From positions 3,534,001-3,598,000 of the forward strand of contig NZ_CP026309.1 in assembly GCF_002906575.1 (NCBI RefSeq): a stretch of 64,000 nucleotides of DNA, written 5' to 3'. A program made the translations under genes and the position numbers. Source of the stretch: Salinigranum rubrum. GTDB taxonomy: Archaea; Halobacteriota; Halobacteria; Halobacteriales; Haloferacaceae. The notes beneath the pieces are model-generated. The model saw only the letters and a program-made list of their open reading frames with translations, did no database searches and was not told the origin of the DNA. Shown one piece after another: positions 1 to 64,000 of this stretch (position 1 is its first letter; each line of letters begins with the position of its first letter).

Positions 1-70
1 GCGCATAATTACATTTCATTAGAGCCGCGGCCAAATATCTTGTCGTTGATGTTGCAGGTTCGACGGGTCG

Positions 71-1045
71 TCACAGCCCGAACGCCGTCCACAGGGGGTA
101 GTGGTCGGAGACGCGCCACGAGAGCGACCGGTTGCTGAGGCCGCGGCGCGGCAGAGCGACCTCCCGGAAGTCGAACGACCCGCTCGTCCGGTAGTCGAGC
201 GAGAGCGCCGGGCGACCCTCACCGGCCGTAAACCACGCGATCTGGTCGTAGAACTTCCCCTCCTCGTCCTCGTCGGTGAAGATGGTTCGCGGGACGTCGT
301 TGAGGTCGTCGGGAACCGTCAACCCCGTCGCGGTGAACGCCTCGTACCGCTCGTCGCCCTCGCGGTCGATGTTGAAGTCGCCCAGCGCGATGAGATTGTG
401 CCCCCAGGCGTTGACGTCGCGCGCCCACTCGTCGAGCCACTCGGCGATGGCGCGGAGTTCGGGCGTGCGAGCCTCGGCCGACTCGCCGTACAGGACGTGC
501 AGCGTCACGAGGATGAACGTCTGGCTCCCCGCACGGAAACTGACCGCGTACGGGGTCCGCGCGAACTGCTCGCGGAGCGCGCCCTCCTCGATGTCCCGCT
601 TGTCGAGTTGTTCCTGCGGGACGACGAGTTCGCCGGCGAGGCCGCTTGGCTGGACCGTCCGCCGGTCGTAGAGGAAGCACAGTCGTTCGTCGTTGCCCGG
701 CGACCCGCGGGTGACGTCCGTCAGCAGGAGGCCCCAGTTCGGCCCGAGCAGTTTCAGCGTGTGCCGGAGCGCCTTCAGGTTCCCCTTCACCTCCTGGAGG
801 GCGACGACGTCGAACCGGCGGACGATGGCCGCGATGGTGTGCAGCGACTGGAGGTCGCGCTTCGGGCTGTCGTCCTCGGCGGCGACCCACTTCTCGGTGA
901 GACCGCCGAACGCACGGACGTTCCACGTCGCGATGAGGAGGACTCGGTCGATTGTCCGTGGCGGAAGCGCCTCGTCGAGCGCGCGGTCGAGGCCAGCGAG
1001 GTCCTCCTGTATCTCCGGCGGTGGGGTGTCGGTGACGTGGGGCAT
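71..1045 (-). CDS. Endonuclease/exonuclease/phosphatase (EEP) family protein
   Basis: 324 aa. Metal-dependent phosphoesterase of the EEP (DNase I-like) superfamily; the substrate is not evident. The fold's motifs appear in order: ATWNVR near residues 39-44 (metal-binding Asn42), LQEVKGN with the catalytic-site Glu at 85, TLHV with His183, LGDFNID with Asp223/Asn225, and a C-terminal SDH near residue 313. No signal peptide or membrane segment, so cytosolic. The ATG at 1045 is preceded by an AT-rich ATATATGTG-type box about 30-40 bases upstream, which fits a haloarchaeal promoter. It is monocistronic and reads towards the window start. Confidence 0.85.
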   Translation of the reverse strand: MPHVTDTPPPEIQEDLAGLDRALDEALPPRTIDRVLLIATWNVRAFGGLTEKWVAAEDDSPKRDLQSLHTIAAIVRRFDVVALQEVKGNLKALRHTLKLLGPNWGLLLTDVTRGSPGNDERLCFLYDRRTVQPSGLAGELVVPQEQLDKRDIEEGALREQFARTPYAVSFRAGSQTFILVTLHVLYGESAEARTPELRAIAEWLDEWARDVNAWGHNLIALGDFNIDREGDERYEAFTATGLTVPDDLNDVPRTIFTDEDEEGKFYDQIAWFTAGEGRPALSLDYRTSGSFDFREVALPRRGLSNRSLSWRVSDHYPLWTAFGL

Positions 1046-1165
1046 GTTTATTGGACTGATTGTGTGTCGTGTTCACACATATATGTCGTTCAGACGATAT
1101 AACTGTTGTCGCGTGAGAGTGGACGAGAAGGAGCGAATCCACGCCGAGGTGTGCGCTGGGACTCG

Positions 1166-2203
1166 CTATCGAATCTGCCAGAACGTCTTCGTCCCTTCGA
1201 CCCAGAGGCTAAACTCGAACGCCCAGTAAAGCGGACTCATTCCCTCCGGAACCTCGTATGCGAGCTTTCCACGTCGCGTTTCGCCGGGAGCGAGCGGACT
1301 TCCCTGTTCGTATGCTCGGTCGAGAGCAGAGTAAGCCGAGATATCGAAAGGATACGAGAAACCGCTATCCCCTTTGAGAAGCATCTGGAGTGCAATCGAG
1401 ATGTTGAGTTCCTCCGACGTCTCGTTCACTGTGGAAATGTCCACGACGACGAATTCGTTTCCGTCATCTGCTTCCGCGAAGGACCCGATACTGGTTGCGG
1501 TTTCGACACTGTTGACCGTCACGACGGTGTCGTTGAAACTCACCGAGTCGCCGGGTTCGTAAGTGTCGACCTGGAGGTCCTGTTCCAACGCAGTCGTGCT
1601 CTCTGCGGACTGTGAGAGGTCGATTTCGACCCGGGAGAACCTGAAGAGCGAGAGTGCCTGAAAGTCGAACTGCATGACGAGTCCCGATGCGTCCTCTGGC
1701 ACCTCGTAGACGACATCACCCCGAGATACCTCACCGGGTGCGATCTGTCCGCCTTCGAGATTCCTCCCTGTCGAGGCGAACGTCTGATCGTACGTGTAAT
1801 CCTCGTCGTCTTTGAGTCGTGTCTGTAGCAGTCCGGAGAAACTGATGAACTCGTCCGACGTGACGTTCTTGATAGCGAGGTCGACGACAACGTAGGTCCG
1901 GCCGGATTCGGCCTGCTGGAATTCACCGATCTGTGCCGTCTCCTCAATGCCGTTCACCACCATTGCGAGCGTATCGTCCTGTACAACTTCCCCAATCTGT
2001 GCAGTGGCGACTTGGTTCGAGGGTTCTGGGGTCGACGTAGCCGTTTGCCCCTCGCTCTCAGTAGTTTCATCCACCTCTCCGGAGGATTCCCCGCCTGACG
2101 ACCCGGGCGTGTCTGTAACCTGCTCCGGTCGTTCGTCACTCGTACATCCGGTGAGACCAGCGAGCGTAACACCACACGCGCTGATGTACCGTCTTCTATT
2201 CAT
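1166..2203 (-). CDS. Lipoprotein with two DUF4352-like domains
   Basis: 345 aa, exported and lipid-anchored. The N-terminus is MNRRRYISACG... followed by a lipobox LTGC with Cys20, then a Ser/Thr/Glu-rich linker to about residue 65. The rest holds two similar beta-rich repeats (about 70-200 and 205-340). Each contains a VVVD...N(V/E)TS(D/E)E segment, a middle LLQTRLKDD / LQMLLKGDS segment and a G-(K/D)-(L/V)-x-YEVPE ending, the pattern of the DUF4352/telokin-like family. Function unknown. Codon use is slightly less GC-extreme than neighbouring genes. It lies alone, 120 bp from the EEP gene start and 300 bp from tRNA-Leu. Confidence 0.75.
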   Translation of the reverse strand: MNRRRYISACGVTLAGLTGCTSDERPEQVTDTPGSSGGESSGEVDETTESEGQTATSTPEPSNQVATAQIGEVVQDDTLAMVVNGIEETAQIGEFQQAESGRTYVVVDLAIKNVTSDEFISFSGLLQTRLKDDEDYTYDQTFASTGRNLEGGQIAPGEVSRGDVVYEVPEDASGLVMQFDFQALSLFRFSRVEIDLSQSAESTTALEQDLQVDTYEPGDSVSFNDTVVTVNSVETATSIGSFAEADDGNEFVVVDISTVNETSEELNISIALQMLLKGDSGFSYPFDISAYSALDRAYEQGSPLAPGETRRGKLAYEVPEGMSPLYWAFEFSLWVEGTKTFWQIR

Positions 2204-2390
2204 GTTCTCGTTCTGTGACTATCAGGCATAGTTTCGATTTTGATACTACCGGCTAACGACCCGTTAATCGCCGAATCTAACTCTTCGTGAACGGCTATCG
2301 TCCACTCACAGTCAGTCGCCCCGCCACAGCAGCCCTCGGTGTTGATACGAGTCGATGCTCTGTACGTGTTGTGAACCTCACAGAAACGAT

Positions 2391-2502
2391 ACGAGGGAAG
2401 GAATTTTGAACCACGGTCGTTCCGCTCACTCCGTTCGCTTCACTCCCTGATTCAAATCCTTCGTTCGATTTTCACGGCTCTCCCTGCGGTCGAGCCCGAA
2501 AA
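2391..2502 (-). repeat. Degenerate echo of tRNA-Leu 3' end plus 36-bp core
   Basis: Immediately beyond the 3' end of tRNA-Leu there is a second, imperfect copy of its acceptor/T-arm (2391-2412, against 2504-2524; two substitutions and one extra T). It is followed by a 36-bp core (2413-2448) and an inverted T-arm copy (2449-2459). The core matches 32 of 36 bases of the core beside tRNA-Gly (43658-43693). No ORF lies here. The rest of the 2204-2502 intergenic stretch shows nothing else I recognise. Confidence 0.7.
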
Positions 2503-2587
2503 TGCGAGGGAAGGGATTTGAACCCTCGAACCCCTACGGGAGCGGATCTTAAGTCCGCCGCTTTTGGCCTAGCTCAGCCACCCTCGC
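2503..2587 (-). tRNA. tRNA-Leu (UAA)
   Basis: 85-nt class II tRNA. The acceptor GCGAGGG pairs with CCCTCGC, the discriminator is A, the anticodon stem GCGGA/TCCGC closes loop CTTAAGA (anticodon UAA), there is a long variable arm, and the T loop reads GTTCAAATC. No CCA is encoded and no intron is visible. A degenerate copy of the 3' end lies about 113 bp downstream. Confidence 0.95.
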
Positions 2588-2627
2588 GCACACGTTCGTT
2601 TTTCCCTTCGCCGCAAGTGGGTTTCGG

Positions 2628-2966
2628 TTACCAGTCGACCGAGAGCGTCCCATCGCCGTCGGGGTCGGGCGCGATTTCCTCGTCGGTGCGGCGGTCGATG
2701 ACGTGGATGACCCCCCGGTCCTTCTTCGCTGGACACACCTCGGCCGCCTCGATGTTCTCGTCGAGTTCGTCCTCGGCGATGTAGTACGACCGGGGCTGGG
2801 CGAGTCCCGTGTCGATGCTCATCGTCCAGTTCTTCGCGACTTCGGCACAGCGACCCGCACCGATGCACTTGTTCGCCTCGAAGATGATCTTGTACGGCTT
2901 CTCCTCGATGGGAGGGGCGTTCGCCTCGTCGCCGATGTCGCTCGGCTTCAGGGGAGCGTCGCTCAT
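2628..2966 (-). CDS. Ferredoxin with three cluster cysteines
   Basis: 112 aa small iron-sulfur electron carrier. The cluster motif is C34-IGAGR-C40 ... C78-P, so only three cysteines are present. This fits a 3Fe-4S cluster or a 4Fe-4S cluster with one non-cysteine ligand, as in P450-type ferredoxins. The protein has acidic N- and C-terminal extensions typical of halophiles. The start is taken at MSDAPLKP (2966); the longer open frame upstream is Arg/Pro-rich and looks non-coding. No redox partner is adjacent, so its electron-transfer partner cannot be inferred. Confidence 0.8.
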   Translation of the reverse strand: MSDAPLKPSDIGDEANAPPIEEKPYKIIFEANKCIGAGRCAEVAKNWTMSIDTGLAQPRSYYIAEDELDENIEAAEVCPAKKDRGVIHVIDRRTDEEIAPDPDGDGTLSVDW

Positions 2967-3575
2967 TGTGGGAGGTACGGAGACGCCGGTCTTTCGTCTT
3001 TCGTCTCTGTATCCGGGCGTGGTAGTTGTCCGGATAGTTTCGGGGTCTCGGTACGGTGGGTGACAGATCGGTGAGGCGGTAGAGAGCCGTGAACAGCACC
3101 GGTCAGGCCAGCAAAAACCGCGCGGCACACGGGCGCGATGAACCGCAGCCTCACCCACCGGAGCGACGAAGTCGCTCCGAGCCTTCGTTCAGTTCCTTCA
3201 CGAACACCGCGCGCGCCGCTCGCTCCCTCCGGTCGCTCACTCCCGCACGCCGACCGTCAAAACACGAAACGGGGCGGTGGCGCGTGGCGTCGCGGACGTC
3301 GGTCCGGGACGCCGCGCGCGAGGGATGAGTGAGCGACGTGAGTAGAGCAAACGAACGAACGAACGAACGAATCGGCTGGGGAGGGTGTGGCATCACCGCG
3401 TCCGTGCACTGCGCGGTCTCTGTTCCGTTCACCGTCCCCGGCGCCGACCTATCGGAAACGTCCCTGATGAGTACGCGTCTCGCCTCCTCGCCGACTCACC
3501 GACCACACACGTCTTATTCACCGAACACTTACCTCAGGTGAATCTCGACGCAGACCGCTCGAGCGTCGGGAGCAG
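2967..3575. other. Gene-free intergenic region with palindrome and microsatellite
   Basis: About 600 bp between the ferredoxin gene and the ABC exporter. Open frames here are Arg/Pro-rich shadows. Visible structure: a near-perfect hairpin at 3159-3179 (arms CGGAGCGAC / GTCGCTCCG, GAA loop), a CGCTCGCTCC...GGTCGCTCACTC low-complexity stretch near 3213-3240, and a tetranucleotide run of ACGA at 3351-3371. No RNA gene recognised. Confidence 0.5.
3351..3371. repeat. (ACGA)n tetranucleotide repeat
   Basis: Five tandem ACGA units in the gene-free region upstream of the ABC exporter. It could be length-variable between isolates. Confidence 0.6.
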
Positions 3576-5480
3576 GTGATTCCGATACCCACGCCGAAAC
3601 CAGACACGAACCCACAGAACCCGATGGCTCGGCTGTTCGACCAGTACGGCCGGCCCGAGTGGCACCTCCTCGCGCTCGCGCTCGTGACCAGCCTGCTCGG
3701 CCGCACCATCGCGCTCGTCCCGCCGCTCGTTCTCGGCGTCGCCATCGACGCCGTGTTCGTCGGCAACGCGCCCTACACCCTGCCGCTCGTTCCCCCCGAA
3801 CACCTCCCGACGAGTCGCGTCGAGGGCCTCTGGTTCTCGGCTGCGCTCGTCGCGAGCGCGCTCGTCCTCTCCGTCCTTTTGACCTGGGCGCAGGGCGTCG
3901 GCTTCTCGCTCTTCTCAAACCGCGTCCAGCATCGAGTGAGAGTGGACGCCTACGACGCGATGCAGGGGCTCGACATGAGCTTCTTCGACGACAAACAGAC
4001 CGGGCAGGTGATGTCCATCCTGAACAACGACGTCCGCAACCTCAAGTCGTTCCTCAACGGAACGGTGGGCGGAGTCGTCCAGCTTCTCGTCACGGTCACG
4101 GCCATCGCGGGCATCCTCTTCTATCTCAACGCACAACTCGCGCTCGTGACGCTCGTCGCCGTGCCCCTCCTCGGGACGTTCACCGTGTGGTTCATGCGCA
4201 CCGTCCGTCCGCTGTACCGCGCGCTTCGCCAGAGCGTCGGCGACCTCAACACGAGAATCGAGAACAACCTCGACGGCATCGAAGTGATAAAGACCTCCTC
4301 GACCGAGGGGTTCGAGACCTCCCGAGTGAGCGACGCCTCCTGGACCACCTATCTGAAGACCTGGGCCGTCGTCAAGCTCGAGTACCTCTATCAGCCGGGG
4401 ATGGAACTCATGGCCGGCATCGCGTTCGCCTTCACGTTCGTCGTCGGCGGGCTCTGGCTCGTCGCCGGCCCGCCCGGACCGTTTACCGGCACGCTGCTGG
4501 TCGGCGAGTTCGTCACGTTCCTCTTCATGACCCAGCGGTTCGTCGACCCCCTCGCCGGGGCGGGCCGAATCGTCAACTCCTACGAGAACGCCCGCGCCTC
4601 CGCCGAGCGAATCTTCGACCTCGCGGACCGCCCGGTGCTCGTCGCCGAGTCCGAAACCCCGGTCGCGCTCCCCCGAGAGCGGGTCGACGGCCGGATCGAG
4701 TACGACGACGTCTCCTTCGGGTACCGTGTCGACGACCCGGTCCTCGCGGACGTCTCGTTCGTCGTCGAACCCGGTGAGACGGTGGCGTTCGTCGGACCGA
4801 CCGGCGCCGGGAAGTCGACGCTGGCGAAGCTCCTGCTCCGTCTGTACGACGTCGACGGCGGGTCCATCCGGGTCGACGGCGTCGACGTCCGCGACCTCTC
4901 GCTCGCGGACCTCCGCCGTGCCGTCGGCTACGTCGGCCAGGACGTCTACCTGTTCGACGGAACCGTGCGGGAGAACCTCCTGTACGGGGCGTTCGACGCC
5001 TCGCCCGAGGAGATGGTCGCGGCCGCCCGCGCCGCCGAGGCTCACGCGTTCGTCTCGGCGCTCCCGGAGGGGTACGACACCCGCATCGGCGAGCGCGGCG
5101 TCAAGCTCTCCGGCGGGCAGCGCCAGCGGCTCTCCATCGCCCGTGCGATGCTCCAGGACCCGGCGATACTCGTCCTCGACGAGGCCACGTCGAGCGTCGA
5201 TACCGAGACGGAACTGTACATCCAGCGGGCGCTCGACGCCCTCACCGAGGGGCGGACGACGGTCGTCATCGCCCACCGTCTCTCGACCGTCAGGAACGCG
5301 GACCTCGTGCTCGTTCTCGACGGGGGCGGGGTGGTAGAGCGCGGCACGCACGACGCCCTTCTCGCGACGCCCGGGCTGTACGCGACGCTCTGGGGGATTC
5401 AGGCCGGGGACACCGAGGGCCTCCCGGACGAACTCGTCGACCGGTTCGCCCGGGAGTCGGGACCGTCGGCGAACGACTGA
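3576..5480 (+). CDS. ABC transporter, fused permease/ATPase (multidrug/lipid exporter type)
   Basis: 634 aa half-transporter with one membrane domain (about residues 20-340, six helices, ABC_membrane type) and one C-terminal nucleotide-binding domain. The ATPase carries Walker A GPTGAGKST (about 407), signature LSGGQRQR (about 511), Walker B ILVLDEA (about 531) and an H-loop VIAHRLST. It is expected to work as a homodimer exporting a hydrophobic substrate; the substrate is unknown. The start is GTG 3576, giving MIPIPTPKP...NPMARLF. An ATG at 3624 (MARLFDQYG) is possible but would remove the NPMxRLF lead that I believe homologues share. No partner gene is adjacent. Confidence 0.88.
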   Translation: MIPIPTPKPDTNPQNPMARLFDQYGRPEWHLLALALVTSLLGRTIALVPPLVLGVAIDAVFVGNAPYTLPLVPPEHLPTSRVEGLWFSAALVASALVLSVLLTWAQGVGFSLFSNRVQHRVRVDAYDAMQGLDMSFFDDKQTGQVMSILNNDVRNLKSFLNGTVGGVVQLLVTVTAIAGILFYLNAQLALVTLVAVPLLGTFTVWFMRTVRPLYRALRQSVGDLNTRIENNLDGIEVIKTSSTEGFETSRVSDASWTTYLKTWAVVKLEYLYQPGMELMAGIAFAFTFVVGGLWLVAGPPGPFTGTLLVGEFVTFLFMTQRFVDPLAGAGRIVNSYENARASAERIFDLADRPVLVAESETPVALPRERVDGRIEYDDVSFGYRVDDPVLADVSFVVEPGETVAFVGPTGAGKSTLAKLLLRLYDVDGGSIRVDGVDVRDLSLADLRRAVGYVGQDVYLFDGTVRENLLYGAFDASPEEMVAAARAAEAHAFVSALPEGYDTRIGERGVKLSGGQRQRLSIARAMLQDPAILVLDEATSSVDTETELYIQRALDALTEGRTTVVIAHRLSTVRNADLVLVLDGGGVVERGTHDALLATPGLYATLWGIQAGDTEGLPDELVDRFARESGPSAND

Positions 5481-5501
5481 GTCCGTCGCCCCCACCACCG
5501 T

Positions 5502-7370
5502 TCAGGACGGAACGGAGAGCGAGCCGTGCGGGTGTGACCCGCTCGAATCGGTCGGTGACTCCGACTCCGATTCCGTCGACCGCTCGTGCCAGTCGGCGTC
5601 GGAGACGCCTGTCGACCCTGTCGCCTCGTACCACTCGTCGTCCGGTGCTTCGAGTCTGATCGTGACGACGTTCCCCCGCGGGCCGTTCGGCTCGTACTCG
5701 ACGGTCCCACCGGAGTCGGTGACGATCCAGTTCACGAGCCACAGCCCGAGACCGCTCGCGTCGTCGAGGCTCGGGTCCCGTCCGACCAGCACCGCGCGGT
5801 CCGCCTCCGGAATGGGCGGCCCGTCGTCAGCCACCCGCAGGTCGACGTACCGTTCACCGTCGACGACGGTCCGTTCGACGGAGACGGACACCCACGGCTC
5901 GTCGGAGTCGTTGTGTTCGACGGCGTTCTCGACGAGATTGTCGACGGCCGACCCGATGAGGTCGAGCGCGCGGACCCACGCGTCGGCCGGCAGGTCGGTC
6001 TCGACCGTCGCGTTCGGGTGCTCGCGTGCCACCGCCGCCGTCCGCTCGCGGACGAGGCGCGCCAGGTCGAGCGTCGACCGCGTCGGCTCGTCCGCGTCGA
6101 GGTGGCGTTCGACCTCCCGGACCGTCTCGACGAGTTCGCGCATCTCGGCCGCCCGCCGGGCGAGGCCGGCGAGGTACTCTTCGTCGCCGGGGTTGCGCCG
6201 GATCAGGGTGACGTAGTTCTCGATGACGACCACGTCGTTTCGCAGGTCGTGACGGAGGACGCGGTTGAGGACGGCCACCTCCCGCTCGCGGCGCCGGCGT
6301 TCGGTCACGTCACGGAGCGTCACCAGCCGTCCGGTCGACCAGTCAGTCCGCAGCGACGAGACGCGAACCTCGTAGGAGCGTCCCGTCTCGGGAACGACGT
6401 AGTCGCTCGTCGGCTCCTCGCCGGAGAGGAGTGACGCGAGCGACGGGGCGACCGCCGCGAGCGGAGCGCCGGTCGCCTCGTCGAGCGTCGTGTCGAGCAC
6501 CGCCTCCGCGCTCGGGTTCAGGTCGACGACCCGCTCTCTGGCGTCGATGGCGACGACGGCGTCGGGCAGGCGTTCGACGAGTTCGGCCCGGGCCACCCCG
6601 CCCGTCACGGGGTGAATATCGAGCAGCGAGTACCGGTGGAAGCCGCCGCCGAGGGCGAGTGCGCTCACGACGAACCCGACGGGGGTGAGGTCGAGCGGGG
6701 CGATACCCGCGACGAACGCGAGGTTCCCTAGCCAAGGAGCCGTGACGGCGACGAAGAGCGCGGCCGTCTGGACGCGGAACAGCCGCGCTGCTGCCACCGA
6801 CAGCACGAGTAGGACCGTTCCCGTGCCGGTCAACAGATACGAGTACGCCACCCACAGCCAGAACGCCGGGCCGTACTCGACCGACAGCACGGGCGTCGAG
6901 AGCCCCGCTGCCGGAACCAGTTCGTAGCTCGCCCACATGAGCCCGGTCGAGAGCGTCGTCCAGGCGAGGCCCATCGTCACCAGCGAAGGCACGGCGAGGA
7001 GGCAGAGTCGCCCCATCCCCAGCCACCGCTTCCGGCCGGTGTAGACGAGCGCGAACACGAACCAGGCGGGCGGGACGACGACGATACCGACGTACGAGAG
7101 CCGCCCGAACAGGAGCGTCCCTGCCAGGGTCTGACTGCTCAGTTCCAGCGCGTAGAAGAGCGACCACAGCCCCGCACCGAGCGCCAGCACGATCAGCGTC
7201 TTCGAGCCCGGACTGTCGCGGCGATGCCACAGGGCTACGGCAACGCCAACGGCGAGAACCACGGCGAGGAGCATCAGCCCGACGGAGAGCGACCACTCGA
7301 ACCGTGGCGACGACGCGGAGAGGGCGACGCGGGAGAGAACGCCGCCCACGTGATCGAGCGGCACTGTCAC
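5502..7370 (-). CDS. Membrane sensor histidine kinase (N-terminal 7TM, PAS, HATPase)
   Basis: About 622 aa. The N-terminal third is a multi-helix membrane sensor of the histidine-kinase 7TM type (about residues 30-250), followed by a PAS domain (LPDAVVAIDARERVVDLN), a phospho-acceptor box VLRHDLRNDV, and a C-terminal HATPase with N-box NLVENAVEHN, G1 VADDGPP and G2 GLGLWLV. The acidic Ser/Glu tail is low-complexity. It probably phosphorylates a stand-alone receiver; none is adjacent. The start is uncertain: GTG at 7370 is used, but GTG 7349 would suit a leaderless transcript from the TATA-like bases at 7377-7380. It diverges from the paralogous pair at 7490. Confidence 0.8.
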   Translation of the reverse strand: MTVPLDHVGGVLSRVALSASSPRFEWSLSVGLMLLAVVLAVGVAVALWHRRDSPGSKTLIVLALGAGLWSLFYALELSSQTLAGTLLFGRLSYVGIVVVPPAWFVFALVYTGRKRWLGMGRLCLLAVPSLVTMGLAWTTLSTGLMWASYELVPAAGLSTPVLSVEYGPAFWLWVAYSYLLTGTGTVLLVLSVAAARLFRVQTAALFVAVTAPWLGNLAFVAGIAPLDLTPVGFVVSALALGGGFHRYSLLDIHPVTGGVARAELVERLPDAVVAIDARERVVDLNPSAEAVLDTTLDEATGAPLAAVAPSLASLLSGEEPTSDYVVPETGRSYEVRVSSLRTDWSTGRLVTLRDVTERRRREREVAVLNRVLRHDLRNDVVVIENYVTLIRRNPGDEEYLAGLARRAAEMRELVETVREVERHLDADEPTRSTLDLARLVRERTAAVAREHPNATVETDLPADAWVRALDLIGSAVDNLVENAVEHNDSDEPWVSVSVERTVVDGERYVDLRVADDGPPIPEADRAVLVGRDPSLDDASGLGLWLVNWIVTDSGGTVEYEPNGPRGNVVTIRLEAPDDEWYEATGSTGVSDADWHERSTESESESPTDSSGSHPHGSLSVPS

Positions 7371-7489
7371 AGCCTCTATACGGACGAGGACGGCATTACG
7401 TTTTCTCCGGCGAGACAGGGACGAGCGAACCGACGAGGTCGGTCGACAGGTGGATACTTGCGCGGGCCCTGCCAACGGTCACCGAACCG

Positions 7490-9007
7490 ATGTCGACCCG
7501 ACCGACGCTGGCGGCGCTCCTTCGAACGCGGTCCCGCCGGGACGTCGCCGCGTTCGTCGCGGCGCTGTACGACGCCCGCGGTTCGACCACGCGGGTCGAT
7601 GCCGGCGGGGTCGTCGTCGACGGCGACCGGTACCTCGTCGTCGAGAGCGGGCACGTGGCGCGCCTCCGTGCACGGGTCCGTCCTCGCTCGCCGTCCCCCG
7701 ACGTCGTCGTCGCCGTCGACCCCTCCCGGGCCGACGCGCTCGCGGGTCGGTACGGCGTCCCCGTGTGGACTCCGGCGGACCTCGACCGACTCGCACGGTA
7801 CGGACTCGACCGGACCGTCGCCGACCGACTGTTCCACGAACACCTCGACTGCGCCGTGGGCGACGTGGCGCCCACGGCCCACGCGGCCGCCGGCGCGCCC
7901 TCCACACCGACTCCCAGAGCGTCGGACGGTCGCCCTCGCGGGACGGGAGAGTCGGGACTTCGGCTGCCCGAATCGGCCGTGCTCGCCGCGCTCGTCGTGG
8001 CCGCGCTCGTGGCGTTCGGGGCGGTGGCGTCGCCGGTGGGGGGTCCGGGAATCAGCACCCTCGCCGGAGGCGGTGACGTCGAATCCGACGCGACTGGGGC
8101 CGGTGCGGCCCCGGACGAGGCCGGCGTCGCGGACGAACCTCGCCCGACTCCCGACACGTCGACGCCGACGCCCGACGCACGCCGACTCGCACCGGGGCTC
8201 GCCATCGACGGCGTCGTCGACTCGGAGGCGCTCGGCGAGGCGCACGCGCGGGCGATGGCGAACCGCTCGTACACCTGGGAACTCACCTACATCGAGTACG
8301 CGAACGACGACGAGAGCGGGCGCGCGACGGAACTCGTCACCGTCGAGCGCCCGACGGTGTACGCCTCGCGCGTGACGACCGACGGCTTCCTCAGCTCCCG
8401 CGGCCCCGTCGCCTTCCGCTCGTCGTACGCCGACGGCGAGCGGTTGTACCGACCCGCGACGGACGGCATCGATTCGAGTTCCATCGAACAGCGAGGCCCG
8501 GTCGGACTCCAGGAAGAGCGCGCGAGCCAGTACTACGCACTCCTGCTCGACGGCGAGGAGACGTCGGTCGTCCGGACCATCCTCGGCGACCCCCGACTGT
8601 ACGTCGTCGACATCCGGGGGACGAGCGCCAGCACCGTCCGGAACTACACCGCGACGGCCCACGTCGCGCCCGACGGCACCGTCGTCTACTACGCCGGGTC
8701 GTACTGTTACGTCGCCTTCCGCGGCGACGAGACGCGGGAGACCTGTCTCCGGCTGACGATGCAGTACCGCAACGTCGGAGGGACGACGGTCGAACCGCCC
8801 GCGTGGTACGTCGGAGAGGCGTCGGTTGGGACGCCCACGGAGAGGCCGTCTTCGGGGAACGCGTCGACGCCGGGAACCGAGACACCGACCGCGACACAGA
8901 CGCGGACCCGGACGGGCGTGCCGACCGCGACGGAGCAATTCGATGGAACGGGGAGCGGGAAGAACGCGACGGCACCGCCGACTGAAGCGACGGCGACCGG
9001 GGTCTGA
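7490..9007 (+). CDS. Conserved haloarchaeal membrane-anchored protein, paralogue 1
   Basis: 505 aa, function unknown. The cytosolic N-terminal domain (about 1-130) begins RPTLAALLR and contains FVAALYDARG, VVVAVDP and DLDRLARYGLDRT. Its layout resembles a degenerate restriction-endonuclease-like fold, but no catalytic triad is evident. One membrane helix follows (about 160-182), then a Thr/Pro/Asp linker and an extracytoplasmic domain (about 240-470) with an ANRSYTWELTYIEY motif, ending in a Thr/Ser-rich tail. The ATG at 7490 is used because it aligns with the start of the next gene, its paralogue. The two are separated by 70 bp in the same direction. Confidence 0.65.
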   Translation: MSTRPTLAALLRTRSRRDVAAFVAALYDARGSTTRVDAGGVVVDGDRYLVVESGHVARLRARVRPRSPSPDVVVAVDPSRADALAGRYGVPVWTPADLDRLARYGLDRTVADRLFHEHLDCAVGDVAPTAHAAAGAPSTPTPRASDGRPRGTGESGLRLPESAVLAALVVAALVAFGAVASPVGGPGISTLAGGGDVESDATGAGAAPDEAGVADEPRPTPDTSTPTPDARRLAPGLAIDGVVDSEALGEAHARAMANRSYTWELTYIEYANDDESGRATELVTVERPTVYASRVTTDGFLSSRGPVAFRSSYADGERLYRPATDGIDSSSIEQRGPVGLQEERASQYYALLLDGEETSVVRTILGDPRLYVVDIRGTSASTVRNYTATAHVAPDGTVVYYAGSYCYVAFRGDETRETCLRLTMQYRNVGGTTVEPPAWYVGEASVGTPTERPSSGNASTPGTETPTATQTRTRTGVPTATEQFDGTGSGKNATAPPTEATATGV

Positions 9008-9077
9008 CGCCGCGAGGGACGGTTCAGAGCCGAATCAGGGGGTGGATTCTTCGGGCTGGCCGTCGTCAGGGGAGCCG

Positions 9078-10505
9078 ATGACGTCCCGCCCGACGCTCGC
9101 GGCGCTCCTTCGGGACCGGTCGCGGAGCGCCCGCGCTCGGTTCGTCGCGGCGCTGTACGCCGCACGCGGGGCGACGACGCGAGTCGACGGGTGTGTGGTC
9201 CACGTCGACGGCGAGCGGTACCTCGTCGCCTCCCGGTGGTCGGTGCTGGCCGCCCGTCTCGACCGACGGCGGTCGGAGCGGGGGAACCGGGTCGACCGGG
9301 TCGTCGCCGTCGACCCTGCCCGGGCCGCTCGGCTGGCGGCGCGCTACGACGCGCGCGCCGTCTCGACGGCTGACCTCGACAGACTCGCGCGCTACGGGCT
9401 CGACCGCACCGCCGCCGACGCCGTGTATCGGGAGCAGTTCGGCCGGCCGGTCAGTGCGGTCGATCCGCCGACGCCCGACGAGCGCGTCGACACCGACGCC
9501 GCCGACTCCTCAGACGCCCGCGTCGTCGGTCGCGCGCCGACGGTCGGGTTCGTCGCCGTGAGCACCCTCGCGCTCCTGGCCGTCGTCGCGTTCTCCGGGG
9601 CCGGAGCCACGACGGGAGCCCTCCCGATAGCGTGGGACGCCTCGGAGGCGGTCTCGGTCTCGACGCCGATAGAAACGGGAGCGGGGTCGACCGGCGACGA
9701 GGCCACGACGGAGACGGCCACGGCGAGGACTGTCCACTCGTGGCTCGGGGCGAACACCTCGCTCCCCGCCGAGTTCGCACCGGGAGTGTCGAACGAGGGC
9801 GTCACCGACGTCGACGCGCTCGCCGCGGCCCACGCGGCGTTCCTCGGGAACCGCTCGTACCGGTGGGAACTCGAGTACGTCGAATCGGTCAACGGAACGG
9901 TCACCGCTCGCGGGACGGAGACCGTCCGCGTCGCCTCGCGCCGCTCGTTCGTCGCGGACGTCGACTGGCGCGGGGTCCCGGTCGGCTTCACGCCCGTCGC
10001 GTCCCAGCCGTCGTACGGCGACGGGACGGTCCGCCACCGACCGGCGACGAACAGGGCGGGACTCGCCACCTACGCGCTCACCGACCTCTCGCCGGCCGGC
10101 GAGCAGGGCTGGCGCGCGTCCCGGTACATCCGGTGGTACCTCTCGACGAGCGAGTCGAGCTTCGAACGGACGCTCATCCACACCGAGCGGCCGACGGCGG
10201 TCGTCGAGGCCACCGGCACGACCTACCCGAACGCCGACGACTACGCCGTCCGCGCCCACGTCACCGAAGAGGGGTTCGTTCGGTCGCTGTCGGTCTCGTA
10301 CGAACTCACCGCCGCGGACGAACCGCCCGTCACCGTCCAGTTCAACTTCCGGTATCACGTCGACGAGTCGGTCTCCGTGTCGCCGCCGGCGTGGCACGAG
10401 CGGGGAGAGACCGTGACGGCGACGAGCGTGGAGACGACTGCGACGGGGACCACGACGCCGAACGGGACCACCTCGCCGGCCGAGACCCCGACCCCGAACG
10501 ACTGA
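9078..10505 (+). CDS. Conserved haloarchaeal membrane-anchored protein, paralogue 2
   Basis: 475 aa, with the same architecture as the upstream gene. It has an N-terminal RPTLAALLRDRS domain with FVAALYAARG, VVAVDPARA and DLDRLARYGLDRTAAD, one transmembrane helix at about 155-177, a Thr-rich linker, an outside domain with GNRSYRWELEYVE, and a Thr/Pro tail. Identity to paralogue 1 is high in the first 130 residues and drops outside the membrane, suggesting tandem duplication with divergence of the exported part. No function assigned. The pair may be co-transcribed. Confidence 0.65.
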   Translation: MTSRPTLAALLRDRSRSARARFVAALYAARGATTRVDGCVVHVDGERYLVASRWSVLAARLDRRRSERGNRVDRVVAVDPARAARLAARYDARAVSTADLDRLARYGLDRTAADAVYREQFGRPVSAVDPPTPDERVDTDAADSSDARVVGRAPTVGFVAVSTLALLAVVAFSGAGATTGALPIAWDASEAVSVSTPIETGAGSTGDEATTETATARTVHSWLGANTSLPAEFAPGVSNEGVTDVDALAAAHAAFLGNRSYRWELEYVESVNGTVTARGTETVRVASRRSFVADVDWRGVPVGFTPVASQPSYGDGTVRHRPATNRAGLATYALTDLSPAGEQGWRASRYIRWYLSTSESSFERTLIHTERPTAVVEATGTTYPNADDYAVRAHVTEEGFVRSLSVSYELTAADEPPVTVQFNFRYHVDESVSVSPPAWHERGETVTATSVETTATGTTTPNGTTSPAETPTPND

Positions 10506-10508
10506 GTG

Positions 10509-10988
10509 CTATTCCCAGCACTCGCGGTGGACCGCTCGCCCCTCGTCTTCGAGCAGCGGTCCGACGACCGTCACCCCCTCGCGCTCTCGGAGGTGGTCCG
10601 TCCGGGGTGGGTTCTCGTTCCTCCCGCCGGGCGCGAGCGCCGACGCCGTCGCGCCGTCGACGCTGTAGACGAGTCGTCCCAGCCCCGCGTAGGCGAACGC
10701 GCCCGAACACATCATGCACGGGTAGGTGCTCGTGTACATCGTCGACGTCCGGCGTTCCCGGGGCGTGAGTTCCCGCGCGGCCCACCGGGCGAGTTTCAGT
10801 TCCGGGTGGGCGGTGATGTCGTCGTCGGCCACGGTCGTGTTCGTCGACTCCTTGACGACGTGCCCGTCGCGGACGAGCAGCGAACCGAACGGCGTGTTGC
10901 CGTCCGCCGCGGCTTCCCGGGCGAGTTCCAGCGCACGCCGCAGGAACCGTTCGTCCGCCTCGTCGCTCGTCTCCGTCTCCTCGCTCAT
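10509..10988 (-). CDS. Nucleoside/base deaminase of the CDA superfamily
   Basis: 159 aa. Zinc-dependent deaminase resembling guanine deaminase/TadA. The zinc site is His61-Pro-Glu63 (most relatives have HAE) with Cys91-xx-Cys94 in TYPCMMCSGA, plus TPFGSLLV and STNTTVADDD segments typical of guanine/adenine deaminases. It probably deaminates a purine base or nucleoside; the exact substrate cannot be read from sequence. Cytosolic. It converges with the membrane paralogue, leaving only 3 bp between stop codons. Confidence 0.82.
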   Translation of the reverse strand: MSEETETSDEADERFLRRALELAREAAADGNTPFGSLLVRDGHVVKESTNTTVADDDITAHPELKLARWAARELTPRERRTSTMYTSTYPCMMCSGAFAYAGLGRLVYSVDGATASALAPGGRNENPPRTDHLREREGVTVVGPLLEDEGRAVHRECWE

Positions 10989-11263
10989 ACCCTCCGTCCG
11001 ACGGCGACGACCGAGACCGTTTCGGCCGCCGCCGAGGCGTGACCCAGAGCGTCCCGTCCAGCCGGCCCGGGATTACGAAGAGTTCTTTAGACCACTTCTA
11101 ATCACTCGATAAACAGTCTCGTGTCCTCTCAGTCCTTCGTAAAACGTTTCGAAACGATCGTTCCACCGCGAACGAGGACGTAAACGGTCTGAACTGAGGG
11201 CAACGATTCTCCCCTTATACGTGGGTCCCGCTCGTAGTGGGAGGTGAGTCCCCCAACCCAACC

Positions 11264-11551
11264 ATGTCCGTCTCAGACCGTACCCGCTTCCAGGACGTTA
11301 CCCGTACCGTCGTCGACGGTGCCGCCGCCTTCGGCCGTCTCGGTTCGACGCTGGCCGAGCCGGTCGTGGGCACAGTTCGCGCTGTCGCGTTCTGGTTCGC
11401 GGTGCTCCTCCCGCTGACGTACCTCCCGCTGCTCGCGACGGGTGTCGCCGCGAACCACCCGCTGGGGTTCGCCGCGCTGCTCTGTTCGAACGCCGCCGCG
11501 TTCGTTCTGGGCCACACCCACGAACCCGAGCGCGACGACGCGGAGTGTTGA
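11264..11551 (+). CDS. Small membrane protein
   Basis: 95 aa, function unknown. Two hydrophobic helices (about residues 42-63 and 68-88), a short cytosolic N-terminus and an acidic C-terminal tail HEPERDDAEC. The start is ATG 11264 (MSVSDRTRFQ); an upstream ATG at 11237 adds nine residues without support. TTATACGTGG near 11214-11223 could be the promoter element. The next gene starts 26 bp later in the same direction. Confidence 0.55.
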   Translation: MSVSDRTRFQDVTRTVVDGAAAFGRLGSTLAEPVVGTVRAVAFWFAVLLPLTYLPLLATGVAANHPLGFAALLCSNAAAFVLGHTHEPERDDAEC

Positions 11552-11576
11552 AGGCGCTCGCGGCCCTACCACGACC

Positions 11577-11984
11577 GTGTCCGACCACCCCGCCCCCGAC
11601 GACGCCGACGCCCCGGTGGACGCGGTCGACGACCTCCCGACGGTCTCGTGTACGCGATGCGGTCGCGAGTGGGACCTCGCGTACGAACTCGACGAACTCG
11701 CCGCCGGCAACCAGGCGGTCGAGCAGTTCGCGCTCGACCACAAACAGCACACGGGGCACTTCCCCGACGACGCGGCGACGTGGCTCGCTCGGTGTCGAAA
11801 CTGCCCCGACGGCGTCGAGCGCCTCTCGTCGCGGGCTGCCTACCGGTGGGCCGAGGTCCACGCCCGTCACACGAGACACAGCATCGCCGTGAGCCACGGC
11901 ACCGACGGCGACCCGGTCCTCGTCGAACCCGGCGACTGGGAGTCGTCCGATCCCCGCGACGGGTCCGACGCCGACCGTCCGTAG
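11577..11984 (+). CDS. Small zinc-ribbon-like protein
   Basis: 135 aa, function unknown. Two CxxC pairs (C25-TR-C28 and C73-RN-C76) suggest one structural zinc site, with an intervening region containing HKQHTGHFP. The rest is hydrophilic and acidic with no signal or membrane helix. The start is taken at GTG 11577 (VSDHPAPDD), which removes an Arg/Thr-rich upstream extension. Probably co-transcribed with the preceding small membrane protein. Confidence 0.6.
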   Translation: MSDHPAPDDADAPVDAVDDLPTVSCTRCGREWDLAYELDELAAGNQAVEQFALDHKQHTGHFPDDAATWLARCRNCPDGVERLSSRAAYRWAEVHARHTRHSIAVSHGTDGDPVLVEPGDWESSDPRDGSDADRP

Positions 11985-11997
11985 CCGACTGCGGGGC

Positions 11998-12510
11998 TCA
12001 GCGCTCGATTTCGACCGATTCGAGCACGACGTCCTCGCGCGGCTTGTCGTTCCGTCCGGTCGGGACCGAGCCGATTTCCTCTACGACGTCCATCCCCTCG
12101 ACCACCTTTCCGAAGACGGCGTGGCGGTCGTCGAGGTGCGGCTGGGCGTCGAGCGTGATGAAGAACTGCGAACCGTTCGTGTTCGGGCCGCTGTTGGCCA
12201 TCGAGAGGACCCCGGCGCCGTCGTGTCGCAACTCGGGGTGGAACTCGTCGTCGAACGAGTAGCCCGGGCCGCCTCGTCCGGTTCCGGTCGGGTCCCCGCC
12301 CTGGATCATGAAGTCGTCGATGATACGGTGGAAGATGACGTCGTCGTACAGGGGGTCCGTCCGGGTTTCACCCGTCTCCGGGTCCTCCCACTCCTTCTCG
12401 CCCGTCGCGAGGCCGACGAAGTTCTCGACGGTGTTCGGCGCCCGTTCGTCGTACAGTTCGACGGTGATGTCACCCTTCGACGTGTGCAGCGTCGCTGTCA
12501 GGTCACTCAT
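11998..12510 (-). CDS. Peptidyl-prolyl cis-trans isomerase, cyclophilin type
   Basis: 170 aa, a complete single-domain cyclophilin catalysing prolyl isomerisation during protein folding. Family motifs: FHRIIDDFMIQGGDPTGTG (catalytic Arg), GVLSMANSGPNTNGSQFFIT and HAVFGKVVEGMDVV. No signal peptide, so cytosolic. It converges with the zinc-ribbon protein. Upstream, towards the DUF5518 gene, lies a 35-bp palindrome of a repeat family. Confidence 0.93.
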   Translation of the reverse strand: MSDLTATLHTSKGDITVELYDERAPNTVENFVGLATGEKEWEDPETGETRTDPLYDDVIFHRIIDDFMIQGGDPTGTGRGGPGYSFDDEFHPELRHDGAGVLSMANSGPNTNGSQFFITLDAQPHLDDRHAVFGKVVEGMDVVEEIGSVPTGRNDKPREDVVLESVEIER

Positions 12511-12555
12511 ACCCGATACCTCGGAGCGTGGCCTGATAAGGCCTGTTGTAACGAT

Positions 12556-12590
12556 GTCCCGGTCGCCGTCGCCGTGGCGACAGCCGGGAC
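12556..12590. repeat. GTCCCGGT...GCCGGGAC stem-loop repeat, copy 1
   Basis: 35-bp imperfect inverted repeat (outer arms GTCCCGG / CCGGGAC, inner arms GTCGCC / GGCGAC), followed by TGACT. A second copy with the same arms and the same TGACT tail is at 54354-54395. It lies in the 299-bp gap between the cyclophilin and DUF5518 genes, which holds no gene I can support. Confidence 0.6.
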
Positions 12591-12809
12591 TGACTCACGG
12601 CGACCGTACGAAAACCCTGCTGTCGGCGGGCGCTGGGGCGAGAGTTCAAGTCCGATACCGCGGCCTCACCGACCTATGCGCTGACGACGAACCGTGGACC
12701 GACCGCGGGTGTGCGACACCGGGGTCCACGGGAAGAGACGGTGTCGCCTGTTCGCACCTCCTGATTCGATGCCAACGCAGTTATTCGTCTCTCGCTCGTC
12801 GGGGCGTAT

Positions 12810-13184
12810 ATGACGAACTGGCGTGCGGTCGGAGTCGGCTTCGTCCTCCTCGTCGTCATCGGGACGGCCGGCGTCTCGGTGCCGGGGGTCGGACAGCTCG
12901 GGGCCGGACTCGTCGGCGGCTTCGCCGCGGGCTATCTCGCGGGTGGAGGACCGGGGAGCGGTGCCTGGCACGGGCTGGTCGCCGGGTCGCTCGCGGGGCT
13001 GGTCGTCGCCGTCGTCGTCGCCTTCTTCGGGAGCCTCCTCGGCGGCATCGCCGGGGGACCGCTGGGGGCGCTGGTCGGTGGGTTCGGCCCCTTCGTCGTG
13101 CTCGCGGCGATCACCCTCCTGCTCGCAGCCGACAGCGCGGTCGCCGGCGCCCTCGGCGGGTGGGTCAAGCGCCAGACGACGTGA
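12810..13184 (+). CDS. DUF5518-like small membrane protein
   Basis: 124 aa, glycine/alanine-rich, with about four membrane helices (for example [16 protein letters not shown] and [21 protein letters not shown]). The [12 protein letters not shown] pattern and length match the haloarchaeal DUF5518 family, whose role is unknown. The C-terminus WVKRQTT is basic. It converges with the tsr3 gene; only 19 bp lie between them. Confidence 0.7.
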
Positions 13185-13203
13185 GGAGACGGGCCACGCG
13201 GAC

Positions 13204-13700
13204 TCACTCTCGGTCGAGGTACTCTCCCTGAACGGCGACGACCTCCGTCGAGTCCGCACAGTCGGCGTACCGGCGGAGCGGTTCGTCGTTGAGTTCGAGG
13301 AACGTCTCCCCCATCGGAACTTCGAGAGGATTCGCTCCGCGTGGTCGCGCTCGCCGAAGAGACAGAGGGCGGCGGCGAGCGCTTCGACCGTCGTCAACTG
13401 GAGCGGGCGTCCGAAGTTCACCGGATTGGCCGCGACGAGATACGGCAGGGCGCGGTGTTCGCCGCGGAGCGAGAAGTGTTTCTCGCCCGCGGACTCCCAG
13501 GAACAGTCGAGCGCGACGAGCGTCTCGGTCGCGTCCGCCGGCGAGAGCGCCTGCTCGGCGTGGGGGTTCAACACGACGCCGTACGGCGTCGCCCTGTCGG
13601 AGCGGTGGAGCGTCGCGAGGTCGAACCGCGCGAGCTTTCGCGCCGTGCACTTGTCTGGGTCGTCGTCGCCCTCGTAGCGGACGTGCAGGTCGACGGACAC
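13204..13700 (-). CDS. tsr3: 16S rRNA aminocarboxypropyltransferase Tsr3 (DUF367), apparent frameshift
   Basis: The enzyme transfers the aminocarboxypropyl group from S-adenosylmethionine to a methylated pseudouridine in 16S rRNA. The sequence reads [21 protein letters not shown] ... [11 protein letters not shown] ... [18 protein letters not shown] ... AAALCLFGE in one frame to KFRWG. It then continues [18 protein letters not shown] ... YLDRE in another frame. The break is at a G5 run (C5 at 13309-13313 on the plus strand); one more G restores a full protein of about 165 aa. Start GTG 13700 (MSVDLHV). As the gene is nearly universal in archaea, sequencing error is the simplest explanation, but a pseudogene or recoding cannot be excluded. 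Confidence 0.8.
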
Positions 13701-13749
13701 GGGTGTCGGTAGACGAGCCGCCGGTAAAGCGCGTTCGGGTGCTAAGCGG

Positions 13750-14181
13750 TCAGGACGTCCGGCCGGGACGCTCGCCCACGAGCGTCCGACGCCGCCGAGT
13801 GTACTCCTCGTCGTCCAGTTCGCCCCGGACGTACGCCTCTTCGAGCGTGGCCAGCGCGTCATCCGTCCGCGCTGCGACGGCGCTCATCGCGAGCAGAACG
13901 CAGACGAGGACGAGGAAGCCGACGACGACGAGCATCGTCAGGGACACGCCGGCGCTCGAACCCGCCCCACCGACGAGCATCGCGTCGACGCCCGGAGGCA
14001 TCGCACCGGGAGCGGTCGTGCCGGCCGCGGGGCCGTAGTGGGCGTGCGGTGCCGCGGCGACGACGCCCCAGAAGAGCAGCCGCCACGAACCCCAGAGTGA
14101 CAGGCCGAGCAGCGGAACCACGAGGAGAACGGTGACGACCCAGGCCGCGAGGTGCGCACCGTGCGTGCGTCGAAGAGCCAT
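13750..14181 (-). CDS. SHOCT-domain membrane protein
   Basis: 143 aa. Two transmembrane helices (about 11-35 and 78-100) flank a Gly/Ala/Pro-rich outside loop. The C-terminal cytosolic tail [28 protein letters not shown] is a SHOCT motif, a short helical module often found at the end of membrane proteins. Role unknown. The start is ATG 14181 (MALRRTHG); a longer frame to 14259 adds residues that overlap the SerRS stop region. Confidence 0.75.
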
Positions 14182-14245
14182 ACGAGAACGTACGACGCCC
14201 AGCACGACCCCATCCGCGGTGGTTCCCGGCGGGTGAGAACGGGTG

Positions 14246-15619
14246 TCAGTCCTCGGCACCGAGCGCCGACTCGCCGACTTTCTCGTGTCCCTCGATGGCC
14301 TCCTGTCCGCCCATGTACGGCCGGAGCGCCTCGGGAACGGTGACGGTGCCGTCGTCGTTCTGGTAGTACTCCAGGATGGCGACCATCACCCGCCCGACGG
14401 CGGTGCCGGAGGCGTTGAGCGTGTGGAGGTACTCCGCCGACTCGTGGTGTTCGGGGCGGTACCGGATGCCGGCGCGGCGGGCCTGGAACGCCTCGAAGTT
14501 CGAGGCGCTGGAGACTTCGAGCCACCGTCCCCCCATCTCGGGCCCGTCGTCGGCGTCCGTACCGGGCGCCCACACTTCGAGGTCGTACGTCTTCGCCGAG
14601 GCGAAGGTGAGGTCGCCGGTACAGAGAGAAAGCACTCTGTAGGGGAGTTCGAGCCGTTCGAGCACCTCGCTCGCCTCGTCGACGAGCGCTTCGAGGCGGT
14701 CGTACGACTCGTCGGGTTCGACGAAGTTGACGAGTTCGACCTTGTTGAACTGGTGGACGCGGACGATTCCCCTCGTCTCGGTGCCGTGTTCGCCCGCTTC
14801 GCGCCGGAAGTTGGGCGTGTACGCCTGGTGCTTCAGCGGGAGGTCCTCGCGGAGGAGGATGTCGTCGGCGTACATGTTCGTCACCGGCACCTCGGCCGTC
14901 GGGCAGAGCCAGAGGTCGTCGTCGGTGTAGTCGTCGAACTCGTCGCCGCCGACGCGGTAGGCGTCCTCGTTGAACTTCGGAAGCTGGCCGGTGCCGCGCA
15001 TCGACCGGCTCTTCACCGGGATGGGCGGGAAGACGTCGACGTACTCCTGCTCGCGGTGGACGTCGAGCATGAACTGGATGAGCGCGTGTTCGAGTCGGGC
15101 ACCGTCGCCCTTCAGGAAGTAAAAGCCCGCGCCCGTCGTCTTCGCGCCGCGCGCCTCGTCGATGATGTCGAGGTCCTCGCCGAGGTCGTAGTGCGGAACC
15201 ACCTCTCCCGGGAGATCACGGAGGTCTTCGAAGCCCCACCGGTCCACCTCGACGTTGTCCGCTTCGTCCTCCCCGACGGGAACCGACTCGTGGGGGACGT
15301 TCGGGAGTTCGAGCAGTCGCTGCTCCAACGCCGATTCGAGTTCGTCCGCGCGCGCTTCGACCTCCCCGATTCGCGATTTGAGTTCCTGCGAGCGCTCGAT
15401 GGCCGCGTCGGCCTCGTCGTGCTTCCCCTCTCCTTTCAACTGTCCGATCTTCGACGAGACCTCGTTGCGCTCGTGACGGAGTTCGTCACCCTCGCTCTTG
15501 AGGCTGCGCCACTCGTCGTCGAGTTCGAGGAGTCGATCCAGGTCGGTGTCGTACCCGCGCGCTTCGAGCGACTCCCGAACCTCGTCGGGGTGCTCGCGGA
15601 GGTACTGCCTGCTCAGCAT
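14246..15619 (-). CDS. serS: Serine--tRNA ligase
   Basis: 457 aa. Charges tRNA-Ser with serine. It has an N-terminal coiled-coil tRNA-binding arm (about residues 25-105, rich in Glu/Arg/Leu) and a class II catalytic domain with motif 2 RREAGEHGTETRG and a motif 3 region TLNASGTAVGRVMVAILE. Length is standard for the bacterial-type enzyme used by haloarchaea. The start MLSRQYLREHPDEV (ATG 15619) is the usual N-terminus; an in-frame extension to 15685 is not supported. Monocistronic. Confidence 0.95.
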   Translation of the reverse strand: MLSRQYLREHPDEVRESLEARGYDTDLDRLLELDDEWRSLKSEGDELRHERNEVSSKIGQLKGEGKHDEADAAIERSQELKSRIGEVEARADELESALEQRLLELPNVPHESVPVGEDEADNVEVDRWGFEDLRDLPGEVVPHYDLGEDLDIIDEARGAKTTGAGFYFLKGDGARLEHALIQFMLDVHREQEYVDVFPPIPVKSRSMRGTGQLPKFNEDAYRVGGDEFDDYTDDDLWLCPTAEVPVTNMYADDILLREDLPLKHQAYTPNFRREAGEHGTETRGIVRVHQFNKVELVNFVEPDESYDRLEALVDEASEVLERLELPYRVLSLCTGDLTFASAKTYDLEVWAPGTDADDGPEMGGRWLEVSSASNFEAFQARRAGIRYRPEHHESAEYLHTLNASGTAVGRVMVAILEYYQNDDGTVTVPEALRPYMGGQEAIEGHEKVGESALGAED

Positions 15620-15681
15620 TTGATTCGAGTTCAGACGGCGGCGGCAAAACCGTGTCGTTCGACCGGCGTCCGCGAGAGGCG

Positions 15682-15873
15682 TCACGGGTCGACCCGGCAG
15701 GTCGTACCCGTCGCCAGCCCCTCCCGCTCGATGTGGGCTGCGAGACAGCCGTAGTTGCAGAACCGGCCGGCGACCTCTCGGTCGTCACCGAGGCCCTCCG
15801 AGACGACCACTGGGTCGTGCATCTCGACGTCACAGCCGCAGTAGGTGCAGGCGGTCACACCCGTCCTGTTCAT
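15682..15873 (-). CDS. Small zinc-finger protein
   Basis: 63 aa: MNRTGVTACTYCGCDVEMHD... The pairs C-TY-C-G-C and C-NY-GC...H suggest a treble-clef-like zinc site. Small zinc proteins of this kind are common in haloarchaea and mostly uncharacterised. ATG 15873 is chosen because upstream codons of the longer frame are Arg/Pro-rich. It lies 62 bp upstream of serS in the same direction and could share its transcript. Confidence 0.6.
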   Translation of the reverse strand: MNRTGVTACTYCGCDVEMHDPVVVSEGLGDDREVAGRFCNYGCLAAHIEREGLATGTTCRVDP

Positions 15874-15985
15874 CGGCGGCGGTCGTATCGGTGTCGGTGG
15901 CCGTCGAGACGGTCCACGGCCCGGGGCGGTAACGCGGCGTGCCGGCGACCGAACCCTTTTGCCACGCCGCCGCCCTCCTGTGGCC

Positions 15986-16888
15986 ATGGCCATCGGCGAC
16001 AGGTTCGAAGTCCCCGACAGCACCGACCTCTACTACGTCGACGTCGGCGCGTACGGCGTCCCGGAGTACGGGACGGTGTACGTCGTCGACGCGGAGCGCC
16101 CGGCCGTCGTCGACACCGGACTCGGGCGGAACCGCGAGTACGTCTTCGACCTGCTCGACGAACTCGGGGCCGACCCCGAGTACATCGTCGCGACCCACGT
16201 CCACCTGGACCACGCCGGCGGCGCGGGCTACCTCGCCGAGCGGTACCCCGAGGCGACGGTCGTGACGCCCGAACGCGGCGTCGAGCACCTCGTCGACCCC
16301 TCGCGCCTGGTCGCGGGGACGAAAGCGGCCGTCGAGGACCAGTGGAAGTACTACGACGAACCGCTCCCCGTGCCCGAAGAGCGTATCGAGGGCCTCACCG
16401 ACGGGGACGTTCTCGACCTGGGCGACCGGGCGCTCACCGTCCACCACGCGCCGGGACACGCCCCCCACCACTGTTTCCTCCACGACGACGGCGACGACGT
16501 CGTCTTCACGGCCGACGCCGCGGGCATCTTCGTCCCCGAGACGGGCGACGTCCGACCGACGTCGCCGCCCGCACAATTTCACCTCGAGAAGAGTCTCGCC
16601 GACGCGGACACCATCACCGCGCTCGACCCCGACATCTTGTGTTACGGCCACTTCGGGGCACGCGCGTACGAGGCGGGCGTGATGGACGAGTACAAACGCA
16701 CCCTCGTCGAGTGGGTCGAGGCCGTCCGCTCGAAGCGCATCGAACTCGCAGACGACGGGGCGGTCATCGACTACTTCATGGACCACACGGACATGGTCGA
16801 CGTGTGGGGGCCAGAAAAGGCCCGTGCGGAGGAGCGCCTCAACACGAAGGGCGTACTGGGCTATCTCGACTACGTCGGCGAGACGTAG
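15986..16888 (+). CDS. MBL-fold metallo-hydrolase
   Basis: 300 aa. Dinuclear-zinc hydrolase of the metallo-beta-lactamase superfamily (glyoxalase II-like subgroup). Motifs: THVHLDHAGG (HxHxDH), a later His in PGHAPHH, FTADAAG with the bridging Asp, and CYGHFGAR with the last His ligand. The substrate cannot be predicted from sequence. Start ATG 15986 (MAIGDRFEVPDS). It diverges from the small zinc protein across 112 bp. Confidence 0.85.
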   Translation: MAIGDRFEVPDSTDLYYVDVGAYGVPEYGTVYVVDAERPAVVDTGLGRNREYVFDLLDELGADPEYIVATHVHLDHAGGAGYLAERYPEATVVTPERGVEHLVDPSRLVAGTKAAVEDQWKYYDEPLPVPEERIEGLTDGDVLDLGDRALTVHHAPGHAPHHCFLHDDGDDVVFTADAAGIFVPETGDVRPTSPPAQFHLEKSLADADTITALDPDILCYGHFGARAYEAGVMDEYKRTLVEWVEAVRSKRIELADDGAVIDYFMDHTDMVDVWGPEKARAEERLNTKGVLGYLDYVGET

Positions 16889-16939
16889 CCGGAGCGACCC
16901 GATCGAACCGAGCGCCGTGAGTGCGGTGCGTCGGACCGG

Positions 16940-17362
16940 TCACGCCGGGAGGACGGGCACGGGGGCCGTCCGGAGGACGCGGTCGGTGCAGGAGCCGATG
17001 TGCGGGGCCGGGTGCGCCGAGGCGCCGTGTCGACCCATCACGATGAGGTCGACGTCGTTCTCGTCGGCATAGGTGGTGATGATCTCGTGTGGCATCCCGC
17101 GCTGGACGCTCGTCTCGACGTCGAGTCCCGCCTCGGTCGCGCGGGCGACGATTTCTTCGAGGTAGCCTTCACCTTCGGCCTCCAGTTGTTCGAATCGCAA
17201 CTCCATGTCGGAGAGCGCGGGCGTCTGCCCGTAGATGCGTTCGTCGACGACGTACAGCGCGTGAACCGTCGCTCCGTACTGCTTCGCGATGTCGACGCCC
17301 GCGGTCACGCCACGGCCTGCACCGGTGCTTCCGTCGGTCGGGATGAGAACGGTGCGGTACAT
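16940..17362 (-). CDS. Universal stress protein (UspA family)
   Basis: 140 aa, a single Usp domain. It begins MYRTVLIPTDGSTGAG and ends with an ATP-binding signature of the G-x2-G-x9-G-(S/T) type (GRHGA ... HIGS) followed by VLRTAPVPVLPA. An ATP-binding Usp is therefore expected. It sits head-to-head with the antiporter gene across 129 bp, so the two may share regulation. Confidence 0.9.
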   Translation of the reverse strand: MYRTVLIPTDGSTGAGRGVTAGVDIAKQYGATVHALYVVDERIYGQTPALSDMELRFEQLEAEGEGYLEEIVARATEAGLDVETSVQRGMPHEIITTYADENDVDLIVMGRHGASAHPAPHIGSCTDRVLRTAPVPVLPA

Positions 17363-17491
17363 ACCGGAGAGAGGATGTCGAGCGAGTTATACTTCCTCGC
17401 GACTCCCGGCACCTGAGAACCGCCTGCCACGGACAATCTATGGCTTTATGTCCGAGGGGGGCTTGGACCGCCGTACATGGAGGCGAAGTGA

Positions 17492-19360
17492 ATGGCAACC
17501 GGTGGCGGAGTGAGCCTCATCCCCATCGTCGCAGCCATCATCGGTATCGGCGTCATCTCGCAGGTGCTCTCCGACCGGTTCCAAGTCCCGAGCGTCGTCT
17601 TCCTCATCGCGGCCGGCATCACGCTCGGCCCCGAGGTGCTCGGTGTCGTCAACCCGGACGTGTTCGGGAGCGGCCTCTCGGACATCGTCGGCCTCTCGGT
17701 CGCCATCATCGTCTTCGAGGGGGCGTTCCACCTCCGCATCGAGAAGCTCCGGGAGGCACCGGCGGCGACGGTGCGACTCGTCACCGTCGGGGCCGCCATC
17801 GCGCTCGTCGGAACCGCGGCGGCCGTCCACTACCTGCTCGGAGCGGCGTGGCTCGTCGCCTTCCTCATCGGCGCGCTCCTCGTCGCGACGGGGCCGACCG
17901 TCATCGCACCGATCCTCGAAGTCGTCCCGGCGCGCGACCGCGTCGAGGCGGCGCTGGAGACGGAGGGTATCGTCAACGACGTCACCGCCGCCATCCTCGC
18001 GGTCGTCATCTTCGAGGCGCTCATCGCCGAGGAGACGGGCGCCGGCGTCTTCGTGACCCTGTTCGCCGAGCGACTCGGAATCGGGATGCTCGTCGGCGTC
18101 ATCGTCGCCGCCGTCGTCTACTACCTCTTACAGTACGTCGACCTCTCGCCGGGGAACGCCCCGCAGAACGCGCGACTGCTCGTGCTGGCGGGCGCGCTGG
18201 TCGCGTACGGCGCCGCGGACGCCATCGTCACGGAGGCCGGCATCGCCGCCGTCGCCACCGCGGGCGTCCTCCTCGGCAACCTCGACGTTCCCTACGAGCA
18301 CGACATCTCGGAGTTCAAAGGCGACATCACCCTCATCGTCCTCTCGTTCGTCTTCATCGCGCTCGCGGCGCTCTTGCAGTTCTCGACGCTCATTCAACTC
18401 GGCGCTGCCGGTCTCGGGGTGGTGGTGGCCGTCGCGCTCGTCATCCGCCCGGTCGTCGTGTTCGCCTCGTGTATCGGCGACCGCTTTACGACCCCCGAAA
18501 AGTGGTTCATGAGCTTCGTCGGCCCGCGCGGCATCATCCCCGCGTCGGTGGCGACGCTGTTCGCCATCGAACTCCGAGCGCAGGGGCTCACCGAGGCCGC
18601 GGACCTCCTCGTCGGCACCGTCTTCCTCGTCATCCTCATGACCGTCGTCTTCGAGGGAGGCTTCGCCCGACGGATCGCTGAATACCTGGACGTGATTCCA
18701 ATGCGTGTACTCGTCATCGGAGGCGGTAAGGTGGGCCGAACGCTCGCCGAGCGCCTCGAAGACCGCGGAGAGAACGTCGTACTGATCGAGAACAACCGAG
18801 ACACCGTCGAGACCGCCCGCAACGAGAGCTTCGCCGTCCACTTCGGCGACGGCACCGACACCGACGTCCTCCGCTCCGCGGGCGCGGAGAAGGCGAAGGT
18901 GGTCGTCGCCGCCACCGGCGACGACGACGTGAACCTCCTCGTCGCACAGCTGTCGAACTCGAAGTTCGCGCCCGAGACAATCCTCGCGCGCGTCAACAAC
19001 CCCTCGAACGTCGAGGCGTTCGAGGAACTCGGGGTGCGGACCATCTCGACGACGCTCGCGACGGCGCAGGCGCTCGACAACTACATCGAGCGCCCCGCGA
19101 TGATGAACTGGATGGGCGAAATCGGCCGCTCCGGCGACGTCCAGGAGGTGGAACTCACGGCCGACGAACTCATCGGGATGACCATCGAGGAGATCAGCGA
19201 CGAACTCCCCGACGGCGTGCTCATCGCGCTCGTCGCCCGCAACGACGACGCGCGCGTCCCGGTGGACGACTTCACCGTCGAGTACGGCGACCGTATCACC
19301 ATTCTCGGCGAACGCGAGAACGTCCGCGAGGCGATGACGTTCGTCCACCCCGAGAACTGA
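17492..19360 (+). CDS. Cation:proton antiporter (CPA1/NhaP type) with C-terminal TrkA domains
   Basis: 622 aa. Membrane antiporter domain (about residues 1-395, 12-13 helices) with family motifs ATGPTVIAP, EGIVNDVTAA and FVGPRGIIPASVAT. It is followed by a cytosolic RCK module: TrkA-N (VLVIGGGKVGRTLAERL, nucleotide-binding GxGxxG-like) and TrkA-C (VELTADELIG...DRITILGE). Probably exports Na+ or K+ in exchange for protons under nucleotide or ligand control. A good Shine-Dalgarno GGAGG at 17479-17483 sits 9 bp before ATG 17492. The GTG just upstream is out of frame. Confidence 0.9.
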   Translation: MATGGGVSLIPIVAAIIGIGVISQVLSDRFQVPSVVFLIAAGITLGPEVLGVVNPDVFGSGLSDIVGLSVAIIVFEGAFHLRIEKLREAPAATVRLVTVGAAIALVGTAAAVHYLLGAAWLVAFLIGALLVATGPTVIAPILEVVPARDRVEAALETEGIVNDVTAAILAVVIFEALIAEETGAGVFVTLFAERLGIGMLVGVIVAAVVYYLLQYVDLSPGNAPQNARLLVLAGALVAYGAADAIVTEAGIAAVATAGVLLGNLDVPYEHDISEFKGDITLIVLSFVFIALAALLQFSTLIQLGAAGLGVVVAVALVIRPVVVFASCIGDRFTTPEKWFMSFVGPRGIIPASVATLFAIELRAQGLTEAADLLVGTVFLVILMTVVFEGGFARRIAEYLDVIPMRVLVIGGGKVGRTLAERLEDRGENVVLIENNRDTVETARNESFAVHFGDGTDTDVLRSAGAEKAKVVVAATGDDDVNLLVAQLSNSKFAPETILARVNNPSNVEAFEELGVRTISTTLATAQALDNYIERPAMMNWMGEIGRSGDVQEVELTADELIGMTIEEISDELPDGVLIALVARNDDARVPVDDFTVEYGDRITILGERENVREAMTFVHPEN

Positions 19361-19726
19361 TATCGAGCGAAACCGAGTCGAGTAGTCGAGTTCTCGCGGA
19401 AGCCACACGTCGGGCGGGGCCAGAGGGTCGACGAAGGCCGAGAGAACCGTGTTCGGGACGAGTGAGCTACCGAGCGAGCGTGTTCCGTGAGTGAAACGGT
19501 GCATCCGGGAAGGACTGGTACGTAGACCGCACGGGGCACGGTCGAATCTCCGCTCGTCGGGTGATGCGCTCTCCGCTCGTCTCGACGCCTTCGAGGTCCG
19601 CGAGTCTCACCACACGACACGTCGCTGTCCGCACTGTTCCGAACGCGTTCGCAGCAAGCAGTGCGGGGGGAGTTCGAAGTCGGCGTTGACCCCCGAGGTC
19701 GGAGGCGAGAGAACACGGGAGAACGA
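19361..19726. other. Gene-free intergenic region
   Basis: 366 bp between the antiporter and a small membrane protein. Open frames are Arg/Ser-rich and show no conserved motif. I see no RNA gene, clear promoter or strong repeat. Confidence 0.45.
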
Positions 19727-19903
19727 CTACGACTGCGACCGGGCCCAGCGGACGAAGACGGCCCAGTAGCCGACGACGAGCCCGCCGAGGAGGAGCCAGA
19801 CGGGGTCGCCCAGCGCGGGTTGGCCGACGAGGCCGGCCTCGACGGCCGCCATCCCGACACCCGCGAGGGCGGCCGCCACTCCGACGGCGACGAGACGCTT
19901 CAT
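19727..19903 (-). CDS. Small membrane protein
   Basis: 58 aa: basic start MKRLVAVG, then two hydrophobic helices (about 4-26 and 32-52) and a basic end VRWARSQS. ATG 19903 is used. No family recognised. It diverges from the AOR gene across about 100 bp. Confidence 0.5.
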   Translation of the reverse strand: MKRLVAVGVAAALAGVGMAAVEAGLVGQPALGDPVWLLLGGLVVGYWAVFVRWARSQS

Positions 19904-20007
19904 GCCCGCCTGATTGTGCACTTGCCGACATATTCGTACCGGTTCACGACGAACGGAGGGTGGAAGCACGACGCCACCTTTATCGCCCGCTCCCGACAAC
20001 TGAAACC

Positions 20008-21696
20008 ATGCGCCACGCCAAGGGCCCACTCCTCTCGATCGACCTCACAGACCGAACGACGAGCGAGGCGGATATCACCGACGTGCTCGCGTCGTTCATC
20101 GGCGGGCGGGGCGTCGGAACGAAACTCGCCCACGACCGCGTTCCGTTCGACGCCGACCCCCTGGGTGAAGAGAACCGACTGTACTTCACCACGGGGCCGA
20201 TGCAGCACTCGCAGATGTCCTTTACCGGGCGGATGAACGCGACGGCGGTCTCCCCGCTGACGGACGGGCTGTTCTCGTCGAACGCCGGCGGCTTCATGTC
20301 GCGGAACTTCACCGCGACGGGCTACGGTGCCGTCGAACTCCGCGGTGCGAGCGACGAACTCCTCGCGCTTCACGTCACCGACGAGGGCGTGGAGTTCGAA
20401 CCCGTCCCCGACCTCGCGGGCGCGACGACCTCCGAGACGGTCGAGTACGTCGAGGAGTCACAGGGTCTCGAAGCGGAACACGTCGCCAACATCGGCCCCG
20501 CGGGCGAGAACGAGGTCCGCTTCGCGTCCATCATGACCTCCGAGTCTCGGGCGTTCGGCCGCGGCGGCCTCGGTGCCGTGCTGGGTGCGAAGGGCGTGAA
20601 ACTCATCACGTTCGACGGGGACTCGACCCAAGAGGTCGACATCCCGCCGATCCAGATGGACGTCCACCGCGAGGCCGCCACGGACGACCACATCATGAAG
20701 CGACAGGGCACCACCTCCGTCACGGACCTCGGCAACGAGGTGAGCGCCCTCCCCACGAGATACTTCTCGGAACTGCAGTTCGAGGGCGTCGAGGGGATCA
20801 ACGGCGACAGAGTGGAGGAGAAGAAGTTCAAGAAGGGGACCTGCTCGGCGTGTGCGTTCGCGTGCAAGCTCCCGACGAAGGACGAAGAACGGGGTGTCGA
20901 GACCGAAGGGCCGGAGTTCGAGACGGTGATGTCGTTCGGGTCGAACTGTGCGGTCGACGACATCGTCGACGTGATGCAGTCGAACGAACTCTGCGACCAA
21001 CTCGGGATGGACACCATCTCCGCCGGGGACACGGTCGCGGCGTACCTCGCGAGCGAGGACGAGTTCGGCAACGTCGAACTCGTCCACGAGACCGTGGAGA
21101 AGATCGCCCACCGCGAGGGCGTGGGCGACCTCCTCGCCGAGGGCGTCGCCCGCTGTCACGAGGAACTCGGGGTGGAGAACTGGAGCGTCAAGGGGCTGGA
21201 GTTCCCCGGCCACGACGGTCGGACGCTTCAGGGTCAGGGCCTCTCGTTCGCCGTCGCGAACCGCGGCGCGGACCACATGTACGCCACCTTCTACGCGCTC
21301 GAATACCCGCTGGTCGACAAGGACCAGGCGATGGACCCCTCGGGACTCGACGCGAAACCCCAGCGACTCATCGACCGGGAGAACCACCACGCGGTCCTCG
21401 ATTCGGGCGTCGTCTGCAAGTTCTCGCGCGGGTTCGTCACCGACGAGCGCCTCGCGGAACTGCTCGGCGAGGAGTTCGACGACCTGATGGCCGTCGGCTC
21501 GCGCATCGTCGACCTCGAACGTCACTTCAACAATCAGCGGGGACTGGACCGCGACGCCGACACCCTCCCCTACGAACTCCCGGGCATCGAGGAGGCGCTC
21601 GACGACTACTACACGGCCCGCGGGTGGACCGCGGAGGGAACCGTCCCGGACGGACGGCTCGCCGGGTCCGGCGGTGCCGCACCGGCCGACGATTAG
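20008..21696 (+). CDS. Aldehyde:ferredoxin oxidoreductase family protein
   Basis: 562 aa. Tungsten/molybdenum pterin enzyme of the AOR family, which oxidises aldehydes to acids and reduces ferredoxin. The N-terminal pterin-binding domain has FIGGRGVGTKL and GRMNATAVSPLTD. The Fe-S site is C-SA-C-AFA-C-KLP plus a later NCA cysteine. Somewhat shorter than the roughly 600-residue thermophile AORs but with no internal gap evident. Start ATG 20008, preceded by CCTTTATCGCCC near 19977, a plausible box A for a short leader. No accessory gene adjoins it; a molybdopterin guanylyltransferase lies 5 kb away. Confidence 0.88.
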   Translation: MRHAKGPLLSIDLTDRTTSEADITDVLASFIGGRGVGTKLAHDRVPFDADPLGEENRLYFTTGPMQHSQMSFTGRMNATAVSPLTDGLFSSNAGGFMSRNFTATGYGAVELRGASDELLALHVTDEGVEFEPVPDLAGATTSETVEYVEESQGLEAEHVANIGPAGENEVRFASIMTSESRAFGRGGLGAVLGAKGVKLITFDGDSTQEVDIPPIQMDVHREAATDDHIMKRQGTTSVTDLGNEVSALPTRYFSELQFEGVEGINGDRVEEKKFKKGTCSACAFACKLPTKDEERGVETEGPEFETVMSFGSNCAVDDIVDVMQSNELCDQLGMDTISAGDTVAAYLASEDEFGNVELVHETVEKIAHREGVGDLLAEGVARCHEELGVENWSVKGLEFPGHDGRTLQGQGLSFAVANRGADHMYATFYALEYPLVDKDQAMDPSGLDAKPQRLIDRENHHAVLDSGVVCKFSRGFVTDERLAELLGEEFDDLMAVGSRIVDLERHFNNQRGLDRDADTLPYELPGIEEALDDYYTARGWTAEGTVPDGRLAGSGGAAPADD

Positions 21697-21744
21697 GGGA
21701 GAATAGCGTAGAGCCCGCGGAGCGAACACCTCGGTCCGCAGTCG

Positions 21745-22353
21745 TCAGGACCGAATCGACCGCCAGACGGCGCCTGCGGCCGCGACGGTGACGCCGGCGA
21801 CGGCCGTCGCGGCGCCGAACCCTGGCATCGACGTGGACGTCGATGTCGGTGTCGACGTGGACGTCGACTCGGTACCGACGTCGATGCCGCTTCGGGTCAC
21901 CTCTTCGAGGCTCAGGTCGAGGTAGCCGTCGCCGCACGCTTCCTGGTTGCTCACGATGAACTCCTGGTCGGGGCGGACGTTGTCGTTCGAGCGGGAGGCG
22001 AATCCCGTCGCTTCGACCGACTCTTCGGTGTCGTCCCGCTCGTCCGTGAGTGCCAGCTGATACGAGATGATCCGGTCGGCTTCGAGCGAGTCACAGCTGG
22101 CGACGTCGGTGTCGCTCGCGTCGGTTTTCCCCTGGTCGATCACCTGGAGTAAGAGCCCGGTGAAGTCGTCGTTGCCCAGTTTCGACGTATCGTCGGGGAC
22201 GACGAGCGAGGTCGTGATCTCGGCCCCCTCGCTCTGGGCACCCGCGACGCCGGTCGCCGCACCGACTCCGGCGGCGGCCGTCGCCGCCAGTACGCCCCGT
22301 CGCGTCCACTCGTTCGACACTGCGTCGTGACTCTCACGGCACCGGTCGCGCAT
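21745..22353 (-). CDS. Secreted protein with PGF-CTERM-type anchor
   Basis: 202 aa. The Tat-like signal WTRRGVLAATAAAG at residues 17-30 is followed by an Ala/Gly cleavage region. The mature domain, about residues 35-155, contains five cysteines. A Ser/Thr linker leads to PGFGAATAVAGVTVAAAGAVW, the tripartite signal (PGF, hydrophobic helix, Arg) recognised by archaeosortase A in haloarchaea. It is probably anchored to a cell-surface lipid after processing. Function of the mature domain unknown. ATG 22353 used. Confidence 0.75.
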   Translation of the reverse strand: MRDRCRESHDAVSNEWTRRGVLAATAAAGVGAATGVAGAQSEGAEITTSLVVPDDTSKLGNDDFTGLLLQVIDQGKTDASDTDVASCDSLEADRIISYQLALTDERDDTEESVEATGFASRSNDNVRPDQEFIVSNQEACGDGYLDLSLEEVTRSGIDVGTESTSTSTPTSTSTSMPGFGAATAVAGVTVAAAGAVWRSIRS

Positions 22354-22519
22354 GCGTGATGAGTAGCGACTCCGTCCAAAGCAACTGCTGCTTGCACACC
22401 AAAGAGGAGACCACACGTCGGCGGTGGGCGACGCTCGATGGCCGGAGACGCCGGTGAATCTCTCGTTAATTGGTGTAACAGCCGACTAATAATCCCGGTG
22501 GGGGCGCTCACGAACGTGA

Positions 22520-23935
22520 ATGCGACTCATTCAGATCCACGTCCCGAACGACGACCTCCCCGCCGTCAGAGGGGCGCTCTCGGAGGGCGACGTCGACCAC
22601 GTCCTCGTCGACGAAGCCGGGCCCGACGAGGGGGTCCTCGCCCAGATTCCGGTCCCCTCCGGGGCCGTCGACGCGGTGCTCGAAACCCTGTACGACGCAG
22701 GGCTCGATGAGTCGACCTACACCGTGGTGACGGACGCCGATCGAACGACGGTGTCGAACGTCGACGAGTTGACCGAGCGGTACGTCGAAGGCCCGCGCGG
22801 GAGTGCCGCCATCTCCCACCCCGAGATACGCGAGCGGGCGAGCGACCTCAAGCCGGAGACGGCGACGTATATCGCGTTCGCCGCGTTGAGCGCCATCGTC
22901 GCCGTCGGCGGCCTCCTGCTCAACTCGGCAATCGTCATCGTCGGGGCGATGGTGATCGCCCCGTTCGCCGGTTCGACGCTCTCTGCGAGCGTCGGTGCGG
23001 TCATCAGCGACCGCGAGATGGTCGTCGACAGCTTCACGTCACAGGCGGTCGGCCTCGTCATCGCGCTGGGCGGTGCGGTGCTGATGGGCGTCACCCTCCA
23101 GCGAACCGGCTTCGTCCCGGCGTCGCTCGTCGTCAGCCGGATCGACCAGGTCGCCGCCTTCGCCACGCCGAACCTGCTAACGCTGATCATCGCTGTCGCC
23201 GCCGGGTTCGCCGGCGCGCTCGCGCTGGCGACCGACCTGCCGGTGTCCATCGCCGGCGTCGCCGTCGCCGCCGCCATCGTCCCCGCCGCGGCGACGGCCG
23301 GCATCAGCATCGTCTGGGGGCAGCCGCTCATGCTCGCCGGCGCGGTCGTTCTCCTCTTGATGAACATCGTCTTCATCAACCTCGCCGCGTACATCGGCCT
23401 CGTCTCGCTCGGCTACCGGTCGTCGATCCTCGGAAGCCTCCGCGAGAACGTGTCCGTCTCCGCTCGAACCGGCGCGTACGCGCTCATACTCGTGGTGTTC
23501 CTCGTGCTCGTCGTCGTCACCGTCGCCGCGACGAGCCAGCACATCGCGTTCGAGCGGGCGGTCAACGAGGACGTCGAGTCGGTCATCGGCTCCGACCAGT
23601 ACGCCTCGCTCGAACTCATCAGCGTCGAGACGGGCTACAGCGACGGGAACCTGTTCGGGCGGGCCGAGTCCGTGACGGTCACGGTGAGTCGCTCGTCCAG
23701 CGACGCGGAGTACGAGGCGCTCGCAGAGCGGTTGCGGACGCGAATCACCGAGGACACGGGACGGCCGGTCACGGTGAGCGTCCGGTTCGTCGACTACCAG
23801 CAGTCGACGCCGACGACGACCGCCGCACAGCCGGAACTGTTCACCCGACTCGTGCAGGAGCTCCGCGAGTTGCGCGCGGCACTCGGTCGAGCGTTCGGCT
23901 CTGCGGCCGTCTGTCCGTCCACCGGAGCCTGCTGA
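22520..23935 (+). CDS. DUF389 / TIGR00341 family membrane protein
   Basis: 471 aa. An N-terminal soluble ACT-like part (about 1-100) leads into about six helices, including the family hallmark AIVIVGAMVIAPFAGS and VAAAIVPAAATAGIS. The C-terminal portion after about 330 is soluble (VTVTVSRSSSDAEYEAL). The family is conserved but of unknown function; transport is suspected from topology. Start ATG 22520 (MRLIQIHVP). Confidence 0.85.
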   Translation: MRLIQIHVPNDDLPAVRGALSEGDVDHVLVDEAGPDEGVLAQIPVPSGAVDAVLETLYDAGLDESTYTVVTDADRTTVSNVDELTERYVEGPRGSAAISHPEIRERASDLKPETATYIAFAALSAIVAVGGLLLNSAIVIVGAMVIAPFAGSTLSASVGAVISDREMVVDSFTSQAVGLVIALGGAVLMGVTLQRTGFVPASLVVSRIDQVAAFATPNLLTLIIAVAAGFAGALALATDLPVSIAGVAVAAAIVPAAATAGISIVWGQPLMLAGAVVLLLMNIVFINLAAYIGLVSLGYRSSILGSLRENVSVSARTGAYALILVVFLVLVVVTVAATSQHIAFERAVNEDVESVIGSDQYASLELISVETGYSDGNLFGRAESVTVTVSRSSSDAEYEALAERLRTRITEDTGRPVTVSVRFVDYQQSTPTTTAAQPELFTRLVQELRELRAALGRAFGSAAVCPSTGAC

Positions 23936-23988
23936 GGACCGACCGCAGGCTCGTCGACGTGGTCGGGAGCCCCGCTCGAGTCTCACTC

Positions 23989-24110
23989 CCGCGCGAACTC
24001 CACCGCCGCGCCCTCCCACGACGACCGTTTACCCGCTCCCTCGCTCCGCTCGGTCGCTCCAAAAGCTCGGCCAAAATACCGCTACCGCGCGAACTCCACC
24101 GCCGCGCCCT
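23989..24110 (-). repeat. Echo of the thiolase 3' end (26-bp direct repeats)
   Basis: The last coding bases of the thiolase (24085-24110) recur exactly at 23989-24014, 96 bp downstream of the gene end. The 70 bp between them contain GCTCCCTCGCTCCGCTCGG-type low-complexity DNA. In the distal copy the frame would end ...FARE-stop instead of ...FAR-stop, so it may preserve the ancestral 3' end. Confidence 0.65.
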
Positions 24111-25215
24111 GTCCGAAGCCGACACAGAGCGTCGCCAACCCTCGCGAAGCCCCTCGCTTCCGCATCTCGTGGACGAGCGTCACCGGGAGTCGAGCCCCGG
24201 AGGCACCGAGCGGGTGCCCGATGGCGATTGCGCCGCCGTTGACGTTGAATCTCTCCGCCTCGATGCCGAGTTCGCGGCGGCAGTAGATGGTTTGAGAGGC
24301 GAACGCCTCGTTCAGTTCGACGAGGTCGTAGTCGTCGATGTCCCGGCCGGCCCGCTCTAGGAGCCCGCGCGTCGCCGGGACGGGCCCGATACCCATCACC
24401 GTCGGGTCGACGCCGGCGACGTGGTTCGTCCCGACCCGGGCGAGGACGTCGAGGCCGTAGTCGGCGGCGAACGACTCGCTCGTGACGAGAACGAGCGCCG
24501 CGCCGTCCGATATCTGCGAGGCGTTCCCCGCCGTCACCGTTCCCCCCCCGCTGAAGGCCGGCGGGAGCTTCGAGAGCCCCTCCAGCGAGGTGTCGCGCCG
24601 GATTCCCTCGTCCGCAGTGACCGTCCCCGCCCCGACTTCGACGGGGACGAGTTCGTCGTCGAACCGGCCCGAGTCGGTCGCGTCGGCGGCCCGCTGCTGC
24701 GACCGGAGGGCGTACTCGTCCTGCGCCTCCCGGGAGACGTCGTACACCTCGGCGACCTTCTCGGCCGTCGCGCCCATCTCCAGGTCGGCGAGGTCGTACT
24801 CGCTCGCCAGCCGCGGGTGGAGTTCGTCGTACGGCATCGACGAGAGGGGGACGCGCGACATGCTCTCGACGCCGCCGGCGACGACACAGTCGCGGTTCCC
24901 CGCCGCGACGGCGTCCGCGGCGGAGATGACCGCCTGCATCGACGACGCACACCAGCGGTTGATGGTCGTCGCGGGCGTCCCCTCGCCCAGTTCCGACAGA
25001 AGCGCGACGACGCGGGCGACGTTGGCGTCCTGTTCCCCGCGCTGCTGGGCACAGCCCCACATGAGGTCGTCGACGACGGCGGGGTCCAAGCCGGTGACGT
25101 CGAGGAGGTGGTCGACGAGAGTCGTCGAGAGGTCCTCGCTCCTGACCTCCGAGAGGACACCACCGTCTTTTCCCTGCGGGGTTCGGTAGGCGGCCGCGAC
25201 GACGGGCGTTGACAT
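24082..25215 (-). CDS. Thiolase (acetyl-CoA C-acyltransferase type)
   Basis: 377 aa. Catalyses thiolytic cleavage of 3-ketoacyl-CoA or its reverse. The nucleophilic Cys is in [11 protein letters not shown] (about residue 89), the active-site His in [16 protein letters not shown], and the second Cys in [10 protein letters not shown]. The N-terminus [16 protein letters not shown] is standard. Likely acts in fatty-acid beta-oxidation; no partner gene is beside it, though an enoyl-CoA hydratase is at 52.9 kb. The stop codon lies exactly at the boundary of a duplicated 3' end. Confidence 0.9.
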
Positions 25216-25342
25216 ACCGAAGTGTCGACGGTCGGCGCGTATAAATCCGGGCGGCGACCGCTCGACCGTCGCCTGATCGAACGCCGACGACGGCGACTGT
25301 GCCGTCACAAGGCACTTGCCTTCGGCCGGTGAGGCCGCCCGT

Positions 25343-25942
25343 ATGCCCCTGCCCTCCATCCTGACGCGACGCCGACTCCTCGCCGGGGTCGGGGCCGTCG
25401 CGCTCGCCGGGTGTCTCGGCGACGACAACGACGGGTCGGAGCCGGCGACGGCGTCGTCGACAGCGACGAATCCGGCGGTCACGGCGACGGCGACCACGGA
25501 GTCGCGGTCCACGACGGCCGTCCCGTCCTGTGCAGTCGACGCCGACCTCCCGACGACCGAATTCGGCCCGCCGTATCCGCCGCTCGGGGCCGTCGACTCG
25601 CCGGCGCTGGCTGTCGATTTCGCGCTCGAATTCGAGGAGGCGCTCCAGCGGAACCGCGTCCGGATACTCGAACCGGCCATCTCGTACGTCAGACTCGATT
25701 CGGACGAGTCGACCGACGTCCGGTCGGTGGAACGGGGATTCCTCGTCGGTGCGCGCGTCGAGTTGACGTACGGCAACGAGGTCCATACGAGCAGCGGAAC
25801 GGCGACCGGGTTTCAGAAGCGGCACGTGGCGACGGCCGCGTACTTCGTCGGCGACCGGGCGCTCCGGGTCGGGACGGCGGAACTCGCGGTCGTCGACCCG
25901 CGGGACGCGGCAGATGGGGAAACCGTCGCCTGCGGGGAATAA
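25343..25942 (+). CDS. Lipoprotein, conserved haloarchaeal
   Basis: 199 aa. Tat-type signal TRRRLLAGVGAVALAGC with lipobox Cys25, then a Thr/Ala-rich linker (to about 60) and a mature domain with two cysteines (PSCAVDADL and the terminal VACGE) that could form a disulfide. Function unknown. ATG 25343 used. It diverges from the thiolase gene. Confidence 0.7.
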   Translation: MPLPSILTRRRLLAGVGAVALAGCLGDDNDGSEPATASSTATNPAVTATATTESRSTTAVPSCAVDADLPTTEFGPPYPPLGAVDSPALAVDFALEFEEALQRNRVRILEPAISYVRLDSDESTDVRSVERGFLVGARVELTYGNEVHTSSGTATGFQKRHVATAAYFVGDRALRVGTAELAVVDPRDAADGETVACGE

Positions 25943-26104
25943 GCGGTCCCGGAGTCTCGTCGCGGGCGTCTCGGCCGCAGAACAGTTCGGGCGCGACGTC
26001 GGCAGAAGCGTGCCGTCGCCGGTCGACTCGCGACGTGGTGAGGTCGTCGCTGTCGGACGCGTCGTTGTCGGGCGTCCCGGTCGATTCGGACGGCGCGTCG
26101 GTGG

Positions 26105-26809
26105 TCATGATCGTCGGCTGTTCGGTCGCATCCCGCCGTCTCCCGGCGGCAGTTCGTCCGCGGGGCCGCGGGGAGCACCGCGAGCGAGAATCTCCTCGGC
26201 GCGGGCGAGGTCGGCGCGCGTGTCGACGTCCAGAAGTCGCTCGATGCCGACGGTGGCGGCGACGTGGCGCTCGGGGATGACGACCGGCGCGAGCGACTCG
26301 ACGACGTCGCGGAGGTTGCCGCCGGTGTCGAGTGCCTCGGTCGCCGCGGCGGCGGCGGCGCGGACGTTGACCGCCGTCGGGAACGGTTGCGTCCGGCCCC
26401 CGGTTCGGATGACGACGCCGGCGGTCGTCGACTGCTCGACCCGGTCGAGCAGGTGACCGAGGAACGCCGACGGGACGAGCGGGAGGTCACACGCCGTGAC
26501 GACGGCTGTGAGCCGCTCGGTCTCGCGGAGCGCCGTCCGGAGGCCGGCGACCGGGCCGAGGCCGTCGATGGGGTCGACGACGAACGAGACGCTCTCTCCC
26601 GCGAGCGCGGACTCGAACGCGGGACGCTGGTCCGCCCGACAGCTCACGATGACCTCGTCGACGACGGGCGAGACTGCCTCGACGGCGCGGGTGAGGAGTG
26701 GCCGTCCACCGAGTGGGGCGAGCGCCTTGTCGCCGTCCGCGAAGCGCGTCGACCGGCCGCCGGCGAGGACGATGCCGGCCCGTCCCGTGTCCGCCTTTAT
26801 CGCCGACAT
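26105..26809 (-). CDS. mobA: Molybdenum cofactor guanylyltransferase MobA
   Basis: 234 aa. Attaches GMP to molybdopterin to make the bis-MGD cofactor used by enzymes such as the adjacent NasA. The nucleotidyltransferase signature GIVLAGGRSTRFADGDKAL sits at residues 12-30, with metal-binding Asp in VTACDLPLV. Start ATG 26809, two bases after the nasA stop, so clearly an operon. At the far end its stop overlaps a possible new start (ATGA) of an acidic Ser/Thr-rich frame that soon loses coding character. Confidence 0.85.
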   Translation of the reverse strand: MSAIKADTGRAGIVLAGGRSTRFADGDKALAPLGGRPLLTRAVEAVSPVVDEVIVSCRADQRPAFESALAGESVSFVVDPIDGLGPVAGLRTALRETERLTAVVTACDLPLVPSAFLGHLLDRVEQSTTAGVVIRTGGRTQPFPTAVNVRAAAAAATEALDTGGNLRDVVESLAPVVIPERHVAATVGIERLLDVDTRADLARAEEILARGAPRGPADELPPGDGGMRPNSRRS

Positions 26810-26811
26810 CG

Positions 26812-28971
26812 TCAGTCGTCGCTCGGCTCGATGCCCGGCAGTCCCCCGTCGACGACGCCGTCCGGGTGGGCGCGGGCGGCCGGTTCCGAGTGCGACTCGC
26901 GCGCAGAGGGCGCCGCGAGACGGACCGCACACTGTTTGTAGTTCGGTTCGTCGGAGTCGGGGTCGACCGCGTCGATTGTGAGGTGGTTCGTCATCGGGTG
27001 ATGGATGGGAAGCCAGACGAGTCCCGCGGGCACGGCGGCGTCGGAGACGAGGAGGGCGGGGACGCGCCCGCGCCGCGAGACCAGGGTGGTTCGACGGTCG
27101 TCACTGTCCGAAGGGGCGACCGCGTCGCGGTACGTTTCGAGCGTCTCGGGGTTGACCCGCGCTCGAACCAGGTCGTCGTCGAACCGGGAGCGGACGCCGG
27201 TGTTGTACCCGTCCGCCTCCCGGCCGGTGGTGAGCACGAGCGAGTAGTCGTCGTCCACCGGTTCGGGCAGTTCGGTGGGCGTCCGCGCGGAGAAACGGGC
27301 GTTCCCGGAGGGCGTCGGGAACGACCACCGCTCCTCCCCGTCCCCGTCGTCGGTGGCGTCGGCGTCGACGAGGTAGCGGTAGCCGCCCACGTCATCCGTG
27401 GACGAAGCGGGCCAGCGGACCGCGTACTCGGCGTCGAACCGGTCGTAGGAGAGGCCCGAGCAGTCCGCGGGCGTGCCCGCGGTGAGCGAGACGAACTCGT
27501 CGAACACCTCCCGTGGTGCGGGGTCCACCGAGCCGAACAGCCCCGGAACGAGCGACTCGCCGACCGTCGCGATGATGCGCAGGTCGGTCCAGACGCCCGG
27601 CGGCGTCTCGGTCGCGGCGCGGACCCGCGAGACCGTCCGCTCCATGTTCATCGTCGTTCCCTCGCACTCTCCCCACGTCGCCGCCGGGAGCACCACGTCG
27701 GCCACCTCGCAGGTCTCGGAGCGGAACGCGTCCTGCACGACGACGAACGCCTCGTCGAGCGCCTCGCGCGCCGCGGTGGCGTCGGGGAGGCCGGCGACGG
27801 GGTTCGTCGCGACCGTCCACACGACCGCGGGGCCCGACTCGACGATACCGACGGGGCCGGGACCGGCGTCGTCGGGGAGCGTCTCGAGGGGAACGTCCCA
27901 GGTCTCGGCGACGGCCCGACGGTGGTCGGGGGCTTCGAAGTCACGGTGGCCGGGCCAGGTCCCTTTCGACGAGCAGACGCGCGCACCCATCGAGTTGGCC
28001 TGCCCCGTCAACGAGAACGGGCCGGTGCCGGGTCCGAGGTTACCCGTCGCCAGACAGAGGTCGACGAGCGCGCCCGCGGTGGCCGTCCCTCGCACCGACT
28101 GGTTGATGCCCATTCCCCAGTAGAGGAGCGTCGGGTTCGACAGCGACGCGGCGAGGTCGTCGACGGCGTCGACCGGGACGCCGGCGTCGGCCGCCGCATC
28201 CGCGACCGACGGGAGGTCGGCGAGGAGGTCGGAGAACCCCGCGGTGTGCCTGTCGACGAACGCCTCGTCGATGCGTCCCGTCTCGACACACCGCGCGAGG
28301 ACGGCGCGGGCGAGCGCGTAGTCGCCGCCGGGACGGGGCTGGACGTGCGTGTCCGCGACGTCGGCCGTCTCCGTGCGGACGGGGTCGACGACGATCAGTT
28401 CTCCGCGCTCACTCGAATCGGCGACCCACCGGAACATGACCGGGTGTGCGACGGCCGGGTTGGCACCCCAGACGAGGTGAGTGTCGGCGTCGGGGATGTC
28501 GTCGTACGTCGGCGGGGGCGCGTCGCTCCCGAAGGCGTCGTAGTACGCCGTGACGGCCGACGCCATGCACAGCGTCGTGTTCGCGTCGTAGTGTCGAGTG
28601 CCGATGGCACCACGAGCGACCTTGCCGAGGGCGTAGGCGGCCTCGTTCGTCTGCTGTCCGCTCCCCAGCACCGCGACCGAGTCGGGGTCGCGGGTCGCCT
28701 CGGTGACCACGCGCTTGAGAACCGTCGAGAGCGCGTCCGTCCAGTTCGTCTTCACCAACTCGCCGTCCTCGCGGACGAGCGGGCGGGTGAGCCACTCCCC
28801 GTCGGGGTCGGCCGACTCGCTGACCCCGCGGCCACAGGCGAGTCCGCGGTTCACCGGGTGTGCCGGGTCGCCACGAACCGTGTCGAGTCCGTAGCCGACG
28901 TCCACACCCTGCTGGACGTGCCCGCAGCCGACGGCACACCGCATGCACGTCGTCGGGACGGGGTCGCTCAT
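26812..28971 (-). CDS. nasA: Assimilatory nitrate reductase, molybdopterin oxidoreductase
   Basis: 719 aa. Catalytic subunit reducing nitrate to nitrite in the cytosol, Mo-bis-MGD type. The N-terminal 4Fe-4S motif is C-MR-C-AVG-C ... LACGRG; molybdopterin-binding segments include GSGQQTNEAAYALGK, LVWGANPAVAHP and TGREADGYNTG; the C-terminus has MTNHLT...EPNYKQCAVRL as in the NasA/formate dehydrogenase family. No Tat signal, consistent with an assimilatory enzyme. mobA follows directly. The nitrate transporter and nitrite reductase genes that accompany nasA in some haloarchaea are not in this window. Confidence 0.82.
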   Translation of the reverse strand: MSDPVPTTCMRCAVGCGHVQQGVDVGYGLDTVRGDPAHPVNRGLACGRGVSESADPDGEWLTRPLVREDGELVKTNWTDALSTVLKRVVTEATRDPDSVAVLGSGQQTNEAAYALGKVARGAIGTRHYDANTTLCMASAVTAYYDAFGSDAPPPTYDDIPDADTHLVWGANPAVAHPVMFRWVADSSERGELIVVDPVRTETADVADTHVQPRPGGDYALARAVLARCVETGRIDEAFVDRHTAGFSDLLADLPSVADAAADAGVPVDAVDDLAASLSNPTLLYWGMGINQSVRGTATAGALVDLCLATGNLGPGTGPFSLTGQANSMGARVCSSKGTWPGHRDFEAPDHRRAVAETWDVPLETLPDDAGPGPVGIVESGPAVVWTVATNPVAGLPDATAAREALDEAFVVVQDAFRSETCEVADVVLPAATWGECEGTTMNMERTVSRVRAATETPPGVWTDLRIIATVGESLVPGLFGSVDPAPREVFDEFVSLTAGTPADCSGLSYDRFDAEYAVRWPASSTDDVGGYRYLVDADATDDGDGEERWSFPTPSGNARFSARTPTELPEPVDDDYSLVLTTGREADGYNTGVRSRFDDDLVRARVNPETLETYRDAVAPSDSDDRRTTLVSRRGRVPALLVSDAAVPAGLVWLPIHHPMTNHLTIDAVDPDSDEPNYKQCAVRLAAPSARESHSEPAARAHPDGVVDGGLPGIEPSDD

Positions 28972-29317
28972 CCGGCGAGAACACCCACGCGGGTCGGAGC
29001 CCGAAACGTGTTCATCTGTCTTCGATATCGACGTGCTTCCGATTCATGTGTTCGCCAAAACGTGGATATGCGGAAGGATATAACTCTGACCGTTGTGAAA
29101 GTAAAATTGTAGAACACACTACCGGACAGATTAGCTATTCCCAGTGGAATATAAGGTATTAAGCCGCGTAAGGGCCATATTTTTCGATCAATAACTGTTC
29201 GTTCGTCCACCCGCCGGACTGCCCGTATCGCTCCGTCGTCGCTCACGGACGCGTGCCGGCGCGCGGACTGGACGCGCTTCGACGGTCTTATGCGCCTGTG
29301 GTAGCAACGAAGAACGG
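28972..29317. other. Divergent promoter region between nasA and AAA ATPase
   Basis: 346 bp, notably AT-richer than its surroundings from 29040 to 29190. TCTTATGCG at about 29286-29294 lies about 25-32 bases before the AAA gene ATG and fits a box A for a leaderless transcript. No ORF is convincing. The AT-rich part may hold the nitrogen-regulated nasA promoter, but I cannot point to a specific operator. Confidence 0.45.
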
Positions 29318-30694
29318 ATGAGTGACCGGGCCCTCGACGTGGTTGAGTTCCTTCTGACTGCCCACATTTACAGCGAGAACCGGCAACTGGACGCGAACGA
29401 CCTCCCGCCGCGGTATCGGCGTGTCTTCTGGGCTGAATCCGACGAAGAGGACGAGGTCGGCGGCGTCGAGCGGCCGCTGGTGGCGACCGAGGAGACGGCG
29501 CGACAGGCGACGGGCGTCGACGACCCCTGGGGGGCGGTCTCGGACCTCATGTTCACCCAGAAGGAGGAGTTCGCGGGACGTATCACCCTCACGCAACCGG
29601 AGATGGCGCTCGAGTGGCTCGTCAAGCGCGCCGACCGCGAGCGGTTCGCCACGAACCCCACTATCGCGGCCGCGGTGGAGGACCGCGACGACGTCGACGT
29701 CGACGTGACCCACGAGGAGGCGCGGCGGTCGAACCGGCCGATCCAGGCGGACCGGGTCTGGATCGACAGCCTGCTCGACTCGTACTTCGACGACGAGGAG
29801 GACGCCGAGATGCTCGACCTCGTCTCCGTGCGGGCGCCCGAGGAAATCGAGATGACGCTCGACGACCTCGTGCTCACCGCCGATCAGGAGGGCGAGATCG
29901 ACAAGATCGTCAAGGCCATCGAACACCGCGATTACCTCGCCGAGATCGGCCTCCGCGAGATCGGGAAGCTGCTGTTCGTCGGTCCGCCGGGGACAGGAAA
30001 GACCACGGTGTCGCGGGCGCTCGCACACGAACTCGGCCTCCCGTTCGTCGAGGTGAAGCTCTCGATGATCACGAGCCAGTACCTCGGCGAGACGGCCAAG
30101 AACGTCGACAAGACGTTCGAGGTCGCCCGCCGCCTGTCGCCGTGTATCCTCTTCATCGACGAGTTCGACTCCGTCGCCAAAACTCGAAGATCGGACGAAC
30201 ACGCCGCGTTGAAGCGCGCCGTCAACACCCTGCTGAAGTGTATCGACGAGATATCGCTCATCAGGGACGACGTGCTCCTCATCGGGGCGACGAATCACCC
30301 CGACCAACTGGACTCGGCGGCGTGGCGGCGCTTCGACGAGATCGTCAACTTCCCCAAGCCCGACTACCAGATGCGCGCCGACATCCTCCGCATCGTCACC
30401 CGACGGATGGACATCGCGGAGTTCGACCCCGAGGCCGTCGCCGAGAAGACCGAAGGGCTCACCGGAAGCGACCTCCGCCTCGTCCTGCGCGAGGCCGTCC
30501 TCGAAGCCCTGACGGAAGAACGCATGAGCCTCACGCAGGAGGACATTCTGGATGCGGTCGCCGACTTCGAGGAGCGCGACAACCTCAAGAACATGGACAT
30601 GATCGACGGCGACCAGGAGACGCTCATCGCCGGCGACGGCGGCTCCGAAGCGGAGAGTGGGCACGACCACGGGCACACCCACAGCCACGACTGA
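29318..30694 (+). CDS. AAA family ATPase with His-rich tail
   Basis: 458 aa. The N-terminal part (about 1-170) is of unknown type and acidic. The AAA module carries Walker A GPPGTGKTT (about 222), Walker B CILFIDEFDS (about 276), sensor-1 GATNHP and a C-terminal helical lid GSDLRLVLREAV. The tail HDHGHTHSHD is histidine-rich and may bind metal. It resembles the single-AAA, FtsH/Cdc48-like remodelling ATPases; no protease domain is present. Substrate unknown. Start ATG 29318. Confidence 0.8.
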   Translation: MSDRALDVVEFLLTAHIYSENRQLDANDLPPRYRRVFWAESDEEDEVGGVERPLVATEETARQATGVDDPWGAVSDLMFTQKEEFAGRITLTQPEMALEWLVKRADRERFATNPTIAAAVEDRDDVDVDVTHEEARRSNRPIQADRVWIDSLLDSYFDDEEDAEMLDLVSVRAPEEIEMTLDDLVLTADQEGEIDKIVKAIEHRDYLAEIGLREIGKLLFVGPPGTGKTTVSRALAHELGLPFVEVKLSMITSQYLGETAKNVDKTFEVARRLSPCILFIDEFDSVAKTRRSDEHAALKRAVNTLLKCIDEISLIRDDVLLIGATNHPDQLDSAAWRRFDEIVNFPKPDYQMRADILRIVTRRMDIAEFDPEAVAEKTEGLTGSDLRLVLREAVLEALTEERMSLTQEDILDAVADFEERDNLKNMDMIDGDQETLIAGDGGSEAESGHDHGHTHSHD

Positions 30695-30777
30695 ACCGAC
30701 GCCGGGACGCGGCGTCGGGGCTGTCGACTCGTTCTACGCGAAGAAGAGATTTACCAGTCGCTGCGCTGGTCCGACGT

Positions 30778-31470
30778 ATGTCCCCCACCAGCCGACGGTC
30801 CCTCCTCCACACGGTCGGCGTCGCCGTGGCGACCCTCGCGGGGTGTCTCGGCGGCACGAGCGTCGACCCGCCGGCCGCGGCGACGGCGGAGTCGACGCCG
30901 TCGACCGCGACGACAGCGAAGTCGGACCCGACCACCACGACGCGACAGCCGTCCGGACCGACGATGCCCGAACCCACCCGTCCACGGGGCGAGCCGATTT
31001 CGACGCGGGAGGCGTACGTCGACGGCGAGGAGTACACCTACCTCCCCGAGGAGAACGCGGTGGAGTACGTCTCCGCGTACCGCCACACGAACCACGAGGC
31101 GGTCGAGAACGGCTCCGCACCCGAGCGTGAACCGGTGTACGACACCGTGCCGTTCGAGCGCTGGGGTCGCGTGCGGTGTGCGAGCGTCGCGGCCAGTACG
31201 GTGGCGGAGACGACCGCCGACAGACTCGGGCACGCGGAACTCGACGCGTCCGTGGGCATCACGTCGCGCGGAGGGGTGCCCACCGTCACGGTCGCGCGGA
31301 CGATCACCTACGACCGACAGGGAAACCGCGTCTCGGCGACCGACGTTCCCTTCGAGGACCTCGTGGCTGCGGCCCCACGGTGGGTCGAGACCACCGTCTC
31401 GCTCGCGGGCCGCGAGTACGAGACGACGGTCCCGGTGTGGGTGAGAGCGTTCGAGCAGCGCCAACAGTGA
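30778..31470 (+). CDS. Lipoprotein, conserved haloarchaeal
   Basis: 230 aa. Signal SRRSLLHTVGVAVATLAGC with lipobox Cys23, a Thr/Ser/Pro-rich linker to about 70, then a mixed domain containing EEYTYLPEENAVEYVSAYRH and RCASVAAS. Function unknown. ATG 30778, with GAGATTTACC near 30746 as a possible box A. It may be independent of the AAA gene 83 bp upstream. Confidence 0.7.
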   Translation: MSPTSRRSLLHTVGVAVATLAGCLGGTSVDPPAAATAESTPSTATTAKSDPTTTTRQPSGPTMPEPTRPRGEPISTREAYVDGEEYTYLPEENAVEYVSAYRHTNHEAVENGSAPEREPVYDTVPFERWGRVRCASVAASTVAETTADRLGHAELDASVGITSRGGVPTVTVARTITYDRQGNRVSATDVPFEDLVAAAPRWVETTVSLAGREYETTVPVWVRAFEQRQQ

Positions 31471-31533
31471 GACCGGCGCCCGCGGTGACGCTTCGCCCAC
31501 GCTTAAGCATCGTCGCCTCTTGCTCCCGAACAG

Positions 31534-32358
31534 ATGCGGGTCACCCTCCTCGGCACCGGCGACACGACCGGCACTCCCACCGTCGGCTGCGACTGCGACA
31601 CCTGCGCTCGCGCCCGCGAACTGGGGGTCGAGCGCTCGCGCTTTTCGGTCCACGTCGAGAACACCCGAACGGGGGAGTGTCTCCTCGTCGACCTCAGCCC
31701 CGACTTCCGCCAGCAGTTTCTCACCCACGACGTCTCTCTGCCCGACGAGGCCGTGGTCACACACATCCACTTCGACCACCTCGACGGCCTCGGAAACGCC
31801 TACCGCGTCTTCGACGACCTGCCCGTCCACGCGGCGAGCGAGGTCGACCCTGTCACGGGAGAGTCGGTCGCCGACACCATCAGACGGAAGTACGACTACC
31901 TCGACCGCATCACCGTCGAAGACCACGCTCCCTTCGAGCGGTTCTCGGCGTGCGGGTTCGAGTGTACGCTCGTTCCCGTCGACCACCCGCCGCTGGTCTG
32001 TTACGGCCTCGCCGTCGAGGACCCCGAGACCGGGGCCAAACTGTCGCTGACGGGCGATACGAGCTACGGCGTCCCCGACGAGTCCCGCACGGTGCTGTCG
32101 GACCCGGACCTCCTCCTCGCCGACGCCATCGTCCCCGCCTCGCTCTGTGAGTACCACCCGCTCGGCGGGAAGCACGAGAACGAAGCGGGCGTTCCGCGAA
32201 CGTTCGGGTCGAAGCACATGACCCGCGAGGGGGCGCTCGACCTCGCACGCGAACTCGGCGCCCGAGAGACGCGACTCGTCCACACCGCCCACTTCTACCC
32301 CGCCGACGAGGCGTTCGAGGAACCGCTGGCGGTCGACGGCGAGCAGTACGACCTCTGA
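31534..32358 (+). CDS. MBL-fold metallo-hydrolase, PhnP-like
   Basis: 274 aa. Metallo-beta-lactamase-fold phosphodiesterase-type enzyme. The GCDCDTCARARE segment near residue 20 is the structural cysteine cluster seen in PhnP/PqqB-like proteins; THIHFDHLDGL supplies HxHxDH; SLTGDTSYG and HTAHFYP provide the remaining ligands. PhnP acts on cyclic nucleotides or ribosyl cyclic phosphate; the substrate here is unproven. Start ATG 31534. Confidence 0.83.
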   Translation: MRVTLLGTGDTTGTPTVGCDCDTCARARELGVERSRFSVHVENTRTGECLLVDLSPDFRQQFLTHDVSLPDEAVVTHIHFDHLDGLGNAYRVFDDLPVHAASEVDPVTGESVADTIRRKYDYLDRITVEDHAPFERFSACGFECTLVPVDHPPLVCYGLAVEDPETGAKLSLTGDTSYGVPDESRTVLSDPDLLLADAIVPASLCEYHPLGGKHENEAGVPRTFGSKHMTREGALDLARELGARETRLVHTAHFYPADEAFEEPLAVDGEQYDL

Positions 32359-32416
32359 GTGGCGGGGGTCGACGACGTCCGAAGGGTTACGCGTCCGCGC
32401 CGCGGACACGACACCG

Positions 32417-32593
32417 ATGCCCGACGTCTTCGATACACTCCGTGCCGCCGTTCCGAGCGCCGTCGTCGGTGGCGTCGTCTGGCTGGTCTTCGCCGTGGCG
32501 ACGGGGTCGGAGCCGGACTTCCTGCAGGGGGCGCTGTTCGTCCTCGCGTTCGGCGTCGTTTCGGCGGTGGGCTACCTGTACAGCCGCGAGTGA
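32417..32593 (+). CDS. Small two-helix membrane protein
   Basis: 58 aa reading MPDVFDTLRAAVPSAVVGG..., with two hydrophobic helices (about 13-28 and 35-53) and the end YLYSRE. It falls below common ORF length cut-offs but has good codon use and sits tightly between the MBL hydrolase and the convergent DUF5787 gene. No family recognised. Confidence 0.5.
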   Translation: MPDVFDTLRAAVPSAVVGGVVWLVFAVATGSEPDFLQGALFVLAFGVVSAVGYLYSRE

Positions 32594-32601
32594 GTTCGCG
32601 C

Positions 32602-33561
32602 TCAGGAGAACCGGTCGAGCCCGCTCTGTGTCCGGGCGACGCCCTCGGGGTCGGCGACCCACGGCGTCCGTGCGTCCCGGAGAGCGCGGCGGTCGACGGC
32701 GGGAGGGTCGGCCGCCGCGAACGCCGAACACCCCTCGCCACAGTCGGCGCCGGGGTCGACGACCCGTGCGAACTGCTCGCAGTACGGTCGCCCGTCCGCG
32801 GTCACCGCACCGTGGACACAGCCCGGCGGTTCGGGTCGCCACCCCTTGCCGTAGGCGCGCTCCGCCACCCGACGCCTGACGCGGGCTTTCTCCTCGGGGG
32901 AGACGAACGCGACATCGGTCCGGAGCGGGTGGGAGTCGACGGGTTCCACGCCGGTAGCCGTCGGCGAGAGCGGTTCCGGTTCGCGGACGACTTCGGTCTC
33001 CCTCTCGTCGGGGTCGAACCGCCACACACCGACCGCGTCGGGTATGCGGTTGAGGTGAGCGCGGGTCACGTAACTCTCCGTCGCGAGCACCACCCGGTCG
33101 AACAGTCCGAGGCTCGCGTCGGTTCTGAGCTGCGATTCGAGGTCGCCCGGCGACCCGAGGTCCGGCTTGTTCTCGACGGCGACCAGTTCGGCGAACCAGT
33201 CGTCGGGGTAGCGGACGGCGCGGCGGACGCGGCGGTGCCCGCCGCGGTGTTCGGCCTCGAAGAAGCCGAGTTCCACTGCGCGGTCGGCGACCCGCCGGGC
33301 GACCTGCGAGGAACAGTGGAAGGCGCGCTCCGGTCGCACGGCGGCGCCGACGCCGACGTCGCTTTCGAGCGCGAGCGGCGGGATGGTCTCGGCGGTGATG
33401 GCGGCGCGGCGGTCGAACCCCGCGCCGGGGACGACGCCGACGACGTCGACGATGCGGCCGCCCGGATGGGCGACGCTTCCCCCTAACTGACGGGCGACGA
33501 CCCACTCGGTCGTCGCTTCGAGGTGGACACACAGCGCGAGTTCGAAGGCGTACTCCCGCAC
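32602..33561 (-). CDS. DUF5787 family protein
   Basis: 319 aa conserved haloarchaeal protein of unknown function. It begins REYAFELALCVHLEATTEWVVARQLGG, continues with AELVAVENKPDLG (a D/E-x-K-like sequence that hints at a nuclease-type fold, inference only), and has a C-terminal cysteine cluster (GCVHGAV, YCEQFARVV, DCGEGCSAF) likely to bind a metal. The start is GTG 33561, since the family begins close to (M)xxEFAFELALC. It diverges from eif2g. Confidence 0.65.
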   Translation of the reverse strand: MREYAFELALCVHLEATTEWVVARQLGGSVAHPGGRIVDVVGVVPGAGFDRRAAITAETIPPLALESDVGVGAAVRPERAFHCSSQVARRVADRAVELGFFEAEHRGGHRRVRRAVRYPDDWFAELVAVENKPDLGSPGDLESQLRTDASLGLFDRVVLATESYVTRAHLNRIPDAVGVWRFDPDERETEVVREPEPLSPTATGVEPVDSHPLRTDVAFVSPEEKARVRRRVAERAYGKGWRPEPPGCVHGAVTADGRPYCEQFARVVDPGADCGEGCSAFAAADPPAVDRRALRDARTPWVADPEGVARTQSGLDRFS

Positions 33562-33732
33562 GGGTGAGAGTGAGTGCGGAGCGGACAAAACCACACCGGC
33601 CGGAGGACCACACGCCGGTCGAGGCTGGCCCTCACGGCCGTGGTCGACGACCGCGGTACGTCACCCCACGGAGAGGGCGAGAACAGCACATTTATCAGTC
33701 GTTCGGGGCGAAACTTCCCCAAGATTACTCTC

Positions 33733-33739
33733 AGGAGGT
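33733..33739 (+). promoter_or_regulatory. Ribosome binding site of eif2g
   Basis: AGGAGGT ends two bases before ATG 33742. It decides the start, since the open frame extends 56 codons further upstream. Confidence 0.8.
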
Positions 33740-33741
33740 CA

Positions 33742-34974
33742 ATGGTGACAGACACAACACAGCAACCGGAGGTGAACATCGGACTCGTCGGCCACGTCGA
33801 CCACGGGAAGACGACGCTGGTCCAGGCTCTGTCTGGCTCGTGGACCGACCAGCACTCGGAGGAGATGAAGCGCGGCATCTCCATCCGACTGGGGTACGCG
33901 GACGCGACGTTCCGCGAGTGCCCTGGCGTCGACGCGCCCGACTGTTACACCGTGGAAGAGGAGTGCCCTGACGGGTCGAAGAGCGAGGTCTTGCGGACGG
34001 TGTCGTTCGTCGACGCGCCGGGCCACGAGACGCTGATGGCGACGATGCTCTCGGGGGCGGCGCTGATGGACGGTGCCGTCCTCGTCGTCTCCGCGACGGA
34101 GAACGTCCCCCAGGCGCAGACGGAAGAGCACCTGATGGCGCTCGACATCATCGGCATCGAGAACATCGTCATCGCCCAGAACAAGATCGACCTCGTGGAC
34201 AGGGACCGCGCGGTCGAGAACTACGGACAGATCCAGGAGTTCGTCGAGGGCACGGTGGCGGAGGACGCCCCCATCGTCCCCATCAGCGCCCAGCAGGAGA
34301 TCAACATGGACCTCCTGATCGACGCCATCGAGCGGGAGATACCCACGCCGGAGCGCGACGCGTCGGTGGACCCGCGGATGTTCGTCGCCCGCAGTTTCGA
34401 CATCAACCGCCCGGGCACGACGTGGGACGGCCTCACCGGCGGCGTCGTCGGCGGGAGTCTCGTCGAGGGGGAACTGGAAGTCGACGACGACCTGGAACTC
34501 CGTCCCGGCCGCGAGGTCGAAGAGGGTGGGCAGTCCGAGTGGCGGCCCATCGAGACGACGGTGCGCTCGCTGCAGGCCGGCGGCACGCAGCTCGAACGGG
34601 CCGGTCCGGGCGGACTGCTCGGCGTCGGAACGGGGCTGGACCCGTCGCTGACGAAGGGTGACGCGCTCGCCGGACAGGTGGCCGGCGCGCCGGGGACGCT
34701 CCCGCCGACGCGGGAGTCGTTCGTCATGAGCGTCGACCTCCTCGACCGCGTCGTCGGCGCGGAGGAGGGGAACGTCGAGGACATCTCCACGGGCGAACCG
34801 CTCATGCTCACCGTCGGGACGGCGACCACGGTCGGCGCGGTGACGAGCGCCCGCGACGGCGAGTGTGAGGTGAACCTCAAGCGACCGGTGTGTGCCGAGT
34901 CGGGGGCGAAGATCGCCATCAACCGACGCGTCGGTGCGCGCTGGCGCCTCATCGGAATCGGAACCCTACAGTAA
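33742..34974 (+). CDS. eif2g: Translation initiation factor IF-2 subunit gamma
   Basis: 410 aa. GTPase core of the archaeal aIF2 complex that delivers initiator Met-tRNA to the small subunit. G1 [11 protein letters not shown]3 DAPGHE and G4 NKID are present, together with the zinc-knuckle region [17 protein letters not shown] and C-terminal domains II and III ending [11 protein letters not shown]. The next gene begins on the base after the stop. It heads a cluster with PIN, rpo7, spt4 and further housekeeping genes. Confidence 0.96.
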
Positions 34975-35367
34975 GTGACGACGGTCGTGATGGACACCAA
35001 CGCGCTCATGATGCCGGTCGAATGTGACGTCCGCGTCTTCGACGAACTCGCCCGTCTGCTCGGCGGGAGCGTCGAGGAGGGGACGCTCGACCTGGTGGTG
35101 CCGCGCGCCGTCGTCGACGAGCTGGAGAAGCTCTCGTCGGGGGGAAGCGAGGAGGCCGTCGCCGCGAGCGTCGGTCGTGACCTCGCAGACCGGTGTCGAA
35201 CCGTCGACACGACGGCGTCGTACGCGGACGACGCCGTCGTCGAACTCTCGGACGGAAGCGACTACGTCGTCACCAACGACAGCCCCCTCCGCCGGCGACT
35301 GCTCGACCGGGGTGTCCCGGTCGTCAGCCGGCGGGGCCGCAACACACTTGCGATTACGGAACCGTAA
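34975..35367 (+). CDS. PIN-domain protein (Fcf1/VapC-like)
   Basis: 130 aa. Predicted Mg-dependent ribonuclease fold: VVMDTNALMMPVE gives the first Asp, VVDELEKL the acidic residue, and YVVTNDSPLRRRL the terminal ND pair of a PIN site. Starts with GTG directly abutting the eif2g TAA stop, so translationally linked. A PIN gene next to eif2g is a recurrent archaeal arrangement, suggesting a role in rRNA or tRNA metabolism rather than a toxin; no antitoxin is present. Confidence 0.8.
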   Translation: MTTVVMDTNALMMPVECDVRVFDELARLLGGSVEEGTLDLVVPRAVVDELEKLSSGGSEEAVAASVGRDLADRCRTVDTTASYADDAVVELSDGSDYVVTNDSPLRRRLLDRGVPVVSRRGRNTLAITEP

Positions 35368-35384
35368 CAGGACTCAAACTACGC

Positions 35385-35954
35385 ATGTACAAACGGGTAC
35401 GACTCAAAGACACGGTGGAAGTGCCGCCCCGCCACCTGGCGGACGTCACCCCCGGACGGGTGAAGCGACTGCTCCAGGACAAACTCGAGGGACGGATGGA
35501 CGAGGACGTCGGCAGCGTCGTCAGCGTCATCGAGGTACACGACATCGGGGATGGCTCTGTGCTCCCCGGCCGACCGGGCGTCTACTACGAGGCGGAGTTC
35601 GACGCCATCACCTTCGACCCACAGATGCAGGAAGTCGTCGACGGCAACGTCGTCGAAGTCGTCGAGTTCGGCGCCTTCGTCGGTATCGGTCCCGTCGACG
35701 GCCTGCTCCACGTCTCACAGATATCCAACGAGTATCTCGCGTACGACGGCGAGAACCAGCAGTTGGCCTCGACGGAGTCGAACCAGACGCTCGGCGTCGG
35801 CGACTCCGTTCGGGTGCGTATCGTGACGAAGAGCGTCGACGAGCGCAACCCGCGCGACTCGAAGATCGGTCTCACGGCGAAACAGCCCGGTCTCGGCAAA
35901 CACGGGTGGTTGGAGGCCAAGCGGCAGGAGTCGGAAGCGGAGGCCGGTGACTGA
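35385..35954 (+). CDS. rpo7: DNA-directed RNA polymerase subunit E' (Rpo7)
   Basis: 189 aa. Subunit of the Rpo4/7 stalk of archaeal RNA polymerase, involved in open-complex formation and RNA binding. It has an N-terminal RNP-like domain (MYKRVRLKDTVEVPPRHL) and a C-terminal S1 domain (VVEFGAFVGIGPVDGLLHVSQIS). The start ATG 35385 excludes an unsupported upstream extension. Its TGA stop overlaps the ATG of spt4 (ATGA-type coupling). Confidence 0.95.
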   Translation: MYKRVRLKDTVEVPPRHLADVTPGRVKRLLQDKLEGRMDEDVGSVVSVIEVHDIGDGSVLPGRPGVYYEAEFDAITFDPQMQEVVDGNVVEVVEFGAFVGIGPVDGLLHVSQISNEYLAYDGENQQLASTESNQTLGVGDSVRVRIVTKSVDERNPRDSKIGLTAKQPGLGKHGWLEAKRQESEAEAGD

Positions 35955-36151
35955 TGGCCAAGAAGCGACTCGCCTGCCGGGAGTGTCACCACATCAACGG
36001 CCCCGACAACCAGACGTGTGACCTCTGTGGCTCCTCCTCGCTGACCGAGGACTGGGCGGGCTACGTCTACATCACCCACCCCGAAGAGAGCGAGATCGCC
36101 GCGGAGATGAACGTCTCCGAACCCGGCGGGTACGCGCTGAAGGTCCGCTGA
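35954..36151 (+). CDS. spt4: Transcription elongation factor Spt4 (RpoE'')
   Basis: 65 aa zinc protein that pairs with Spt5 to promote elongation. The zinc site is C8-RE-C11 ... C22-DL-C25 (CRECHHIN, CDLCGSSS). Length is typical. Its start overlaps the rpo7 stop by one base. Confidence 0.94.
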   Translation: MAKKRLACRECHHINGPDNQTCDLCGSSSLTEDWAGYVYITHPEESEIAAEMNVSEPGGYALKVR

Positions 36152-36162
36152 ACACGAGCGCG

Positions 36163-36735
36163 ATGTCGACATCGATGCTGCGACTCCCGGACGCGCTTCG
36201 AAGCGAGTTCAAAGAGCCGTTCGGTCCCGTCTACACCGAGACAGCGGAACTGCTCGACGACGCCGCCGCCGACGAACCGCTCGTCGTCGTCGGCGACGTG
36301 GTCACCGCCCACCTCCTGCGCGCCGGTCGGGTCCCGGAGCTGTCGGTCATCGACGGGCGGACCAAACGGGAGAGGGTGTCCGAAGAGACGGCAGCGGCGC
36401 TCGAAGACCTCCCGCCGGGGACGAGCGTAAAGAACCCCGCCGCCGAACTCACGGAGTCGACGTTGCGAGCGCTCGTCGAGGCGCTCGACGCGGCCGACCC
36501 ACAGGTGCTCGACGTCGACGGCGAGGAGGACCTCGTGACGCTCCCGGCCGTCGTCGCCGCCCCCGACGGGGCGAGCGTCGTCTACGGTCAGCCCGACGCG
36601 GGGATGGTACTGATCCGCGTCACACCCGAGACGCGCGAGACGATGCGCGAACTGCTCGGTCGGTTCGAGGGTGACGTCGACGCCGCGTTTTCGATTCTGG
36701 AGGGGAGGGCGAATCGAGCCGACGACCAAGACTGA
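36163..36735 (+). CDS. GTP-dependent dephospho-CoA kinase (DUF359)
   Basis: 190 aa. Final step of archaeal coenzyme A synthesis, phosphorylating dephospho-CoA with GTP. Family segments: LVVVGDVVTAHLL, LSVIDGRTKRE, KNPAAELT, DGEEDLVTLPAV and VVYGQPDAGMVLI. It sits 11 bp after spt4 and probably belongs to the same operon. Confidence 0.9.
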   Translation: MSTSMLRLPDALRSEFKEPFGPVYTETAELLDDAAADEPLVVVGDVVTAHLLRAGRVPELSVIDGRTKRERVSEETAAALEDLPPGTSVKNPAAELTESTLRALVEALDAADPQVLDVDGEEDLVTLPAVVAAPDGASVVYGQPDAGMVLIRVTPETRETMRELLGRFEGDVDAAFSILEGRANRADDQD

Positions 36736-36834
36736 GTCGAACCGGTCGCATCGCCGCGGACGCTGTCCGTACGGCGTCGTCACGTCCTTCGAAATCCTTT
36801 TGCCTGCCTCGGGGCGAAATAGAGGCAACTGACC

Positions 36835-37149
36835 ATGGAAATCGAAATCATCGACGAGGACGAGAACCCGATGTTACACCGAACTGACGTGCGCTTCGAG
36901 GTCATCCACGAGGAAGCGACCCCCTCTCGTCTCTCTGTTCGCGACAGTCTCGCCGCGAAACTGAACAAAGACTCCGACGAGGTCGTGATCCACACGCTCG
37001 ACACGAAGTTCGGCATGCGCAAGACGGTCGGCTACGCGAAGGTGTACGAGAGCCCCGCGTTCGCCCGTGACGTCGAGCAGGAGTACATGCTCGAACGGAA
37101 CAAGATCACGAGCGGCGACGAGCCCGAGGTCGAGGCCGAAGAGGCCTGA
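36835..37149 (+). CDS. rps24e: 30S ribosomal protein S24e
   Basis: 104 aa, complete. It begins MEIEIIDEDENPMLHRTDVRFEV and contains SRLSVRDSLAAKLNKD and FGMRKTVGYAKVYES. It carries its own likely promoter (ATCCTTTTGCC near 36794). The next gene starts 12 bp after its stop, leaving no room for an S27ae gene between them. Confidence 0.95.
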   Translation: MEIEIIDEDENPMLHRTDVRFEVIHEEATPSRLSVRDSLAAKLNKDSDEVVIHTLDTKFGMRKTVGYAKVYESPAFARDVEQEYMLERNKITSGDEPEVEAEEA

Positions 37150-37161
37150 CTTCGGTCACCG

Positions 37162-38763
37162 GTGCGCGTTCTCGGTATCGAAGGGACGGCCTGGGCAGCG
37201 AGCGCTGCGGTCTTCGACACCGAGACGGACGAGGTGTTCATCGAGTCCGACCCATACGAACCGGAGAGCGGCGGCATTCACCCGCGTGAGGCCGCCGAGC
37301 ACATGGGCGAGGCCGTCCCGCGCGTCGTCGAGACGGCGCTCGAACACGCCCGCAGTGGGGGCGGCGTCGACGCGGTGGCGTTCTCGCGCGGACCCGGCCT
37401 CGGTCCCTGTCTCCGCATCGTCGGAACCGCCGCTCGCGCACTGTCGGGAGCGCTCGATGTCCCGCTCGTCGGCGTCAACCACATGGTGGCCCACCTCGAA
37501 ATCGGCCGCCATCAGTCGGGGTTCGACGCGCCGGTGTGTCTGAACGCCTCCGGCGCGAACGCTCACCTCCTGGGTTATCACAACGGCCGCTACCGGGTGC
37601 TGGGAGAGACGATGGACACGGGCGTGGGGAACGCCATCGACAAGTTCACCCGACACGTCGGCTGGTCACATCCCGGCGGCCCGAAGGTCGAGGCGCGGGC
37701 GAGAGACGGCGAGTACATCGACCTCCCCTACGTCGTCAAGGGGATGGATTTCTCCTTTTCGGGCATCATGAGCGCCGCGAAGGACGCGTACGACGACGGG
37801 GAGCCCGTCGAGAACGTCTGCTGTGGCCTCCAGGAGACCGTCTTCGCGATGCTCACGGAAGTCACAGAGCGGGCGCTGTCACTGACGGGCACCGACGAAC
37901 TCGTGTTAGGGGGTGGTGTCGGTCAGAACGCACGGCTTCGGGCGATGCTCCGCGAGATGTGCGAGGCGCGCGGTGCCTCGTTTTACGCACCCGAGCCGCG
38001 CTTCCTCCGCGACAACGCCGGCATGATCGCCGTCCTCGGCGCGAAGATGTGCGACGCCGGCGACACGCTTTCCATTCCTGACTCCGCGGTCGATCCGAAC
38101 TTCCGGCCCGACGAGGTACCGGTGTCGTGGCGCGGAACTCAGGAATCGGTCGCGCGGGCGCCGTCCGAATCGGGGACGGTCCGCGGAGCCGAGGCGACGG
38201 TGACGACCGAGGGAGACGTGGTGAGGAAGCGCCGACTCCCCAAGGAGTACCGACACGCGAGGCTCGACGAACGGCTACGACGGGAGCGGACCGTCGCCGA
38301 GGCGCGACTGTTGAGCGAAGCCCGACGCGTGGGCGTGCCGACGCCGCTCGTGTACGACGTCGACCTCCGGGAGTCGATGCTGACGCTGCAGCGCGTGGGC
38401 GAGGGCGACCTCGCCAGGGCGCTCTCGCCCGAAGCGACGCGACAGGTGGGCGAGCATCTGGCGACGCTCCACGACGCCGGTATCGTCCACGGCGACCCGA
38501 CGACGCGGAACGTACGCGTGTCGAAGGAGACGGGTGAGCCGGCGGTGTTCCTCGTCGACTTCGGTCTCGGTTTCCACACGGGCCACGTCGAGGACCACGC
38601 GATGGACCTCCACGTCTTCGGGCAGAGCGTCGAAGGAACGGCGGAGACGCCCGAACCGCTGCTCGACGCGTGTCTGGCGGGCTATCTCGACACCGGCGGC
38701 GAGGCGGCCGAGGACGTCGTCGAACGGCTCCGCACGGTCGAGGGCCGCGGTCGGTACCAGTAG
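37162..38763 (+). CDS. Bifunctional Kae1-Bud32 (tRNA t6A synthase / KEOPS kinase)
   Basis: 533 aa natural fusion. Residues 1-325 are Kae1/Gcp, the threonylcarbamoyl transferase for tRNA A37, with metal-binding H107 and H111 in NHMVAHLEIGRH and GNAIDKF. Residues about 345-533 are Bud32, the small atypical kinase, with catalytic HGDPTTRNV (about 443) and DFGLG. Both are KEOPS components. Start GTG 37162 gives MRVLGIEGTAWAAS, the standard N-terminus. It follows rps24e by 12 bp. Confidence 0.95.
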   Translation: MRVLGIEGTAWAASAAVFDTETDEVFIESDPYEPESGGIHPREAAEHMGEAVPRVVETALEHARSGGGVDAVAFSRGPGLGPCLRIVGTAARALSGALDVPLVGVNHMVAHLEIGRHQSGFDAPVCLNASGANAHLLGYHNGRYRVLGETMDTGVGNAIDKFTRHVGWSHPGGPKVEARARDGEYIDLPYVVKGMDFSFSGIMSAAKDAYDDGEPVENVCCGLQETVFAMLTEVTERALSLTGTDELVLGGGVGQNARLRAMLREMCEARGASFYAPEPRFLRDNAGMIAVLGAKMCDAGDTLSIPDSAVDPNFRPDEVPVSWRGTQESVARAPSESGTVRGAEATVTTEGDVVRKRRLPKEYRHARLDERLRRERTVAEARLLSEARRVGVPTPLVYDVDLRESMLTLQRVGEGDLARALSPEATRQVGEHLATLHDAGIVHGDPTTRNVRVSKETGEPAVFLVDFGLGFHTGHVEDHAMDLHVFGQSVEGTAETPEPLLDACLAGYLDTGGEAAEDVVERLRTVEGRGRYQ

Positions 38764-38964
38764 CCGGAGAGGACGAGGGGCGAACGGGCGGCACACGAGG
38801 CTGCGAGGCGTCGTGCCGCCACATCGCAGCACGCCCCGCAGTGGCTGTCAGCGCATACGACCCGGTGGCCGCGGTATCGGTCATGAACGTTCGGTCCCCG
38901 GTCTCATCTGCGGCCGGCGGATCGGCCCACGCGATGATGTCGACTGCCACCGAGACGGGGACGG

Positions 38965-39168
38965 ATGACAGCAACGCGACGCTCTCTCTTCCGGCCGTAC
39001 CTCGTCGCAGTGGTCGACTCGCTGCTCGTATTCACCGTCGCGTACGACGTCGGGATACAGATCACCCCGCTCCTCCTCCTCGTCTTCGCGGCGTTTTTCA
39101 TCGGCATCGTCCCACTCGTCGGGGACGCGCTGTCGACGTCGCCACCGGCGAGGGTCGACCGCTCGTGA
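38965..39168 (+). CDS. Small membrane protein
   Basis: 67 aa, with two hydrophobic helices (about 12-28 and 31-52) and a basic N-terminus MTATRRSLFRPYL. No family recognised. The 200 bp before it hold no supported gene. Confidence 0.45.
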   Translation: MTATRRSLFRPYLVAVVDSLLVFTVAYDVGIQITPLLLLVFAAFFIGIVPLVGDALSTSPPARVDRS

Positions 39169-39217
39169 CGCGAGCGAGAGGCTAAACCATTTACCGGACG
39201 CCGTCGTACGGTGGCGT

Positions 39218-39490
39218 ATGGCAGATAAACCACAGTCCGGAAACATCTTCGGCGTCCCCTACAACTTCGAACGACCGAGCGTCGGCCGCCTCCTCTCGTC
39301 GTACTGGCAGCCCGGTAAGGGAATGCTCGTCGAGAAACCGTTCGGCATCGGCTACACCATCAACCTCGCCTCGTGGCGCTCGTGGGTCGTCCTCGCGGTC
39401 GTTGCGGTGCTCCTCTGGAACGAACGACAGGGCGAAGACGACGTCGAGGACATGGAGGACGACCCCGTCGAGGTCATCATCGACGACTGA
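39218..39490 (+). CDS. DUF5808-like small membrane protein
   Basis: 90 aa. Family-like start MADKPQSGNIFGVPYNFERPSVGRLLSSYWQPG, a helix at about 55-68 (WVVLAVVAVLLW) and an acidic tail EDDPVEVIIDD. Conserved in haloarchaea, function unknown. CCATTTACC near 39188 may be the box A. Confidence 0.7.
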   Translation: MADKPQSGNIFGVPYNFERPSVGRLLSSYWQPGKGMLVEKPFGIGYTINLASWRSWVVLAVVAVLLWNERQGEDDVEDMEDDPVEVIIDD

Positions 39491-39551
39491 GCCCCTCCCT
39501 CCCTGACCGCGAAATCGAACCTGCTTTTGCCCGCTGGGTGTCAGAGCGGAT

Positions 39552-40187
39552 ATGCTCAGATACGTCACCACGAACCCCGGGAAGGTCCGTGAGGCGACGG
39601 ACTACCTCGGCTCGGACGTCGCCCAGCTCGACTTCGACTACACGGAGATACAGAGCCCGGAACTCGGCCCCATCGCCGCACGCGGGGCGCGGGAGGCGTA
39701 CCGCCACGCCGGTGAACCGGTTCTCGTCGACGACGCCGGGTTGTTCGTCGATTCGCTCGAGGGCTTTCCCGGTCCGTACTCGTCGTACGTCGAAGAGACG
39801 GTCGGCATCGAACGCGTCTACGAACTCGCCGCGACCGAGGAGGACCGCCGCGCCGCCTTCCGGTGTACGCTCGCGTACTGCGACGGCGAGGGGTTCGACG
39901 CGAGCCCCGATCCGGTCGACCGTGACGACCGGACGGTCGCGGCCGCGACCGGTCCCGACGGCGACGAGGGAGACGTCGGGCTCCCCGTGAAACTGTTCGA
40001 GGGTATCGTTCGCGGACGCATCGTCGAGCCCCGCGGCGAGGGCGGCTTCGGCTACGACCCCATCTTCGAGCACAACGGGAAGACGATGGCCGAGATGAGT
40101 ACCGACGAGAAGAACGGCATCTCACACCGGGGACGGGCGCTCGCGAAGTTCGCGGAGTGGTATCCGGAACGGAGCACCGCGGAGTGA
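39552..40187 (+). CDS. XTP/dITP pyrophosphatase (RdgB/HAM1 family)
   Basis: 211 aa. Cleans the nucleotide pool of deaminated purine triphosphates. Motifs: YVTTNPGKVREA (substrate loop), VLVDDAGLFVDSLEGFPGPYS and GGFGYDPIFEHNGKTMAEM...KNGISHRGRAL. Slightly longer than bacterial homologues because of an acidic insert (about 125-145). Start ATG 39552 with TGCTTTTGCCC near 39522 as a likely box A. Confidence 0.92.
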   Translation: MLRYVTTNPGKVREATDYLGSDVAQLDFDYTEIQSPELGPIAARGAREAYRHAGEPVLVDDAGLFVDSLEGFPGPYSSYVEETVGIERVYELAATEEDRRAAFRCTLAYCDGEGFDASPDPVDRDDRTVAAATGPDGDEGDVGLPVKLFEGIVRGRIVEPRGEGGFGYDPIFEHNGKTMAEMSTDEKNGISHRGRALAKFAEWYPERSTAE

Positions 40188-40259
40188 CGGACGGCTCGTC
40201 GGGCGCTTCGCGTCTGACGTGGTTCGCTGAACGACCGTGAAGCGTCCCCGAAAGCCCCG

Positions 40260-40862
40260 TCATTCCCGCGGGCCGCGGTCGGGGCCGGGATAGTCGTCCC
40301 CGACGACCTCCCGGTAGAGGCTCTCGGCGTCGAACAGCGTCGCGAACGCTCGGGGCGAGCGGACGCTGAGCGGGACGCGTCCCTGGAGCGACGCACCGGC
40401 GCGGGCGCTCCCGAGTCGCTCGTCGAACGAGAGGAGGTGCATCGCGCCACCCCGATAGGCCGACGCCAGCCCCGGATGGTCGGCGGCGGGGTGGTCGACG
40501 GGTTCGCGCCACGCCGCACAGCGCTCGCGCCAGTCGGTCGCGAGTGTCTCGTCCGCGAGTCGAGCGACGACCGCCGCCGCGTCGTCGAGCAGCGCGTCGC
40601 TGGCGACGAGCGTCATCCACGAGTGACGGCGGACGTGGTCGAGCGCCGAACGCGAGTCACCGCCGACGAGGAGGTCGGCCGCAAGCACGTCGGCGTCGGC
40701 GACGACGCGGGCGGGACTCGGCGCAGTCGGCTCGTCGGACCGTCCATCGCCGTCCCCCTCGTCCTCGTCGCTCCGGACGGTTTCGAGCGTCGTCCGGACG
40801 TCGGCTTCGGATACGTCGTACGCCGCCGCGCGCTCGAAGAGTTCCTCCCAGGTCCGGGTCAC
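40260..40862 (-). CDS. PIN-like haloarchaeal conserved protein
   Basis: 200 aa. Segments ARVVADADVLAADLLVGG and SWMTLVASDALLDDA, with a later LLSFDERLGSARAG, follow the order of a PIN-type nuclease core (Asp...Asp...SFDE). Function unproven. Start GTG 40862 (MTRTWEELFERAA); the upstream frame is Arg-rich and overlaps a gene-free region. Confidence 0.6.
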   Translation of the reverse strand: MTRTWEELFERAAAYDVSEADVRTTLETVRSDEDEGDGDGRSDEPTAPSPARVVADADVLAADLLVGGDSRSALDHVRRHSWMTLVASDALLDDAAAVVARLADETLATDWRERCAAWREPVDHPAADHPGLASAYRGGAMHLLSFDERLGSARAGASLQGRVPLSVRSPRAFATLFDAESLYREVVGDDYPGPDRGPRE

Positions 40863-41225
40863 GACGAGGGGTAGACGCGGCACGACAAGAGCGTTACCGA
40901 TTCGCCAGAGGCGGCGTCGTGTTCCCCGTTGTGTCCGCGGCGTGTCGGGAACGAATCGGACGACACCACCGTGCCATCGGCCGGTTTTTTCGGGCGAAGT
41001 CACACGCTCGTCTGACGCGGATTTAAGTGAACACCTGCGGTGGAATCTGGTGGGCGCGCACTACGGCCTCAGTTCCCATCCTCCCACCCGCGCGCCCGGC
41101 ACACCCCGCGACTGTACGGTGTGTGGCACCGGTTTCGGTGCCGACGACGCTCCATCTCCCGGTCGCTCGCCGTCGACGCTGTCTCACGACGGCGGGCACC
41201 ACTCTCTCCACCGACTCGTCTCGCG
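40863..41225. other. Intergenic stretch with isolated promoter-like box
   Basis: 363 bp with no convincing gene. A good archaeal box A-like GGATTTAAGTG lies at about 41019-41029 on the plus strand. A downstream plus-strand frame contains one CTVCGTGF pair but then runs into the antisense of trkA without further zinc ligands. Confidence 0.4.
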
Positions 41226-41894
41226 TCAGGCTTCGACGGCGTCGCCGAGCAGCGCCGTCTTCACCTCGTCGACGGCGTCGAGGTCGATGATGAGCGCGAG
41301 CTGGTCACCCACCTGAATCTCCGTCCCCGGGAGCGGAATCGTCATCTCCTCGCGGTCGTGGCTGTGTGCGTAGATGCGCGCTTTCGGACCGAGGTCGACC
41401 TCCGAGACGCGCTGTCCGACGACCGGGGCGCCCTCGGGGACGGTGAACGTCGAGAGCTGGAGGCGCTCCGTGAGGTCGCCGAGCGCGTTGAAGTTCCCGC
41501 CGAGGAGAGCGGTCTTCGCGCCGGCCGCACCCAGGCGCTCGGGGTAGATGACCTCGTCGACGTCCTCGGCGTACTGCTCGTAGATCTCCTCGCGGTAGTC
41601 CTCGCTGATGCGCATAACCGCTCGACAGCCGTACTCCTTGCCGATCATACAGGCCGCGAAGTTCACGTTCGGGTCACCGGTGAGCCCGCCGATGGCGTCG
41701 GCGTCCGCGATGCCAGCGCGTTCGAGGATAGCCTCGTTCGACCCGTCGCCCTTGACGACCTCGAACCCCGCCTCGCGGGCGCGTTCGACCTTCCCGTCGT
41801 CGTTCTCCACGAGGACGACGTCGTGACCCTCCTCTTTGAGGACGCGTGCAGTCCGCGCACCGACACGGCCGTACCCGACGATAACGAATCGCAT
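41226..41894 (-). CDS. TrkA family potassium uptake regulator
   Basis: 222 aa cytosolic RCK protein: TrkA-N Rossmann domain with GYGRVGARTARVL (nucleotide-binding GxGxxG) and TrkA-C from about 140 (STFTVPEGAPVVGQRV...EIQVGDQLALIID). It gates a K+ transporter or channel in response to NAD(H) or ATP; the membrane partner is not adjacent. Start ATG 41894. Confidence 0.87.
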   Translation of the reverse strand: MRFVIVGYGRVGARTARVLKEEGHDVVLVENDDGKVERAREAGFEVVKGDGSNEAILERAGIADADAIGGLTGDPNVNFAACMIGKEYGCRAVMRISEDYREEIYEQYAEDVDEVIYPERLGAAGAKTALLGGNFNALGDLTERLQLSTFTVPEGAPVVGQRVSEVDLGPKARIYAHSHDREEMTIPLPGTEIQVGDQLALIIDLDAVDEVKTALLGDAVEA

Positions 41895-42009
41895 ACCCAG
41901 GAGTACGCCGCCCCGAACTTAAAAAGGATGGACCCCGCACCGGGGTGGTACGGAAACGATACCACGAGTCACGACAGCGTTTTTCCCTCGAAACCCCAAC
42001 CTCGGAACG

Positions 42010-42630
42010 ATGATGGCAACGACCCACGCCCTCGCGGGCGTGGCACTCGCGGTCGGGGTCTCGCTGTTCGTCCCCGAGGCCGGCGGGCTACCCCTCATAG
42101 CCGCGGGCATCGGGGGCTTCTTCCCCGACTTAGACCTCACGGGCGACCACCGCAAGACGCTCCACTTCCCGGTCTACTACAGCGTCGCTGCCGTGGCCGC
42201 TGGCGTCGTCGCCGCCGTCGTGACGACGCCGCTGACGCTCTCGCTCGCGCTGTTTCTCACCGCGGCCGCGCTCCACTCCGTGATGGACGCGGCGGGCGGC
42301 GGCCTCGAACCGCGCCCCTGGCTCGGTCAGGGCGAGCGGGCGGTGTACAACCACGCGAGCGGCCGATGGATTCGCCCGCGGCGGTGGATCCGGTACGACG
42401 GTGCGCCCGAGGACCTCGCGCTCTGTGGCGCGTTCGCTCTCCCGGGACTGCTCGTCCTCGACGGCGCGGCACAGACGGCCATCGTGGCCGCGCTGGGTGT
42501 CTCGGCGGCCTACACCGTCCTGCGGAAGCCGCTCGTGGCGCTCGCGGACCGGGTGGTTCCCCGGATTCCGCAGGACGTGTTCGACCGCCTCCCCGGACGG
42601 GTGTCGTCGTTCATCGCCGCGTATCGGTGA
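42010..42630 (+). CDS. YdjM-like membrane metal-dependent hydrolase
   Basis: 206 aa, four to five helices, with MMATTHALAGVALAVG, GIGGFFPDLDLTGDHRKTLHFPVYY and ALHSVMDAAGG. These His/Asp motifs are those of the YdjM/DUF457 family (predicted membrane-bound metal-dependent hydrolase). Activity unproven. It diverges from trkA. Confidence 0.8.
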   Translation: MMATTHALAGVALAVGVSLFVPEAGGLPLIAAGIGGFFPDLDLTGDHRKTLHFPVYYSVAAVAAGVVAAVVTTPLTLSLALFLTAAALHSVMDAAGGGLEPRPWLGQGERAVYNHASGRWIRPRRWIRYDGAPEDLALCGAFALPGLLVLDGAAQTAIVAALGVSAAYTVLRKPLVALADRVVPRIPQDVFDRLPGRVSSFIAAYR

Positions 42631-42684
42631 TCGGTCGGCCGGACGGAGCGCGCGTACCGGTAGCCCGAACGCCTCCGGTAGCTC

Positions 42685-43407
42685 TCAGAGGAAGTCGCTG
42701 GGGTCGATGGTCGGCCCGTCGCCGCCGTCACCGCCCTGGGTACCGCCTCCGGCCGCGGCCCGAAACACCGCGGGGTCGCGGGTCTGAATCCACACGCTCC
42801 CTCGCCCGGAGAACTTCGAGACGATTCCCTCGCCGCCGAGCATCGTCGATTTGATGCTGCCGTCCTGTTCACGGGAGATGGAGAGACCGTCGGTCCACGC
42901 GATGAGGTGATCGGTGTCGACGACCATCGCGTCGTCAGCGGTTACCTCGGTTTCGATGATCGACCCGTACGCCGAGAGGAACGCCTGCCCCGTCCCCGAG
43001 AGTTCGAGGACGCGGAGGCTTCCCGACGAGAAGAACCCCCCGGCGTCGTTGAACGCGCTCGACCGCTCGACGGTCGGTTCCCACGCGAGTGTCGACCCCG
43101 AGTTGACCTTTATCGGGCCGTCCTGCCCCACGTCGACGGCGAACACGTCGCCAGGGTGGTCGGGGGCCAACGTGAGTTCGGCGCCGTCCGCGCCAGCTTC
43201 GAAAACGTTCTCCACCAGGTCCTTGCTCGAACTCACTGCCGACTTGATCATCCCACCGATGCCCTCTCCCCCACCGACCTCGGCGTCGGCACGGACGCTC
43301 TCGCTCCGACTGATCATCGCCCCCGTCTCCGCCATGAGTCGGTCGCCCCGTTCCATCGTCGTCTGGAGGACCGCGTAACTCGGCCCCTTCTCGATGTGGT
43401 GTTGCAC
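42685..43407 (-). CDS. AIM24 / TIGR00266 family protein
   Basis: 240 aa. Beta-rich trimerising fold, starting MQHHIEKGPSYAVLQTTMERGDRLMAETGAM, with a Ser/Gly-rich C-terminal stretch before TIDPSDFL. The family is widespread and uncharacterised. An AT-rich promoter lies directly upstream (43415-43440). It is the last host gene before the tRNA-Gly integration site. Confidence 0.85.
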   Translation of the reverse strand: MQHHIEKGPSYAVLQTTMERGDRLMAETGAMISRSESVRADAEVGGGEGIGGMIKSAVSSSKDLVENVFEAGADGAELTLAPDHPGDVFAVDVGQDGPIKVNSGSTLAWEPTVERSSAFNDAGGFFSSGSLRVLELSGTGQAFLSAYGSIIETEVTADDAMVVDTDHLIAWTDGLSISREQDGSIKSTMLGGEGIVSKFSGRGSVWIQTRDPAVFRAAAGGGTQGGDGGDGPTIDPSDFL

Positions 43408-43635
43408 AGTGCGTATATCGATTAGATATCATTTTAATGTACTTACGCGATGAATATCAATTCCGTGAAAACTAGGGTTCACGTGCGGCAGAACACCACG
43501 TCCACGGCTTAGCACGGTGTGGGGACATCCGCTCGTCCGTCGCTGCGCGCGACTGAGAGAGTAACGTTTTCGTTCAGAACTGCGGCACGGCTGCGAGCGT
43601 ATGGAAGTCGCTCCCGGTCGTGATTTCGGTAGAGA
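43408..43635. other. Intergenic region next to tRNA-Gly
   Basis: Holds the AT-rich promoter of the AIM24-like gene (43415-43440). Nothing further identified up to the tRNA-Gly echo at 43636. Confidence 0.4.
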
Positions 43636-43746
43636 TGCGCCGTCCGGGAATTGAACCACGGTCGTTCCGCCCACTTCGTTCGCTCCACTCTCTGATTCGA
43701 TTCCCTCGGCGGCGATGCCGCTCGTCACGTTCGTTCGTCGCAGGCA
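43636..43746 (-). repeat. Echo of tRNA-Gly 3' end plus 36-bp core
   Basis: The acceptor/T-arm bases of tRNA-Gly (43747-43768) recur exactly at 43636-43657, 111 bp downstream of the gene. The copy is followed by a 36-bp core (43658-43693; 32 of 36 bases identical to 2413-2448 beside tRNA-Leu) and an inverted T-arm-like copy at 43694-43705. No ORF. Confidence 0.75.
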
Positions 43747-43817
43747 TGCGCCGTCCGGGAATTGAACCCGGGCTAGTGGCTTGGGAAGCCACTGTCCTAC
43801 CACTGGACCAACGGCGC
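43747..43817 (-). tRNA. tRNA-Gly (CCC)
   Basis: 71 nt. Acceptor GCGCCGT/ACGGCGC with discriminator A, D-arm GTCC..GGAC, anticodon stem GTGGC/GCCAC around TTCCCAA (anticodon CCC), T-arm CCGGG..CCCGG. Intact. Its 5' half is the integration site of the element that begins upstream of it, so its present 5' flank belongs to the element. Confidence 0.95.
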
Positions 43818-43818
43818 G
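43774..43818. repeat. Attachment site (att), tRNA-proximal copy
   Basis: 45-bp perfect direct repeat with 50978-51022. It covers tRNA-Gly from the anticodon arm to one base beyond its 5' end. Its inner part is a symmetric core (AGTGGCTT-GGG-AAGCCACT) of the type used by tyrosine recombinases. Confidence 0.88.
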
Positions 43819-44547
43819 TGCAGTGTGTGCGAACAGGCCTTACTACTTTAACTCAGCGGAATACGAGTGTTCCGTCTGTAGCTTTCTGCCTTCTGCATCC
43901 ACATAGAGCGTACACCGACTTATATACTGCAGGTTCGTTGGCCTGTAGCCATGTGAGATTCAACGTAGGGTCATAGATACGACGCCCCCTTCTCGTCGCA
44001 ACTACAGAAATTGCCAGAAATATCATTAGACGCGCATATATTATACTACTATACTCTTACTCAGAACCGTACCGATACAATGACTGTCTACAGTCCTATC
44101 ACTACACGGTTCTATGCGGCAATAGTTGCTTGTATTATTGACAATAGATTGCTATGATAGTAGTCAAGTCGTCGCAGTCATGCGATTTTGTGTGGGTACT
44201 CTATGGGCGATAAGTAAGTTTATGGCCGCATGAGTACCCATTGATTCATACTCGTGTACTACCCTCATACCTCGGAAACAGCTATTCGATTCTAATGCCC
44301 TTCTCGTCCGTTCTAACGCCGTCCGTGTTGTTCGAAGGTGATTGTACGTATTCCTTCAAGGAAGCTCTCTACGGCTGCACACGACGCTCATAGATGTGCC
44401 ACAGTAATAATCAAGAATGAATGTATTACTAACGGGGGTAGCAAAATTAGGCTTCTTTGACACGTACGTTCCACTGCACTGAGCGTGGATAAAAACCCTA
44501 CGTACGTACCGAAGTTTAAAACGTCAGGAGTGTCACAGAAAAGTCAA
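43819..44547. other. AT-rich gene-free segment of the element
   Basis: About 0.7 kb between tRNA-Gly and the first element gene. Apart from the tRNA promoter (43843-43852) I see no ORF with coding character. TATA-like strings occur repeatedly (for example 44036-44056). It could hold an origin or a non-coding RNA, but nothing in the sequence shows it. Confidence 0.4.
43843..43852 (-). promoter_or_regulatory. Element-borne promoter now serving tRNA-Gly
   Basis: Read on the minus strand, GTTAAAGTAG lies about 26-35 bases before the tRNA 5' end, the expected place of an archaeal box A. These bases belong to the element, not the original chromosome. Confidence 0.5.
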
Positions 44548-45348
44548 ATGGTGGAACAGTCAACGCTTTTGCAATTAATCCAGTTTGTAGGACTCATCAC
44601 ACCTGCGTTAGCAATTCTTATCGATTTATTAGTCCGAGTTCACGGTGGTATTGACGGACTCAGTTCTGGCCGTGAAATACCTATTGAAGTTCAAATTCTC
44701 TTCACAGGAATCATTTTAATTTTGGTCGGTGGCATGCTTGTCGGTTACCAGTTGGGAATTGAATTAGATAGTACGTATACGCAAGTTGCTACTCTGCTAA
44801 TCTTCGGTGGACTCCCATTCATTGCGCTTTCGGTCGTTGTCATGAATATACGACTCTCAGGAATCTCGGACCCGAGTGGCTCACTGATTGAACAATCCAT
44901 TTCAGGAATCAACTATTCCTTATCGGTTATCTTACCTCTGAGTTCGTCGTCAGTTGTTTACTTTGGAGCTGCCTTCTATTTCAGAGACATGATTAACCAG
45001 ACAGTGAATTGGTTTATTTTCAATAGTTTAGTTGAACCAATCTGGTTCATTTATGGGATTTGTGTGGTTTCAGTTTACAAAGTGATGTATTCACTGTGGT
45101 CACATAATCTACTACCAACGAAAAATTACGGAGTCGTCCTCAGAGGCTGGTTTGTTAGTACATTCACCGTTGGCGCGTTTATTATCTTATTCACCCTACC
45201 CGTGTATGTTGTGTTCTTTTACGCCACTCAATTCAACGTACCATATTTTACAAAAACGTCAATCACGATGGCGGTTCCGTATCTCTGGGCCGTAATTATT
45301 CTACTTGCACTTCTCTATAACGACGTTGACCCTCAGCCAAGCGACTGA
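44548..45348 (+). CDS. Element-encoded multi-pass membrane protein, unknown
   Basis: 266 aa from ATG 44548 (a GTG at 44485 would give 287). About six hydrophobic helices: around 10-30, 45-70, 80-105, 130-150, 200-225 and 235-255. No conserved motif recognised. Codon use is AT-rich and the protein is far less acidic than host proteins. It points away from the other element genes and converges with the next membrane protein, 24 bp away. Possible cargo gene; function unknown. Confidence 0.55.
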   Translation: MVEQSTLLQLIQFVGLITPALAILIDLLVRVHGGIDGLSSGREIPIEVQILFTGIILILVGGMLVGYQLGIELDSTYTQVATLLIFGGLPFIALSVVVMNIRLSGISDPSGSLIEQSISGINYSLSVILPLSSSSVVYFGAAFYFRDMINQTVNWFIFNSLVEPIWFIYGICVVSVYKVMYSLWSHNLLPTKNYGVVLRGWFVSTFTVGAFIILFTLPVYVVFFYATQFNVPYFTKTSITMAVPYLWAVIILLALLYNDVDPQPSD

Positions 45349-45372
45349 TACAGCTTGAGGCATGCCTTTCAA

Positions 45373-45936
45373 CTACTCTGTCTCATACTCCGTTATTCTT
45401 GATTGGGTCGTTCGTTGTTCCTCACCAACATTATCAGGCAATTCTTCACTTAGTCGATAGTTGAATATCCACACTGATGCAAAGGCAGTTATGAAGAATA
45501 TCCACCTATTCTCGGTAATCAAGAAAACAGAGACGTACACGGCTGTTAGGACGAAATGACTCCGAAACGATGTGATAGGATTCTCAACCTGTAGTACGTC
45601 TCCATATTCGTCTACTTCGAGAAGTGGTAGTAAGAGAAGAACAACCCAGAGAGGGACAGCAAGAAGCCACTTCATGTCTCCGTCAAAGAAGAAACTTGCA
45701 AGATGTATTCCGAAGGCGAGTATGAGGGTATTGGCAAAATGTAGCAAATTGAACCTGCCGAGGCTTGGACGACTTACGCGAGGGTCAAGTAGGCCTCCGT
45801 AGGTGAGGATTTTCAGAGGCAGTCTCTCTTCTTGTGCTACTTCAACAAGGTCTATTTCTCGTGCTACCTTTGCAAGCTCAATCACGATAAGAGCGAGAAG
45901 AGGGATTAGTATCGAAAAAGCCGTATTTTCAACCAT
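45373..45936 (-). CDS. Element-encoded membrane protein, unknown
   Basis: 187 aa with four predicted helices (about 5-22, 65-85, 90-108 and 130-160), an acidic loop after the first helix and a charged tail (DNVGEEQRTTQS). No family recognised. It lies downstream of and in line with the 170-aa gene, separated by 79 bp. Confidence 0.55.
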   Translation of the reverse strand: MVENTAFSILIPLLALIVIELAKVAREIDLVEVAQEERLPLKILTYGGLLDPRVSRPSLGRFNLLHFANTLILAFGIHLASFFFDGDMKWLLAVPLWVVLLLLPLLEVDEYGDVLQVENPITSFRSHFVLTAVYVSVFLITENRWIFFITAFASVWIFNYRLSEELPDNVGEEQRTTQSRITEYETE

Positions 45937-46015
45937 CGGCTTGACGATTCAACGTAATGATTCCATTTAGACTTTTGTGGTAATTGACTGATTCATCCAC
46001 TGGATTCAGTTGTCG

Positions 46016-46528
46016 TTACTCACTCTCAGTACTCGTAGTATCCTTTATTACAACATCGTCTATCTCGAAGTCGGGCACTTTACGCTCTAATCCAGAAACA
46101 GTTTCAATCTCTGTTAACGCGTCGTCAGCTAATTCATGGAGTGTTAACAGATTTCTGAATAATATCTCACGGTTCGGATTATTAATATCGCTCATTTTCC
46201 ACTGGATATTATGTGCCCACGTGTAATAATCAGTGATTGCTCTCACCTCTTCGTCAGTCATGTCACCCAATACTGAGCCGACTGACTCGTATACCGCTGT
46301 TGAAGGATAGTAGGATGGAAGATATTCCCGTGCCTGAATATACTCTTCTACCGTGTCAAGGACTCCATATGTACGACCAATCTCATGCAAGAGGGCCTTG
46401 CGAACTCGTCGCAATTGGTCTTTCTTTCGTTTTCTGTATCTCACGTATGCAACGACAAACGGTACGCTGACTCCTGCAAACGTACCCACTGCCTCAAGAA
46501 ACACCATGATGGATATATCTAATCCCAA
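46016..46528 (-). CDS. Element-encoded membrane-anchored protein, unknown
   Basis: 170 aa. One N-terminal helix (about 5-28: IMVFLEAVGTFAGVSVPFVV) followed by a basic stop-transfer RYRKRKKDQLRRVRK and an all-alpha soluble domain with MTDEEVRAITDYYTWAHNIQW, ending in an acidic tail. This N-anchored, cytosol-facing layout is typical of small membrane effectors on mobile elements; no specific function can be assigned. Confidence 0.55.
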   Translation of the reverse strand: MGLDISIMVFLEAVGTFAGVSVPFVVAYVRYRKRKKDQLRRVRKALLHEIGRTYGVLDTVEEYIQAREYLPSYYPSTAVYESVGSVLGDMTDEEVRAITDYYTWAHNIQWKMSDINNPNREILFRNLLTLHELADDALTEIETVSGLERKVPDFEIDDVVIKDTTSTESE

Positions 46529-46545
46529 TAGTATTAGGCGTAACT

Positions 46546-46734
46546 CTAATTTTGGTATCTCTTGAATTTCAGTCGTTCAACTTCAGACGCATGGTGCCTG
46601 CATCGACGTGAGATTGAAACACCGTCCTCAAACACAAAAGCGTCTAACGGCAGGCAGCTACAGTAGCGACCGTCAGCAAGACGATAGCCACAACGGCCTC
46701 TTGCAAGAGCTTCCTCCCGTGTTTCAACGCTCAT
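46546..46734 (-). CDS. Element-encoded small zinc-finger-like protein
   Basis: 62 aa. C-GYRLADGRY-C-S-C ... RR-C-RHH suggests a small zinc-binding module. Its start codon (46734) overlaps the end of the preceding gene by 11 bp, showing a compact polycistronic unit. Function unknown. Confidence 0.5.
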   Translation of the reverse strand: MSVETREEALARGRCGYRLADGRYCSCLPLDAFVFEDGVSISRRCRHHASEVERLKFKRYQN

Positions 46735-47017
46735 ACAGCACACCACTCTCAACGTCGAAGTAGGCCGGTTCTGCCGTCTTAGCATCTGTAACGGCCTTCT
46801 TGAGATAGACGATAAACTCCTCAAGCTCTTCGACCGTGAACGTGGTCATACTCTTGAAGTCCTCTCCTACGATGTGCAGACCGATAGCAGGCTCTCGTCC
46901 GTCAGGGTCGTTCTCGTAAACAACAGGACCGAACAGGACTAATGCACCGAACGGGTCTGCACACTCTATCTCGTCTGTTGTAAGAGAAGTGGTGCAGTAC
47001 CGTGTTAGCTCTATCAT
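46724..47017 (-). CDS. Element-encoded small acidic protein
   Basis: 97 aa. Contains GALVLFGPVVYEND and a Phe/Thr-Val-Glu-rich helix VEELEEFIVYLKKAV. No family recognised. It starts four bases after the upstream stop and overlaps the next gene, so it belongs to the packed minus-strand operon. Confidence 0.5.
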   Translation of the reverse strand: MIELTRYCTTSLTTDEIECADPFGALVLFGPVVYENDPDGREPAIGLHIVGEDFKSMTTFTVEELEEFIVYLKKAVTDAKTAEPAYFDVESGVLYER

Positions 47018-47021
47018 CGTC

Positions 47022-47303
47022 TCACCACCACTTCGCTTCGCCAGAGAACTTACCAGGAGGCAATTCTGGGTAGAGAAGACCGTGCCAATGAAGAACGCTG
47101 TTAATATCCTGCAGGGTCACACCGAACAGCTCTGCCAATTCGTCGTTCTTCATATCATGCTCATACAACAGATGCTCAAGAACGTGTAACTTATCGAAAT
47201 CAGCCTCAGAAAACTCATACGACCCGTTATCAATAGCCTCAAAGTCTGCACGCTTCTCTGCGGCAGGAACGCCGTCGTCTCCTCTGTTTAGATGAAACTC
47301 CAT
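47022..47303 (-). CDS. Element-encoded small protein with putative HTH
   Basis: 93 aa from ATG 47303. The stretch LEHLLYEHDMKNDELAELFG followed by VTLQDINSVLHWHGL fits a helix-turn-helix (recognition helix about 64-72), so a DNA-binding regulator is plausible. It begins one base after the stop of the 51-aa gene, indicating translational coupling. Confidence 0.5.
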   Translation of the reverse strand: MEFHLNRGDDGVPAAEKRADFEAIDNGSYEFSEADFDKLHVLEHLLYEHDMKNDELAELFGVTLQDINSVLHWHGLLYPELPPGKFSGEAKWW

Positions 47304-47304
47304 G

Positions 47305-47460
47305 TTAATCACTCTCCTGCGGTACGAGGGAAATTACGTCGTAGCGAGTTTGCCCACTAATCGTTGCAACTGACTTAATGTCTATTAGTTCGTAGTTGTC
47401 AGGAAGCTCTACCTCTTCATCGTACTCGAAAAACGAGACTCTTTCAATTGTATAATTCAT
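47305..47460 (-). CDS. Element-encoded 51-aa protein
   Basis: Reads MNYTIERVSFFEYDEEVELP ... ending VPQESD; acidic, beta-rich. Below common ORF cut-offs, but its stop is one base from the start of the next gene and it has its own AT-rich upstream region, so it is likely the first gene of the operon. No family recognised. Confidence 0.45.
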   Translation of the reverse strand: MNYTIERVSFFEYDEEVELPDNYELIDIKSVATISGQTRYDVISLVPQESD

Positions 47461-47671
47461 TTTGAATCTCCAATGGTGCTCAACGGCCTACCGCAGACTT
47501 GTAGAAACACCCATTTGTAGCCTATATGGTCGCTTGGTCGTGATACGCGCAAGAAAAAGCCCTAATAATGATTAGGGTGTTCTCAAAACAATAATATGAC
47601 CAACGTGAGACGAACAGAAGACTACGCCAAACTGTTCCCCTCAATAACACATACATTCAAAGGGTCCACTA

Positions 47672-48502
47672 TCAGTAATGTCCTGCTATCCAGCCTTTCT
47701 CCGATAACTTAGGGTGCATTTTCTCGACAGTCTCCTCATGACCGTAGAACCGTGGGTCTTGTAGCGCCGTGTCTACATCCTCGTACAGCACAAAGGCGAT
47801 GATACCGTAGAACGGTTCTGGACGCTTACCGATGTACGACCATGACGCAAAGTTCTGTGTTGCAACAATCTTGAGAACCTGTGTCTTCTGTCGTCCTGAG
47901 AGTCCTAAGCCGTCACACGTCGCTTCTGCCCAACGTCGATTGAGACGCTTGTCCTTGTTGACGACTAAGTGAGATGCGGCGTACTCACCGGCATTGTTGC
48001 TCGAACCGTAGTTACCTCTGCCGTCGTTTAGCTCAGACAGCTTTGTGTAGAACTTACGTTTCTCCTTAGGTGCGTCATCAGCACGAATCTGTGTAGCACT
48101 CTTAGCGTCTTCTGCGGACGTATACACCTGTACGTAGCCGTCTAACTCCTCTCCGTCTCCCGTAGCCGCCTTGTACGAGCGTGCATCCAGCCAATCACCT
48201 CCGTCTGTCATAGCACGGTCTGCCGAAGGGTCTACCCTGACAGACCGTGTCTTAGGCCGCATATCGGAACACACGTAGTCATAGTCTATAGGTGGCAGAT
48301 TCCAGTCATACTCATGCCTGTCCGTCAGACCATGCTCCTTGAGCTGTTCCTTGTAGTCTTCAACGTCCCAACCGTACTCATTTACAACACTTCGGATAGG
48401 TCTACCCTCCTCGACTAAGTAAACGAGTACGTCGTAGTCTCTGTAAGCGAAAGGGTCGTTCTCTAACTTTTCTTCAATCTCTGTCGTAGTCTTTTGTATC
48501 AT
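47672..48502 (-). CDS. Element-encoded 276-aa protein, unknown
   Basis: 276 aa from ATG 48502 (MIQKTTTEIEEKL). The N-terminal 60 residues (YDVLVYLVEEGRPIRSVVNEYGWDVEDYKEQL) look like a winged-helix or HTH module. The centre is hydrophilic with KRKFYTKLSELNDG, and the C-terminus has WAEATCDGLGLSGRQKTQVLKIV and KLSEKGWIAGHY. It is the largest non-integrase soluble protein of the element and a candidate for replication or regulation; nothing conserved is recognisable. Confidence 0.55.
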   Translation of the reverse strand: MIQKTTTEIEEKLENDPFAYRDYDVLVYLVEEGRPIRSVVNEYGWDVEDYKEQLKEHGLTDRHEYDWNLPPIDYDYVCSDMRPKTRSVRVDPSADRAMTDGGDWLDARSYKAATGDGEELDGYVQVYTSAEDAKSATQIRADDAPKEKRKFYTKLSELNDGRGNYGSSNNAGEYAASHLVVNKDKRLNRRWAEATCDGLGLSGRQKTQVLKIVATQNFASWSYIGKRPEPFYGIIAFVLYEDVDTALQDPRFYGHEETVEKMHPKLSEKGWIAGHY

Positions 48503-48588
48503 TATTATTACCTTAATCTCTAAAAGCGGCATAACGTCTCAAGGAACACCGTTCCTACAGCAATCAGGCCGCTACCAGTCGTCCGTCG

Positions 48589-48732
48589 TTACTTGTTTTG
48601 CCAGTAGAATCGTGCCAAGTCTTCCACGATTGTGCCGTATGGAACACTCTGCGTCCCGTACATCTCTTCCTTCAATTCAGTCAACTGACTCTTCTCCATC
48701 GCACTAAGGGCAATACGTTCGTTTCGTTGCAT
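48589..48732 (-). CDS. Element-encoded 47-aa putative DNA-binding protein
   Basis: Reads MQRNERIALSAMEKSQLTEL ... IVEDLARFYWQNK. Two amphipathic helices and a short basic N-terminus resemble ribbon-helix-helix-type repressors of plasmids and viruses (inference). About 100-130 bp upstream lie two palindromic sites (48834-48865). Confidence 0.45.
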   Translation of the reverse strand: MQRNERIALSAMEKSQLTELKEEMYGTQSVPYGTIVEDLARFYWQNK

Positions 48733-49430
48733 TTCTCTTACACTCCTCACTCTATTGGTAATACGCGGAAACTGAACTGCACTTCAGTCTCCTTATTATA
48801 TGTGTAATGCTTGAAGCCTATTTATACTGGCAACTTGTTATATCAGGGTTACTTGATATATCAAGGTGATGACTGGCTGAGGGGGGCTTTGAATGTAAGT
48901 GTTATTGAGAGGGTAGCATAATAGGGCATCACGACGATGCTTGTGTTAGAAGTATCGTTGAGAAGAAGCATCCAGAGGAAGGTGAAACAGTAGGATACTG
49001 TGTGCGTCAGTTCGTCGGTCTTCCTCCACTCACAATCTGCGATTGTTCGTGTCGGTAAGACCTTCCTCACAACGACGCTACGAACAGGCAGTTCACTGAC
49101 ACAGTGTAACCACTCCATCGAAGCGGGAGGTAAGGAGTGGAGATTCGTGGGACTAATCGGCTAACTCTTGGTCTATGAAAATACTAAATGATTAATAGTG
49201 TAAGTTATAAGGACGTCTCACGGCAGAATTATCACACTGACTATGATTACTACTACAACCCCTCTCAGACGCACCAGAATCGTCTGTGTTGACGTTCTTG
49301 CCGTCAGTAGTACATCCTACTATCAGAACAGTCTGATGCAACAGAGAGGCTTGTAGGCCGTCTGAGAGCCTTCCTATCAGACAGCAGTAATACTAACAGC
49401 CATGACTAAGTAGCACATCAGTGTACAAAC
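48733..49430. other. Sparse regulatory region of the element
   Basis: About 0.7 kb with palindromes at 48834-48865 and short open frames of doubtful coding value (an 85-codon minus-strand frame at 48861-49118 and a 37-codon plus-strand frame at 49243). It is the largest non-coding interval near the putative repressor and a candidate control or origin region. Confidence 0.4.
48834..48865. promoter_or_regulatory. Paired palindromic operator-like sites
   Basis: CTTGATATATCAAG (48852-48865) is a perfect 14-bp palindrome. CTTGTTATATCAGG (48834-48847) is a degenerate copy whose start lies 18 bp before it. The spacing suggests two dimers binding on nearly the same helix face. A TATA-like TTTATACTGG lies just before, at about 48820-48829. 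Confidence 0.5.
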
Positions 49431-49634
49431 ATGTACATCGACAGTGACCAAAAGCTCCCTGAGTCACACATGGTCACAGACCCTACGACACACAGGGAGC
49501 TTTCAGACCGACAAGAAGGTAAGAGACAGGTACAGAGTACGTCAGACTCACATCATCCTGATAGACCGTCTACTACAAGGAGAGAGTTTTCTATACACTC
49601 AATCCAACCGAGAAGGGGAAGTATTCTATTATAG
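49431..49634 (+). CDS. Doubtful small ORF of the element
   Basis: 67 codons starting MYIDSDQKLPESHMVTDP, hydrophilic and basic at the end. Another plus-strand frame (49444-49674) overlaps it almost entirely, so at most one is real. No family. An AT-rich stretch (about 49640-49680) separates it from the integrase stop. Confidence 0.2.
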   Translation: MYIDSDQKLPESHMVTDPTTHRELSDRQEGKRQVQSTSDSHHPDRPSTTRREFSIHSIQPRRGSILL

Positions 49635-49712
49635 GAGCTACAACATATATAAAAGTTTCGCAATTATTATATAGTTAAATTTCAGAAAGTGTTTCCCAGA
49701 TTATGAGAACGT

Positions 49713-50894
49713 TCAACCCATACGTTCTAAGGCAGAACGACGGTCCTCGATAGGAGCAGAGTCATAACGGAGAGTCGTTCGTTCAGAACGATGCCGTAAC
49801 TGAGCCTTTGCCGCCGCTAACCCTCTTTCGTGAGTCATGTATGTCCCAACACTATGACGAATCGCGTACCATGACATCTTACGATTTTCTGTAGGAATTT
49901 GAGCCACTTCACACAGCTTCTTCAACAGGTGGCTGAGGCTGTAAGACTTGTACGGATTACCTCTCCGTGTAAGCCATAAGGCGTCTGTGTCGGCATATTT
50001 CTCGTACTGCTGACGTTCTTCCAGCCACAATCTCAGAACCTCAGCAGTACGAGGTTGTAGACTGACAACCCAGTTATCTTCGTTCTTACTGGATTCCTCA
50101 GCCGGGATACGTAGTACAGCGTTCTCAACATCCACCCAAGATACCTTCGCACGACCTACTTCTACGGGACGTAATCCGGCGTCGAGAGAAGTCCATACCA
50201 TAGAAGGTATCTTGAACCCATTAGCTCTGTCAAAGTCGGCTCTGGTAATATCGGACTTCGGCTTTCCAAACCTCTGAGCTAACAGAGCCTTCCACTCTGA
50301 GCGTTCTTCGGCAGTCAGGGAGTTGTAGTGTGGGATAGTCCCATATTCTAAGGCGGCTTCACGAAGTCTGGTACGTTCGTCACGAGTCAGGAAGTCACGG
50401 GGCTTAATCGAACCTCCGTAGTTAGAGAACGTTACGGCAGGCTCCCACGGCTCTTCGTTCAACTCGTGGGCCTTCCACTTCCAGAGCATCTTGAGAGCCT
50501 TTTGTGTGTTGGCCTTGTGCGTGTTGCTGGAATCACTGTAGACCAGTTCTCTCATGTAGGCGTCAGCATCCTCATGCGTGATTGCGGTCGTGTACCTACC
50601 TTTCTCCGTCCAGACCCACCTGTAGAACGCATCCAAGCGACATGCTCTGACTCGTACAGTTTCGTATGCGTAGCCATCTGCTCTGTCAGGGTCTTTTCCA
50701 AAGTGTAACCCCCATTGAATCAGCCGTCTTCTGTGTTCTGCGTAATCGACTTTCTGACGTTCGTTGAGAACTGCCTGAGACGGTTCAGGCACAAGGGGGA
50801 TACCGTCGATATTCTGGTTGGCCAGAAGGTCGTCAGAAATCGCGTCACGGGAGCGACTTTCTTCTATTCGTTCAATGTCGTTGGCGTGTGGCAT
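49713..50894 (-). CDS. int: Tyrosine integrase (site-specific recombinase)
   Basis: 393 aa. An N-terminal SAM-like core-binding domain (about 45-160) is followed by a catalytic domain. Active-site residues by alignment: Arg242 (DAGLRPVEVGRA), Lys270, Tyr343-xx-Arg346 (the first position, usually His, is Tyr), His368 (AQLRHRS) and nucleophile Tyr377 (LRYDSA). Start ATG 50894 (MPHANDIERIEES), 83 bp inside the att copy; the frame stays open back through att to 50996. It catalyses integration and excision of the element at tRNA-Gly. It is read away from the host boundary, so transcription entering from the host tRNA promoter would reach it. Confidence 0.88.
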   Translation of the reverse strand: MPHANDIERIEESRSRDAISDDLLANQNIDGIPLVPEPSQAVLNERQKVDYAEHRRRLIQWGLHFGKDPDRADGYAYETVRVRACRLDAFYRWVWTEKGRYTTAITHEDADAYMRELVYSDSSNTHKANTQKALKMLWKWKAHELNEEPWEPAVTFSNYGGSIKPRDFLTRDERTRLREAALEYGTIPHYNSLTAEERSEWKALLAQRFGKPKSDITRADFDRANGFKIPSMVWTSLDAGLRPVEVGRAKVSWVDVENAVLRIPAEESSKNEDNWVVSLQPRTAEVLRLWLEERQQYEKYADTDALWLTRRGNPYKSYSLSHLLKKLCEVAQIPTENRKMSWYAIRHSVGTYMTHERGLAAAKAQLRHRSERTTLRYDSAPIEDRRSALERMG

Positions 50895-50977
50895 TGCTTT
50901 GGTTTCCTGCTTTAGAAGGCAGAAAACTACAGCACTGGAACGTCTTGCTAAGAAGTTCGTAAGAACCGGGTTCGTCT

Positions 50978-51022
50978 TAGTGGCTTGGGAAGCCACTGTC
51001 CTACCACTGGACCAACGGCGCG
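50978..51022. repeat. Attachment site (att), distal copy with orphan 5' tRNA half
   Basis: Perfect 45-bp copy of 43774-43818. The sequence to its left (50971-50977) does not continue the tRNA, so this is an orphan 5' half of tRNA-Gly next to the original chromosomal flank. Confidence 0.88.
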
Positions 51023-51047
51023 CTCACGTCGTTCGTGTGCACCTCTC

Positions 51048-51056
51048 CATATCGGA
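51048..51056 (-). promoter_or_regulatory. Displaced host tRNA-Gly promoter
   Basis: Minus-strand CCGATATGG lies about 27-35 bases before the orphan tRNA 5' end at 51021, the position expected for the original tRNA box A. It now points through the orphan half-tRNA into the integrase gene. Confidence 0.45.
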
Positions 51057-51177
51057 CCACCGTACTTGAAAATAGCGCTTCAGACGGACGGTTCGTCCAC
51101 GTCTTCGAATCGAACGTTCGTTCACTCTTCGGACGAGAGACGTGGATATTAGTCGTCCCCGCGGGTAGCGAGAACCG

Positions 51178-52008
51178 ATGAGCCAGGAGCTTTCGGTCCT
51201 CGACGACGACGCACCGCTCGACATCCGACTCACCGAGGAGGAACTCGAAGCGACGCGCGAACACATCGTCTCGTTCATCCGGGACGTCGTCGACGACGCG
51301 AACGCGGAGGGGGCGGTCATCGGCCTGTCGGGCGGCATCGACTCGACGACGACGGCCGCACTGGGGGTCGAAGCGCTCGGGGCCGAACACGTCCACGGCC
51401 TCGTGATGCCCAGCGAAGTGAACACCGACGAGAACATGAGCGACGCCGAGCGCGTCGCCGAGATGCTGGACATCGAGTACGACGTCGTCGATATCAACCC
51501 CATCGCCGAGGCGTTCTTCGAAGCCTATCCGGATGCGACCGAGGACCGGATGGCGACGGGGAACGTCCGGGTGCGGGTCCGAGGCGTGTTGAACTACTTC
51601 GTCGCCAACCACGAGGGGAAGGTCGTCTTGGGGACCGGAAACAGAAGCGAGGCGCTGACGGGCTACTTCACCAAGTACGGCGACCAGGCGGTCGACTGCA
51701 ACCCCATCGGGAACCTCTACAAACAGCAGGTCCGTCAGGTCGCAGCGTCGCTCGGACTCCCCGAGGACCTCGTGATGAAGACGCCCTCCGCCGAGATGTG
51801 GCTCGGACAGACCGACGAGGAGGAGATGGGACTGGGGTACGACACGCTCGACGCCATCCTCGCGCTCCACGTCGACGGCCCGCTGTCGAAGGGAGCGACG
51901 GTCCGCGAACTCGGGGTCAGCGCCGAACAGGTCGACCGCGTCGTCGACCTCTGCGAGCGGAGCGCACACAAGCGACGGATGCCGCCCGCTCCCGAACCGC
52001 TGTTCTGA
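51178..52008 (+). CDS. nadE: NAD+ synthase
   Basis: 276 aa. Converts nicotinic acid adenine dinucleotide to NAD with ammonia or glutamine-derived ammonia. The P-loop of N-type ATP pyrophosphatases is GLSGGIDSTTT (about 44-54), with GTGNRSEALTGYFTKYGDQ and NPIGNLYKQQVRQ. No glutaminase domain, so the ammonia-dependent form. First host gene past the element. Confidence 0.93.
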   Translation: MSQELSVLDDDAPLDIRLTEEELEATREHIVSFIRDVVDDANAEGAVIGLSGGIDSTTTAALGVEALGAEHVHGLVMPSEVNTDENMSDAERVAEMLDIEYDVVDINPIAEAFFEAYPDATEDRMATGNVRVRVRGVLNYFVANHEGKVVLGTGNRSEALTGYFTKYGDQAVDCNPIGNLYKQQVRQVAASLGLPEDLVMKTPSAEMWLGQTDEEEMGLGYDTLDAILALHVDGPLSKGATVRELGVSAEQVDRVVDLCERSAHKRRMPPAPEPLF

Positions 52009-52137
52009 GACGGCGAGCGACCGTCGCGTTCGGCTGCTGTACGGAGTCTCAGACGGTGACGGATGAGAGAGGTGGGGAGCGACGATGGAGTTACCCCACA
52101 GACACGGTCATCCGAGACAGCGACACCGGCGGGACAG

Positions 52138-52779
52138 TCACTCCGTCTCGACGACGATGCGGACGTTGTCGCCCTGAGACGCGGCGTTCTGGGTGCCGGA
52201 CGTGCCCTGGAGGACGTACGTCTCGGGGTCGACCGGTTCGCCGTTGACCGTCACAGAGACCGCGTACTCCGGCGAGGAGTCGCGGTAGGTCGTCCCGTCG
52301 AAGGTGACCGAGTTCTCCGTCACCTCGATACCGAGCGAGGACATCGCCCAGTCGAGGGTGACGCCCTGTGCGTGGACGTGCCAGACCGTTCCCTCGCCGG
52401 CTTCGAAGTGGAAAGCGTTCGCCTGAAGCTGATACTGGCTCTGTGAGAAGTCGACGCGCTCGCCCAGGACGACCATCTCCATCGTCCCGTGGTGGTGGGC
52501 CGACCCGACGTTCGTCGGGGTCTGTGCGGCCGCGACGCCGTCGTCCCCCGACGATCCGCCGAGACCGAAGGTGACGAAGACGACGACGGCGACGACGGCG
52601 AGCGCGAGTCCGCTGAGGAGCAGTGCGGTGCCCGAGATGCCGGCGTCGTCGCCGCCGGAGAGCTGTTCGAGGCGTCGCCGGTCGACCGCCCCGAACTCCG
52701 CGGGGTGGTCGTCGCGGAGGTGAGCGAGGAAGTCGACTTCGTCCTCGAACGACGCCGTGCAGTGCGGACAGTCGTGCAT
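52138..52779 (-). CDS. C2H2 zinc-finger membrane protein with exported domain
   Basis: 213 aa. Starts MHDCPHCTASFEDEVDFLAH, a C2H2-type finger (C4, C7, then His pair in HLRDDH). One transmembrane helix follows (about 57-80), then an outside beta-rich domain containing ANAFHFEAGEGTVWHVHAQG (His-rich, metal binding possible). A cytosolic zinc finger joined to an exported domain through a single helix is unusual. Function unknown. The start is fixed by the finger; the upstream frame is low-complexity. Confidence 0.65.
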   Translation of the reverse strand: MHDCPHCTASFEDEVDFLAHLRDDHPAEFGAVDRRRLEQLSGGDDAGISGTALLLSGLALAVVAVVVFVTFGLGGSSGDDGVAAAQTPTNVGSAHHHGTMEMVVLGERVDFSQSQYQLQANAFHFEAGEGTVWHVHAQGVTLDWAMSSLGIEVTENSVTFDGTTYRDSSPEYAVSVTVNGEPVDPETYVLQGTSGTQNAASQGDNVRIVVETE

Positions 52780-52861
52780 AGCGTGTCGAACGGGACAGAC
52801 GGTAAAGAACGACTCGGCACGGATAGGTCGACAGGTGGCGTCTCGACGGGCGGAGAACGAG

Positions 52862-53557
52862 TTACTCGGTCCGCGACGCGGCGATGTCGTCGACGTGTTC
52901 GCCGTGGAGAGACGCGAACGCCCGTGCCTCCGCACGTTCCTGTGTCTCGGCGTCCTCGTCGGCGCGGACGCGTTGCTTGACGACGGCGAGCGCGTCGGGA
53001 GCGCCGTCGGCGAGGTCGGTCGCGACGACCCGCGGGTCCTCGACGACTCGGGAGACGAGCCCCATCCGAAGCGCCTCGTCGGCGTCGACGACTCGCCCCG
53101 AGAGCGAGAAGTCGAGCGCCTCGCCCTCGCCGACGATGCGGGGGAGACGGACCGTCCCGCCCCACGCCCCGAACAGGCCGAATCGGACGCCCGGTTCGCC
53201 GAGCGTCGCGTCGGGGGTGGCGATTCGGAGGTCGCAAGCCAGGGCGAGTTCGACGCCGCCGCCACGGGCCGCACCGTCGATACCGGCGACGACGACCGAC
53301 TCGCTCCCTTCGAGCGCCCGTGCGACGCGCTGGCCCCGACGGGCGAACGCCTCGGGGTCGTCGAGCGCGGCGACGGCGTCGAGGTCGGCACCCGCACAGA
53401 AACTCGACCCGGCACCGTGGAGGTAGACGACCGGTTCCGCGGCGTCGACGACGGCCGCTTCGAGGGCGTCCAGGTCCGCCGGTCGGAGGGCGTTCCGGCG
53501 ACCGGGGCGGTCGAGGGTGACGACGCGGACGTCGTCCTCGTTCGTCGTTCGAATCAT
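52862..53557 (-). CDS. Enoyl-CoA hydratase/isomerase family protein
   Basis: 231 aa crotonase-fold protein. The oxyanion-hole region is SSFCAGADLDAV (about 50-61) and IDGAARGGGVELALACDLRIA; the second active-site Glu position is LGEPGVRFGLFGAWGG. It probably hydrates or isomerises enoyl-CoA thioesters; shorter than canonical hydratases by about 25 residues. Start ATG 53557. Not next to other beta-oxidation genes. Confidence 0.85.
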   Translation of the reverse strand: MIRTTNEDDVRVVTLDRPGRRNALRPADLDALEAAVVDAAEPVVYLHGAGSSFCAGADLDAVAALDDPEAFARRGQRVARALEGSESVVVAGIDGAARGGGVELALACDLRIATPDATLGEPGVRFGLFGAWGGTVRLPRIVGEGEALDFSLSGRVVDADEALRMGLVSRVVEDPRVVATDLADGAPDALAVVKQRVRADEDAETQERAEARAFASLHGEHVDDIAASRTE

Positions 53558-53617
53558 GTCGTCCGATGTGGTGCACTTTCCAAAGGTCTTTGCCTCTGCC
53601 GTCGCTAGACTGGCGCG

Positions 53618-54334
53618 ATGGACGATGCCGCGCGGGCCCGCGATGCCGCGCGCGAGGCACTGGCCGACATCGAACCGCCACGTCTCCGCGATGCACTCTA
53701 CGACCGACTGGACGACGCGTCGATGGCCCCGGCCGTGTTCTCGCTGCTCTGCGCCCGGGCGCTCGGTCGGGAGGACGACGCCGACGGCGCTGTCGAGGCC
53801 GACGCGATCTCCGAGCGGATCGCCGGGGTGCAGCTCATCTACGAGGGTCTCCGTCTGACGCGGACGCTCGCACACGACGAGCCGTGGGAGACGACCGACG
53901 CGGGGAGCGAGATTGCCGCCGACCTCGACATGCTCGCCGCCTCCGTACTCGTCTCCCGAGGCTTCTACCTGCTCGCCCGGACCGACGCCGCCGACCACGC
54001 CGTCGAGACGGTCCGGGCGTTCGGCCGGAACCAGACGCGTAGACGGGAACCGGACGCCGACACCGTCACCCTCGACCGTACGCTGGAGGAGTCGGTGTTC
54101 GTCCTCGGGTGTATCGCCGGGGCGACCGCCGTCGACGCCGAGGTACCGCCGGCCCTCCTCGAACACGCGGAGGGCCTCGCGGCCGGCTTCGACCCCGACG
54201 ATCACCTCCCGCCGACTGCAGTCGCGCTCGGGGAGACGGGCGTCGAGGGACTCGCCGCGCTCGCCGGCCTCACCGAGCGCGAGGAGAGTGAAAGCGAGAG
54301 CGACCGCGTCCCCTCGTCGGCGACCGACCCCTGA
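53618..54334 (+). CDS. Conserved haloarchaeal protein, polyprenyl-synthetase-like helical fold
   Basis: 238 aa, all-alpha and very acidic: DDAARARDAAREALADIEPPRLRDALY, QLIYEGLRLTRTLAHDEPW, DLDMLAASVLVSRGFYLLARTDAADHAVETVRAFGRNQ. The helix pattern and LVSRGFYLLART recall isoprenyl diphosphate synthase folds, but the DDxxD motifs are absent, so it is unlikely to be an active synthase. Start ATG 53618. Confidence 0.6.
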   Translation: MDDAARARDAAREALADIEPPRLRDALYDRLDDASMAPAVFSLLCARALGREDDADGAVEADAISERIAGVQLIYEGLRLTRTLAHDEPWETTDAGSEIAADLDMLAASVLVSRGFYLLARTDAADHAVETVRAFGRNQTRRREPDADTVTLDRTLEESVFVLGCIAGATAVDAEVPPALLEHAEGLAAGFDPDDHLPPTAVALGETGVEGLAALAGLTEREESESESDRVPSSATDP

Positions 54335-54353
54335 GATGACCCGGTGTCGCTGT

Positions 54354-54395
54354 GTCCCGGTCGTTGTCGCCACTGGGAGTGGTGGCAGCCGGGAC
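54354..54395. repeat. GTCCCGGT...GCCGGGAC stem-loop repeat, copy 2
   Basis: 42-bp inverted repeat (arms GTCCCGG / CCGGGAC, inner GTCGCCACT / AGTGGTGGC) followed by TGACT, the same family as 12556-12590. It sits just after the preceding gene's stop and before tRNA-Thr, so a terminator role is possible for this copy. Confidence 0.6.
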
Positions 54396-54486
54396 TGACT
54401 GGCAACGGGCTTTACGAGTGCGACACCGCGACAAGACGGCGGCGTATCGAAACGTGTAAAAACGAATCCGGCCTACGCGATAACGC

Positions 54487-54558
54487 GCCTGGGTAGCTTA
54501 GCGGTAAAGCGCGTCCTTGGTAAGGACGAGAGCCCGGGTTCAAATCCCGGCCTAGGCT
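54487..54558 (+). tRNA. tRNA-Thr (GGU)
   Basis: 72 nt. Acceptor GCCTGGG/CCTAGGC with one G-T pair, discriminator T, D-arm with AGCGGTAAAGC, anticodon stem CGTCC/GGACG around TTGGTAA (anticodon GGU), T-arm CCGGG..CCCGG. No CCA encoded. Unlike the other three tRNA genes here it has no 3'-end echo downstream. Confidence 0.95.
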
Positions 54559-54790
54559 CTTCTCGCGAACTCACACAGCGAGCGATCGATAGAACGAATC
54601 AGTCGAAGCCGAGTACTCCCCGTTCGAACCGTCGTACGTGGACCCACCCACTCCGGTGCCGATTCGCACGGGGTGGTAACCGATTCGCCTCGGGACGACC
54701 CGCAGGCCCCCACGAGCAGACGTTCCACGTGGCGATAAGTTCCAGAATTCCAGGAGTAAAGCTATCAGCAACCCGCCTGAGAATTAAGCC

Positions 54791-57031
54791 ATGAATTCCG
54801 TCGACCAGCCGTCGAGTAGTACGTTGAAGGAGACGCTCGGGGTGTTCGACCGGCTGAGCGACCCCGGCGCGCCCCTGTCGACGGACGAAGTCGCAGAGTC
54901 GATGGGGTGTCCGGCCGACTCGGCGGCCAAACGTCTCGAAGAACTCGTCGAGCAGGGGTCGCTGGAGACGAGGGAGGTCGGGGACCGAACCCGGGTCTGG
55001 TGGCGACCGGGCGTTACTTGCCCCGAGTCCCCGTCCCGGCAGGACGAGCACGGACAGGACAGTATCGAGGAGAGCAAAGAGCAGTTGCGGCTCGCGCTCG
55101 ACGCCGCGGAGATGGGGGTGTGGGAGCTCGACCTGCGGAACGAAGCGACGTCCAGGAGGTCACCACAGCACGACCGTATCTTCGGATACGAGGAGCCGCT
55201 TGACGAGTGGGGGTTCGAGCGGTTCCTCGAACACGTCCACCCGGCGGATAGAGCGCGCATCGAGGAGAGTTTCGAGACGGCTCTCGACGAGGGCAAGTGG
55301 GGGTTCGAGGGCCGTATCGTCCGTTCGGACGGCGAGCAGCGGTGGATCGAGGTACACGCCGAGTTCTTCTCCGACGCTGGCGAGCCGGTCCGTGCGGTCG
55401 GCGTCGTCCGGGACATCACCGAGCGGAAAGAACACGAGGTCGACCTCGACCGCTACCGACGGGTCGTCGAGACGGTCGAGGACGGAATCTACGTCATCGG
55501 CGACGACGACCGATTCACGATGGTCAACGAGGCGTACGCCGAGATGACCGGCTACGCCAGGGAGGAGCTGCTCGGGATGCCCGCGTCGACGGTTGTCAAA
55601 GGGGAGACCGTCGAGCGGGCCCAGCGCCTCCAGGAGGAACTGGTCGCCGGCGAGCGCGATACGGCACGGATCGAAGCCGACGTCCAGACGGCAGACGGGG
55701 GGACGTTCCGAGCGGAGGCGACGTTCGCAGTCCTCACCGGCGAGGACGGGAGACACGAGCGTATCGGTGTCGTCCGAGACATCACCGACCGCGTCGAGCG
55801 CGAGCACGAACTGGAGACGCGTGTCCGACAGCAGCAGGTCGTCACCGACCTGGGGCGACGCGCGCTCGAAGACCCCGAACTGGACGTGCTGTTCGACGAA
55901 GCGGTCGAGGCGGTCGCCGACACGCTCGGCAGCGACTACTGCAAGGTGCTCGAACTGCTGCCGAACGGGGACGAACTCCTGTTGCGCTCCGGCTGTGGCT
56001 GGAAGGACGGCTACGTCGGCGAGGCGACCGTCGGGACGGAAATGGCCTCGCAGGCGGGCTACACGCTCGCCTCGGAGCAACCGATCGTCGTTGACGACAT
56101 GGTCACCGAGAGCCGATTCGCCGGTCCGGATCTGCTCGTCGAACACGACGTGATGAGTGGGATCAGCACGATCATCGGACCGTTCCACTCCCCGTGGGGC
56201 GTGCTCGGGACGCACGACACCACCCGTCGGCGGTTCACCCAGCACGACGTGAACTTCGTGCAGGCCGTCGCGAACGTCCTCTCGAACGCGATCGAACGAG
56301 CCCGGTACGAACGACGGCTGACCGACACGATCGAGGACCTAAAGGAGTCGAACGAACGGCTCGAACAGTTCGCGTACATCGCTTCGCACGACCTGCAGGA
56401 ACCGCTGCGTATGGTCTCGAACTACCTGCAGTTACTCGAGAACCGCTACCGCGACGAACTCGACGACGACGCCGAGGAGTTCATCGACTTCGCCGTCAAC
56501 GGTGCGGACCGGATGCGCGAGATGATCGACGACCTCCTCACGTACTCGCGCATCGAGCAGCACTCCGACTCGCTCGAAACCACTGATACGGCGGAGGTCG
56601 TCGAGCGGGTCCTCGAGAGTCTGCAGATACAGGTCGAGGAACTCGACGCCGAGGTAGACGTCGGGACGCTCCCGACCGTCCGGGGCGACGAGAAACTGCT
56701 GGAACAGCTGTTTCAGAACCTCGTCTCGAACGCGCTCAAGTACCACGACGACGACCCGCCTCGCGTCGAAATCGGCGCCACGAGACGAGACGGGAAGTGG
56801 CTGTTCCGGGTCGAGGACAACGGCATCGGTATCGAGCCCCAGTACACCGACCGGATATTCGAGGTGTTCAAGCGACTCCACACCCACGAGGAGTATCCGG
56901 GGACGGGAATCGGTCTGACGCTCTGCAAACGGATCGTCGACCGTCACGAGGGAGAGATTTGGGTCGAGTCCGAACCGGGCGAGGGAACGACGTTCTACTT
57001 CACGCTCTCCCCTGCAGGTGGGCACGAATGA
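54791..57031 (+). CDS. Sensor histidine kinase: HTH-PAS-PAS-GAF-HisKA-HATPase
   Basis: 746 aa, soluble. N-terminal winged-helix-like segment (about 10-75, STDEVAESMGCPADSAAKRLEELVEQG), two PAS/PAC modules (about 95-205 and 215-335, each ending in VRDIT), a GAF domain (about 350-505, LGSDYCKVLELLPNGDELLLRSGCG), an H-box FAYIASHDLQEPLRM and an HATPase with N-box NLVSNALKYH, VEDNGIGI and TGIGLTLCKRIV. The GAF lacks a visible phytochrome chromophore-site motif, so the signal is unknown. Its TGA overlaps the ATG of the response regulator that follows. Confidence 0.88.
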   Translation: MNSVDQPSSSTLKETLGVFDRLSDPGAPLSTDEVAESMGCPADSAAKRLEELVEQGSLETREVGDRTRVWWRPGVTCPESPSRQDEHGQDSIEESKEQLRLALDAAEMGVWELDLRNEATSRRSPQHDRIFGYEEPLDEWGFERFLEHVHPADRARIEESFETALDEGKWGFEGRIVRSDGEQRWIEVHAEFFSDAGEPVRAVGVVRDITERKEHEVDLDRYRRVVETVEDGIYVIGDDDRFTMVNEAYAEMTGYAREELLGMPASTVVKGETVERAQRLQEELVAGERDTARIEADVQTADGGTFRAEATFAVLTGEDGRHERIGVVRDITDRVEREHELETRVRQQQVVTDLGRRALEDPELDVLFDEAVEAVADTLGSDYCKVLELLPNGDELLLRSGCGWKDGYVGEATVGTEMASQAGYTLASEQPIVVDDMVTESRFAGPDLLVEHDVMSGISTIIGPFHSPWGVLGTHDTTRRRFTQHDVNFVQAVANVLSNAIERARYERRLTDTIEDLKESNERLEQFAYIASHDLQEPLRMVSNYLQLLENRYRDELDDDAEEFIDFAVNGADRMREMIDDLLTYSRIEQHSDSLETTDTAEVVERVLESLQIQVEELDAEVDVGTLPTVRGDEKLLEQLFQNLVSNALKYHDDDPPRVEIGATRRDGKWLFRVEDNGIGIEPQYTDRIFEVFKRLHTHEEYPGTGIGLTLCKRIVDRHEGEIWVESEPGEGTTFYFTLSPAGGHE

Positions 57032-57489
57032 CGCCTGGTCGAGACGGTGATCCCGTCGAGATACTGCTGGTCGAGGACAACCCGGGCGACGTCCGACTCA
57101 CGCAGGAAGCGTTCAAAGAGCTCCAACTCACCAACGAGATGTCCGTCGTCACCGACGGTGCCGAGGCGCTCGACTTCATGCACAGACGCGGCGAGTACGC
57201 CTCGGTCTCGCTCCCGGACCTCGTCCTGCTGGACCTCAACCTCCCGAAGGTGGACGGAATCGAGGTGCTCAAGCAGCTCAAATCCGATCCGGAGCTGAAA
57301 CGCGTTCCGGTGATCGTCCTGACGAGTTCGTCGGCGGAGGACGACATCATCAAGAGCTACGAGAACTACACGAACGCCTACATCACCAAACCGGTCAACC
57401 CCGACCAGTTCGTCGCCGTCGTGCGGTCGATGGAGGAGTTCTGGTTCACTATCGTCCGCTCCCCGCCTATCCCCGACGAATCGGTGTGA
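57028..57489 (+). CDS. Response regulator, Rcp1-like single receiver
   Basis: 153 aa receiver domain without output domain. LLVEDNPGDVRLT supplies the acidic pocket, LLDLNLPKVDG the phospho-acceptor Asp, IVLTSSS the switch Thr/Ser and ITKPVNPDQF the conserved Lys. The NPGD variant and long helix 4 insertion are typical of Rcp1-type regulators paired with phytochrome-like kinases. Start overlaps the kinase stop (ATGA), so the two are translationally coupled partners. Confidence 0.92.
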   Translation: MTPGRDGDPVEILLVEDNPGDVRLTQEAFKELQLTNEMSVVTDGAEALDFMHRRGEYASVSLPDLVLLDLNLPKVDGIEVLKQLKSDPELKRVPVIVLTSSSAEDDIIKSYENYTNAYITKPVNPDQFVAVVRSMEEFWFTIVRSPPIPDESV

Positions 57490-57498
57490 GACGAGACG

Positions 57499-58623
57499 AT
57501 GTCCATGCTTCACGACGACTCACTCCGACTCCTGCTGATCGAGGACAACCCCGGGGACGCCCGCTATATTCGGGAGATGCTCCGTGACGTCACGGAACTC
57601 ACGGAACGCGTGCTCGACCGGGGGGAACCCGAGGGGGCCGAGTTCGACCACAGTGACCCGGTGGCTCCCCCGGAACTGATCCACGAGGACCGGCTCTCGT
57701 CCGGACTCGAACGCCTGGAGGAGGGTGGCATCGACGCCGTCCTCTTAGACCTGAACCTCCCTGACAGCGAACGACTGGACACGCTCACGGCGCTCCGTCG
57801 AGCCACGGACTCGGTCCCGATCATCGTCCTCACCGGAATGCGGGACCGGGAGACGGGGATGGAAGCGTTCCACAGGGGCGCGGACGAGTATCTCGTCAAG
57901 GACCAACTCAACCGTGACCTGCTGATCCGGTCGATCTATCACGCGATGGTCCACAAGCGCGACGAGCGCGAACTCAAACGCCAGCGCGATCAACTGCGAG
58001 CGAAGACCGAGCGGCTCGACGAGTTCGCGGCGCTCGTGGCCCACGACCTCCGTAACCCGTTGGCCGTCGCAGCCGGAGAACTCGAACTGTCGCGGCGGAC
58101 CGGCGACGACAGGCTCGACAACGTCACCGAGGCGCTCGAACGGATGGACGACCTCATCGAGAAACTGTTGCGGCTCGCGCGGAACGGAACGCACGTCGAA
58201 AACCCCCAGCCGGTCGACGTCGAGACGGAAGCTCAGAACGCGTGGGCGTACGTCGAGACGGGAGACGCGACCCTGGAACTCGGCGACTTCTCACGAGGGC
58301 AGGAAATTGCCGCGGACCCGACGCGACTCAAACAACTGCTGGAGAACCTGTTCAGAAACGCCCTCGAACAGGGTAGCTCGGACGTGACGGTTCGGGTCGG
58401 ACCCCTCCTCGACGGCTTCTACGTCGAGGACACCGGACCGGGCATCCCCGCCGACGATCGGTCCCGAGTGTTCGAGGCGGGGTACACGACCAATCCCTCG
58501 GGGACCGGGTTGGGCCTCTCTATCGTCCAAGACATCGCTCACGCTCACGGGTGGGAGGTCACCGTGACGGACGGGGACGACGGTGGTGCACGGTTCGAGT
58601 TCACCGGTGTCGAGCGGAGGTGA
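57499..58623 (+). CDS. Hybrid response regulator-histidine kinase
   Basis: 374 aa. Receiver domain (about 1-150: LLLIEDNPGDARY, LLDLNLPDSERLDTL, IVLTGM, YLVKDQ) joined through a coiled coil (KRDERELKRQRDQLRAKTERL) to an H-box FAALVAHDLRNPLAV and a HATPase (NLFRNALEQGSSDVTV, VEDTGPGIP, GTGLGLSIVQDIAH). It probably receives the phosphoryl signal from the upstream pair or controls its own kinase. Nine bp after the response regulator, same operon. Confidence 0.9.
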   Translation: MSMLHDDSLRLLLIEDNPGDARYIREMLRDVTELTERVLDRGEPEGAEFDHSDPVAPPELIHEDRLSSGLERLEEGGIDAVLLDLNLPDSERLDTLTALRRATDSVPIIVLTGMRDRETGMEAFHRGADEYLVKDQLNRDLLIRSIYHAMVHKRDERELKRQRDQLRAKTERLDEFAALVAHDLRNPLAVAAGELELSRRTGDDRLDNVTEALERMDDLIEKLLRLARNGTHVENPQPVDVETEAQNAWAYVETGDATLELGDFSRGQEIAADPTRLKQLLENLFRNALEQGSSDVTVRVGPLLDGFYVEDTGPGIPADDRSRVFEAGYTTNPSGTGLGLSIVQDIAHAHGWEVTVTDGDDGGARFEFTGVERR

Positions 58624-58733
58624 CGAGCGCACGGAGCCGAGGGCGAGAGGGAGCCACGGTGACGGTGGTCCCCGGTGACAGTCGCTCACGGATGCGCGGA
58701 GACAGGGCTCCGCGCACGCTGGTTCGCTCGAAA

Positions 58734-58889
58734 ACGCGGTGGGACTGGGATTTGAACCGGACCGAGACGTGCTCGCTCACTTCGTTCGCTGCGCGCGACT
58801 CGTAGGGTTCAAATCCAGCCGTTTCCTCGACAGACGCTCGCAGGAGGTGCGGAGATGAAACTCCGCACCTCGTAGCTCGCTTCAGAACG
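58734..58889 (-). repeat. Echo of tRNA-Ser 3' end with duplicated hairpin
   Basis: The tRNA-Ser acceptor/T-arm region (58887-58911) recurs exactly at 58734-58758, 153 bp further on. A T-arm inverted copy lies at 58806-58816, giving an 11-bp perfect inverted repeat with 58748-58758. The loop holds GCTCACTTCGTTCGCT, shared with the Gly echo apart from one base. Each copy is preceded on the plus strand by a GC-rich hairpin (around 58693-58716 and 58848-58870). Confidence 0.7.
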
Positions 58890-58973
58890 CGGTGGGACTG
58901 GGATTTGAACCCAGGAGGCCGTAGGGCCACCTGCTTTCAAGGCAGGCGCGTTAGTCCACTCCGCCATCCCACC
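58890..58973 (-). tRNA. tRNA-Ser (UGA)
   Basis: 84-nt class II tRNA. Acceptor GGTGGGA/TCCCACC, discriminator G as usual for serine, anticodon stem CCTGC/GCAGG around CTTGAAA (anticodon UGA), long variable arm GGCCCTACGGCC, T-arm CTGGG..CCCAG. The matching SerRS is at 14.2 kb in this window. Confidence 0.95.
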
Positions 58974-59024
58974 CTGGTCGGGGGTTATCGAGGTGGCGTC
59001 TAATGGTTGTCGGTTCTCCACCCC

Positions 59025-59240
59025 TCAGCCGAGGCCGAACAGCAGCGTCCCGCCCACGGCGAGCATCGTGAGTCCGAAGAGGACGGCGGCGAGAGCGACG
59101 CCGGGACCGACTCCGGCGAACTCGCCGGCACCGAGCGTGAGGCTCGCGGCGACCAGTCCGACGACGACAGCGACCAGCCCGACCACCGTGAGGAGCGCCC
59201 CGACGGCGAGACCGGCACCGGTCGCCGGGCCACCGCTCAC
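59025..59240 (-). CDS. Small two-helix membrane protein
   Basis: 71 aa starting with GTG: two glycine/valine-rich helices (about 8-33 and 46-69) and almost no charged residues. Its GTG overlaps the TGA of the upstream gene (GTGA), so it is translationally coupled. Function unknown. Confidence 0.55.
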   Translation of the reverse strand: MSGGPATGAGLAVGALLTVVGLVAVVVGLVAASLTLGAGEFAGVGPGVALAAVLFGLTMLAVGGTLLFGLG

Positions 59241-59587
59241 GGCCCCGCCTCGTCGTCGGTCCGGTCGAGGATGAGCGTCGCGAGCGCCACGGCGTCGTCG
59301 ACGTGGCCCGCGGCCGCGTCGTTGTCGAGGTCACCGGCGCTGGTCAACAGGCGGTGGACGTGACCGACCCGCTCGTGTATCACGCGCTCGTCGACGTCTC
59401 CGCCCGCGAGGTCCTCGGCGACCGCGTGCGCCTCCCCGAGCCAGACGCTCGCTGCCGGAGCCACGGGGAGTTCCTCCGTTTCCCGGAGCGTCGACGCGAG
59501 CGCCGCGACGAGTTCGTCGAGCGACCGGTCGTCGGCATCGATGTCGGTGCCACCGTCACTCACCCGGGTCGGTCGCCGTCGGGTCAT
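59237..59587 (-). CDS. Conserved haloarchaeal helical protein
   Basis: 116 aa, acidic and helical: RSLDELVAALASTLRETEELPVAPAASVWLGEAHAVAEDLAGGD and HVHRLLTSAGDLDNDAAAGHVDDAVALATLIL. No catalytic motif recognised. Start ATG 59587 (MTRRRPTRVSDGG). Overlaps the next small membrane protein by four bases, suggesting a two-gene unit. Confidence 0.6.
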   Translation of the reverse strand: MTRRRPTRVSDGGTDIDADDRSLDELVAALASTLRETEELPVAPAASVWLGEAHAVAEDLAGGDVDERVIHERVGHVHRLLTSAGDLDNDAAAGHVDDAVALATLILDRTDDEAGP

Positions 59588-59650
59588 CGTCGGACTCTTC
59601 TCCCAACTACTCCGGACGAACACAGGAAACTATCGGTCCCGGTGTGGGCG

Positions 59651-60100
59651 TCACTCGGCGGCCTGCGGCGTCGAGGTGCGACACTGTCTGGGGGACTGTT
59701 CGTACCAGACGCCGACGGTGCCCTGTTCGTTCACGCGGGCCTCGACGCCGTAGCAGTCGCCCTCGCGGTTCGCGAGATCGAACACCTTCCACCGTCGCTG
59801 GTCGTCGACGCGGACGCGGACGACGAACTCGGCCTGCTCGTCCGCCCACGTCTGTTCGATCGGCTGTGTCGTGATGTCGCCGTCGCGCGCGGCGAGGTCG
59901 TGTGACGACCAGTGGACCAGGTCGCCGTCGCGTTCGACGAGGACGTGGACGGTGTGGGCGCTCTCGTGCCAGTTCGCGACCCGGACGTACGCGAGCCGCG
60001 AGGTGGACGACCCCGCGGCGGTCGAACAGCCCGCGAGCGCGGCGACGCCCGCGGTCCCCAGCCCCGCGAGCAGGCGACGACGGCTCACTCGCTCCTTCAT
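59651..60100 (-). CDS. Tat-exported lipoprotein, conserved haloarchaeal
   Basis: 149 aa. Signal SRRRLLAGLGTAGVAALAGC with lipobox Cys25; a compact beta-rich mature domain (VRVANWHESAHTVHVLVERDG ... RWKVFDLANREGDCYGVEARV) with two more cysteines (DCYG, RQCRTS) able to form a disulfide. Function unknown. ATG 60100; the next upstream gene is 117 bp away. Confidence 0.7.
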   Translation of the reverse strand: MKERVSRRRLLAGLGTAGVAALAGCSTAAGSSTSRLAYVRVANWHESAHTVHVLVERDGDLVHWSSHDLAARDGDITTQPIEQTWADEQAEFVVRVRVDDQRRWKVFDLANREGDCYGVEARVNEQGTVGVWYEQSPRQCRTSTPQAAE

Positions 60101-60216
60101 ACGTCTCTCTCCGAGGCCGTCGAGATAAGTCTACGTCAGACAAATTCTGTTTCTTTGAAGTTTGAGAGGCCGTGCGACGAGCACGGCGGACCCCGCCGGG
60201 GCCGTCGAGAGACGAC

Positions 60217-60888
60217 CTAGTCGACCGCGTACCCCTCGACGGTCAGGGCCGCCTCGACCGCCTCGGTCAGTTGGGCTCGGAGGTCGGCGTCGAGGTTCCC
60301 GACGGAGACGTCCTCCTCCCACAGCGTCACCGACTCGGGGTTTCCCGCCTCCGTGTAGCGGTACCGCAGGCCGTACGTCTGCCCGTTGTTGCCGTAGGCG
60401 ACGACCGTCACGTAGGGGTTCCCGCGGTAGACCGTACCCGTCTCGGCGTCGGGGTCGTACGTCTCCCAGCTTCCGACCGCGTGGGCGACGACGCGTTCGA
60501 AGCCGGAGAGGTTCGTCGCGTAGTTGCCGACGATGAGCCCCTGCTCGACGCGCCGCCGGTCGAACTCGCGGCGGTCGCCGGTCCGGACGTGCTCGCCGAC
60601 GACGAGTTCGGGCGTTATCTCCGTGACCTCCCACTCGTCGATGCGCGGCGACGAGACGTCGGCGTCGGCGTCCTTGAGTCGGTCGCCGACGTGGACACCG
60701 AAGTGGACGGGATGGGTCGGTCGCCACTCGACGGAGAGGCGGTCCGGATACCGAGCGACGAGCGCCGCGTGGCCCTGTACCGTCCGGCGTTCGACGCTGA
60801 ACGCCTCCTCGGAGTCCCCGTCCTCGTCCGGAGTCGAAGACGACCGTCGGTCGCCGTCACCGGGCGCATCGCTCGTCGTTGGAACCAT
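60217..60888 (-). CDS. Conserved haloarchaeal protein of unknown function
   Basis: 223 aa, soluble, acidic N-terminus (to about 30) then an alpha/beta domain: SVERRTVQGHAALVARYPDRLSVEWRPTHPVHFGVHVGDRL, LVVGEHVRTGDRREFDRRR, WEEDVSVGNLDADLRAQL. No family with known function recognised. Start ATG 60888; may form a unit with the gene pair upstream. Confidence 0.5.
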   Translation of the reverse strand: MVPTTSDAPGDGDRRSSSTPDEDGDSEEAFSVERRTVQGHAALVARYPDRLSVEWRPTHPVHFGVHVGDRLKDADADVSSPRIDEWEVTEITPELVVGEHVRTGDRREFDRRRVEQGLIVGNYATNLSGFERVVAHAVGSWETYDPDAETGTVYRGNPYVTVVAYGNNGQTYGLRYRYTEAGNPESVTLWEEDVSVGNLDADLRAQLTEAVEAALTVEGYAVD

Positions 60889-60964
60889 ACGAGAGACACG
60901 CTCGCGGGGAGCTTAACCGTTCTCGGACGGACACGGCGGCGCGACAGTCACGAGAGAGAGGCCG

Positions 60965-61693
60965 TCAGGAGCGGTGGGTCGCGACGTGTCTCCCGAGGCG
61001 AACGGTCGCGTCGGCGTCGAACCACAGCCGTCGCCGCCACCACGGCCCCCGCCCGGAGTCGTTCGACAACGTGGTCACCAGGTCGTTCGCGTCCGTCCCG
61101 CCCGAGGGTGCCGACAGCGGGACCGCGCGGTCGTACAGTTCCGACTCGTCGCTGCCCGCGACCAGCACCTTCGCGTCGAACGGGTCGCGTCGGACGTGAG
61201 CGTTGGTCGCGAATCGCTCCCGGGCGTCCGCCGCGAGCCCTTCGTACGCCTCACCGGTCACCACCTCCTCCACCCGAAACTCGCCGATGAGATACGCGCC
61301 CCAACCGGGGACGACCCAGTCGACGGCCGCCTCGGGGTCGCCGTGGAGGTCGAGCGTGGCGTAGAAGTACAGCACGTCGCCGGGGTCGAGTTTCGACAGC
61401 GGGCCGGCTTTCACGCCGTGTTCGTCGCCGTAGGTGTAGGTCGAACAGAGCGGGTACTCGGCGAAGGCCGGGTCGAGGTGGACGGGGAGGTCGAGGAACC
61501 GTTCGGGGACGTCGAACCCGAGACGAGCGTCGAGGTCGGCGTAGGTCGGGACCGACTCGCGCGTCGGTTCCCGTTCGGGAATCGGGAGGTACTCGAACCG
61601 CCCGTCGGGGTAGATCGGACCGCGGACGCCCGGGAGGTTGGTGTTCGCGCCGACGTTGATGGCGATGGCGCGCGGACCGTCGGTCGCCGTCAC
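60965..61693 (-). CDS. Nmad3-like (nucleotide-modification-associated) domain protein
   Basis: 242 aa. The N-terminal segment AIAINVGANTNLPGVRGPIYPDGRFEYLPIPE and later HLDPAF, TYTYGD, KLDPGDVLYFYATL and GWGAYLIGEFRV resemble the Nmad3 domain, predicted to act in DNA or nucleotide base modification on mobile elements. Assignment is by recall of the pattern, so moderate. Start GTG 61693, overlapping the upstream gene's stop (GTGA), hence coupled to it. Confidence 0.5.
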   Translation of the reverse strand: MTATDGPRAIAINVGANTNLPGVRGPIYPDGRFEYLPIPEREPTRESVPTYADLDARLGFDVPERFLDLPVHLDPAFAEYPLCSTYTYGDEHGVKAGPLSKLDPGDVLYFYATLDLHGDPEAAVDWVVPGWGAYLIGEFRVEEVVTGEAYEGLAADARERFATNAHVRRDPFDAKVLVAGSDESELYDRAVPLSAPSGGTDANDLVTTLSNDSGRGPWWRRRLWFDADATVRLGRHVATHRS

Positions 61694-62100
61694 GCTCGCA
61701 GTTCGCTCGTGCAGTTCCAACAGCGGGTGAACGTCGGGTCCGCCTCGTTCACCGCGCCGCAGTGCCGACACGGGCGCCCGTCCGTCTCGGCCGGCCGGGG
61801 CTGTTGCGGTTCGGGTGCGACGCGAGCGCGCTCTTTCGGCCAGGCGTCGAGGCCGCGCGACGACGGGACGTCCCGGCCGGCCGTGTCGTCGTCACCCGAC
61901 GACCGCGCCGACCCGGAGTCGCCCGGTGGGCTGGACGACCCGTCCATCCACGAGGCGTCGCGGTCCCCGTCGCCGTCACTGAACGGGGTGCCCACGCGCC
62001 GCCGCAGCGACCCGCCGCTGTTCAGCAGGTAGCGGTAGACGAGCAACTGGAGGAGCGTCAGCCCGACCGCGTAGACGGCGATCCATCCCCACACGTCCAT
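61690..62100 (-). CDS. Membrane-anchored zinc-ribbon protein
   Basis: 136 aa. One N-terminal helix (MDVWGWIAVYAVGLTLLQLLVY), a long disordered Ser/Asp/Arg linker, and a C-terminal zinc ribbon C-RH-C-GAVNEADPTFTR-C-WN-C. The four cysteines should bind one zinc. Function unknown. Start ATG 62100, immediately downstream of a TATACGG-like stretch (62108-62115). Confidence 0.6.
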   Translation of the reverse strand: MDVWGWIAVYAVGLTLLQLLVYRYLLNSGGSLRRRVGTPFSDGDGDRDASWMDGSSSPPGDSGSARSSGDDDTAGRDVPSSRGLDAWPKERARVAPEPQQPRPAETDGRPCRHCGAVNEADPTFTRCWNCTSELRA

Positions 62101-62331
62101 TGGTGTGGTATACGGTGTCAAGCCATTTGATTCTTCGGACGGAAGGGGTGTGGCGGCCGGGACAGGGACCGTGCGTGGCAACTGGGCGCGGGAGATGCAC
62201 GTCCGGGCACGAGAGCGTAGACGATACACGAGCGCGGTGGCGCGTGACGGCTATCCACACACCGCGGATCGACACGAGACCATCCACCATACCATCATCA
62301 TACGAGAAGCACCACGGCCGACACGAACGCG

Positions 62332-63260
62332 CTACTGCGAGTTCCGCGCCGACGTCGACTCCGAAGACGGCGGCCGGACGTCGCGGCCGAACTCGTCGAA
62401 GACGTCGAGGTCGTCGGGGAGGTCGTACTCGATTTTGCGCTCTTCCTTCCGGTTCTCGCCGCCGGCTTCGAGCGGTTCGGCGACGTCCTCCCAGCCGGGT
62501 TTCACCTTCACGCTCTTCGCCGGAGAGCCGACGGCGATGTGGTGGTCGGGGACGTCGCCGCGGACGATGGCTTTCGCGCCGACGACGCTGTTCTTTCCCA
62601 CTCTGGCCCCGGCGGTGACCATCGCGTCGTACGTCACGCGGGCGTCGTCGTCGACGACGGTGTGGTAGTTCTCCACGGCGGTCTGGTCGACGATGTCGTG
62701 GTCGTGGCTGTAGAGGTGGGCGCTGTCGGAGATGGAGACGCGGTCGCCGATGGTGAGTCTCCCGCGGTCGTCGAGGTGGACGTCGTCGTGGATGACGGTG
62801 TTGTCGCCGACCGTGATGTTGTGGCCGTACGTGAAGCTGATGCCCTTGAAGAAGCGGCAGTTCTCCCCGACCGATTCGAAGAGGTGTTCGGCGAGCATCG
62901 CCCGGAAGCGGAGCGCGAACGCCACGTTGTCGGCCATCGGGGTCGCGTCGAACTGCCGCCAGAGCCACTGGAGGTGTTTCGAGCGCGTGAACGCCTCCTC
63001 GTCCTTCTCGGCGTAGTACTCCGATTCGAGCGTCGCGTTGCACGGGTCGTACCCCTGGAGGCGGACGCGGGTCGCGGCCGACACCGGCTTGCCCGACTGC
63101 CACCGTTCGTACGCCTCACGGTCGCCGAAGAGGTCGATGAGGACGTCCTGGACGACGCTGCAGGTGTCCTCGTCCGAAGAGAGCCGCTGGTCGACTTCGG
63201 CGATGAACGCGTTGACTCCCTCTTCGGCCTCGGGGGGAGAGACACGTGGCGCTTTGTCAT
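62332..63260 (-). CDS. Hexapeptide-repeat acyltransferase, apparent frameshift
   Basis: Left-handed beta-helix acyltransferase (LpxA/MaaA-like), with repeats such as ITVGDNTVIHDDVHLDDRGRLTIGDRVSISD and VGKNSVVGAKAIVRGDVPDH. The frame from GTG 63084 gives 250 aa, but coding similarity plainly continues upstream in the same frame (EAEEGVNAFIAEVDQRL ... DREAYERWQSGKP) with no start codon. ATG 63260 (MTKRHVSLPP) lies in another frame and joins it if one C is added to the C6 run (63232-63237). The restored protein would be about 309 aa. The acyl acceptor is unknown; cytosolic. Confidence 0.75.
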
Positions 63261-63401
63261 TGACAGCCTTTAGCCGTCAGCGATAAAATGGATTTGGATG
63301 TGCGAAGGCTCCGTCAGAGCGCGTCGAAGTACCGCCCGAAGCCGGGACCGTGCCGTCCGAAGTAGTGGGCTATTTTTGCACGCGACGTCGACGGTGTGCC
63401 A

Positions 63402-64000
63402 ATGAGCGACCCCGCAGACGGAACGGGCGGACGGACGTCCGCCTGGACCCGCGAGCACGCCCGCCGGCTCGAACGAACGGCCGAAAACACCGCTCCGGTC
63501 ATCTACCCACCGGAGTCGAAGACCGACCCCGACAACCACATCTGGGACACCTGGCTGCTTCGGACGCCGGAGGGTGCGGTCGCGGACGTCGGCGGCTACC
63601 GCGTCATCGTCGCGCTGACGGCGTCGAACGACCTCCTCCCGGGGAAACGCCACGACGTCGCGACCCACCGCTTCTACTACTCCGCCGATGGACGGCACTG
63701 GACGCCCGGCGGGGAGGTCTTCGACGACGCCGACCCCCTCGGCTCCCGGCAGTGGGCCGGCTCAGCCGTCTACGACCCCGAGACCGGCGACGTCAGGCTG
63801 TACTACACGGCGGCGGGAGTCCGCGCGGAGGGCGCGCTCTCGTACACCCAGCACCTCGCCGTCGCCCACGGCGGATCGATCGAGACGGACGCCGAGGACG
63901 GCGTTCGCTTCGAGGGGCCGTGGCACCACGAGTCGCTGGCCCATCCGGACGGGGAGTGGTACGAGCGCCAGGAGCAGTCCCGGGGGATGATATACACGTT
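63402..64000 (+). CDS. Glycoside hydrolase family 68 (levansucrase-type) protein, 5' part
   Basis: The first 199 codons are present; the gene runs off the window. Begins MSDPADGTGGRTSAWTREHARRLERTAENTAPVIYPPES and contains HIWDTWLL, whose Asp corresponds to the GH68 nucleophile (the WD motif), then RHDVATHRFYYSADGRHW and GSAVYDPETGDVRLYYTAAG of the five-bladed propeller. GH68 enzymes transfer fructosyl units from sucrose to make fructans. No signal peptide is seen at this N-terminus, which is notable for a fructan-forming enzyme. CTATTTTTGC near 63370 may be the promoter. Confidence 0.75.
   Translation, partial: MSDPADGTGGRTSAWTREHARRLERTAENTAPVIYPPESKTDPDNHIWDTWLLRTPEGAVADVGGYRVIVALTASNDLLPGKRHDVATHRFYYSADGRHWTPGGEVFDDADPLGSRQWAGSAVYDPETGDVRLYYTAAGVRAEGALSYTQHLAVAHGGSIETDAEDGVRFEGPWHHESLAHPDGEWYERQEQSRGMIYT

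What the first reader, a model, noticed from the sequence alone, without database searches (positions are those of the whole stretch)
43636..43746. tRNA 3'-end echo with a 36-bp core shared by tRNA-Gly and tRNA-Leu
Beyond tRNA-Gly its 22-bp acceptor/T-arm sequence is repeated exactly (43636-43657), followed by a 36-bp core (43658-43693) and an inverted T-arm-like copy (43694-43705). Beyond tRNA-Leu the same order occurs (2391-2412, 2413-2448, 2449-2459), with cores identical at 32 of 36 positions although the flanking repeats follow the different tRNAs. A unit that carries a constant core but copies the 3' end of whichever tRNA it sits beside looks like a tiny integrating or template-copied repeat using tRNA 3' ends as targets.
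Basis: seen in the sequence. Interest (0 to 1): 0.75.

Follow-up and report, generated by a model that had tools for sequence, protein, structure and literature searches.

The report
Hairpin cassettes copying their tRNA's end
Salt-loving archaea carry small gene-less hairpin cassettes, often in rows, just behind many of their tRNA genes; each cassette repeats the 3' end of the tRNA it sits behind, which points to an order-wide system of tiny insertions that use tRNA ends as docking sites.

Summary
In this haloarchaeal genome (genus Salinigranum) at least 19 of 47 tRNA genes, three of them in the window, are followed by one to three gene-less units of about 100-200 bp: spacer, inverted T-arm copy, 36-60 bp core, and a direct copy of that tRNA's own 3' end, from GTTC of the T-loop to the discriminator base. 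An exact 18-mer of the core occurs in 104 of 392 genomes of the order (reversed control: none); in a second set 66 of 74 sites lie 62-316 bp behind a tRNA on the same strand. A core-free hairpin pattern hits 48 of 53 genomes of the order and none of 242 others in the phylum; 27 of 27 loci tested sit behind a tRNA. Units are gained and lost whole; tRNA-proximal copies are freshest. A 65-kb integrase-bearing provirus in the same genome uses exactly the same 21-bp block with an inverted T-arm beside it. I read the units as attR-like cassettes of tRNA-targeting site-specific recombination, reduced to their recombination sites. The recombinase is not identified and movement is not shown. Copying from tRNA is not supported.

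The parts
43747..43817 (-). tRNA-Gly-CCC, the anchor of unit 1
   Evidence: ARAGORN
43708..43746 (-). unit 1: spacer between the tRNA and the hairpin site
43694..43707 (-). unit 1: inverted T-arm copy (GAGGGAATCGAATC)
   Evidence: follows the unusual T-loop of tRNA-Gly-CCC, as in relatives
43658..43693 (-). unit 1: class A core, 36 bp
   Evidence: 32 of 36 identical to unit 2; family in 39 of 96 genera of the order
43636..43657 (-). unit 1: exact direct copy of the tRNA-Gly-CCC 3' end
2503..2587 (-). tRNA-Leu-TAA, the anchor of unit 2
   Evidence: ARAGORN
2463..2502 (-). unit 2: spacer
2449..2462 (-). unit 2: inverted T-arm copy (GAAGGATTTGAATC)
2413..2448 (-). unit 2: class A core, 36 bp
2390..2412 (-). 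unit 2: imperfect direct copy of the tRNA-Leu-TAA 3' end (extra base in the T-loop)
58889..58973 (-). tRNA-Ser-TGA, the anchor of unit 3 (not in the finding)
   Evidence: ARAGORN
58821..58888 (-). unit 3: spacer with an internal hairpin
58806..58820 (-). unit 3: inverted T-arm copy (GGCTGGATTTGAACC)
58758..58805 (-). unit 3: class B core with a covarying inner stem
58736..58757 (-). unit 3: exact direct copy of the tRNA-Ser-TGA 3' end
   Evidence: (24 of 24 bases)

Best explanation
Each unit is a gene-less integrated cassette consisting of little more than the two ends of a tRNA-targeting, site-specifically integrating element: a spacer (one end) and a hairpin-like site of inverted T-arm, core and T-arm/acceptor copy (the other end, attR). 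A recombinase, most likely of the tyrosine family, joins the cassette to the tRNA gene at the T-loop; the incoming cassette restores the tRNA's 3' end and the old 3' end is displaced behind the cassette. Repetition builds rows, newest next to the tRNA. SHOWN: anatomy, own-tRNA identity of both arms, limits of the copied block, tRNA association, order-wide spread, DNA-level symmetry, modular gain and loss, freshness gradient, identical block in an integrase-bearing provirus. INFERRED: that a tyrosine recombinase moves the cassettes in trans, that the folded site is the substrate, and that the cassettes still move.
For: Copied block runs from GTTC of the T-loop to the discriminator base and stops there. 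A 65-kb provirus with a Phage_integrase protein at tRNA-Thr-CGT in the same genome shares exactly that block, GTTCAAATCCCTCCACCGGCT, between its ends and has an inverted T-arm directly before it. Units sit behind tRNAs: 27/30, 66/74, 27/27. Both arms track the own tRNA. Palindromic site with covarying arms and inner stem, without excess of G-T over A-C mismatches. Whole units differ between orthologous loci, with joints at the tRNA-end copies; G244 has a unit between the tRNA and a spacer that is tRNA-proximal in G165. First copy better than last in 26 rows, worse in 5 (P = 0.0002). In a Haloarcula plasmid a class B core interrupts a tRNA-Cys exactly at the T-loop.
Against: No recombinase gene in or beside tRNA-adjacent units; the integrases found belong to elements that displaced units. 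Cores A and B are not found in phage records, and only two class B places in plasmids, both at tRNAs. The provirus is one case and lacks a core. No circle or empty site within one species was seen. The freshness gradient can partly be edge decay. Integrase recombination alone does not explain why the inverted arm follows the tRNA; repair within a folded hairpin would have to be added.
Confidence: 0.5

Rival explanations
1. Scars: full-size integrated elements arrived one after another at each tRNA and their bodies were lost by deletion, leaving only the two ends; nothing mobilises the units themselves.
For: Anatomy equals an attR plus an attL end; real elements do integrate at these tRNAs. Repeat-mediated deletions, two of them at partial tRNA duplications left by prophages, are reported in Haloquadratum (PMC3119063).
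Against: Units are uniformly about 100-200 bp with conserved spacers and cores in dozens of genera; no intermediate with class A or B ends and genes was found in viral, phage or plasmid collections.
Confidence: 0.2
2. Tandem duplication and gene conversion: units arose in place and spread between tRNAs by homologous recombination through the shared T-loop sequence, with the tRNA-specific flank kept by conversion from the tRNA; no recombinase is involved.
For: Identical tandem rows, cores shared among tRNAs while flanks stay local, duplicated tRNA genes that both carry units.
Against: Shared T-loop homology is only about 11 bp; does not explain the palindromic site, the precise end at the discriminator, nor the same limits in a provirus.
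Confidence: 0.15
3. Host element: the hairpins do something for the tRNA (transcription end, processing, or a decoy landing site that shields the tRNA from integrating elements) and are kept by selection.
For: Near-universal in the order (48 of 53 genomes); own-tRNA copies would be good decoys for elements that recognise only the tRNA 3' end.
Against: 28 of 47 tRNAs of this genome show no clear unit; composition turns over within a genus; no G-U preference in stems; the provirus and the other displaced units show elements landing at the tRNA rather than behind the unit; no known RNA family matches.
Confidence: 0.12
4. Template copying: the tRNA itself, or a processed tRNA, is copied into DNA behind its gene.
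For: The copied block ends exactly at the tRNA 3' end before CCA addition.
Against: No CCA; the same limits are seen in a DNA provirus with an integrase; no sign of a copying enzyme.
Confidence: 0.03

Closest known systems
att sites of tRNA-targeting tyrosine-recombinase elements of archaea (SNJ2, SSV, pTN3 and other types; review PMC8371274)
   Same: Target is the 3' end of a tRNA gene; the tRNA is restored; a second copy of its 3' end marks the far end; dyad symmetry at the T-arm.
   Different: No genes, no recombinase, 100-200 bp, in rows, on about half of all tRNAs, in almost all genomes of the order, with a few core families shared by many different tRNAs.
Integron attC cassettes (own knowledge)
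   Same: Works alike on paper: rows that grow next to a fixed anchor site; a palindromic site with outer boxes, internal loop, variable covarying inner stem and variable tip.
   Different: Boxes are the tRNA T-arm, not RYYYAAC/GTTRRRY; cassettes carry no genes; no IntI found; anchors are many tRNA genes instead of one attI.
MITEs and REP/BIME repeats (own knowledge)
   Same: Small, gene-less, palindromic, multi-copy, presumably moved in trans.
   Different: Strict place behind tRNA genes and adoption of the local tRNA's own 3' end in both arms.
Prophage-linked partial tRNA duplications in Haloquadratum (PMC3119063)
   Same: Direct copies of a tRNA 3' end (22 and 43 bp) that flank an integrated element.
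   Different: Those enclose kilobases of viral genes; here only a spacer and a hairpin lie between the copies.

Membership tests
attR site of a tRNA-targeting tyrosine-recombinase element | direct repeat equal to the tRNA 3' end behind an intact tRNA | tested here: met
attR site of a tRNA-targeting tyrosine-recombinase element | same crossover block as a bona fide integrated element | tested here: met
   provirus at tRNA-Thr-CGT, identical limits; one case only
attR site of a tRNA-targeting tyrosine-recombinase element | integrase gene within the element | tested here: not met
   units are gene-less; nearby integrases belong to other elements (blast with four integrases only)
attR site of a tRNA-targeting tyrosine-recombinase element | recombination between unit and tRNA by a recombinase | not testable with these tools
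   needs an assay
integron attC array | imperfect palindrome conserved in structure more than in sequence | tested here: met
integron attC array | outer boxes RYYYAAC / GTTRRRY | tested here: not met
   boxes are GATTYGAAYC / GGTTCRAATC
integron attC array | IntI integrase next to the array | tested here: inconclusive
   no integrase beside tRNA-adjacent units in blast with four haloarchaeal integrases; no IntI profile was run
integron attC array | new cassettes enter next to the anchor | tested here: inconclusive
   gradient 26 against 5 rows and one orthologous locus; edge decay not excluded
structured RNA element of the tRNA transcript | stems kept by G-U as well as Watson-Crick changes | tested here: not met
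   class A arms 30 G-T against 40 A-C without the fixed column; other classes 7 against 14
structured RNA element of the tRNA transcript | match to a known RNA family | tested here: not met
   only tRNAs and chance hits
MITE | full-size relative with the same ends and a transposase or recombinase | tested here: inconclusive
   none found in phages, plasmids or viral contigs

The most novel reading that the evidence does not exclude
Haloarchaea run an integron-like system anchored on tRNA genes: short cassettes whose folded hairpin site is recombined into the T-loop of a tRNA gene by a host or viral recombinase acting in trans, with the cassette adopting the local tRNA's sequence in both arms. 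No such gene-less, target-copying cassette system was found in the papers searched.
Probability: 0.25. Interest if true: 0.92.

Novelty: new variant of a known kind. Interest (0 to 1): 0.77.

Why it matters
tRNA genes are the classic landing sites of viruses and plasmids, yet here a very common thing behind haloarchaeal tRNAs is a gene-less hairpin cassette found in nearly every genome of the order. It gives a countable record of insertion at tRNA ends, a test bed for how recombinases switch from one tRNA to another (the cores stay, the tRNA flank changes), and possibly a second lineage of cassette rows besides integrons. It also warns annotators that tRNA 3' repeats in haloarchaea do not by themselves mark a provirus.

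Tried and rejected
Rfam search of seven loci: only tRNAs and chance hits. Class A core in phages and plasmids: none; class B in plasmids: two, one behind a tRNA-Val and one interrupting a tRNA-Cys within a tRNA cluster. Patterns in viral contigs: 18-mer hits are unrelated coding DNA; hairpin-pattern hits are mostly unrelated palindromes or tRNA clusters, and one (L114) is DNA behind a complete tRNA-Glu. Pairs of units 2.2-2.3 kb apart (L155, L156) looked like an autonomous element but are two copies of the tRNA gene, each with its unit. Relatives of the provirus integrase in viral contigs: possible inverted repeat before the gene, but I could not identify the tRNA, so not used. Casposon- or CRISPR-like acquisition: rejected because the inserts are a few conserved families, not random DNA. 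Literature searches found tRNA-targeting integrases and prophage-linked partial tRNA duplications but nothing like these units; subscription papers are not covered.

Full report
Observation. The coordinates given in the finding check out. On the tRNA strand the order behind tRNA-Gly-CCC and tRNA-Leu-TAA is: tRNA, spacer, inverted T-arm, core, direct copy of that tRNA's last 21-22 bases. The cores agree at 32 of 36 positions. The Gly copy is exact; the Leu copy carries an extra base in the T-loop and substitutions. The motif is not a chance match. The window holds a third unit, behind tRNA-Ser-TGA, with a different core; tRNA-Thr-GGT has none.

Own genome. The window lies in a 4.97-Mb genome whose same-genus relative G003 has a contig of the same length as a Salinigranum salinum scaffold, so this is taken as a Salinigranum. 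I fetched the stretch behind the 46 tRNA genes found by Rfam, and tRNA-Pro-CGG was seen beside one of the core matches. Nineteen of these 47 have a copy of their own 3' end (at least 12 of 14 positions) with an inverted T-arm before it; two more, Met and Gln-TTG, are visible by eye. Best matches to the own tail sum to 732, against 625 +/- 8.7 for permuted tails, maximum 662 in 10,000. There are several core classes: A (AATCAGRGAGTG...GGAACGACCGTGGTTC), B (AACCCTGCCAGTCGCGCGCAGCG...GCACGTCTGGCTCCGGTTC) and others; some tRNAs have two or three units with different cores.

Association and spread. The 18-mer GCGGAACGACCGTGGTTC occurs in 104 of 392 genomes and 39 of 96 genera of the order, the reversed control in none; 27 of 30 fetched loci are right behind a tRNA. 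Scanning one genome for each of about 85,000 prokaryote species with a 24-mer gave 69 stretches, all from haloarchaea; 66 of 74 sites lie 62-316 bp behind a tRNA on the same strand, with some two dozen tRNA species. Most of the eight exceptions are cut by a contig end or carry a displaced tRNA end, as after insertion of an element. A pattern without any core sequence, GATTYGAAYC-N(22-52)-GGTTCRAATC, hits 48 of 53 genomes of the order and none of 242 from the rest of the phylum; 27 of 27 fetched loci have such a hairpin behind a tRNA.

Anatomy. In 93 class A units next to tRNAs, the part after the T-loop matches the own tRNA at 11.4 of 13 positions (permuted 6.8, maximum 7.5). Among the 82 without a T-loop insertion, identity is 0.84-1.0 up to the discriminator base and about 0.45 just beyond. 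No CCA follows. The left inverted arm also tracks the own tRNA (7.95 of 10 against 6.74 permuted, maximum 7.14). The arms, and in class B-like units an inner stem of about five pairs, change in step: GCCAG/CTGGC, CGAG/CTCG, GGAAG/CTTCC and so on, with an internal loop and a one-base mismatch at fixed places. G-T mismatches do not exceed A-C mismatches, apart from one fixed column in class A, so I see symmetry of a DNA site rather than an RNA stem. These counts are not corrected for shared descent.

Dynamics. Rows of near-identical units exist: three of 108 bp behind Lys-CTT in G218, two of 119 bp behind Gly-TCC in G003. In one genus, orthologous Arg-CCG loci carry different sets of whole units joined exactly at the tRNA-end copies, and in G244 one unit stands between the tRNA and a spacer that in G165 is tRNA-proximal; Met loci of another genus differ likewise. 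Across rows the first copy matches the tRNA better than the last in 26 cases, worse in 5, equal in 32 (P = 0.0002), as expected if new units enter next to the tRNA; edge decay is an alternative.

Link to integrases. One class A unit in this genome lies 65 kb from its tRNA (Thr-CGT). Between them is a provirus-like element (portal- and terminase-like proteins by my reading of the ORFs, not profile-tested) with a Phage_integrase protein next to the distal end. Its two ends share exactly GTTCAAATCCCTCCACCGGCT, from GTTC of the T-loop to the discriminator, and the distal end has GGATTTGAACTC just before it. These are the limits and the inverted arm of the units. Thus the units look like attR sites without an element. 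In a Haloarcula plasmid a class B core interrupts a tRNA-Cys gene between GTCGGT and TTCGAATCC, again placing the joint at the T-loop.

Interpretation. The most economical reading is a family of minimal cassettes that integrate by site-specific recombination at the T-loop of tRNA genes, in trans to some recombinase, each displacing the previous tRNA end. The structure (outer boxes, internal loop, variable covarying inner stem, variable tip, rows growing from a fixed anchor) resembles attC cassettes of integrons in working, but the box sequences differ and no IntI or cassette gene was found, so I do not file it as an integron. Scars of larger elements, gene conversion and a host role remain possible; template copying is unlikely.

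Limits. No movement, circle or enzyme was observed; the provirus is a single case; integrases beside units were sought with four queries only; only open-access papers were searched; tRNA calls are ARAGORN's.

Noticed in passing
window 43818-51022: A 7-kb element with a Phage_integrase ORF (49713-50996, -) lies upstream of tRNA-Gly-CCC and ends in an exact 45-bp copy of the tRNA's 5' part (50978-51022): an integration that uses the 5' half of the same tRNA, whose 3' side carries unit 1.
   Followed up: partly
L244:3930-4090 (Haloarcula halophila plasmid NZ_CP119561.1): A cluster of 23 predicted tRNAs on a plasmid; one tRNA-Cys-like gene is interrupted at the T-loop by a spacer and a class B core, which would break the tRNA or act as an odd intron.
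   Followed up: partly
genome C1:1173500-1238670 (L110, L111): 65-kb provirus-like element at tRNA-Thr-CGT; a second tyrosine-recombinase relative (44% identical) lies 13 kb inside it.
   Followed up: partly
units in L043, L052, L035, L062, L083 and others: Many copies have one extra base within the T-loop (GGTTCACAATCC, GGTTCGATATCC, GGTTCAACATCC), in units of different tRNAs and species; unexplained, could be an extrahelical base of the folded site or a way to spoil the copy as a target.
   Followed up: no
L155, L156: tRNA-Asp and tRNA-Pro genes duplicated 2.2-2.3 kb apart, each copy with its own class A unit.
   Followed up: no
L085 / L112 (G003), about 300 bp behind two tandem Gly-TCC units: Remnant of an integrase related to the window's integrase, broken over several reading frames.
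   Followed up: no
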